Shown here: one piece after another, positions 1 through 37,203 of the stretch | Layout of the letters: each line of letters begins with the position of its first letter | How positions within the stretch are numbered: the stretch's first letter is position 1 | NCBI GenBank assembly: GCA_900320435.1 | Contig: ONSH01000005.1 | Coordinates: forward strand, 1 to 37,203 | Origin: an uncultured Prevotellaceae bacterium | GTDB lineage: Bacteria > Bacteroidota > Bacteroidia > Bacteroidales > Bacteroidaceae | Length of the DNA stretch: 37,203 bases | Direction: 5' to 3' | Made by a program: the position numbers and the translations under genes | The notes under the pieces: model-generated | The model's input: only the letters and a program-made list of their open reading frames with translations | Told to the model about the DNA's origin: nothing | Database searches by the model: none

Positions 1-1943
1 TCGGACATATCCATGCCGTAGCTCTTCGCCATGTCGTCGAGCGGAATCTTGCGGTCGATCTGCTGGACAATCTGTATCTTGTTCTTGCTCTTGTTGGGCA
101 CCGTCTTCACCCGAATCTCAAACGGGCGGTCGATCTCCTCTTCTTCGCAGTAGCGGGCGATGAGTTCGCAGAAGGCTTTGCCGTAGCGTGCGGCCTTACC
201 CTGCCCCACACCCGGCATCTGCCGCAACTCTTCCTGGGTGATGGGATACATCGTGGCCATAGCCTCCAGCGTGTTGTCCTGGAAGATGACGTAGGGCGGA
301 ATGTTCAGCTCCGCAGCCTTCTGGCGACGCAGGCTCTTGAGCATCTTCATGAGCGTGCCGTCCAGCACGGAAGTGCCCGACTGCTCGGCCTCGTAGTCTT
401 CGAAGTCGTTGTTCTCGCTCACGAGGAAGGGCTCCGGATGCTTGATGAACTCCTTGCCGGCGGGCTGCAGCTTGAGGATGCCATAGTTCTCCACATCCTT
501 GCGTATGTATTCCGAAAGGATGGCCAGACGGATGAGCGCCTCCCAGAACCTCTGCGAACGCTCCGCGCCGACGCCGAACAGGGGCAGCGACTCGTGGCCG
601 CGAGCCGTCACGCGGTCCGTCTCCCGACCCATCAGCACATCGATCAGATAGTCGCCCTTGAAGTCCTCCTTGAGCGCCGTGATGAGCTTCAGCAGGTTCA
701 CCAGATCGCCTTGGGCCTGAACCTGATGCTTGGGCTTGCGGCAGTTGTCGCAGGCGCCGCAGTTGTCCTTGTCGTAGGTCTCGCCGAAATAGTGCAGCAG
801 GATGCGCCGGCGGCACAGGCTCGTCTCGGCGTAGTCTTTCGTCTCGCTCAGGAGCTGGCGGCCGATCTCCTGCTCGGAGAGGGGCTTGCCCTCCATGAAC
901 TTGTCGAGCTTCTTGAGATCCAGCGGGCTGTAGAACGTCACACAGAGGCCTTCGCCGCCGTCTCTGCCGGCGCGTCCAGTCTCCTGGTAGTAACCCTCCA
1001 GACTCTTGGGGATGTCGTAGTGGATGACGTAGCGCACATCGGGCTTGTCGATACCCATGCCAAAGGCGATGGTGGCCACGATGACGTCGATGCGCTCCAT
1101 GATGAAGTCATCCTGCGTCTCGGCCCTCTGCGTGCTGTCCATGCCGGCATGGTACGCACGCGCATTAATATTGTTCGCACGAAGCACTTCGGCCAGCTCT
1201 TCCACCTTACGCCGTGAAAGACAGTAGACAATGCCGCTCTTGCCGGGGTGCTGCAGGATGAAACGGATGATGTCTTTCTCCACGTCCTTCGTCTTGGGGC
1301 GCACCTCGTAGTAGAGGTTGGGGCGGTTGAAGGAACTCATGAAGTCCTTCGCTGCGGGGATGCCCAGATTCTTCTTGATATCCTGGCGCACCTTGTCCGT
1401 CGCCGTAGCCGTAAGGGCAATGACGGGCGCCACACCGATCTGGTTGATCATCGGACGGATGCGCCGGTACTCGGGACGGAAGTCGTGGCCCCATTCCGAG
1501 ATACAGTGGGCCTCATCCACGGCATAGAAGGAGATCTTCACCGAAGAGAGGAACTCGGCGTTCTCCGCCTTGTTCAGACTCTCGGGCGCCACATAGAGCA
1601 ACTTGGTACGGCCGGCGAGCACATCATTCTTCACTTCGTCAATCTGTCCGCGACTCTGCGAAGAGTTAAGGAAGTGGGCCACGCTGTCGTCCTCCGTGGC
1701 CTGACGGATGGCGTCCACCTGATTCTTCATCAGGGCGATGAGCGGAGAGATCACGATGGCCGTGCCCTCCATCACAAGCGCAGGCAACTGGTAGCACAGA
1801 CTCTTGCCGCCGCCCGTAGGCATCAGCACGAAAGTGTCGCTGCCGGAGAGCAGGTTGTTGATGATGGCCTCCTGATCGCCTTTGAAGGTGTCAAAGCCGA
1901 AGTACTGCCTCAGTGCCTGGTGAAGATTGATGTCCTGTTTCAT
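1..1943 (-). CDS. recQ: ATP-dependent DNA helicase RecQ (C-terminus outside window)
   Basis: Superfamily 2 3'-5' DNA helicase that unwinds recombination and stalled-fork intermediates. The frame is open from ATG at 1943 to the window edge (about 647 codons), so the C-terminus is missing. Read in order: Walker A in LMPTGGGKSLC (about residues 40-47), DEAH box in AIDEAHCISEWGHDFRPEY (about 140-160), motif VI QETGRAGRDG, the RecQ zinc-binding Cys cluster (CRRR then CGACDNC, about 375-400), a winged-helix region, and an HRDC domain with QMPGVGQGKAARYG (about 560-575). The start gives the usual short N-terminus (MKQDINLHQALRQYFGF). It lies 38 bp downstream of clpX with no promoter visible in the gap, so it is probably the last visible gene of the lptB-tig-clpP-clpX-recQ operon. 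Family assignment is secure. Confidence 0.96.
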   Translation of the reverse strand, partial: MKQDINLHQALRQYFGFDTFKGDQEAIINNLLSGSDTFVLMPTGGGKSLCYQLPALVMEGTAIVISPLIALMKNQVDAIRQATEDDSVAHFLNSSQSRGQIDEVKNDVLAGRTKLLYVAPESLNKAENAEFLSSVKISFYAVDEAHCISEWGHDFRPEYRRIRPMINQIGVAPVIALTATATDKVRQDIKKNLGIPAAKDFMSSFNRPNLYYEVRPKTKDVEKDIIRFILQHPGKSGIVYCLSRRKVEELAEVLRANNINARAYHAGMDSTQRAETQDDFIMERIDVIVATIAFGMGIDKPDVRYVIHYDIPKSLEGYYQETGRAGRDGGEGLCVTFYSPLDLKKLDKFMEGKPLSEQEIGRQLLSETKDYAETSLCRRRILLHYFGETYDKDNCGACDNCRKPKHQVQAQGDLVNLLKLITALKEDFKGDYLIDVLMGRETDRVTARGHESLPLFGVGAERSQRFWEALIRLAILSEYIRKDVENYGILKLQPAGKEFIKHPEPFLVSENNDFEDYEAEQSGTSVLDGTLMKMLKSLRRQKAAELNIPPYVIFQDNTLEAMATMYPITQEELRQMPGVGQGKAARYGKAFCELIARYCEEEEIDRPFEIRVKTVPNKSKNKIQIVQQIDRKIPLDDMAKSYGMDMS

Positions 1944-1981
1944 AGCTGTGTGGCGGTTAGGTGGTGGTTGTTTCGCTGACG

Positions 1982-3211
1982 TTATGATGCGAGACGCTCG
2001 CTGCGGGCGAGGCGCTCCATGATGTAGTCTTTAGTGATGCGGATCTGCTTCTTCTCCGAGGACGGCGCGTCGAACTGAGCCTCCTGCATCACGTCCTCCA
2101 CAATGCTGCGCAGGCCGCGTGCACCGAGCTTGAACTCGACGGCTTTGTCCACGATATAGTCCAGAGCGTCCTCCTCGAAAGTCAGCTCGATGTCGTCCAT
2201 CTTGAAGAGCTTCTTCTGCTGACGGATGAGTGAGTTCTTCGGCTCCGTGAGGATGCGTCTGAGGGCCGTGCGGTCGAGGGGATCGAGATGGGTCAGCACG
2301 GGCAGACGGCCGATGAGCTCGGGGATGAGCCCGAAGCTCTTGAGGTCCTGCGGCTGGATGTACTTCATCATGTCCTTCTGGTCGATGCGCTTGACATTTT
2401 GCACACTGTTGTAGCCCACCACGTGGGTGTTCAGACGTTGCGCTATCTTGCGCTCGATGCCGTCGAAGGCGCCGCCGCAGATGAAGAGGATGTTGCTCGT
2501 GTCGATCTTCACATAGTCCTGGTCGGGATGCTTGCGGCCGCCCTTGGGGGGCACGTTGACCGTGCTGCCCTCAAGCAGCTTGAGCATGGCCTGCTGGACG
2601 CCCTCGCCGCTCACGTCGCGCGTGATACTGGGGTTGTCGCCTTTGCGGGCCACCTTGTCGATCTCGTCGATGAAGACGATGCCGCGCTCGGCAGCCGCCA
2701 CGTCGTAGTCGGCGGCCTGCAGCAGACGCGAGAGGATGCTCTCCACATCCTCACCCACATAGCCGGCCTCGGTGAACACCGTGGCGTCCACGATGCTGAA
2801 AGGCACGTCGAGCATCTTGGCGATGGTGCGCGCCAGCAGGGTCTTGCCCGTGCCGGTGGAGCCCACCATGATGATGTTGCTCTTCTCCAGCTCCACGCCG
2901 TCGTCCTCCACCTTCTGGGTGAGTCGCTTGTAGTGGTTGTAAACGGCTACGGCCAGAGTCTTCTTGGCCTCGTCCTGACCGATGACGTACTGGTCCAGAT
3001 GCTCCTTGATGTCCATCGGCTTGGGCAGGGGGCGTGCGCCCCAGGGCTTGGGTGAGAAGCCCGAAACCGCTTTGTGCTCCTGGATCACGTTCCAGGCCTG
3101 CTCTACGCATTCGCTGCAGATGCAGCAGCCGTCAAGACCCGTGAGCATCAGACTCACGTCTCTGTCGGCGCGTCCGCAGAACCCGCATCTGGCTGTTGAT
3201 TTCTTCGTCAT
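1982..3211 (-). CDS. clpX: ClpX, ATP-binding unfoldase subunit of ClpXP
   Basis: AAA+ unfoldase that recognises substrates and threads them into the ClpP chamber. The 409-aa product has the N-terminal zinc finger (Cys9, Cys12, Cys32, Cys35), Walker A GSTGTGKT (117-124), the GYVGED pore loop (150-155), Walker B IVFIDEID (178-185), and the sensor/arginine region [13 protein letters not shown]. The ClpP-docking loop, IGF in Escherichia coli, reads VGY here (265-267), a conservative variant that fits Bacteroidota ClpX. The C-terminal small domain carries [16 protein letters not shown]. The start codon overlaps the clpP stop as ATGA, which indicates translational coupling. All key residues are present. 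Confidence 0.98.
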
Positions 3212-3879
3212 TTATTCTGTTTCTCCAATATTTGGTCAATCATTCCGTAATCCAAAGCCTCCTGCGCCGTCATCCAGTGGTCGCGGTCGCTGTCGGCCCA
3301 CACTTTGTCGTAGGGTGTGTGCGAGTGGTCGGCGATGATGGTGTAGAGCTCCTGCTTGAGCTTCTGGATCTCGCGGGCCGTGATCTCGATGTCCGAGGCC
3401 TGACCTTGGGCGCCGCCCATCGGCTGATGGATCATCACGCGGCTATGCTTGAGCGCGCTGCGACGACCGTCGTTGCCGGCCACCAGCAGGACGGCAGCCA
3501 TCGAGGCGGCCATACCCGTGCAGATGGTGGCTACGGGCGAATTGATGAACTGCATCGTGTCGTAGATGCCCAGTCCGGCATACACGCTGCCGCCGGGGCT
3601 GTTGATGTAGATGCTGATGTCCTTGCCGGGATCGGCGCTGTCCAGATAGAGCAGCTGGGCCTGCAGCGTGTTGGCCGTGTAGTCGTCGATCTCGGTGCCG
3701 AGAAAGATGATGCGGTCCATCATCAGGCGGCTGAACACGTCCATCTGCGTCACGTTGAGCTGACGCTCCTCGAGAATGTAGGGGTTCAGATACTGATTCT
3801 GCATCGACACCACATCGTGCAGCGCCATGCTGCTGATGCCGGTCCGGTCTTTGGCAAATTTTTCAAAATCCTTGGTCAT
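3208..3879 (-). CDS. clpP: ClpP, serine protease subunit of ClpXP
   Basis: Tetradecameric cytoplasmic serine peptidase that degrades substrates delivered by ClpX. The 223-aa product has the full catalytic triad: Ser126 in GMAASMAAV, His151 in RVMIHQPMGG and Asp200 in ADSDRDHWM. The spacing (25 and 49 residues) equals that of E. coli ClpP Ser98/His123/Asp172. The N-terminus is about 28 residues longer than the mature E. coli enzyme and probably includes a propeptide-like segment. It sits 33 bp downstream of tig and overlaps clpX by 4 bp, in the usual tig-clpP-clpX order. Nothing is missing. Confidence 0.98.
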   Translation of the reverse strand: MTKDFEKFAKDRTGISSMALHDVVSMQNQYLNPYILEERQLNVTQMDVFSRLMMDRIIFLGTEIDDYTANTLQAQLLYLDSADPGKDISIYINSPGGSVYAGLGIYDTMQFINSPVATICTGMAASMAAVLLVAGNDGRRSALKHSRVMIHQPMGGAQGQASDIEITAREIQKLKQELYTIIADHSHTPYDKVWADSDRDHWMTAQEALDYGMIDQILEKQNK

Positions 3880-3912
3880 GCTCTTGTCGGCATTTTGGGG
3901 TTACGTCTTATC

Positions 3913-5274
3913 TTATTTCTCCTCCTGGAAGAGCTTGTTGAACTCCTCCTGGCTGACACTCTTCTTCTGGAGCTTCACGACCTCCTTGGCCTTGGCGCCG
4001 ATCTTGCGGTCTTCCGTGCGGCTCACGAGGCCCTCGATCTGCTGCTTGTCCTTGAGCATGCCGGCGGCGTAGTTCTCGATGGCCTCATCGGGCACGTTCA
4101 TCATGCCGTACTGGGCAAACTGCATGCGGGTCACCTCCTTGGCGGTCTCCAGCACGTCGTCCTGCTCCACCTTGATCTCCAACTGGTCGCAGAGCTGCTC
4201 CTTCAAGAGGTGCCACTTGAGCTCCTCGATGCTGGGAGCGAAGTTCTTCTCGAAGAAGGCCTCGTCCTTGTCGGGGTTGTTGAGCTTCATGATGCGACGG
4301 AGCAGAGCCTCGGGGAATTCCACCTTGCCCACTCTCTCGCAAACATACTTGCGCAGATCCATCATGAAACGGAAGTCGCTGTCGATGGCAAACTGAGCCT
4401 CGAGGGTCTTGCGCGTCTCGGCGCGGAACTCCTCCTCGCTCTTCACCTTGCCCTCGCCCAGAACCTGGTCGAAGAGCTCCTGGTCGAGCTTGTGGGCCTC
4501 GTAGCGGGTGATCTCGGTGATCTGATACTGGAAGTCGCTCTTCATGCCGGCGGCCTCCTCCTTCGTGATCTTCAGCAGGCTGGAGAGCTCCACCTCGCTG
4601 CCGTCATAGGCGGTGGAGGGGTTGAACGTCAGCACGTCGCCCACCTTGGCGCCCTCGAACTTCTTCTTCTCGTCGTCACTCTTGAAGTAGCCGGGCAGCA
4701 TCACGGCGTCCTTCACCTCGATACCGCCGGCCTTGGGAGCGCCGCCTTCGAGCTCGGTCATGACGCCCTTCACCATGTCCTTGTCCTGATAGTCCTGCAC
4801 CTTGTTGTAGCTGCCGGCGCGCTGGCAGTAGCCCTGGAGCTGCTGGTCGACGAGTTCGTCGCTTACCTTGATCTCGTAGTAGGGCACCTTGTCCTTGTCG
4901 CTGATCTTGCCGTCCATCTCGGGGGCCAGAGCCACGTCGAAGACGAAGGTGTATTCCGTGCCGTTCTCGAAGTCGATCTTGGGCTGCTTGTCCTCGTTGG
5001 GAAGGGGCTCACCCAGGATGTTGATCTTCTGCTCGCGGATGTATTTGTAGAGCTCGGCGCCCAGGAGCTTGTTCACCTCCTCGGCCTTCACTTCGAGTCC
5101 GAAACGCTTCTGCACCAGAGACAGGGGCACCTGTCCGGGACGGAAACCGGGCAAAGAGGCCTTCTTGCGGAGGTCCTTCAGTCCCTTTTCCACTTTTTCC
5201 TTGTAGTCTTCTTCCTTCAGTGTGACGGTCACGAGGCCGTTCACCTTGTCGATGTTTTCAAATTTGATTTCCAT
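3913..5274 (-). CDS. tig: Trigger factor, ribosome-associated chaperone
   Basis: Chaperone that docks at the ribosomal exit tunnel and shields nascent chains. The ribosome-docking loop shows the family signature GFRPGQVP (about residues 43-50) followed by LVQKRFG. A degenerate FKBP-like peptidyl-prolyl isomerase region follows in the middle, then a long helical C-terminal domain rich in Lys and Glu. Length 453 aa is normal (E. coli 432). The protein ends FNKLFQEEK. It starts 24 bp after lptB, and no TAnnTTTG element is visible in that gap, so it is probably transcribed from the lptB promoter together with clpP-clpX. Confidence 0.96.
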   Translation of the reverse strand: MEIKFENIDKVNGLVTVTLKEEDYKEKVEKGLKDLRKKASLPGFRPGQVPLSLVQKRFGLEVKAEEVNKLLGAELYKYIREQKINILGEPLPNEDKQPKIDFENGTEYTFVFDVALAPEMDGKISDKDKVPYYEIKVSDELVDQQLQGYCQRAGSYNKVQDYQDKDMVKGVMTELEGGAPKAGGIEVKDAVMLPGYFKSDDEKKKFEGAKVGDVLTFNPSTAYDGSEVELSSLLKITKEEAAGMKSDFQYQITEITRYEAHKLDQELFDQVLGEGKVKSEEEFRAETRKTLEAQFAIDSDFRFMMDLRKYVCERVGKVEFPEALLRRIMKLNNPDKDEAFFEKNFAPSIEELKWHLLKEQLCDQLEIKVEQDDVLETAKEVTRMQFAQYGMMNVPDEAIENYAAGMLKDKQQIEGLVSRTEDRKIGAKAKEVVKLQKKSVSQEEFNKLFQEEK

Positions 5275-5298
5275 TGTCGTTTGTATGATTTTACGATT

Positions 5299-6153
5299 TT
5301 ATTTTTCGGTTTGGTTTTCGTTTTGGTTTTCGTTTTCGTTAACGTCAGCGTTAGCGTTATCGTTATCGTTGCTTCCTCCCGAACGCTCGCGGTCCATCTT
5401 CTGGAAGTCCTTCAGGCGGAGTTTGAAGCTGCGCGTGAGGTATTTGTCGAGCACCACGGGATTTACGGCCAGCTCCTCGGGCGTGCCGTGGAAGAGTATC
5501 TGACCCTCGAAGAGCAGATAGGCGCGATCGGTGATGCAAAGCGTCTCTTCTACATTGTGGTCGGTGATGAGCACGCCGATGTTCTTCTGCTTGAGCTTCC
5601 ACACGATATACTGGATGTCCTCCACGGCGATGGGGTCCACACCGGCGAAAGGCTCGTCGAGCATGATGAAGAGGGGGTCGATGGCCAGGCAGCGGGCAAT
5701 CTCCGTGCGACGGCGTTCGCCGCCGGAGAGCTGGTCGCCCAGATTCTTACGCACCTTCTGCAGACGGAATTCGTCGATGAGACTCTCCAGCTTTTCGCGC
5801 TGATACTCACGGGGCTTGCCCGTCATCTCGAGCACGGAGGCGATGTTGTCCTCCACCGACATCTTGCGGAACACCGAGGCCTCCTGCGCCAGATAGCCGA
5901 TGCCCTTTCGGGCCCGCTTGTAGACGGGGTCCTTGGTGATTTCCTCGCCGCGCAGGAAGATGTGGCCGCCGTTGGGCACCACGAGGCCCGTGGTCATGTA
6001 GAACGAGGTCGTCTTGCCGGCGCCGTTGGGCCCCAACAGACCCACAATCTCCCCCTGGTGAACATTGAACGAAACGTTGTTCACCACGGTACGCTTGCCG
6101 TAGACCTTCACGAGTCCCTCGCTGCGCAATTCTGCTCTTTCCTGCTCTTTCAC
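5299..6153 (-). CDS. lptB: LPS export ABC transporter ATPase LptB with Asn-rich tail
   Basis: Cytoplasmic ATPase of the Lpt machine that drives LPS from the inner to the outer membrane. Numbered from the chosen GTG start (284 aa): Walker A GPNGAGKT (41-48), signature LSGGERRRTEIARCLA (142-157), Walker B FIMLDEPFAGVDP (162-174), H-loop ITDHN (196-200). The open frame extends 49 codons further upstream to an ATG at 6300, but that stretch crosses the predicted promoter at 6170-6177 and its translation does not resemble LptB, so GTG at 6153 (VKEQERAELRSEGLVK) is preferred. The last 24 or so residues (261-284) are an alternating Asn tail encoded by a near-hexanucleotide repeat; E. coli LptB (241 aa) lacks it. 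It is the first gene of the lptB-tig-clpP-clpX-recQ unit. Confidence 0.92.
   Translation of the reverse strand: MKEQERAELRSEGLVKVYGKRTVVNNVSFNVHQGEIVGLLGPNGAGKTTSFYMTTGLVVPNGGHIFLRGEEITKDPVYKRARKGIGYLAQEASVFRKMSVEDNIASVLEMTGKPREYQREKLESLIDEFRLQKVRKNLGDQLSGGERRRTEIARCLAIDPLFIMLDEPFAGVDPIAVEDIQYIVWKLKQKNIGVLITDHNVEETLCITDRAYLLFEGQILFHGTPEELAVNPVVLDKYLTRSFKLRLKDFQKMDRERSGGSNDNDNANADVNENENQNENQTEK
5306..5371 (-). repeat. Degenerate hexanucleotide tract in the 3' end of lptB
   Basis: On the minus strand this tract consists of 6-bp steps of the types AACGAT, AACGCT, AACGAA and AACCAA. It encodes the alternating tail in which Asn occupies nearly every second residue and D, A, E or Q the others. Such tracts can change length by slippage in whole codon pairs without breaking the frame. 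Confidence 0.75.
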
Positions 6154-6162
6154 GCGTAAAAA

Positions 6163-6200
6163 TTTTGCGCAAATATACAAAAAAATCTTCAGAAAGGGCC
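6163..6200 (-). promoter_or_regulatory. Predicted Bacteroidota promoter of lptB
   Basis: The minus strand reads TATATTTG at 6177-6170, an exact match to the Bacteroidota -7 consensus TAnnTTTG. The -33 region is weak. The G of the element lies 16 nt before the GTG start, so the leader would be about 10 nt long. It is back to back with the mlaE promoter. Confidence 0.65.
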
Positions 6201-6234
6201 ACTTTCGCCAAAAAAATCTCCGCCTATATCCCCG

Positions 6235-6260
6235 AACCTTCATTTTTTTACTTATTTTTG
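6235..6260 (+). promoter_or_regulatory. Predicted Bacteroidota promoter of mlaE
   Basis: TATTTTTG at 6253-6260 matches the -7 consensus TAnnTTTG, 21 nt before the mlaE ATG at 6282. The upstream T-rich stretch has no strong -33 TTTG. Together with the lptB promoter it makes the 128-bp gap 6154-6281 a divergent promoter region. Confidence 0.6.
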
Positions 6261-6281
6261 CAGCTGAAACACTAACGAAAC

Positions 6282-7025
6282 ATGTATATTTCCGACTCAA
6301 TAGCGACCTTTGGTCGTTACCTTCAGCTCATGTGGCGCGTGCTTGCTCTGCCCGAACGCTGGCGCATGTTCGGCAGGGAGTACGTCAAGGAAATGGCCTC
6401 CCTCGGCGTGGACAGCCTGGGCATCGTGGTGCTCATTTCCTTCTTCATCGGCGCCGTCATCTGCATCCAGATCAAGCTCAACATCGCCTCTCCCTGGATG
6501 CCCGGATGGACGACGGGTTACACCACGCGCGAAATCATGCTGCTGGAGTTCTCCTCCTCCATCATGTGTCTGATACTGGCCGGCAAGGTGGGCTCCAACA
6601 TCGCCTCCGAAATCGGCACGATGAAGGTGACGCAACAGATTGACGCGCTGGAAATTATGGGCGTCAACTCCGCTTCTTTCGTCATCCTGCCCAAGATCGC
6701 CGCCCTCATCACGATGATTCCCTTCCTCGTCATCTTCTCGGCGCTGATGGGCTTCATCGGGGCTTATGCCACCTCGCTCGTGGGCGTCATCAACGTGGAC
6801 GACGTCACGGCCGGACTGCAGCACGACTTCAACCAGTGGTACGTGTGGATGTCGCTCATCAAGAGCCTCTTCTTCGCCTTCATCATCAGCAGCGTCTCCG
6901 CCTTCTACGGCTACACGGTGGAGGGCGGCAGCTTCGACGTGGGCAAGGCTTCCACCGACGCCGTCGTCTCCTCGTCCATCCTCATCCTCTTTTCCGACAT
7001 CTTCCTGACTTCCATGCTCTCATGA
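6282..7025 (+). CDS. mlaE: MlaE-family phospholipid ABC transporter permease
   Basis: Inner-membrane permease of the Mla-type system that moves phospholipids between inner and outer membrane. The 247-aa protein has several hydrophobic segments (about 48-70, 88-108, 140-170, 190-215, 225-245) and the family signature around GSNIASEIGTMKVTQQIDAL (about 107-126). The length is that of a typical MlaE. Its stop overlaps the start of mlaF (ATGA), so the two are coupled. The usual third partner, an MlaD/MCE substrate-binding protein, is not adjacent; the genes after mlaF are unrelated. It is transcribed divergently from lptB, another envelope lipid transporter. Confidence 0.92.
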   Translation: MYISDSIATFGRYLQLMWRVLALPERWRMFGREYVKEMASLGVDSLGIVVLISFFIGAVICIQIKLNIASPWMPGWTTGYTTREIMLLEFSSSIMCLILAGKVGSNIASEIGTMKVTQQIDALEIMGVNSASFVILPKIAALITMIPFLVIFSALMGFIGAYATSLVGVINVDDVTAGLQHDFNQWYVWMSLIKSLFFAFIISSVSAFYGYTVEGGSFDVGKASTDAVVSSSILILFSDIFLTSMLS

Positions 7026-7777
7026 TAGAACTCAAACAAATCCGCAAGGCCTTCGACGGCCGCGAAGTGCTGAAGGGCATCGACGCCGTGTTTGAAGACG
7101 GCAAGACGAATCTCATCATCGGCCAGTCGGGCTCGGGCAAGACGGTGCTCATCAAGAACGTCGTGGGCCTCTACGTGCCCACTTCGGGCCAGGTGCTCTA
7201 CGACGGGCGCGACATCAACGCCATGACCAAGAAGGAGAAGGCCCTCATCCACCGCGAGATGGGCATGATCTTCCAGTCGGCGGCGCTCTTCGACTCGATG
7301 TCGGTCCTGGAGAACGTGATGTTCCCGCTTGACATGTTCTCCGACATGAACACGGCCGATCGCGTCAAAAGGGCCAAATATTGCCTCTCGCGCGTCAATC
7401 TGGCCGGCGCCGAAGACAAGTTTCCCGGCGAAATCTCCGGCGGCATGCAGAAGCGCGCCGCCATCGCGCGCGCCATCGCGCTCAATCCCAAATACCTCTT
7501 CTGCGACGAGCCCAACTCGGGCCTCGACCCCAAGACCTCCATCGTCATCGACCAGCTCATCCACTCCATCACGAAGGAGTACAACATGACCACCGTCGTC
7601 AACACGCACGACATGAACTCCGTGATGGGCATCGGAGAGAAAATCATCTATCTGGCCAACGGCGTCAAGGAGTGGGAAGGCACGAAGGACCAGATTATGT
7701 CCTCCACCAACGAGAGCCTCAACTCCTTCATCTTCGCCTCCGACCTCTTCCGCAAAGTCAAGGAAGCCAACCGTTAA
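7022..7777 (+). CDS. mlaF: MlaF-family phospholipid ABC transporter ATPase
   Basis: Cytoplasmic ATPase partner of the preceding MlaE permease. The 251-aa protein has Walker A GQSGSGKT (34-41), the signature ISGGMQKRAAIARAI (around 137), Walker B YLFCDEPNSGLDP and the H-loop NTHDMNS. The start ATG at 7022 overlaps the mlaE stop by 4 bp and gives the normal N-terminus MIELKQIRKAFDGREVL; the longer open frame upstream is only antisense-free read-through inside mlaE. The signature GGMQKR instead of GGQQQR is typical of MlaF/Ttg2A ATPases. Confidence 0.93.
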   Translation: MIELKQIRKAFDGREVLKGIDAVFEDGKTNLIIGQSGSGKTVLIKNVVGLYVPTSGQVLYDGRDINAMTKKEKALIHREMGMIFQSAALFDSMSVLENVMFPLDMFSDMNTADRVKRAKYCLSRVNLAGAEDKFPGEISGGMQKRAAIARAIALNPKYLFCDEPNSGLDPKTSIVIDQLIHSITKEYNMTTVVNTHDMNSVMGIGEKIIYLANGVKEWEGTKDQIMSSTNESLNSFIFASDLFRKVKEANR

Positions 7778-7790
7778 CGCGACTGCCGCC

Positions 7791-8996
7791 ATGGCCGTAA
7801 GTCTTCCTCCCGATTTCATCCGCATGATGCAGGAGCAATACGGCAGCGATGCGGCCTGCGCGCTATGTCACGCGCTCCTCGAAACGGAGCCCGAAGTCTC
7901 CGTTCGCATCAATCCCCGCAAACGACCGCAAACGACTGAAGGAGAGACGCTTCCGTCGGAAACGGAACTCACGCTGACGCCCGTCCCCTGGTGCCGGGAG
8001 GGCTTTTACCTCTCCGGACGTCCGCCCTTCACGATGGATCCTCTGCTGCATGCCGGCGCCTACTACGTGCAGGAGGCTTCGTCGATGTATCTCGCTGAAA
8101 TCCTGCACCGTTACGCTGCTCTGGAAGCGCCCGTTCAGGCCCTCGACCTCTGTGCCGCTCCGGGCGGCAAGAGCACGCTCGTGGCCGGTCTCCTGCCCGA
8201 AGGCTCCACGCTGATTTGCAACGAGCCGATGGCCAAACGCGCCCAAGTGCTCTCGGAGAACGTGCAAAAATGGACACGCATGCGTGAGGGCCATTATCCC
8301 GTGCGCTGCATCGTGACGCAGCAGATGCCGGCCGATTTTGCCCGTTTCACCGATTGCTTCGACCTCATTGTTACTGATGTGCCCTGTTCGGGCGAAGGCA
8401 TGTTTCGCAAGGACGAAGAGGCTGTCCGGGGCTGGAGCCCGGAGGCGGTGATGCGCTGCAGCGCGCTCCAGCGCGAGATTGTGGAGAGCGTCTGGCCCAC
8501 GTTGCGCGAAGGGGCTTTATTGGTCTATTCCACCTGCACCTTCAACCGCTTCGAGGACGAAGACAACGTGCGCTGGATTTGCGAGCGTTTGGGCGGCACG
8601 CTTTTGGAGGAACGCCACTTCCTGCCCGGACGCGATCGCGGCGAAGGTTTTTACATTGCCGCCGTCAGGAAAGAGAGCGATGGGGCGCTTCAGGAAGTCC
8701 GCGAACGTCAGCCGCTGCCTTCGATGCGCACAATGCGCGTGCTTTTTGACTCGGACGAAGCGCCTCTCTGCGACGGTAACTGCGTGGCGCTCAGCTATGA
8801 CGATGCGCTGCACTATCTGCGCGGCGAAGCCCTGAGGCTGGAGGCTCCGCGAGGTCCCGTCACGCTGACTTATGCCGGCCTCCCTCTGGGCGAAGGCAAG
8901 AGCGTCGGCTCCCGCATCAACAACCTCTACCCCGCTCCTTGGCGCATCCGCACCACCTATCTGAGCCGCTTTTCGCTCGCGCTACCCTGCTGCTGA
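7791..8996 (+). CDS. RsmF-like 16S rRNA (cytosine-C5) methyltransferase, shortened C-terminal region
   Basis: SAM-dependent m5C RNA methylase of the RsmB/RsmF (NOL1/NOP2/Sun) family, probably acting on 16S rRNA. The 401-aa protein shows the SAM motif DLCAAPGGKS (119-128), the catalytic-pair cysteines Cys199 in DVPCSGEG and Cys249 in YSTCTFN, and PGRDRGEGFY (279-288). Bacteroidota homologues known to me are nearer 470 aa: after GFYIAAVRK they carry a linker and a first RNA-binding segment, which here seems reduced to about 40 residues (roughly 295-333) before the conserved ALSYDDALHYLRGEAL and NNLYPAPWRIR end. It also has an unusual extra tail (TTYLSRFSLALPCC) running into a CTGCTG repeat cluster. 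It starts 13 bp after mlaF, so it is likely in that operon. Catalysis looks intact; RNA binding may differ. Confidence 0.88.
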   Translation: MAVSLPPDFIRMMQEQYGSDAACALCHALLETEPEVSVRINPRKRPQTTEGETLPSETELTLTPVPWCREGFYLSGRPPFTMDPLLHAGAYYVQEASSMYLAEILHRYAALEAPVQALDLCAAPGGKSTLVAGLLPEGSTLICNEPMAKRAQVLSENVQKWTRMREGHYPVRCIVTQQMPADFARFTDCFDLIVTDVPCSGEGMFRKDEEAVRGWSPEAVMRCSALQREIVESVWPTLREGALLVYSTCTFNRFEDEDNVRWICERLGGTLLEERHFLPGRDRGEGFYIAAVRKESDGALQEVRERQPLPSMRTMRVLFDSDEAPLCDGNCVALSYDDALHYLRGEALRLEAPRGPVTLTYAGLPLGEGKSVGSRINNLYPAPWRIRTTYLSRFSLALPCC

Positions 8997-8998
8997 GG

Positions 8999-9046
8999 TG
9001 CAGCAGAGCTGCTGCATCACTGCTGCATCACCGCTGCATCACCGCT
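8999..9046. repeat. GCAGCAG palindrome plus 11-bp tandem repeat
   Basis: Directly after the methylase stop, 8999-9016 is an 18-bp inverted repeat (TGCAGCAG, AG, CTGCTGCA). It runs into an 11-bp unit GCTGCATCAC(T/C) present three times (9011-9021, 9022-9032, 9033-9043) plus 3 bp. CTGCTG at 8988-8993 offers a competing stem partner. No T-run follows, so it is not a classical terminator. Confidence 0.8.
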
Positions 9047-9136
9047 ATTGACTCGAAAGAAACACGAGAGATGAACGAGAACTGAACTAAAACTGAGCGA
9101 TAAGTGCAGTTTTACCAACATTTTTTCTGAAATAAT

Positions 9137-9167
9137 GTTGTAATTTTAAGATTTTTTCATATTTTTG
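9137..9167 (+). promoter_or_regulatory. Predicted promoter of the OMP array
   Basis: A -33 TTG (9138-9140) is followed after 19 bp by TATTTTTG (9160-9167), a full match to the Bacteroidota TTTG-N19-TAnnTTTG pattern. It lies 54 nt before the first OMP gene. It is one of the best-formed promoters in the window, fitting abundant outer-membrane proteins. The rest of 8997-9221 holds the repeat cluster and no gene. Confidence 0.72.
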
Positions 9168-9221
9168 CAATTGAAATCGTTTATCAAATTCACGTGAACC
9201 ACATTCAGTAAACGAATAATT

Positions 9222-9932
9222 ATGAAAAAATTCCTCATTCTTTTGACATTTGCAGCAGCCGCACTCGGCGCACAGGCCAAGCTCGGCTACATGCGCACTT
9301 CACTCGGTTACACCCCGCTTTACCTCTCGTCGAACGCCGCAGGCGGATTCTCTCCGACACTGCACGGCGGATCGGTGAACTTCGCCCTCGGCATCAAGAC
9401 CTACAAGAACCTCTTCATCGAGGCCGGCGCCGGTATTCAGGTCAACGGAGGCACCGGAGCCAGCTTCATTGACGATGCTGCCCAAACCGACCCCACCAGC
9501 ATCTCCTTTATTGACGATCTGCTCAACACCTCCACCGTGATGGTGCGCCTCAACGTGCCCGTCAACCTCACCTACCGCTTCGAGTTCGCCAAGATCTTCG
9601 CCGTAGCACCCTATGCCGGCCTGAACTTCGGCTTCAACCTCTACGCCTACAGCGGCGAGAGTCTGTTCAGCCGCAGCGGCGACGTCATCACCGACAGCTT
9701 CGGCATGCAGTACACCTACAACCCCAAGCGCTTCCAGATGGGCTGGCAGGCCGGCGTCAACTTCAGCGTGATCGGCATCACCGTCGGCGTGGGCTATCAG
9801 GGCAACTTCTCCTCCTTCGACAGCAGAGAATACCTGCCCCAATTCCAACAGGACGCCATCAACACCTACGGCACCGACACGCCCAAGATCAGCATGGGCA
9901 ACCTTGTTGTCAGCCTGGGCTGGGGATTCTGA
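9222..9932 (+). CDS. Outer-membrane beta-barrel protein, array member 1
   Basis: Small porin-like outer-membrane protein of unknown ligand. The 236-aa product has a signal peptide (MKKFLILLTFAAAALGAQA, cleavage about 19/20), alternating hydrophobic strands and a C-terminal Phe in SLGWGF, as expected of a BAM-recognised beta-signal. It is the most divergent of the four array members but shares the central blocks VRLNVPVNLTYRF and APYAGLNFGFNLY and a later RFQMGWQAGVNF block with them. It has the longest insertions between strands, consistent with extracellular loops. It is the first gene after the predicted promoter. I cannot assign a transport or adhesion role. Confidence 0.82.
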   Translation: MKKFLILLTFAAAALGAQAKLGYMRTSLGYTPLYLSSNAAGGFSPTLHGGSVNFALGIKTYKNLFIEAGAGIQVNGGTGASFIDDAAQTDPTSISFIDDLLNTSTVMVRLNVPVNLTYRFEFAKIFAVAPYAGLNFGFNLYAYSGESLFSRSGDVITDSFGMQYTYNPKRFQMGWQAGVNFSVIGITVGVGYQGNFSSFDSREYLPQFQQDAINTYGTDTPKISMGNLVVSLGWGF

Positions 9933-9999
9933 TGACATAAACAAAAAGGATTTGACTTATAAACCATTTATTCATTAACCATTTAAAGTATTTAAAGTT

Positions 10000-10563
10000 A
10001 TGAAAAAGGTTCTCGTTTTGTTGGCCGTATTGGCTATGACTGTTGGCGCCAGCGCCAAAGGTTTTAATGACTACAACCGCGTAGAACTCGGCTACAGCCC
10101 CATGTTCGCCACCGGCGGCACCATGCACGGCTTTGAGGCTGCCTATGCCCGCGGCTTCCATCTGAGTCAGAAACACCCCATGTATATTGAGACCGGCGGT
10201 CGCCTGGCCTACAGAGGCGCCACGGAGACCAATTTCCTCCGTCTCACCGTACCCGTTGACTTCACCTGGCGCTTCACCGTGGGTCGCAGCGGCAACTTCA
10301 AGATCTCTCCCTACAGCGGCTTCACCTTCAACATCAACCTGCTGTACGATGTATTCGACCAGAATCAGTTTAAAGACCCCTACGGCGGCAACCGCTTCCA
10401 GGTAGGTTGGGAAGTAGGCTCCAAGTTCAACTACAAGGCTTTCGTTTGGGGTATCGGCTTCAATGTAGACTTCAATCCTCTCGTAAGCTTCGACAACGTT
10501 TGGCTCGGTGGAGTAAACACCTACACCAGCAACCTGTTCATCAGCGCAGGCTACGAGTTCTAA
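10000..10563 (+). CDS. Outer-membrane beta-barrel protein, array member 2
   Basis: Second array member, 187 aa and the shortest. The signal peptide is MKKVLVLLAVLAMTVGASA; the mature part begins KGFNDYNRVELGYSPMF and ends AGYEF with C-terminal Phe. It shares with members 3 and 4 the blocks DYNRVE-GY-PMF, RGFHLSQKHPMYIE, LRLTVPVDFTWRF and ISPYSGFTFNINLLYD, and a later NRFQVGWEVG block. The 67-bp gap upstream contains short direct repeats (ACCATTTA twice at 9963-9984, TTTAAAGT twice at 9982-9998) and no clear TAnnTTTG. It looks like a tandem-duplication product with the smallest loops. Confidence 0.82.
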   Translation: MKKVLVLLAVLAMTVGASAKGFNDYNRVELGYSPMFATGGTMHGFEAAYARGFHLSQKHPMYIETGGRLAYRGATETNFLRLTVPVDFTWRFTVGRSGNFKISPYSGFTFNINLLYDVFDQNQFKDPYGGNRFQVGWEVGSKFNYKAFVWGIGFNVDFNPLVSFDNVWLGGVNTYTSNLFISAGYEF

Positions 10564-10593
10564 GTTTCATAAAAGATTAAAACATATTCAACT

Positions 10594-11289
10594 ATGAAAA
10601 AGATTTTTGCTCTTTTGGCCGTATTGGCCATGACCCTCGGCGTTAACGCCCAAAACCGCCCGGGTGCAGGCAAGGACTACAATCGCGTAGAGATTTACTA
10701 TGCTCCCATGTTTGTCGACAATTTTAATACCCGATCAAACAGGTTCAATAATTGGAGCACAAGCTCTATGACGGCCCACGGCTTCAAAGCCGGTTACACA
10801 CACGGCTTCCACCTGAGCAAGAAGTGGCCCATGTTCATCGAAGCCGGTGCCAATCTCCAATACAACCACAAGACACATGAGGATGCGGAATTTGACGAAG
10901 ACGGCAACTTGTATGACGTGTCAGTTAAATACCTGCGCCTGAACATCCCCGTTGCCTTCACCTGGCGCTTTGCTGTCGGCAGCAAGAAGTTGTGGAAAAT
11001 CAGCCCCTACACCGGTTTCAATTTCGGCATCAACCTGTTGTACAAGGCTAACGACAGAAACATGTTCAAATTCGTTGAAGAGTACGGCAGCATAGTTGGT
11101 TACACAGACGATGACTATAGCGCCGAGCGTTTCCAGTTCGGTCTGATTGAAGGTGTCAACTTCACCTACAAGTGCTGGAACTTCGGTTTGAACTACGTGA
11201 TTGACTTGATGCCTATGGAAAAATCCAAGACCCTCGGCATCAACAACTACTCTGGCACCTTCGCTATAGGCGTAGGCTACGAGTTCTAA
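10594..11289 (+). CDS. Outer-membrane beta-barrel protein, array member 3
   Basis: Third array member, 231 aa. The signal peptide is MKKIFALLAVLAMTLGVNA and its DNA is very close to that of member 2 over the first 60 bp. Compared with member 2 it has three insertions at probable loop positions: an Asn/Ser/Thr-rich segment after PMF, an acidic segment (EDAEFDEDGN) and another acidic segment (GYTDDDYSAE). Shared blocks include HGFHLSKKWPMFIEAG, LRLNIPVAFTWRF and ISPYTGFNFGINLLY; it ends GVGYEF. It begins 30 bp after member 2. The pattern of conserved strands and variable loops supports surface exposure. Confidence 0.83.
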   Translation: MKKIFALLAVLAMTLGVNAQNRPGAGKDYNRVEIYYAPMFVDNFNTRSNRFNNWSTSSMTAHGFKAGYTHGFHLSKKWPMFIEAGANLQYNHKTHEDAEFDEDGNLYDVSVKYLRLNIPVAFTWRFAVGSKKLWKISPYTGFNFGINLLYKANDRNMFKFVEEYGSIVGYTDDDYSAERFQFGLIEGVNFTYKCWNFGLNYVIDLMPMEKSKTLGINNYSGTFAIGVGYEF

Positions 11290-11319
11290 GTCATTCAGGA
11301 TAAACCCGTTAAGTCAACA

Positions 11320-11934
11320 ATGAAAAAAGTTCTCGTACTTTTGGCCGTTGTGACGCTTGCAGTCTCGACTGCAAGCGCCAACAAACTTGCCGGCGAAGAC
11401 TACAACCGCGTGGAAGTCGGCTACGCACCCATGTTCATGAGCGACATGTTCTATTGGGGCAATCCCTGGTCCACAGCGCATGGCGTCACGGGCGGATACA
11501 CCCGCGGCATCCATCTGAGCAAAAAGTGGCCCATGTATATCGAAGTGAGCGGCATGGTGCAGTACAACCACAGGTACAAAAGCAGCATCGACACCTCTCT
11601 GGATCTGTTGCGCCTGAACATCCCCGTGTCGTTCACGTGGCGCTTCACCCTCGGCAGCAGGAAGCTGTTTACGATCGCCCCGTATATCGGCCTGAACTTC
11701 GGCATCAACATGCTCTACAACATGAACGGCGACAATCAGTTCGACGACAACGACGACATCTACTCTGCGAACCGCTTCCAGCTCGGCATGGTGGAGGGTC
11801 TCAACCTCACCTACAAGAGATGGAACGCCGGCATCGGCTACGTCCTGGACTTCATGCCTCTGGACAAGTCGGACCTCTACAATGTGACCAACACCGGAGG
11901 ATCGCTGGTAGTCAGAGTCGGCTACGAATTCTGA
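11320..11934 (+). CDS. Outer-membrane beta-barrel protein, array member 4
   Basis: Fourth array member, 204 aa. The signal peptide is MKKVLVLLAVVTLAVSTASA. It shares EDYNRVEVGYAPMF, RGIHLSKKWPMYIEVSG, LRLNIPVSFTWRF, LGSRKLFTIAPY and NRFQLGMVEGLNLTYK with member 3 and ends RVGYEF. Acidic residues again cluster in one loop (NGDNQFDDNDD). It starts 30 bp after member 3, the same spacing as between members 2 and 3, and is followed at once by a strong terminator at 11962-11993, so it closes the array transcript. Confidence 0.83.
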   Translation: MKKVLVLLAVVTLAVSTASANKLAGEDYNRVEVGYAPMFMSDMFYWGNPWSTAHGVTGGYTRGIHLSKKWPMYIEVSGMVQYNHRYKSSIDTSLDLLRLNIPVSFTWRFTLGSRKLFTIAPYIGLNFGINMLYNMNGDNQFDDNDDIYSANRFQLGMVEGLNLTYKRWNAGIGYVLDFMPLDKSDLYNVTNTGGSLVVRVGYEF

Positions 11935-11948
11935 AAAGAGTTGATTGC

Positions 11949-12293
11949 TTAAACTTTAAAGAACACCCGAATCGGACATTCGGGTGTTTCTTTTTCTGCC
12001 ACAAGCTTGCCCGTATCCGTGAAGCCGGCCTTCTGCATCACACGCAGAGAGGCCTCGTTGTCGGCATAACAGTTGCAAAACAGGACCGCAAAACCCTCCT
12101 CGCGCAGCAGCTTCTCGCTGACGCGCCTCAACGCCTCAGAGGCCAATCCGCGACGGCGATAGGCCTCATCCACGCGATACGAAATCTCGGCCATGCGGCC
12201 GTCGCATTCGGAAGAAGGTGACGACTCGAAAGCCGTCACCTCCCCTACCTGTATGCCGTCGCATTCAATCGGAAACAACAAACTTCTTCCCAT
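11949..12293 (-). CDS. GNAT acetyltransferase, N-terminally truncated (possible remnant)
   Basis: C-terminal part of a GCN5-related N-acetyltransferase, RimJ/RimL-like. It shows the acetyl-CoA-binding motif A (YRRRGLASEALRRV) and motif B (NEASLRVMQKAGF). The chosen ATG at 12293 gives 114 aa, but recognisable GNAT sequence begins only at GIQVGEVTAF. The first 60-70 residues of a normal GNAT (beta1 to beta3, acceptor-binding helices) are absent because the frame upstream overlaps the 3' end of the BNR-4 gene by 29 bp and there is only its shadow. Either this is a broken gene or a short product is made. The last codons form the terminator hairpin of the convergent OMP array. The exact start is uncertain; the substrate is unknown. 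Confidence 0.6.
   Translation of the reverse strand: MGRSLLFPIECDGIQVGEVTAFESSPSSECDGRMAEISYRVDEAYRRRGLASEALRRVSEKLLREEGFAVLFCNCYADNEASLRVMQKAGFTDTGKLVAEKETPECPIRVFFKV
11962..11993 (+). terminator. Rho-independent terminator of the OMP array
   Basis: An 11-bp perfect stem AACACCCGAAT (11962-11972) / ATTCGGGTGTT (11978-11988) with loop CGGAC is followed by TCTTTTT. It lies 27 bp after the last OMP stop and inside the final codons of the convergent GNAT frame. The minus-strand side has only a poor T-run. Confidence 0.85.
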
Positions 12294-15200
12294 CGCGGAT
12301 ATAAATGCCCGGCTTGTCGGCCGACACACGGCGTCCGGACATATCATACGTAGCGCCCTCCGCGCCTGAAACGCCATTCTCTCCACGCACAAGATTCACC
12401 TTCGTCGGCGTGTAGACAAAGCGGAAGTTGTCAAATCCGCCGAACTTCTCGTTGCCGTTCGACGTATGGTTGTTCTCCAGGCCAATACGCACGGTCTTCT
12501 CGCCGTCGGTCTCAAACGAGAGAGAAGCCGTCTGCCAATAGTCCTGATTGGAAGGCGGAGTGGCCGTGACGCGAGCGGCATCACCCACTTTGGCGTAGAT
12601 GATGACATCACCGCCGCTGCCGCTGCGCCACACGTCGGCCGTCATCGTATATTTCCCCTCCGGCAGCTTCACGTCCTGATAGAGTCCGATGACGGAAGTG
12701 CCCCACTTTTGACGGATCCAGTAGCTCTTGCTGCCACAACGGGCAGCATCCGCCTTCGTGGCAAAAAAGCTGCTGTATTGGAGATCGCCTGTCGTGAGGG
12801 CGGTGATATCGTTTTCATTGTTGTTGGTGTAGCTCACTTTCCAGCCCTCAGGGATGTAGATGGCGCGGTCGCTGGTGACACCGCTGCCGGACATCACGCT
12901 GTAGCTCTCTTCGAAATCGGGATTGACGAGACTGGTGGGAAGATCTTCCTCTTCATAGGGCAGATCCTGCAGCTGACAGATTTCCTTGCGCGTCAGCTTC
13001 ACATCGTAGAGCATCAGGTCCTTGATGATGCCGCAGAAGTCCTGGTTGTCGTTGGCAACACTGGTGTCCCACCACTGGGTGCGTCCGATGTAGTTGCGCG
13101 TGTCTTTGGCCAGAAGATACAGCATATAGGCCTCATTCAGATTGGCGCCTCCGGACACATTTTCCTCGCCGTCAATATAGATGTACGTGGTGTGCGTGTC
13201 GGCGTCATAGGAAACGGCGAGCTTGGTCTCCGTGTTGGCCTTCAGCTGCGTCGTCGCATTCACCATCGTGGTCGTGCCGCCGTTGTATTTGATGCCGGCA
13301 GAGAGAGGATTGGCCCTCAGAAACAGGCTGTTGCCCGAGGCCGAACCGAAGTCGTAGATGCGGGGCATTCCCGTGAGGCGATTGGCCTTCACGGTGACGA
13401 GAAAGGTGAAAGAACGCAATCCGTCGAGCAATCCTTCTTCTGCAAGACCGTATTTGTTGGTGGGGAATCCGCTGGCGGTATTGCCCGTGAGATCCAACGA
13501 TTCTGCCAAAGCGTAACGCAGGTTTTTGGTGATGTCGCGGACAGGCACTTTCACGTCGAACACACGCTCCCCGTCACCCACAATAGCCGTGAGTCTCACC
13601 TCGGTGTCGCTCTTCTTCGGCCTCAGTATGCCGGAAGTACTGATGACGCTTTCATCGGAAGACGTCCACTGCACGTTCTGCCCGAACGAAACCGTGGGCA
13701 GCACGAGATCGGTGCGTGCCTCCTCCGGAATCTGAAGCGCTTCAAGAGCTGTTCCTTCCATCGATGCAGAGACCAGCTGCTGCACCTCCAGAGGGCTGGC
13801 GGCCTTGCTGTAAGTAGCGGCTGCGATGCACGTGTGGTTGAAGCCTTCGCCGCGAACGAGCAGATTGTCGAAATCGAGCCCCTCGATGTCAACGACCTGA
13901 TCCACAAGGCCGTTGCGATAAACGGCGAGCCTCTGACCGTCGTAGGTCATGGTCAGCACCCATGCGGGCATCTTGGTGGGATGATTGTCGCCGCTGGTGC
14001 CCGAACTCTGCGTCGCCCAATCGTCACTGGTGAGCAAGCGGTTCTGGCTCCGGTATGTTGTGCCGTTGACGGTCAACACAGGATACGACGAACTGCCGTC
14101 AAGGGAATACGTGAAATTGCCGTCGTCGGATTTCACGATGACGCCCTCGTATTGTGCCGTATTCATCGCAATGGCCATATTCAGCGTGCGATTTGCCTTC
14201 AGGCAGGTGCAGTCGACCATATACGGCGAGAGGTCGGAAACGCTTTCCTCCCAATTGTGATTGCTGTAGACGGCCGTAGGATAGCCCAAGGGGTAACCCT
14301 GCTTCACGATCCAATAGTAGTAGTCGCCCTGCATCCACACCAGTCTCAGAGGACTGTTTTTCGAGCCGGGAATGACATACGGACGGGCATTGTTCTTCGG
14401 TGAATTCTGAGTGATTTGCTGCGAGCCGGACACAGTGCCCTCGTCATTGACGGTGTATTTCCAGATCTCATACACGCCGTCCTTGTTATACTGACCGTCA
14501 GTCGTCGGGATGCTGAGATAGAGGTCGTTGATGTTGTCGGGATCCAAAGCCATGCCGCCGCTGTAGCACTTCTCCGTGGAGTTCCAATTCTGATGGAATG
14601 CATGGCCTCCATACTGCACCCATGTGTTTTTCCACGAAGAACCGTTCCAACGGGCATACCAATAGACGTGCGAGGTCTTGGCGTCGTCGATGTGAGGATA
14701 GGCAATGACGGGATGCTCGTCGGCGTCGAGGGCAATCTGCCACACCCAGTTGCGGATGTTGGCCGACTTGTCCACAATAGTGGCGGGATACTGGCTGGCA
14801 TACGAGTCCGTCTTGCTGACATTGAACACCCCGCTGCTGATCACGCTCAATTGCGTGCCGTTGAGGTCGCGCAGGATGGGACCGTTGCCGTGATTGATGT
14901 CAATCACGTTGAAGTAGAGCCAGTTGGGCATCTCGTTGTCAGGATGCCCGGTGGTGTAGGAGACATAAATCTTATCCTTGCCGTTGCTCTGATACTTGGC
15001 GTAAGGACGCGCGCCGGTGGACTGCACGATCTGCTTCGGGCCAAAATCGAACGAGCAGTTGTCGTTGGCGTCGGGCATCGTGAGACGCGCGATGGTGGGA
15101 TGCCAGTTGATGCCGCGCCAGCAGAGATAGATGTGCTCGGGATCGTCGCTCAGGATAAAGGGCGAAGGATAGGTCGTATTGTTGGCCGTAGCCAGATACT

Positions 15201-15630
15201 TCTCGTCGCCCAATTGGCTGATGTCACCGGGCTTTTTCGATATACGGTACCAAATCTTGGGCTCATCCGTGTGGCGTGTGTAGAAGATCATCACACGCTC
15301 GTCGGGCAAGACGATGAAGGTGGGGTTGTTATGGTCGTCGGGCTGAAAACACGAGCGTACAAGAACGTCCGTCTTGCGCTGCTTCAGCCAGTCGTACTGC
15401 GTCGCTTTGACATTGCCGTGCACATCGATGTAACCGATGTAGGTCATCTTGACGGTGCCGGCAGCATTTTCATAGTGTGTGGCACGCGGATCGGCAAACC
15501 AACACCAGGCTCCCTCGGAAGCCACCAGATTTGAAGCCTCTGCCTTGAGACCGAAGCCGAAGATACTACACACTAACGACGCCTTTAATAGCAGGCCAAG
15601 GGTCATAACCCTCCAGTTGGAAATCTTCAT
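12265..15630 (-). CDS. Secreted BNR-4 repeat / LamG multidomain protein, probable polysaccharide-active enzyme
   Basis: Large secreted protein (1121 aa). A signal peptide ([19 protein letters not shown]... to about residue 33) is followed by a BNR-4-type beta-propeller of about 400 residues ([38 protein letters not shown] read at its start), a first LamG-like segment (about 445-630), an atrophied bacterial Ig-like segment ([19 protein letters not shown]), a second LamG domain (about 720-890), a galactose-binding-like module (about 900-1075) and a tail TYDMSGRRV...[14 protein letters not shown] resembling short T9SS C-terminal signals. BNR-4 proteins include some polysaccharide lyases such as ulvan lyases; the substrate here is unknown. 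The start at 15630 is preferred because the signal peptide needs it, yet it lies 65 bp inside thyA. No SusC/SusD genes adjoin it. Confidence 0.85.
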
Positions 15631-16363
15631 ATTTAAAGTCAAAAATGTTTTTCACGTCGGGATTAAGGATCATGCGGGGAAGAGGACGAGGCTCGCGCGA
15701 GAGTTGCTCGCGAATCTGGTCCATGTGGTTGAGATAGATGTGCGTGTCGCCCGTCGTGTGGATGAAATCACCGGGCTCCAGGCCGCACACCTGCGCCATC
15801 ATCATACAAAGCAATGCATAAGAGGCAATGTTGAACGGCACGCCGAGGAAAGTGTCGGCCGAACGCTGGTAGAGCTGCAACGAGAGCTTGCCGTTAGCCA
15901 CATAAAACTGGAAAAAGGCATGACACGGCGGCAGATTCATGTTGGGCAAATCCGCCACATTCCAGGCGCTCACGATGATGCGACGGCAGTTGGGGTCACG
16001 CTTGATGGTGTCGACGGCATTTTGAATCTGGTCGATGAAACCGCCGTTGTAATCGGGCCACGAGCGCCACTGATAGCCGTAGATATGACCGAGATCGCCC
16101 GTTTCCGGATCAGCCCATTCGTTCCAAATGCGCACACCCCGCTCCTGCAACCAATGCGCATTGGTGTCGCCGCGCAGAAACCACAACAGCTCATAGATGA
16201 TGCTCTTCAGATGGACCTTCTTCGTCGTAAGAAGAGGGAAGCCGTCCTGAAGATTGAAGCGCATCTGATGTCCGAATATGCTGACGGTGCCGGTGCCGGT
16301 GCGATCGCTCTTCTCGACACCCTCGTCCAATATGCGTTGCAACAAGTCAAGATATTGCTTCAT
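15566..16363 (-). CDS. thyA: Thymidylate synthase ThyA
   Basis: Makes dTMP from dUMP with methylene-tetrahydrofolate as methyl donor, leaving dihydrofolate for FolA. The 265-aa protein (E. coli 264) has the nucleophile Cys147 in [10 protein letters not shown], the phosphate-binding RTGTGT near 21-26, [22 protein letters not shown] and the C-terminal [13 protein letters not shown]. It starts 17 bp inside the 3' end of folA, so both enzymes of the cycle are coupled. Its own last 65 bp also encode, in another frame, the signal peptide of the BNR-4 protein. The protein itself looks complete. Confidence 0.98.
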
Positions 16364-16844
16364 AATCTGAAAATTTAAAGTCGTACTGATGACGCTCGTC
16401 CTTCGAATGCAGTTCCTCCTTCACAAGACGGAATCGGTCGCGATAAGCCGGGAAAAAGGCGTCAGCCTCTTTCGGCGTGTCCTCCACCTCTGTCAGATAA
16501 AGTCTTTGGGCCAGAGGCAATGCCGCACGGTAGAGGCTCTCTCCGCCGATGACAAACACATCCTCGTCCACCCCACACGATGAGAGTGCCTCCTCCAGAG
16601 AAGCATAGACGTCGCAGCCGGGAAAGAGCCCGGCCGCATCCGCCCTTCTCGTCAGCACCACATTACGCCGATTGGGAAGAGCGCCCTTGGGAAGACTCTC
16701 GAAGGTCTTGCGGCCCATGATGATGGTGTGGCCCGTCGTGAGCGCCTTGAAACGCTTCAAATCGTCCGGGAGCCAATAGATGAGCTTGTTATGAAAGCCG
16801 ATGGCCAAATTCTCTGCTACTGCAGCTATAAGGTTCAGTGTCAT
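16347..16844 (-). CDS. folA: Dihydrofolate reductase FolA
   Basis: Reduces dihydrofolate to tetrahydrofolate with NADPH; target of trimethoprim. The 165-aa protein has the N-terminal strand [14 protein letters not shown], the [10 protein letters not shown] region with the active-site acid (Asp28, matching E. coli Asp27), the NADPH motif [22 protein letters not shown] and [17 protein letters not shown]. The ATG at 16844 cannot be moved downstream without losing the first strand. It lies only 5 nt after a perfect -7 element, so the mRNA may be leaderless. It is the first gene of folA-thyA, likely followed by the BNR-4 gene. Confidence 0.97.
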
Positions 16845-16849
16845 GGCTG

Positions 16850-16880
16850 CAAATATACGATTTTTTTATCTATTATCCCA
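16850..16880 (-). promoter_or_regulatory. Predicted promoter of folA-thyA, giving a leaderless or near-leaderless mRNA
   Basis: The minus strand reads TATATTTG at 16857-16850, an exact TAnnTTTG match. Only CAGCC separates it from the folA ATG. The -33 region (around TGTGGG) is weak. Transcription would begin at or within a few bases of the start codon. Confidence 0.62.
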
Positions 16881-16907
16881 CATCTGTCCGACATCAGAAC
16901 AGACTTT

Positions 16908-17963
16908 TTACGAAAATTTGGCATCGGTGTGCATCCTGCGCATGGTAGCAACATCTTCTGTAGGGCAAATCATAAGGTATTCGCCCTCTTCTGCGACGAC
17001 ATAACCCTTCAACCCTTTCACCACAGCCTGACGGCCCTTGGGAAGACGAATCACGGTGTCTTCACAGTCGTAGAGATGCCCCTGGGTGTCCAGGAGGACA
17101 TTGCCCTTCTCGTCACCCGCCACATAGTCGTGAAGCGAAGACCAGGTGCCCAAATCGGCCCATCCGAATCGGCCTTCCAACACAAACACTTTTTCCGCAT
17201 GATCCAGAAAGTCAGCATCGAGCGAAAGATTGGGCAGCACCTCGAAAAACTCCGGCACAAGTTGCCCGGTGTCCGATGCTGCAGCCTCCATCATTCGCGG
17301 AATTTCTAACTGATATTCCGGGATATTCTTATACAACAAGTCCAACATGGAGCGCACGGGGAAGATGTGAATGCCCACATTCCACAGAAAGTCCTCCTCA
17401 TTCATGAAAAGCTCTGCAAAATCCTTCTGAGGCTTTTCCGTGAAGGTCTTCAGACAGGTGATACGGTCCACGTCGGTAGCCTCGCCCTTTTGGATATAGC
17501 CGTAGGCCGTGTCGGGCCGGGTCGGACGTATGCCCATCACCAGCATCGCATGCTCACGGGAGGCAAAGTCCAGTCCCTTTAAAATATCTTCTGCATATGC
17601 CGTCTCGTCGAAAATCAGATGATCGGAAGGCGTTACAAAGAGGCAGGCATCCTCCTCCATTCGTGAAACGAACACCGAAGCCCAGGCCACCGCTGCCAAG
17701 GTGCCGCGCCTGACCGGCTCTTCCAAAATGTGAAGGTCATCCACCTCAGGAAGCTGCTCGTGAACCAACGACAGATATTGCACGTTGGTGGACACAAAAA
17801 TGCGGTCCTTCGGCATGAAGCGCGACATACGGTCGTAGGTTTGCTGCAGCAGAGTGCGCCCGTTGCCGAAAAGGTCCAAAAACTGTTTGGGCTTTGCACT
17901 TCGGGACACGGGCCACAAACGCTCGCCGTTTCCTCCGGCCATAATGAGACAATAATTGTTCAT
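16908..17963 (-). CDS. manC: Mannose-1-phosphate guanylyltransferase
   Basis: Makes GDP-mannose from mannose-1-phosphate and GTP for glycan synthesis. The 351-aa protein has the nucleotidyltransferase signature AGGNGERLWPVSRSAKPKQF (residues 9-28), TPSDHLIF, the FTEKP sugar-phosphate site and WNVGIHIF. There is no C-terminal isomerase cupin domain, so it is the monofunctional form. I chose the ATG at 17963, four codons inside the longest frame, because it forms an ATGA overlap with the upstream gene and gives the usual N-terminus MNNYCLIMAGG. It is co-transcribed with the THUMP-like methyltransferase. Confidence 0.94.
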   Translation of the reverse strand: MNNYCLIMAGGNGERLWPVSRSAKPKQFLDLFGNGRTLLQQTYDRMSRFMPKDRIFVSTNVQYLSLVHEQLPEVDDLHILEEPVRRGTLAAVAWASVFVSRMEEDACLFVTPSDHLIFDETAYAEDILKGLDFASREHAMLVMGIRPTRPDTAYGYIQKGEATDVDRITCLKTFTEKPQKDFAELFMNEEDFLWNVGIHIFPVRSMLDLLYKNIPEYQLEIPRMMEAAASDTGQLVPEFFEVLPNLSLDADFLDHAEKVFVLEGRFGWADLGTWSSLHDYVAGDEKGNVLLDTQGHLYDCEDTVIRLPKGRQAVVKGLKGYVVAEEGEYLMICPTEDVATMRRMHTDAKFS

Positions 17964-19075
17964 ATCTTGCTGCATTTAATTAACACATGTGATCGATCCG
18001 CCATTGTGGCGGCAAACAGATAAACGTCCCCACCCTCTTCAAGACGCAACTTCTTCCGGAGCTGCGCCACCGACATCGGGAAACCCCGCACCGTGAGATT
18101 GGCCCGATGCAAACCCTCCGTCATTTCCTTCAATTCTTTCTTGGAAAAACCGGAAGCCCGCTCCACTTTAAAGCTGCGTCCGGGAAAATCCGGCAACAAT
18201 TCATCAGAAGTAAACAGATGGGACTGGGGTGAGAGCTTCTCTCCCGGCAGGGCATCCTGCAACCCGGCTTTCAGGACTGCGGCAGACGGCTCGTAGAGAT
18301 AACGGGACAACTGACGGGCATAAGTCGTTTTGCTCACGGAGTCAGTCTTTGGATGGAAGTCACTGATGCCCGTTCGGGTTATGTTGACGGCGTGTACTCC
18401 GGAGGCACGGGACAGAAGCAGGAGCTCCTTGCACTCCCCCTCAACGGCAACGGCATATACGGCCCATTCTCCCGATAGCTCGCGCAAAGCCGCCGTTACA
18501 TCCAGCATGGGAGACAGTTTCAACATCACCCGCACACCGCGCGCCAACAGCTCCGGTACCAGAACGGTCACATCCGGAGTGCAATCCTTCAGACCCACCA
18601 TTTTACGGTTATGGTCGTCACGTCGGGCCGGATCGATAAAACAACATACACCGTGCCCTTCATCCGGAATCTGCGACATCAGGAGCCGCTCCGCAGGGCC
18701 TTCCAGGCAAGCCACATGCGACAGGCCCAACAGGGAAAGATTTTGCTGCACTAAATGGCAAAGCTCTGCGTTCTGCTCAATATACACCGCTTTTTGAAAG
18801 AGCGGAGCCATAAAGGCAAAGTCCACGCCGAATCCACCGGTGGCATCCACCAAAAGTGTCCGCTCTTCCGACGGGATATCTTGAAGGAGTGAAGCTTTGT
18901 AGCGGGCTGCCAGCTCGGACGAGCACTGCTCCATCGACAGGCGGACTGGCCACTGAATGCCATCCGTTTCTGCCCAAGAAGGTATCTTTTTATGTGCAAG
19001 TGCAAGGCCTTCAATTTGCTGAAGTTCCCATTTGGATGCGCCTTGCAATGCCTTTTGAAAGATTTCTTCGTTCAT
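17960..19075 (-). CDS. Class I SAM-dependent methyltransferase with THUMP-like domain
   Basis: Conserved Bacteroidota protein (371 aa) of unproven substrate, probably an RNA or protein methylase. A helical N-terminal part precedes a Rossmann SAM-binding core with motif I LLVDATGGFGVDF (about 74-86), acidic YIEQN after beta2, and FIDPARRDD (about 146-154) at motif IV. The C-terminal part (about 300-371: FSKKELKEMTEGLHRANLTV) fits the THUMP-like domain that follows such cores. It has its own predicted promoter and a very short leader, and overlaps manC by 4 bp. Family assignment is good; function is inferred only. Confidence 0.85.
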   Translation of the reverse strand: MNEEIFQKALQGASKWELQQIEGLALAHKKIPSWAETDGIQWPVRLSMEQCSSELAARYKASLLQDIPSEERTLLVDATGGFGVDFAFMAPLFQKAVYIEQNAELCHLVQQNLSLLGLSHVACLEGPAERLLMSQIPDEGHGVCCFIDPARRDDHNRKMVGLKDCTPDVTVLVPELLARGVRVMLKLSPMLDVTAALRELSGEWAVYAVAVEGECKELLLLSRASGVHAVNITRTGISDFHPKTDSVSKTTYARQLSRYLYEPSAAVLKAGLQDALPGEKLSPQSHLFTSDELLPDFPGRSFKVERASGFSKKELKEMTEGLHRANLTVRGFPMSVAQLRKKLRLEEGGDVYLFAATMADRSHVLIKCSKI

Positions 19076-19084
19076 TTCTGCCTA

Positions 19085-19118
19085 CAAATGTAGGAAGAAA
19101 CTTTCAAAAAAACAAATC
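19085..19118 (-). promoter_or_regulatory. Predicted promoter of the methyltransferase-manC unit
   Basis: On the minus strand a TTTG is followed after about 20 bp by TACATTTG (19092-19085), a good match to the Bacteroidota pattern. Nine nt separate it from the ATG at 19075. The -7 element lies in a palindrome CCTACA-AA-TGTAGG (19081-19094), which could be an operator or coincidence. Confidence 0.62.
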
Positions 19119-19120
19119 TG

Positions 19121-19148
19121 AGCAACGAAAAAGTTGCTTTTTTATTTT
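19121..19148. terminator. Hairpin with flanking A/T runs after waaA
   Basis: Stem AGCAAC (19121-19126) / GTTGCT (19133-19138) with loop GAAAAA. On the plus strand it is followed directly by a T-run; on the minus strand, the direction of waaA, a T-run comes 8 nt later. It probably ends the gltX-waaA transcript and may work in both directions. Confidence 0.5.
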
Positions 19149-19151
19149 TCT

Positions 19152-20408
19152 TTAACGATGGAAATCAACGCCCACTTTGCCGAAAATGGTGTCAGCCGCC
19201 CCGGCATTGGACTCAATATAGCGACGCCCCACCGCACCGCGACGAAGTCTGTACTTATCTTCCGTCACCAACCGGTCGACCGAAGCATTGAACACCGCCT
19301 GATCCGTAATCTCAAAGCATCCGCCCAATTTCAAAAGATCCTGCGCCTCACGGAAGCCCTGATTGTTGGGTCCGATGAGGACGGGAACGCCATAAACAGC
19401 CGCCTCCGGTACGTTGTGAATACCCACACCGAATCCACCGCCCACATAAGCGATGTCCGCATAGCGATAAATGCTGGAGAGCAAACCGAAGCAGTTGATG
19501 ATCAAGCAATCCGCCTCCTTGACATCTGCATTGCCGCCCTGAATTTCCGTATAACGGAGAGACGGACGATGCAACTTATTCTCTATCTGGCGGAGGTGCT
19601 CTTCATCTATAACGTGAGGAGCCAAAATGAGCTTCAAATCCGGATGGTTGTTGAAATAAGGGATTATCAAGTCTTCATCCGGTCCCCAACTGCTGCCGGC
19701 GACGAAGGTCATATTCTTACCTCTGAATTGCTCAATCAAGGGCAAGTCTTTTGCCTGCTTGCGAATATCCAGAACACGGTCGAAACGGGTGTCGCCCACG
19801 ATGGTCACGTTGTTGATGATGTCCACTGAGCGCAAGAGATCTGCCGACTGTTGATCCTGCACGAAGAAATGCGTGATGCGACGCCTCAGCGTGGACGCAT
19901 AGCTCTTCCCATACCAGCGGAAAAAGATTTTCTCCGGACGAAATATACTGCTGATGCTGTAAACGGGGATTCCTTCGTGGTCGCAACCGACAAGGAAATT
20001 GCACCAAAATTCATACTTAATCAGGAACAACGCCACCGGATGAATCAAACTGAAGAAGCTCAAGACGTTACCCGGAGTGTCAAACGGCAGATAGCACACG
20101 ATGTCCGCCCCGTCGTAGTTCTTGCGCACCTCGTAGCCGGAGGGCGAGAAAAACGTCAGCAATATCTTGTATTGGGGATATTCCCTGCGATAACGCTCGA
20201 TAAGCGGTCTTCCCTGCTCAAACTCACCCAATGAAGCGGCATGAAACCAGATGTATTGCGCTTTGGGGTCCACTTCCTCCTTAAGCCGCCTGAACGTGGA
20301 GAGATGACCCTTGACCATCAGGCGTGCCTTTCTGTTGAAGACAGAAGCAATCAACACGCCAAGCATATAGGCATAAATGCCGAAGTTATAGAGTATTGTG
20401 GTCAACAT
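19152..20408 (-). CDS. waaA: 3-deoxy-D-manno-octulosonic acid (Kdo) transferase
   Basis: Inner-membrane-associated GT-B glycosyltransferase that adds Kdo to lipid IVA in LPS synthesis. The 418-aa protein has a hydrophobic N-terminal anchor (about 3-22), the catalytic-acid motif [15 protein letters not shown] with Glu62, [11 protein letters not shown] in the N-terminal domain, and the donor-site region [20 protein letters not shown] (about 320-339) followed by [11 protein letters not shown]. Length is normal. Its ATG lies 7 bp inside gltX. With lptB elsewhere in the window it shows an LPS-bearing cell. Confidence 0.95.
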
Positions 20409-21961
20409 AGCGTGTCAATGGCGTATTGCATTCGACGAAGCGTTTCTTCTTTACCGAGGAAAGCTGCCAACTCATACATATCCGGCCCCTGGCCCTTGCC
20501 GACAAGGCACACGCGCCACGCATTCCAGGGTTTGATTCCCTGCTGCTCCACCCAGGCATCCACGACCGGCTTCATTCCGTCCACGGTGAAATCGTCGACA
20601 GACGCCAAAACCTCTGCCATCCGCCTCATCTCGTCGGCAGAAGATTCCGTCCAACTCTTGCGCACGAACTTATCCTCACGGTCAAACGAAACGGGAGCAC
20701 GGAAGAAGAACTCCGTCAGCGGCCACAAGTCGGACACGAAAGAAATATTTCTCTTCTTCTTGTTGTTCTCGCCGTCCACGTATTCTATCACTTTGGACTT
20801 CATCATGCGCACCACCTCCGTCTCTTGACGGGCAGTGGCAGAGACACCCTGCTCCCTGAGCAACTTGTCAAAAGCAGGCACCCACTCTTCGTCACTGCGG
20901 CGGATTAAATACTGATGGTTGAACCAAGCAGCCTTCACATAATCGAATTTGGCTCCGTTCTTGCTGCACTTGGAAAGGTCGAAGAGCTGAACCATCTCGT
21001 CCAGACTCATCAACTCGTCATGCCCTTCACCGGGATTCCATCCCAAAAGCGCCAGAAAATTCACCACGGCCTCCGGTAAATAACCCTTTTCGCGATATCC
21101 ACTGGACACCTCCCCGCTCACGGGGTCGTGCCATTCGAGAGGGAACACGGGAAAGCCCAACTTGTCGCCGTCGCGCTTCGAAAGCTTACCGTTGCCCACA
21201 GGCTTGAGCAACAAGGGCAAATGGGCAAAACGCGGCTGAGTGTCCGCCCATCCGAACGCGCGATAGAGCAACACATGAAGCGGTGCACTCGGAAGCCACT
21301 CTTCTCCCCTGATGACATGGGTCACTTCCATCAGATGATCGTCCACGATGTTGGCCAAATGATAGGTTGGCAGGTCGTCTGCAGACTTATACAGCACCTT
21401 GTCGTCGATAATGCTGGAGTTAATGGTCACGTCGCCACGGATGATGTCGTCCACATGCACATCCTCGCCGGGTGTCACCTTAAAACGCACAACATACTGA
21501 GCTCCGGAAGCCAAGAGAGCATCCACCTCCTCCTTGCTCATGGACAGGGAGTTACGCATGGACATACGCGTGGAGGCATCATATTGGAAATTCTCAATTT
21601 CAGCGCGTTTTGCATTGAGCTCCTCCGGAGTATCGAAGGCCAAATAGGCATGCCCTCCGTCCAGCAACTGCTTCACGTAGCGCCGGTAAATGTCACGACG
21701 CTCGGACTGACGATAGGGGCCCTTGTCACCGCCGAAACTTACGCCTTCATCAAATTTGATGCCCAGCCATTTGAACGATTCGATAATGTATTCCTCTGCA
21801 CCGGGAACAAAACGCCCCGAGTCAGTGTCTTCAATGCGGAAAATCAAATCGCCGCCGTGCTGACGGGCAAAAAGGTAATTGTACAATGCAGTACGAACAC
21901 CTCCGATATGTAACGGCCCTGTCGGGCTGGGCGCAAAACGCACACGAACTCTTCTTTCCAT
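20402..21961 (-). CDS. gltX: Glutamyl-tRNA synthetase
   Basis: Class I aminoacyl-tRNA synthetase charging tRNA-Glu. The 519-aa protein has the HIGH-type motif [20 protein letters not shown] (10-29), [19 protein letters not shown] and the KMSKS-type motif as [14 protein letters not shown]. The LSKRDG form is normal for GluRS. The C-terminal anticodon-binding part is complete ([15 protein letters not shown]). A TATCTTTG promoter element lies 22 nt upstream of the ATG. waaA follows with a 7-bp overlap. Confidence 0.97.
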
Positions 21962-21983
21962 ACAATATTGTCTATTTCGCGGA

Positions 21984-22010
21984 CAAAGATACTAAAAAAA
22001 GGCGAGAAAC
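21984..22010 (-). promoter_or_regulatory. Predicted promoter of gltX-waaA
   Basis: Minus strand TATCTTTG at 21991-21984 matches TAnnTTTG and lies 22 nt before the gltX ATG; the -33 region is not distinct. It is divergent from the pgpH promoter. Confidence 0.58.
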
Positions 22011-22069
22011 CGACCACATGCCCTGCAATAAAGACACAATACACGATGTTTTTACTTCCATTTTCGCTT

Positions 22070-22095
22070 CATGTCGATTCTTTGTCATATTTTTG
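22070..22095 (+). promoter_or_regulatory. Predicted promoter of the 7TM-HD phosphodiesterase gene
   Basis: TATTTTTG at 22088-22095 matches the -7 consensus, 24 nt before ATG 22120. The -33 region is weak. Confidence 0.58.
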
Positions 22096-22119
22096 CGCAG
22101 GAAACCTTATAAAATTACT

Positions 22120-24195
22120 ATGGGACGATACAACCACAAGCACAAATGGGAATGGAAGGATTACTTTTACAGAGTTGCCGGCGTCATACTGACCACCGCC
22201 ATTCTCGTCGCCCTAATGCCGAGAGAGCGGTTCGTCAGCTACGACTTCCATCTCGGTGAGCCCTGGGACGGCGAAGCTCTCATCGCAAAAGACTCGTTCC
22301 CCATCCTCAAGAGTGCAGAACAGCTGACTGCCGAGCGCGACAGCCTGATGCACCTTATCGAGCCCTATTTTCAGAACAACACAGAGGTTGCCGATTCACA
22401 GATTGCCGCCTTCCACAAAGCGTTTGACAGCGAATGCCAGGATATCAATGCCCCGGGCCTGAAAACCTATCTGACCAAGCAACTGGAGGATGTCTATGCC
22501 CACGGCATCGTACCCGTCAACGAATTCGAGCGGATGCAACAGGAAGGTACCCGCTACCTGCGCATCTTCGAAGGCCAGATGGCCGTCGTACGTTCGGTCA
22601 AAGATGTTTTCTCGTCCAAGACAGCTTACGAACATCTGATGGCAACCTCCGACGGCAACCCTTATCCCGCAAGCCTCATCTCACGCTGCTCCATGAGCCG
22701 CTTCATCCATCCTAATCTTGCGTTGGACGAGAACAAGAGCGAGCAACAGAAACAGGAAGTGCTCTCCATGCTCGTGCCTTACATGGGCCAGGTGATGGCC
22801 GGCCAAAAGATCATTGACAAAGGCGACATCGTTGACCAATACACCTTTGCCGTGCTGACCTCTCTGGAACACCACGAGAAGGAGCGTTCTCTCACGATGG
22901 AAGAACGCCTGTTCCGCATTGCCGGACACGTCTTTTACGTCCTGGGCTGGACCATCATGCTCCTGGTCTTCTTCCTGGAGTTCCGCAGCGACTATCTGGA
23001 AAAGTGGCGCTATGCCAACCTGATATGCCTGATGTATATCGCCTTCCCCCTCACGGCCTACGCGCTGGTTTCCTACACCAGTCTGTCGGCCTACCTCATC
23101 CCGTTCGCCGCCGTACCGATTTTCGTGCGCATATTCATGGATTCCCGAACGGCATTCATCACACATCTGATTGTAGTCTGCGTGACCTGCCCCATCGTGC
23201 CCGAACCCGTCATCTTTGTCATGACGGAAGCCGTGGCCGGACTTGTAGCCATCTACTCACTCCGGGATCTCACCCAGCGCAGCGAGTTGTTCAGAGCTAT
23301 GCTGCTCGTGTTGATTGCCTCATTGGTGATGAACGGGAGCATGAATTTGTTGTTGGGCTACTGCGACGACCTGCACAGCGTCTTTTTCAAAGATTCCATC
23401 ACCATTTGCGGCAGCGCCGTATTGCTGCTCATTACCTACCTGCTGCTCTTCCCCGTGGAGCGTATGCTGGGATTCACCTCAAGCATTACCCTGCTGGAAC
23501 TGTCCAACGCCAATACACCGTTGCTGCGGCGTCTCGCAGAAGAAGCCCCCGGCACCTTCCAGCACAGCATTCAGGTGGCCAATCTCTGCGCTGCCGTTGC
23601 CAGCCAAATCGGCGCCAAGAGTCAACTCGTGCGCACCGGTGCACTCTACCACGACATCGGGAAATTGCATCATCCGGTATTTTTCACTGAAAACCAAAAC
23701 GGCATCAATCCCCACACCCGACTGACCAATGAACAGAGTGCGCAGATTATCATTTCCCATGTAAAAGAAGGATTGGCCCTGGCCGAGAAAAACCGTTTGC
23801 CGAAGGTGATCAAAGACTTTATTGCCACCCACCACGGCACCAGTGTGGCACGCTTCTTCTATACTCAGGCCGTCAACAAAAACCCGGGTGAAGAGATTGA
23901 TCCCGGCATTTTCACTTATCCCGGGCCCAATCCTTCAACCGCCGAGCAGGCCATTCTCATGATGGCCGATTCCGTTGAGGCCGCCAGCAGAAGCATGAAA
24001 GACGTGACGGAAGAAAACATTAACGCCCTTGTGGACAAGGTGGTAAACGCACAGTTGGAAGCCGGCTATTTCAAGAATTGTCCCATCACCTTCAACGACA
24101 TTGAGGCCGCCAAGGAAGTGTTCAAGGACAAACTGCGCACCATCTACCACACGCGCATTCAATATCCGGAACTGAAAAACAAAGCACAGGGCTAA
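22120..24195 (+). CDS. 7TM-HD domain phosphodiesterase, PgpH/YqfF type
   Basis: Membrane HD-family phosphohydrolase, by family a cyclic-di-AMP phosphodiesterase (Listeria PgpH). From ATG at 22120 the protein has 691 aa: a short cytoplasmic N-terminus, one TM segment (about 20-37), an extracytoplasmic 7TMR-HDED region (about 40-265), a bundle of TM segments (about 270-460) and a cytoplasmic HD domain with FQHSIQVANLC, LYHDIGKLHHP (about 508-518) and ATHHGTSVARFF (about 568-579). The frame is open back to 21886, but that part is antisense to gltX and crosses the predicted promoter, so the later ATG is used. The stop overlaps the convergent priA stop by 4 bp. Metal-binding residues are intact. 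Confidence 0.92.
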   Translation: MGRYNHKHKWEWKDYFYRVAGVILTTAILVALMPRERFVSYDFHLGEPWDGEALIAKDSFPILKSAEQLTAERDSLMHLIEPYFQNNTEVADSQIAAFHKAFDSECQDINAPGLKTYLTKQLEDVYAHGIVPVNEFERMQQEGTRYLRIFEGQMAVVRSVKDVFSSKTAYEHLMATSDGNPYPASLISRCSMSRFIHPNLALDENKSEQQKQEVLSMLVPYMGQVMAGQKIIDKGDIVDQYTFAVLTSLEHHEKERSLTMEERLFRIAGHVFYVLGWTIMLLVFFLEFRSDYLEKWRYANLICLMYIAFPLTAYALVSYTSLSAYLIPFAAVPIFVRIFMDSRTAFITHLIVVCVTCPIVPEPVIFVMTEAVAGLVAIYSLRDLTQRSELFRAMLLVLIASLVMNGSMNLLLGYCDDLHSVFFKDSITICGSAVLLLITYLLLFPVERMLGFTSSITLLELSNANTPLLRRLAEEAPGTFQHSIQVANLCAAVASQIGAKSQLVRTGALYHDIGKLHHPVFFTENQNGINPHTRLTNEQSAQIIISHVKEGLALAEKNRLPKVIKDFIATHHGTSVARFFYTQAVNKNPGEEIDPGIFTYPGPNPSTAEQAILMMADSVEAASRSMKDVTEENINALVDKVVNAQLEAGYFKNCPITFNDIEAAKEVFKDKLRTIYHTRIQYPELKNKAQG

Positions 24196-26183
24196 AGCGG
24201 ATCCACGTCCAATACGACGGAAGCCGACCGGAACACATCCTTGGATTTGATGTAGTTCACGATTTCCGTCAAGCGTGCCGAGACGGCTGAAGGACTGGCA
24301 GAGGTCTCTGCCTTAAGGGTTATTTTTCTGATGTGCAGCGACTGCTGCCGGGCCACCGGAGGCGCCACCGGACCGAGCACACGCGTCCCGAACACCCGAC
24401 GCAAGACCGCGGCCATTTCCTCTGCCATATGCTCGGCCACCGCCATATCCTTATGCTTGACATAGATATCCGTCAAGCGGCAAAACGGAGGATAGGAAAA
24501 CTGGCGCCGCTCCTCAATCTGTTCCCGGAACATGCCTTCATAATCGTGATTCACGACCTGAGCAATCACACTGGCCGAGACCTCCATCGACTGTAAAATC
24601 ACCTTACCACGCAATTCATGCCGTCCGGCACGACCTGCCACCTGAGCCATCAGTTGGAAGCCTCTTTCATAAGCGCGGAAATCCGGTTGACGCAGCATCG
24701 ACGAAGCGTCCAATATGCCCACCAGGCGTACACCGGCAAAATCCAGCCCTTTGGCCACCATCTGCGTCCCAACGAGAATATCGGCGCGCCGCTCCTTCAC
24801 ATCCGTAAGCAGCTCTTCGTAGTGGGCACGCGAACGCGTCGTATCCAAATCCATGCGCTTCACCGTTGCGTGGGGGAACAGTTTCGAGAGAGTGTCCTCT
24901 ATGCGCTCCGTGCCAAATCCTTTCGAGGTGAGACTCTTCGTCTCGCATTGCGGACAAATCTCAGGCACGGGCACGGAATAACCGCAATAATGACACGATA
25001 GCATTGCCAGACGTCTGTGGAACGTCATCGAGACATCGCAACGGGGACATTGGGGCACCCAACCGCACACCTTACACTCTATCATCGGAGAGTAGCCACG
25101 GCGGTTTTGAAACAGAATCACCTGATAGCCGGCATCTAAAGTCTGGCGGATTTCTGCCAACAGACGCGACGAGAAAAGCCCCGTGGCCATCTTTCTGCGT
25201 CGTTCTTCCTTCATGTCCACCACTTCCACCTCGGGCAGCATCATGTTTTCGTAACGTTGCTTAAGGGTCACCAGGCCGTATTTCCCCTTGAGTGCGTTTT
25301 CATAACTTTCCATCGACGGCGTGGCGCTGCCGAGCAAGGTTTTTGCGCCCACCATGGAGGCCATCACCAACGCCACACTCCGGGCATTGTATCTCGGAGC
25401 GGGATCCTGCTGTTTGAAACTTGTTTCGTGCTCCTCATCCACGATCACCAATCCCAAGCGCCGGAAGGGCAACAGCACACTGCTCCTGACACCGACAATG
25501 ATGTCGTAAGGCTCATCCGACAGTTGTTTGCGATACACCTCCACCCTCTTGGCGTCGCTGTATTTGCTGTGGTAGATGCCCAAGCGCGAGCCGAACACAC
25601 GACGCAAACGCTCCGTGAGCTGAGTGGTCAGCACAATCTCGGGCAAAAGATACAGGACCTGCTTACCCTCTCTGATGGCCTCATCGATAAGATGTATATA
25701 AACTTCCGTCTTACCGCTCGAGGTCACGCCGTGCAACAGACAGGTGGGCTTCTGCTGCCACGATTCCTTTATCTGGTCATAAGCCCTCGTTTGGTGCTCT
25801 GTCAGCGGATGAATCGGACGCACCTCGAAGTCCAACTCCTCAACACGGGTCGCATGGCTGTTTTTCTTTTTTGTGCTTTTCAGCCCAGCAGGAATGGCAG
25901 CCTTAAAGACCTCCCCCAAGCTGCACATATAATAGTCGGACACCCACTGCCAAAGTTTCATTTGGACAGGCAGCACAATGGGCGTCTCATCCATGACCTC
26001 CAAAATATCCTTCGTCTGACAATCCGGTTTTTGGTCATGCACTCTGACAACCAATGCCGTATAATGCTTGGATCGCCCCAACGGCACTAGAACACGCTGG
26101 CCGACCTGAGGAAACAGGCCGGCCGGAACGCTATAAGTCAAGCTGCCGTCCAACGGCAGCGGAAGGACACAGTCGCAATACAC
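24192..26183 (-). CDS. priA: Primosomal protein N' (PriA helicase) lacking the winged-helix region
   Basis: Restarts replication at stalled forks by binding the fork and reloading the replicative helicase. The 663-aa protein has the 3'-end-binding domain (about 1-102), Walker A HGVTSSGKT (151-159), the DEEH box VIVDEEHETSFKQQDP, eight zinc-binding cysteines from CKVCGW to CPQC, motif V/VI QLMAQVAGRAGR and the C-terminal DVDPL. E. coli PriA has 732 aa and Bacteroidales homologues about 820. The gap is located: after FKAAIPAGLK (102) only about 24 residues, beginning STKKKNSH, precede HPLTEHQTRAYDQI, where a winged-helix domain and linker normally stand. The frame is open, so this is an in-frame loss. 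It starts 4 bp after gldN. Confidence 0.93.
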   Translation of the reverse strand: MYCDCVLPLPLDGSLTYSVPAGLFPQVGQRVLVPLGRSKHYTALVVRVHDQKPDCQTKDILEVMDETPIVLPVQMKLWQWVSDYYMCSLGEVFKAAIPAGLKSTKKKNSHATRVEELDFEVRPIHPLTEHQTRAYDQIKESWQQKPTCLLHGVTSSGKTEVYIHLIDEAIREGKQVLYLLPEIVLTTQLTERLRRVFGSRLGIYHSKYSDAKRVEVYRKQLSDEPYDIIVGVRSSVLLPFRRLGLVIVDEEHETSFKQQDPAPRYNARSVALVMASMVGAKTLLGSATPSMESYENALKGKYGLVTLKQRYENMMLPEVEVVDMKEERRRKMATGLFSSRLLAEIRQTLDAGYQVILFQNRRGYSPMIECKVCGWVPQCPRCDVSMTFHRRLAMLSCHYCGYSVPVPEICPQCETKSLTSKGFGTERIEDTLSKLFPHATVKRMDLDTTRSRAHYEELLTDVKERRADILVGTQMVAKGLDFAGVRLVGILDASSMLRQPDFRAYERGFQLMAQVAGRAGRHELRGKVILQSMEVSASVIAQVVNHDYEGMFREQIEERRQFSYPPFCRLTDIYVKHKDMAVAEHMAEEMAAVLRRVFGTRVLGPVAPPVARQQSLHIRKITLKAETSASPSAVSARLTEIVNYIKSKDVFRSASVVLDVDPL

Positions 26184-26187
26184 TCAA

Positions 26188-27252
26188 TTACCTCCTTTGC
26201 CGGCGCACGCTTACACGGGGAGAACTGCTTGCCGAACCTCCACTGCTCTTCCCGGCCGAAGAGGACCGGCTGCTACGGGCAGACGATGAGGAGCGGGACG
26301 ATGAAGATTTTGCCTTCACCGTCTTGGTCTTGCCCTGGGCAGCAGCAATGCTGTCCTGACGTGCAATCTTCAGGCTGTCCTCATGCGACAGATGGCCCCA
26401 AACATTGTTCTGGAACAGCACGATTTCGTTCTCAATCTTCTGCTGTTCTTTCACCATATCAGAGTCCGTCTTGCAGTAGTTCGCCAAGGCCTTGCCCTGC
26501 ATGTTGTTGGTCTTGTAGATTTTGCCGTCGTACCGGTTCATGGTGAAATAGTCGTCGGCAGTCATATTGTTGACATTGTTGTAGTTCGAGGCCATCATCG
26601 GCAACTTGGCCAGCCATGGAGCCACATCGTCATAGTTCACCCAAAACAGAGGATAAGGCGTGGCATCCCCGCCCCATTCGTCGGCACCGCGCATCAGCAC
26701 GGGACACAACGCCGTCACTTTGGTGGAGAAGGTGCCGGTGCGCTGATCCAGGTAAACACTTTCCTTAATATAGTAGCGGGTCACTTCTGCTGAAGGCACA
26801 TCGTTGGCCTCCACCGTGTATTTCCCGTCCTTTTCCTCATAATATATACCATAACGATCCAGGACATCCTTCACGGCCAGCTTGTCTTTCTCATCAAACG
26901 ACTCCACTCCGTCCAGCTTATAGGTATAGGCCGAGATGCGTCCGGTGAGCATCAGGCGGAAAAGATAAGTGAACAGGTTCACTTGACGGCCCATAGGCTC
27001 CACGGGATAATAAAGAGGAGCGTTCTTGTCCTTCGTGAGGTCCAACGAGCGATAAATGTCGCGCTTCCAAACCACGTCCTCCGGCATCTCCGCTGCTGTG
27101 GGGAAAGACATTGTGGCGCGGTCTGCGGTCTGCTTCTTCGGCGCTCCCGCAGCAGCGGCTGCATTACTGGTGGTGACACGGCGCTTTGCCGGCTGGGCGC
27201 TAACACCCAGGAACACCGCCAACGATATAATTAAGATCAGACTTCTTTTCAT
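26188..27252 (-). CDS. gldN: Type IX secretion / gliding protein GldN (PorN)
   Basis: Periplasmic component that forms the ring with GldK under the outer membrane in the T9SS. The 354-aa protein has a signal peptide (MKRSLILIISLAVFLGVSAQ), then an Ala/Lys linker and the conserved GldN body: VVWKRDIYRSLDLTKDKNAP, YYPVEPMGRQVNLFTYLFRL, LCPVLMRGADEWGGDATPYP and LFWVNYDDVAPWL. The last 43 or so residues are almost only Ser, Arg, Lys, Gly and Ala, a low-complexity basic tail. It starts 10 bp after gldM and is followed after 4 bp by priA. Confidence 0.94.
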   Translation of the reverse strand: MKRSLILIISLAVFLGVSAQPAKRRVTTSNAAAAAGAPKKQTADRATMSFPTAAEMPEDVVWKRDIYRSLDLTKDKNAPLYYPVEPMGRQVNLFTYLFRLMLTGRISAYTYKLDGVESFDEKDKLAVKDVLDRYGIYYEEKDGKYTVEANDVPSAEVTRYYIKESVYLDQRTGTFSTKVTALCPVLMRGADEWGGDATPYPLFWVNYDDVAPWLAKLPMMASNYNNVNNMTADDYFTMNRYDGKIYKTNNMQGKALANYCKTDSDMVKEQQKIENEIVLFQNNVWGHLSHEDSLKIARQDSIAAAQGKTKTVKAKSSSSRSSSSARSSRSSSAGKSSGGSASSSPRVSVRRQRR

Positions 27253-27262
27253 GGTCTAAATT

Positions 27263-28813
27263 TTAATTTACAATAACTTCCATTGCCCCGTTAAGCGTAC
27301 GTTCTATGCCGTCGGGACCGGTGGCACGAATCTTGGTGATATAGAAACGCTTGCCTCTTGAAAGGGAGCGCATCATCGCCTTTTGTCGGTCGGTGAACGA
27401 GGCAGATTGGCTCACTTCAGGCACAGCGTTGCCCATGTTGTCATAGAACACGGTTTCGAATCCGTGCACCGTGAACGGGATGTTGAGGAGACCGTCGTCG
27501 ATGGCCGCACCCAACTTTTCCGTATTCATGAGCACCTGCTTGGAGAGGCGACCGCCCAGGAAATGCGTGTCACCGTTGGGGATGAAGGCCGTAGGATCGG
27601 GCAATTTCCTCACTCGGAAAGTAAACTTGCCCATTTCCTGGCTGCGTCCTTCGTTTTGAGCCACCACTGTGAACACTGCTTCACCGCCGACATTGGTCGG
27701 ACGTGCGATATAATGGCCGTCACCTTTGGGCGTCAGCTGCCCGCCGGTCATCGACACCGAAAGCTTGGATGAAGCCACACCGGGCACCGACACACTCATG
27801 GGGTTGTCGTATCCGGCATACAGCACATTCATGATATCGGCTGACATGGTGGCCGAAGGAGCCACTACGCTGTATTTCTGCTCGAAATTACGCTTCACCT
27901 TCTGACCTTCTCCGTTGAGCATTTCGATGTATCCCGACAGAGTGAAGTCACCCGTGGAAGAGCATACCGCTTCGTAAAGACCGTTCTCGCTCTTGTATTC
28001 CTTTCCGCCGATGTAGATGGTCGGTTTGTTCGTAGAGTCCACTGCAGCCATGATGATCTGGGCGGAGAATCTGCCGCCCTGAACGACCGTCTGACTCTGC
28101 GGAATCACATAGGCGTTCAACTGGTTGACACGGATATCCTTCACGTCGATGTTCTGCACCAGGCTGTGAAGCACCTCACCTTCCGCATAGCGCACGTCGC
28201 TCTGCAATTTGGTCAGCAACGTGACGGCAGCGGCCGTGGGCATATTCTCAAACATGTATTCCGGCCAATCCTTACCCATCATACGCTCCTTGACGGGAAC
28301 GTCGGTGGAAAGGTTGGAAGCGATGATTTCCCGCTTCTCCTTATCTTCCACCATGCGCAGGATACGTTCACGATAGTGGATGATTGCTTCATACAACTCC
28401 TTACCTTTTCCGGTGCCGGGAGCCAGCATCACCTGCGTGGAAGCTTCCAGGTCTTCACGGTTACGGATGTTGTTTACGTCACCGTCTTTGCCGTCGCTCT
28501 CCTTGACAATCTTTATCTTGAGGTCTTCGGCAAGGTCATAGATGCTGTCGCTCATCGACTGCACGAAATGCGCCTTGTCATACCAAACCTTCACCTTCTG
28601 AGGATTCGCCTTCATCTGAGCCTCGAACTGATCCAATATCGTCTTGTTCGTACGCGATGCGTTGGCCGTCGAACGGTTCAGTCCCTGGCTCACCAGAGAG
28701 AAACCGTTCAGCACGTCACTCGACACATTGAGTGCGAGCATAGCCATCAGGACCACATACATAAGATTGATCATCTTCTGGCGGGGCGAAACTCTTTTCT
28801 TCTGTATAGGCAT
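27263..28813 (-). CDS. gldM: Type IX secretion / gliding motor protein GldM (PorM)
   Basis: Inner-membrane motor protein whose single TM helix sits in the GldL ring and whose periplasmic domains reach to GldK/GldN. The 516-aa protein opens with RVSPRQKMINLMYVVLMAML, holding the Arg (Arg11) that corresponds to the functionally important Arg9 of Flavobacterium GldM, then the TM helix (about 17-36, ending ALNVSS). A helical domain rich in charged residues and several beta domains follow (PFTVHGFETVFYDNMG near the end). Length is typical. Gaps are 21 bp to gldL and 10 bp to gldN. Confidence 0.96.
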   Translation of the reverse strand: MPIQKKRVSPRQKMINLMYVVLMAMLALNVSSDVLNGFSLVSQGLNRSTANASRTNKTILDQFEAQMKANPQKVKVWYDKAHFVQSMSDSIYDLAEDLKIKIVKESDGKDGDVNNIRNREDLEASTQVMLAPGTGKGKELYEAIIHYRERILRMVEDKEKREIIASNLSTDVPVKERMMGKDWPEYMFENMPTAAAVTLLTKLQSDVRYAEGEVLHSLVQNIDVKDIRVNQLNAYVIPQSQTVVQGGRFSAQIIMAAVDSTNKPTIYIGGKEYKSENGLYEAVCSSTGDFTLSGYIEMLNGEGQKVKRNFEQKYSVVAPSATMSADIMNVLYAGYDNPMSVSVPGVASSKLSVSMTGGQLTPKGDGHYIARPTNVGGEAVFTVVAQNEGRSQEMGKFTFRVRKLPDPTAFIPNGDTHFLGGRLSKQVLMNTEKLGAAIDDGLLNIPFTVHGFETVFYDNMGNAVPEVSQSASFTDRQKAMMRSLSRGKRFYITKIRATGPDGIERTLNGAMEVIVN

Positions 28814-28834
28814 CTTTAAGAAGCTTACTGTGTC

Positions 28835-29725
28835 TTAGTCTTCCTTTTTATCTTCGCTTTTTGCCGGCGCAGCACCCATGTTGATGGTCAGGGCGCCGAT
28901 CATACGCCCGTAGACGTTGTTGAGCTCAGTGATTTGGTCTGCCATGCGGCGGGTCTGCTCATCAATCTGCTCGATGGTGTTAACCTGCTTGGAAATATTG
29001 CGCAACTGCAACTCGTAGACCGTGGCAATGCCGGTGAGCGTGCGGTTAAGATTCTCCATTTCTTCAGAATCCGTGGACATGCGGGCTGCCTGCACCTTGA
29101 CACGCTCCAGCACCTCCGTCAACTCCTTCAGCTCTTCTGCATAATTCTTGACAGCCTCCTCGATAGCGGCCGGATCAGTGGCCTTGATGCTGTCGGGGTT
29201 GATGGTGCCGCCCTGACCGTTCTGCAACTGCGAGAGAGCCAGCTGGGCCTGCGTTGCCGCCTGACCGGCAGCAGCCAGATTGGCAGCAGCTGCACTGAGC
29301 GAGGCGCCCTGAGCCAATTGCTCCGGATTCATCGATGCACCGCCGACTGCACCGCCACCCATGATGACGGTGCCGCCCGCAGGAGCGCCTCCGCCAATTA
29401 CCACGGTGCCGCCCGTCGCTGTGCTCTCGGAGCCCTCGGCTATAGCCTGCCCCTGCACGCCCGTACCACCGACAATCACCGTGCCGCCGGTGCCGTTCTC
29501 AGAAGCAGGAACTTTGGTATAGGTCTTCTCAAAACCGGATATGAAGAACACGAAGACCTCCGTGCCCATGCCGATGAACAGCATCAGGTTGGCCCCCGGT
29601 ATATGGGTCAGTTTGAACAAAGTACCCAGGATAACGATGGCTGCGCCCCAACTGTAGGTGTACTGCATAAACACCTGCCCGAACGGGGAATCCATCCACT
29701 TTTGCATTTTAGCGATAATATTCAT
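28835..29725 (-). CDS. gldL: Type IX secretion / gliding motor protein GldL (PorL)
   Basis: Inner-membrane proton-channel subunit of the T9SS motor. The 296-aa protein has two TM helices (about 25-40 and 46-65) with the key acidic residue Glu56 in GMGTEVFVFF (Glu49 in Flavobacterium johnsoniae by position). The cytoplasmic part starts with a Gly-rich linker holding the motif GGTV(I/V)(V/I/M)GG three times (about residues 79-130), an Ala/Gln-rich segment, then helices with heptad-like pattern (KELTEVLERVKVQAARM onwards). Homologues also have variable linkers here. It lies between gldK (23 bp) and gldM (21 bp). Confidence 0.95.
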   Translation of the reverse strand: MNIIAKMQKWMDSPFGQVFMQYTYSWGAAIVILGTLFKLTHIPGANLMLFIGMGTEVFVFFISGFEKTYTKVPASENGTGGTVIVGGTGVQGQAIAEGSESTATGGTVVIGGGAPAGGTVIMGGGAVGGASMNPEQLAQGASLSAAAANLAAAGQAATQAQLALSQLQNGQGGTINPDSIKATDPAAIEEAVKNYAEELKELTEVLERVKVQAARMSTDSEEMENLNRTLTGIATVYELQLRNISKQVNTIEQIDEQTRRMADQITELNNVYGRMIGALTINMGAAPAKSEDKKED

Positions 29726-29748
29726 GGCTTTCTTCTGTTTTTCTTAGT

Positions 29749-31218
29749 TTATTTCCTCCGTACCGATGTTGTTGCGGGCAACTTAGTCTGCTTGAGCATG
29801 CCGTCGCTCACCATGGTGCGCACGCAGCGGAAGCCGATGTAGCAACGGGGCTGGTTCTGATATTCGTAAGAGCGCCAGGCCGAGCGTATCATGCTCTCAG
29901 GGTCCTTCCATGAGCCGCCGCGCACGCTCTTCTTCTTCAAGCGATAGGGATCTTCACGCGCTGCATTGTATCTCAGGTTAGGATTCATGTCGCTCATGGC
30001 TTCCACGCCTGCTTCCGTATAGGTCGTACTGGTCCATTCGGCTACATTGCCGGCCATGTCATACAGCCCGTTGGAGTTGGCGGAGAAAATGCCGCACTTG
30101 GAGGTGATCAGACTGCCGTCCTTGGTGTAGTTACCCTGATCGGGCTTGAAGTTGGCGTAGTAGCAACCCTTGTCGCTCTTCACCTCCTTGGCCTCCCAAG
30201 GGAAGGGATTACCTTCCTTGCCGCGGGCAGCGAACTCCCATTCCACCTCAGAGGGCAGACGGTATCTCTGCAATTGCTGGGCGTATCCGCCGAGACCTCT
30301 CTTGAGGAACAGCGTGCGCCAGGCACAGAAGGCATTAGCTTGCTCCCAGCTGACACCCACCACGGGATAATCATCGTAAGCGGGATTGTTAAAATAGAGC
30401 TTCATGTAGCGCTCGTTGTCCGCATTCTGGAAGTCGTTCACCCAACAGGTGGTGTCGGGATAGATGTTCACGATGTAAGTGTTCAGGAAATCCCATTCGC
30501 CGGAAAGAGGTCGCGTGATGGTCTGACGCACAATCTTGCCGTCGTCGTCAATCCAAGCCGTATCCTTGGAAATCATCACCGCAGCATTGCTGACGGCATG
30601 GTCGGTGTTCAGGTCGCGCTCTTCGGCATTGAGCCTGTACTTGCGCTGAGCTGCAGCGGCATAGTCGTAGATCTCATAGCGGAAATTCATCTGAGAAGCA
30701 TCCAGCATCTTTGTGCCGTCGACGGGATGGTAGCGGTAGACGCTTTCGATGGCGCGCATTTCGTCTTCCGTGGCCTTTCTCTCGTTGGGGATGGGCTTCT
30801 TCCAATTGAGGTGAGGCGGAATGGGCTCTCCGTACTTATCCTCTTCAATCTTATACGTCTCATCGCCGCCGAAAGCGGGATCTGCCAGACGTTCACGAAT
30901 GATGCTGTCTCTAACCCACTGTACGAACTGACGGTACTTGGCGTTTGACACCTCCTGAGCGTCAATCCAGAATCCGTCCACGCTGATATCGCGCCTGGGG
31001 AAGTCTGCACCCCAAAGCGTATCGTTTTCTTCCAAGCCCACTTTCAGGCTGCCCTTTCGCACAGCCACCATACCATAAGGCGTGGGTTCACCGTAGCCGC
31101 TGCCGCGCACACCGGTCACTTCACCGCCATCTGCCATTGCAGCACCCTGAGAGCCGAAACAGGCTGTCAGCGCCAGTGTTGCCACTGCAGTGGCCATCAG
31201 ACCAAAGATTTTTTTCAT
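29749..31218 (-). CDS. gldK: Type IX secretion / gliding lipoprotein GldK (PorK)
   Basis: Outer-membrane lipoprotein that forms the periplasmic ring with GldN. I start it at ATG 31218 (489 aa), 17 codons inside the longest frame, because this yields a lipoprotein signal MKKIFGLMATAVATLALTAC with lipid Cys20. The body is a formylglycine-generating-enzyme-like fold: VAVRKGSLKVG, ISVDGFWIDAQEVSNAKYRQ, PVVGVSWEQANAFCAWR, YRLPSEVEWEFAARG, YDMAGNVAEWTS and VRGGSWKDP, ending YIGFRCVRTM. In GldK this fold is structural, not enzymatic. It lies 34 bp after porP. Confidence 0.94.
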   Translation of the reverse strand: MKKIFGLMATAVATLALTACFGSQGAAMADGGEVTGVRGSGYGEPTPYGMVAVRKGSLKVGLEENDTLWGADFPRRDISVDGFWIDAQEVSNAKYRQFVQWVRDSIIRERLADPAFGGDETYKIEEDKYGEPIPPHLNWKKPIPNERKATEDEMRAIESVYRYHPVDGTKMLDASQMNFRYEIYDYAAAAQRKYRLNAEERDLNTDHAVSNAAVMISKDTAWIDDDGKIVRQTITRPLSGEWDFLNTYIVNIYPDTTCWVNDFQNADNERYMKLYFNNPAYDDYPVVGVSWEQANAFCAWRTLFLKRGLGGYAQQLQRYRLPSEVEWEFAARGKEGNPFPWEAKEVKSDKGCYYANFKPDQGNYTKDGSLITSKCGIFSANSNGLYDMAGNVAEWTSTTYTEAGVEAMSDMNPNLRYNAAREDPYRLKKKSVRGGSWKDPESMIRSAWRSYEYQNQPRCYIGFRCVRTMVSDGMLKQTKLPATTSVRRK

Positions 31219-31252
31219 TATCTTGTTGTTATCTGTTATTCCGTTTCTTTTC

Positions 31253-32203
31253 TTAAAGGAAGCGTACACTCTTGTGCATGTTCTTTCCTTTCTTTGACTT
31301 TTTCATATCCATCTGGTAGCCCAGCACGATTTCGTGCGTACCGTTTTGAAGACCTACGCCTCCGGTATACATTTCGTAGCTGTATCCGATTTCCACGCCG
31401 TGAAAGTTCATACCGAAGAGGAAGCCTACGGAGTTGGTCGGAGAATAGAGCACGCCACCGTAAAGCTTGTTTTTCAAACCTTCATAACCCAAGCGTGCCA
31501 CGATGTCGCCGCGTATGGCCTGAAAATCGGATCGGAGAATGCCGTGTGTGTCCAGACTGTAACGTTTGTCGCGAAACTTGAGCTTGTAGCCTCCGGTGAG
31601 ATAAAACGTCGGCGATATCTTCATTTCGTTGACCTTGTCGTCACCCAACTCAATGGTCGGGCCGGTCAGGTGCATCGCCGAGGCGCCGACATACCACACA
31701 TCGCTCCAGGTGTACCTGGCACCGATTTCAGCGTCAATGGCAAAACCGGAAACCTCTGACGTCGGAAACGCTTTATCGTTCGACTCATCCGTATCGACGC
31801 CGCTGCCGTCAAACTTCTCGCTGAGAATCACCAGGCGTGCGCCGATGGAAATCCTTGACTTTTTCTGCCATCCCAACGGTATATGCAGGGCATACTGAAC
31901 GTAGATTTTCTTGTGGGAGAACAGACCGATGGCGTCGTTCATAAATCCCGCACCGGCAGCGTGATTAGGACTCCAGAAAGAAAGTGGCAGATCGGCCGTC
32001 ACGAGCATCGTTTTGGGGGCTCCTTCATAGCCTGTCATCTGCATGCTGTAGGCTCCCCGGATGTTCAGGTAGCCATCCACGCCCGCCGCTGCGGGGTTGA
32101 AGTAGGACTGCAAGGCCCAGGAGTTGGTGAAAGCGGGATCGTATTGCGCACTCGCCGTGAGTGCGAAGAGGCCCGTCACTGCAATCCAAATCAGCCTTTT
32201 CAT
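31253..32203 (-). CDS. porP: PorP/SprF-family type IX secretion outer-membrane protein
   Basis: Outer-membrane beta-barrel of the PorP/SprF family, which links the T9SS core to cell-surface components. The 316-aa protein has a signal peptide (MKRLIWIAVTGLFALTASAQ, cleavage before YDP), the family opening QYDPAFTNSWALQSYFNPAAAG, alternating barrel strands, and a basic C-terminal tail (KKSKKGKNMHKSVRFL). The position directly before gldK is the standard one. The 58-bp gap from yhcH has no TAnnTTTG, so it probably depends on upstream transcription. Confidence 0.94.
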   Translation of the reverse strand: MKRLIWIAVTGLFALTASAQYDPAFTNSWALQSYFNPAAAGVDGYLNIRGAYSMQMTGYEGAPKTMLVTADLPLSFWSPNHAAGAGFMNDAIGLFSHKKIYVQYALHIPLGWQKKSRISIGARLVILSEKFDGSGVDTDESNDKAFPTSEVSGFAIDAEIGARYTWSDVWYVGASAMHLTGPTIELGDDKVNEMKISPTFYLTGGYKLKFRDKRYSLDTHGILRSDFQAIRGDIVARLGYEGLKNKLYGGVLYSPTNSVGFLFGMNFHGVEIGYSYEMYTGGVGLQNGTHEIVLGYQMDMKKSKKGKNMHKSVRFL

Positions 32204-32223
32204 CTCTCGCCATAACGCAGTGA

Positions 32224-32262
32224 TGCCGGACTTTATTGCCCGGCACCACCTTTTTCTTTTTT
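32224..32262 (+). terminator. Plus-strand hairpin with T-run between yhcH and porP
   Basis: TGCCGG (32224-32229) and CCGGCA (32240-32245) form a 6-bp stem with a 10-nt loop, followed by a long T-rich tract that runs into the yhcH 3' end. It is oriented against all local genes, so it may stop antisense transcription or simply fold in the yhcH-porP leader. Role uncertain. Confidence 0.3.
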
Positions 32263-32702
32263 TATTTTTTAACTTTGAAGATAGCTTTTCGCATCGGCCC
32301 GTCGGAGATCATCGGCTGATGGCCTTCCAAAGGGAAATAGATAATCATCTGCCCGGGCACGACATCCACGAAAGTAGAGGCCTTCTCGTCATGGAAACAA
32401 ATATCCTTTTCCGCATCGTAGCCAGCCTGGGAGAACTGCTGTCCGGGAGCGTAGCCGTGACGCTCGCGACCAGACACCAACACCTGGATGTCGATCATCT
32501 TCTGATGAGTCTCCATGCGTGCTTCTTCCGGCGTCTTACCCTGCACGTCCATGATGTTCACAAACACGTCGTCGCCCTTGATTTTGTGCTTGCCCACCGG
32601 CAGCGCGGCCAGATCGTGTCCCTTGAGGAACTCTATCACTTCGTTAAACAACGGATTGAGCGCCACATAGGCACTCAATCCGCTTAAATTATCCAAAATC
32701 AT
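32262..32702 (-). CDS. YhcH/YjgK/YiaL (DUF386) family protein
   Basis: Small cupin-like protein of 146 aa; family members are linked to sugar metabolism, some as sialic acid or other sugar anomerases (NanQ type). Family features seen are VFVNIMDVQGKTPEEARMET, the METHQKMIDIQVLVSGRE block with conserved His and Glu, DICFHD and MIIYFPLEGHQPMI. No sugar catabolic genes are near; it is wedged 21 bp after groEL and 58 bp before porP, an unusual place for it. Family assignment is good, substrate unknown. Confidence 0.88.
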   Translation of the reverse strand: MILDNLSGLSAYVALNPLFNEVIEFLKGHDLAALPVGKHKIKGDDVFVNIMDVQGKTPEEARMETHQKMIDIQVLVSGRERHGYAPGQQFSQAGYDAEKDICFHDEKASTFVDVVPGQMIIYFPLEGHQPMISDGPMRKAIFKVKK

Positions 32703-32723
32703 CTTGTTGAGGTGATTAAAGGT

Positions 32724-34367
<1,644 letters not shown>

Positions 34368-34390
34368 TTATTGTTTACCTTATATATTAA

Positions 34391-34663
34391 TTACTTCAAA
34401 ATGGCTACCACGTCGGACTGGCGCATGATGAGGTACTTCGTACCCTCAAACTCCACCTCCGTGCCGCTGTATTTACCGTAGAGCACCTGGTCTCCTACTT
34501 TCAGCACCATTTCTTCGTCTTTTGTGCCGCCGCCGACGGCCACCACTTTACCCTGCAGGGGCTTCTCCTTGGCTGTGTCGGGAATGATGATACCACTGGC
34601 GGTCTTGGTCTCTGCAGGTGCAGGCTCAATCAGCACACGATCTGCTAAAGGTTGAATGTTCAT
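34391..34663 (-). CDS. groES: Co-chaperonin GroES
   Basis: Heptameric lid of GroEL. The 90-aa protein begins [18 protein letters not shown], has the mobile loop [18 protein letters not shown] and ends [20 protein letters not shown]. Length is typical for a Bacteroidota GroES. It is the first gene of a long colinear run (groES, groEL, yhcH, porP, gldK-N, priA). The upstream gap of 104 bp holds a sigma-54-like element and a palindrome instead of a TAnnTTTG box. Confidence 0.98.
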
Positions 34664-34707
34664 AGTATTCTGTATTTTTAGTGTTAAACGATTTCAATGG
34701 GATATCC

Positions 34708-34723
34708 TGCGAAAAGTGTGCCA
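34708..34723 (-). promoter_or_regulatory. Candidate sigma-54-type promoter of groESL
   Basis: On the minus strand TGGCACACTTTTCGCA has GG and GC separated by exactly 10 nt, as in -24/-12 promoters (TGGCAC-N5-TTGCW), with one mismatch in the -12 box (TTCGC). It would start transcription about 30-35 nt before the groES ATG. No TAnnTTTG is visible here. Prediction only. Confidence 0.45.
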
Positions 34724-34736
34724 TTTCGCCTCCCCG

Positions 34737-34749
34737 TGACAAATTGTCA
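34737..34749. promoter_or_regulatory. 13-bp palindrome upstream of groESL
   Basis: TGACAAATTGTCA is a perfect inverted repeat (TGACAA, A, TTGTCA) 14 nt upstream of the sigma-54-like element and about 75 bp before groES. It could bind an activator or heat-shock regulator; no such protein is encoded nearby. Confidence 0.5.
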
Positions 34750-34767
34750 GCCATGCGCGTCAGAACG

Positions 34768-35616
34768 TCACAGCAGCTGCAGCGTGTAGAGATACACCAC
34801 CACTGCCGGAATGGCCATCATGCTGGAGTCGAAACGGTCCAGCATGCCGCCGTGACCGGGCAGGATGTTGCCCGAATCCTTGATGTTCAGTTGCCTCTTG
34901 AACAGGCTCTCCACCAGGTCGCCCCAAGTGCCGAACACGACCACCACAAGGGCAAAACCTACCCACTCCCAAAGCGTCAGCGTGGTGTCCCACCGGGCCA
35001 CGAGGACGGCAACAGCGATGGCCAGAAGACCTCCGCCCACACTGCCGACCCATGACTTATGGGGCGACACGCTCGGGAAGAGCTTATAACTAATCTTCTT
35101 GCCGAGCACCGAACCCACACAGTAGGCACCGGTGTCGCTGCACCAAAGCAGCACATAGAGCATCAGGGGGAATATCCAGCTGTAGTTCACCGTCATATCC
35201 AAAGGGTTTACGGTGAAACCCAGCGTGGAGAGCAGACTGAAGGGCAAGGCCACATAAATCTGCCCGAACATCGTATAGGCCCAGTTGTTCAGAGTGTGAT
35301 CACGCTCCTGATAGAGCTCGGAGACAATCAGATAGATCAGTGTCAGCACATAGGGGATAAACACGCCGGAAGTGGGCGTCAATCCGCTGGAGTAGCCCCA
35401 GAAAGCACAAAACAGATAGACGGCAGCCACGACGGAAATCAGGCGGTTGAGCGACACGTCGCCCCTTTGGTTGATCAGCCCGGTGTATTCCCACATGCTC
35501 AGGCCCGTGACCAGGGCAAAGAGTATGCCGAAAGAGAGGGGGCCGTAGAGGATGCTGCCCACCATCAATGCCACAAACACAACACCCGTCAGGGTTCTCA
35601 TAATCAAGTTCTTCAT
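34768..35616 (-). CDS. cdsA: Phosphatidate cytidylyltransferase CdsA
   Basis: Membrane enzyme making CDP-diacylglycerol from phosphatidic acid and CTP, the branch point of phospholipid synthesis. From ATG at 35616 the protein has 282 aa with about eight hydrophobic segments and the family signature near the C-terminus: SVSPHKSWVGSVGGG, GDLVESLFKRQLNIKDSG and PGHGGMLDRFDS. I chose this start over one nine codons earlier because a GGAGG lies about 10 nt before it, at the very end of ftsH, and it leaves a 4-bp gap to the ftsH stop. It completes the usual ftsH-cdsA pair. Confidence 0.95.
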   Translation of the reverse strand: MKNLIMRTLTGVVFVALMVGSILYGPLSFGILFALVTGLSMWEYTGLINQRGDVSLNRLISVVAAVYLFCAFWGYSSGLTPTSGVFIPYVLTLIYLIVSELYQERDHTLNNWAYTMFGQIYVALPFSLLSTLGFTVNPLDMTVNYSWIFPLMLYVLLWCSDTGAYCVGSVLGKKISYKLFPSVSPHKSWVGSVGGGLLAIAVAVLVARWDTTLTLWEWVGFALVVVVFGTWGDLVESLFKRQLNIKDSGNILPGHGGMLDRFDSSMMAIPAVVVYLYTLQLL

Positions 35617-35620
35617 GGCT

Positions 35621-37203
35621 CTATTCCTCCGTTTTGTTCTCATTTGTCAACTCGTCGGCACGGCTCTTCCACGGACGTTCGCCGAAAATCTTCTTCACGT
35701 CGTCCGCAAAGATCACCTCGCGGTCCATCAGAATCTGCGCCAGCTCGCCGTGACCTTCCCTGTGCGCCAGGAGTATCTTCTTGGCGCGCTCGTATTGCTC
35801 GGCCACCATCTTACGGGCTTCTTCGTCCATCTTCTCGGCCGTCTTCTCGCTATAGGGCTTGGCCACCTGATACTCGCCGCCCATATTGTAGAATGAGATG
35901 TTGGGCAGCGATTCGCCCATGCCCATATAGGCTATCATGGCGTACACCTGATGAGAGACGCGCTCCAGATCGTTCATGGCACCGGAGGAGATGTGGCCGG
36001 TGAAGAGCTCTTCGGCTGCACGTCCGCCCAAGAGGGCACACACCTCGTCGAGCATCTGCTCGCGCGTGGTGATCTGTCGCTCTTCCGGCAGATACCAGGC
36101 AGCACCCAAGGCGCGTCCGCGCGGCACGATGGTGACTTTCACCAGCGGGTTGGCATACTCCAGATGCCAGCTCACCGTGGCGTGTCCGGCCTCATGCAGG
36201 GCGATGGTGCGTTTTTCCTCTTCAGTCAGCACCTTGGTCTTCTTCTCCAGTCCGCCGATGATGCGGTCCACGGCGGCCAGGAAGTCCTCCTTGCCCACCT
36301 TCTCGTGGCTGTTGCGCGCAGCAATCAAAGCCGCCTCGTTGCAGACGTTGGCAATGTCGGCGCCGGAGAATCCGGGCGTCTGGCGCGAGAGGAAGTCCAC
36401 ATCGACGGTGTCGTCGATCTTCAGCGGCCGCATATGCACCTGGAAGATGGCTTTGCGCTCGTGCACGTCGGGCAGATCCACATATATTTGGCGGTCGAAA
36501 CGGCCGGCTCTGAGCAGGGCTTTGTCCAGCACGTCTGCGCGGTTGGTGGCAGCCAGCACGATGACACCGCTGTTGGTGCCGAAGCCGTCCATCTCCGTGA
36601 GCAACTGGTTGAGTGTATTCTCGCGCTCGTCGTTGCCGCCCATGGCCACACTCTTGCTGCGAGCGCGACCGACGGCGTCGATTTCATCGATGAAGACGAT
36701 ACAGGGGGCTTTCTCCTGAGCCTGACGGAAGAGGTCGCGCACACGGGAGGCGCCCACGCCGACAAACATCTCGACGAAGTCACTGCCCGACATGGAGAAG
36801 AAGGGCACATCGGCCTCTCCGGCTACAGCTTTGGCCAGCAATGTCTTACCCGTGCCCGGAGGGCCCACCAGCAAGGCGCCTTTCTCTCCGGCTACAGCTT
36901 TGGCCAGCAATGTCTTACCCGTGCCCGGAGGGCCCACCAGCAAGGCGCCTTTGGGAATCTTGCCGCCCAGATCCGTGTATTTGTTGGGATTCTTGAGAAA
37001 CTCCACGATTTCCTGCACCTCCATCTTTGCGCCTTCCTGTCCGGCTACATCCTTGAAGGTCACGCGGTCTTTGTCGTCGTCCTTGTCATTCTTCTCGTGC
37101 AGCTTGGCGCGACTCTTACCTACATTGAAGATGCCGAGCGGTCCGCTCGCACCGTCGCCGCCTCCGGCTCTGCGCATGATGAAGATCCACAGGAAGATGA
37201 AGA
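35621..37203 (-). CDS. ftsH: ATP-dependent zinc metalloprotease FtsH with duplicated Walker A (N-terminus outside window)
   Basis: Membrane-anchored AAA+ protease that removes damaged or unassembled membrane proteins. The window lacks the N-terminus; the first visible residues ([11 protein letters not shown]) are the end of a TM helix. Then come a Gly-rich linker, [20 protein letters not shown], the P-loop, Walker [14 protein letters not shown], the SRH region [13 protein letters not shown] and the zinc site HEAGH. The oddity is that the 23-residue block holding GPPGTGKT occurs twice in direct succession, encoded by an exact 69-bp tandem duplication (36815-36952); normal FtsH has one copy. 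The frame stays open to a normal C-terminal region. It may be a real mutation, a reversible allele or an assembly error. Confidence 0.95.
36815..36952. repeat. Exact 69-bp tandem duplication inside ftsH
   Basis: 36815-36883 and 36884-36952 are identical over all 69 bases, with no intervening bases and differing flanks on both sides. The unit encodes 23 residues from [10 protein letters not shown] to LAKAVAGE, i.e. beta1, the P-loop and helix alpha1 of the AAA+ domain. Identity without any synonymous change implies a very recent event or an artefact. Confidence 0.97.

Follow-up and report, generated by a model that had tools for sequence, protein, structure and literature searches.

The ftsH gene at the end of the window carries a perfect tandem duplication of 69 bp, so that the sequence as given encodes an FtsH with two Walker A copies, the second of which is probably an assembly error. 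Judging from the assembled sequence, we attribute the duplication to the draft assembly, in which overlapping pieces would have been abutted without merging (probability about 0.93). In the organism, ftsH presumably has one unit, like its relatives. An assembly artefact was the last of the explanations listed in the preliminary description; we favour it on account of 12 like arrays, 10 of them near contig ends, and a split ispE gene.

The duplicated segment of ftsH

The window (the whole stretch of DNA analysed, 37,203 nucleotides) spans the entire contig C90 in a draft genome that comprises 149 contigs and 2,084,525 bases and is 84.96% complete. Position 37203 is the contig end. The contig terminates within ftsH, 251 bp beyond the array at 36815-36952, and the 5' part of the gene, including the protein start, is at the end of contig C35. 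The features in the window are as follows.

35621..37201, minus strand: 3' part of ftsH, with the AAA module and the M41 peptidase (open reading frame, TIGR01241, Pfam, overlap with C35)
36815..36883, minus strand: 69-bp unit, copy nearer the 3' end of the gene (Tandem Repeats Finder and exact comparison)
36884..36952, minus strand: 69-bp unit, identical copy nearer the 5' end of the gene (Tandem Repeats Finder and exact comparison)

FtsH scored 776.7 bits against TIGR01241 in two stretches (cut-off 600), which places it in the family. The Pfam domains AAA and Peptidase_M41 were both found, the latter with 190.6 bits, and the translation contains HEAGH, the zinc motif of the M41 peptidase domain. 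The N-terminal part, translated from C35, has hydrophobic stretches as judged by eye.

Tandem Repeats Finder reported 36815-36952 with a period of 69, 2.0 copies, 100% match and 0% indels. The two units are identical base by base, and the number of copies is exactly 2.00, because zero further matching bases flank them on either side. The frame 35621-37201 stays open across both copies, and the translation reads [23 protein letters not shown] twice, once per unit. The repeat search, the base-by-base comparison and the translation thus agree on two identical adjacent 69-bp units and two P-loops inside ftsH, as first described. A perfect tandem copy of 69 bp is far beyond chance. The length of the unit is divisible by three and the unit is codon-aligned, which would be a one-in-three coincidence if the duplication were an artefact. 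A megablast search of plasmid sequences with 504 bases gave no match, and a literature search for a tandem duplication of the FtsH Walker A motif found no paper. Elsewhere in the window, Tandem Repeats Finder detected short 6/12-bp tandem repeats of the TTTTCG and GTTATC types at 5303-5370.

A protein search with FtsH gave matches in 101 of 101 genomes, one of them that of the window, and the two nearest species by FtsH were G030 and G031. The halves of the query matched G030 on C88 at 11680-12000 and 11932-13191, overlapping by exactly 69 bases, and G031 on C27 at 13048-13368 and 11857-13113, overlapping by 66 bases; each of these genomes therefore has one unit. That unit differs from the window's at 15 of 69 bases in G030 and at 14 of 69 in G031. 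When the doubled 46-residue segment was used as the query, the only full-length match among those listed, best first, came from the window's own genome (1 of 139 genomes of the genus). The same was found, again among the matches listed, for 1 of 395 genomes drawn from the class. Four genomes of the genus set and two of the class set gave no match of any kind; the sets overlap, and their counts are not summed. Among 114 ftsH loci, the window's included, the exact motif GPPGTGKT occurred once in 93 and twice in one, that of the window, while 13 had no open reading frame carrying both search motifs and seven lacked the exact motif. Alignment of 32 FtsH sequences showed the segment to be invariant at 18 of its 23 residues and at least 90% conserved at the other five.

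The preliminary description had named diverged copies in related strains as the sign of an old and tolerated duplication. The FtsH comparison confined the doubling to the window's genome among the matches listed. We rejected an old duplication on two grounds: the copies show no difference from each other, in contrast to the divergence of the two nearest species, and no other genome of the 139 or 395 has the doubling among those matches.

A recent event has to be weighed separately. A real in-frame duplication of 69 bp, fixed or frequent, could either be tolerated, with the additional P-loop looped out, or damage FtsH. The preserved frame and the intact remainder of FtsH agree with it, as do the identical copies, since the nearest species differ from the unit at the 14 and 15 bases given above. 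On the other hand, the doubled segment is highly conserved and appears in no other genome of either set among the matches listed. Its junction has no homology, and half of the genome yielded 11 more arrays like it, 10 of the 12 being near contig ends. We therefore consider such a duplication improbable. There is a correspondingly small chance that the population truly holds a very recent P-loop doubling, tolerated or losable, with FtsH activity differing between cells.

Similar arrays in the same genome

The sample comprised 100 stretches of the window's genome, 13 of which were all N; together with the window, this gave 88 pieces and 1,022,775 bases, about half of the genome. Twelve perfect tandem duplications of complex sequence, each in two copies, were present, with units of 24 to 72 bp (periods 24, 27, 28, 33, 35, 36, 37, 38, 55, 67, 69 and 72 bp), all shorter than 99 bp. 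They are listed below, each being a perfect two-copy array.

C90: FtsH array, unit 69 bp, 251 bp from the contig end
C79 (L219), from 431: unit 36 bp, start within about 650 bp of a contig end
C5 (L134), from 627: unit 24 bp, start within about 650 bp of a contig end
C61 (L171), from 11956: unit 33 bp, start within about 650 bp of a contig end
C146 (L186), from 424: unit 72 bp, start within about 650 bp of a contig end
C121 (L251), from 416: unit 27 bp, start within about 650 bp of a contig end
C126 (L256), from 410: unit 37 bp, start within about 650 bp of a contig end
C17 (L146), 3065-3120: unit 28 bp, shifts the reading frame
C108 (L158), 10279-10388: unit 55 bp, shifts the frame, far from the ends
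C66 (L176), 3681-3815: unit 67 bp, shifts the reading frame
C141 of genome G000 (L181), 6303-6373: unit 35 bp, splits ispE
C134 (L264), from 8829: unit 38 bp, shifts the frame, far from the ends

The distances to the nearest contig end were 226, 251, 324, 331, 409, 415, 423, 430, 430, 626, 3986 and 5105 bp. Ten of the 12 arrays were thus 226-626 bp from an end, whereas the part of the sequence within 700 bp of one amounts to 10.8% (P = 1.2e-8). The first sample, with eight of nine arrays near a contig end, had suggested this rule; 20 contigs sampled afterwards yielded three more arrays, two of them near an end. The floor of 24 bp was fixed after the first sample; without it, that sample has 12 arrays, 9 of them within 700 bp of an end. 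The arrays listed above do not include complex ones with a period of 20-23 bp (in L133 and L156, a 21-bp array in L158 and a 20-bp array in L251) or low-complexity ones, four in the first sample and two in the later one. A low-complexity array of 7-bp units of the TCAATTA/TCAATTG type occupies 3244-3425 of L154 (G000:C104).

For comparison we took 149 pieces (1,011,603 bases) from G030, G031, G037, the ftsH loci of relatives and named genomes. This DNA, which lies mostly away from contig ends, held no perfect two-copy array of at least 24 bp. Counted by contig ends, 40 control pieces with 68 ends had no array (P = 0.012 if the rate of the window's genome applied). No array of at least 24 bp was found in 213 kb of G030 or 186 kb of G031. 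G031 has two arrays of 21 bp; the same rule left out one complex 21-bp array and one low-complexity array from the comparison, both in G031.

The excess over the comparison DNA is also what would be seen in a mutator lineage that truly makes many short tandem duplications, with the FtsH array among them. In such a lineage, however, 10 of 12 arrays would not fall so close to contig ends (within 700 bp), and a split ispE would not be expected; the two species nearest by FtsH are free of such arrays in the stretches just given. We regard this explanation as extremely unlikely.

Homology at the 12 junctions was 0-3 bp, with a mean of 0.58 against 0.67 by chance. Six of the 12 periods were divisible by three as compared with four expected (P = 0.18), so there was no significant respect for frame. 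In C141, the 35-bp copy splits ispE into two frames, which match positions 92-177 (80.6 bits) and 166-262 (55.4 bits) of TIGR00154; each piece alone falls below the whole-protein cut-off of 138.7. The ispE frame was open, with 266-297 amino acids, in six of six relatives searched. The second piece has one match in the window's genome, and a further ispE copy may lie outside the 85%-complete assembly. By our own reading of the translations, an apparent arginine repressor in C66 is put out of frame by the 67-bp copy, and the 28-, 55- and 38-bp copies (C17, C108 and C134) shift other frames. In a search with the C66 piece, G030 matched at 66% and G031 at 65%, and the matched stretch contained one stop. 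This case adds little, because that stretch takes in sequence ahead of the gene.

A duplication of biological origin would be expected to stand alone, and the 11 further arrays therefore count against a single event in ftsH. A fixed recent mutation, as had been proposed, fits poorly with 11 more like arrays in 1.02 Mb, with the position of 10 of the 12 near contig ends and with the split ispE.

Contig ends and the proposed assembly step

Two further stretches of the window, one observed and one proposed, bear on how the array could have arisen.

37105..37203, no strand: contig-end overlap common to C35 and C90 (exact 99-bp end overlap)
36884..37203, no strand: putative terminal piece of 320 bp beside the main contig, with the 69-bp overlap unmerged (geometry and array positions)

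Of the 70 whole contigs in the sample, eight more pairs have an end overlap of exactly 99 bases, and with the low-complexity filter on, no other end-overlap length from 20 to 299 was found among these. The COBRA paper (PMC10914622) describes contig-end overlaps of maxK for metaSPAdes and MEGAHIT and of maxK-1 for IDBA_UD, with 99 bp in its simulations; in PMC7111523 the values are n for IDBA-UD and n-1 for metaSPAdes, the opposite of the former. On either account, the 99-bp end overlaps suggest that the genome was assembled from short reads on a de Bruijn graph, with k reaching about 99 or 100 at most. The overlap of C35 and C90 is a k-mer-type contig break inside ftsH. A contig end of the same type was observed in L182 (G000:C142, 4113-4775), whose last 99 bases copy a stretch 564 bp upstream.

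We propose a true overlap of 69 bp between a terminal piece of about 320 bp and the main contig, an overlap that would be too short for the largest k-mer to merge them. Read pairs or local assembly would then set the pieces side by side, and the overlap would be written twice. The FtsH array has the properties that such a step would leave. Its two identical copies are adjacent, the junction shows no homology beyond chance and the unit is shorter than k; arrays of the same kind recur in the assembly, near contig ends and without regard to frame. The arrays far from the ends, in C108 and C134, would be explained only by assuming internal joins.

Ns inside contigs were found at three places, in L141 (C12) at 4951-4963, in L169 (C119) at 1048-1108 and in L220 (C80) at 11649-11699. 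These runs of 13, 61 and 51 N are either scaffold gaps or masked stretches. Duplicates flanking N gaps were sought at the three gaps of the window's genome and were not found. Because the array has no Ns and these gaps have no flanking duplicates, the exact assembler step that would have produced the duplication is only inferred.

Other mechanical origins were also considered. Slippage is unlikely, because the array has zero junction homology. A k-mer-graph loop arising from a one-unit genome is likewise unlikely, as the junction would offer no shared sequence to form one. Unit lengths equal to values of a k-list (59, 69, 79) were rejected by the observed periods of 24 to 72.

A direct repeat of 69 bp could be lost via recombination or slippage. 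This general property would suit a reversible switch, in which cells gain and lose the second unit and turn FtsH activity down and up, as the preliminary description had suggested. We found nothing to support it. The second unit occurs in no related genome among the matches listed (1 of 139 in the genus and 1 of 395 in the class, in each case the window's own), and without junction homology there is nothing to promote regain. Moreover, if one- and two-unit cells were mixed, the assembly graph should break at the edge of the array, but the break node is 152 bp away. A switch is therefore hardly credible here, and an unmerged overlap is the reading that we retain.

Comparison with known systems

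If the arrays are assembly errors, many perfect short duplications can be present in a single uncurated draft genome. These mimic recent mutations, split genes or yield odd proteins such as an FtsH with two P-loops. Screening for exact two-copy tandem arrays that lie near contig ends and have a unit below k would be a simple way to flag them.

Curated score and domains identify the gene product as FtsH, an ATP-dependent zinc metalloprotease (TIGR01241). It is unusual in having two P-loops in the sequence as given, where relatives have one among the matches listed. Phase-variable coding repeats recur at one site with varying copy number. The FtsH array is likewise a tandem repeat inside coding sequence, but it has exactly two copies and was present in one genome only among the matches listed (1 of 139 and 1 of 395), so that a same-site repeat varying between relatives was not seen in these sets.

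Known assembly errors offer another parallel. False tandem duplications have been described in animal genomes (PMC4662242). Chen et al. (2020, PMC7111523) give an account of local assembly errors, which are suspected of being prominent where IDBA-UD was used. In a second type that they describe, from metagenomes assembled with IDBA-UD or CLC, overlapping flanks are kept in duplicate with Ns between them. Unlike the scaffold-gap duplicates described there, the FtsH copies abut, with no Ns between them. As in those errors (PMC7111523), truly overlapping sequence would have been kept twice in the FtsH array.
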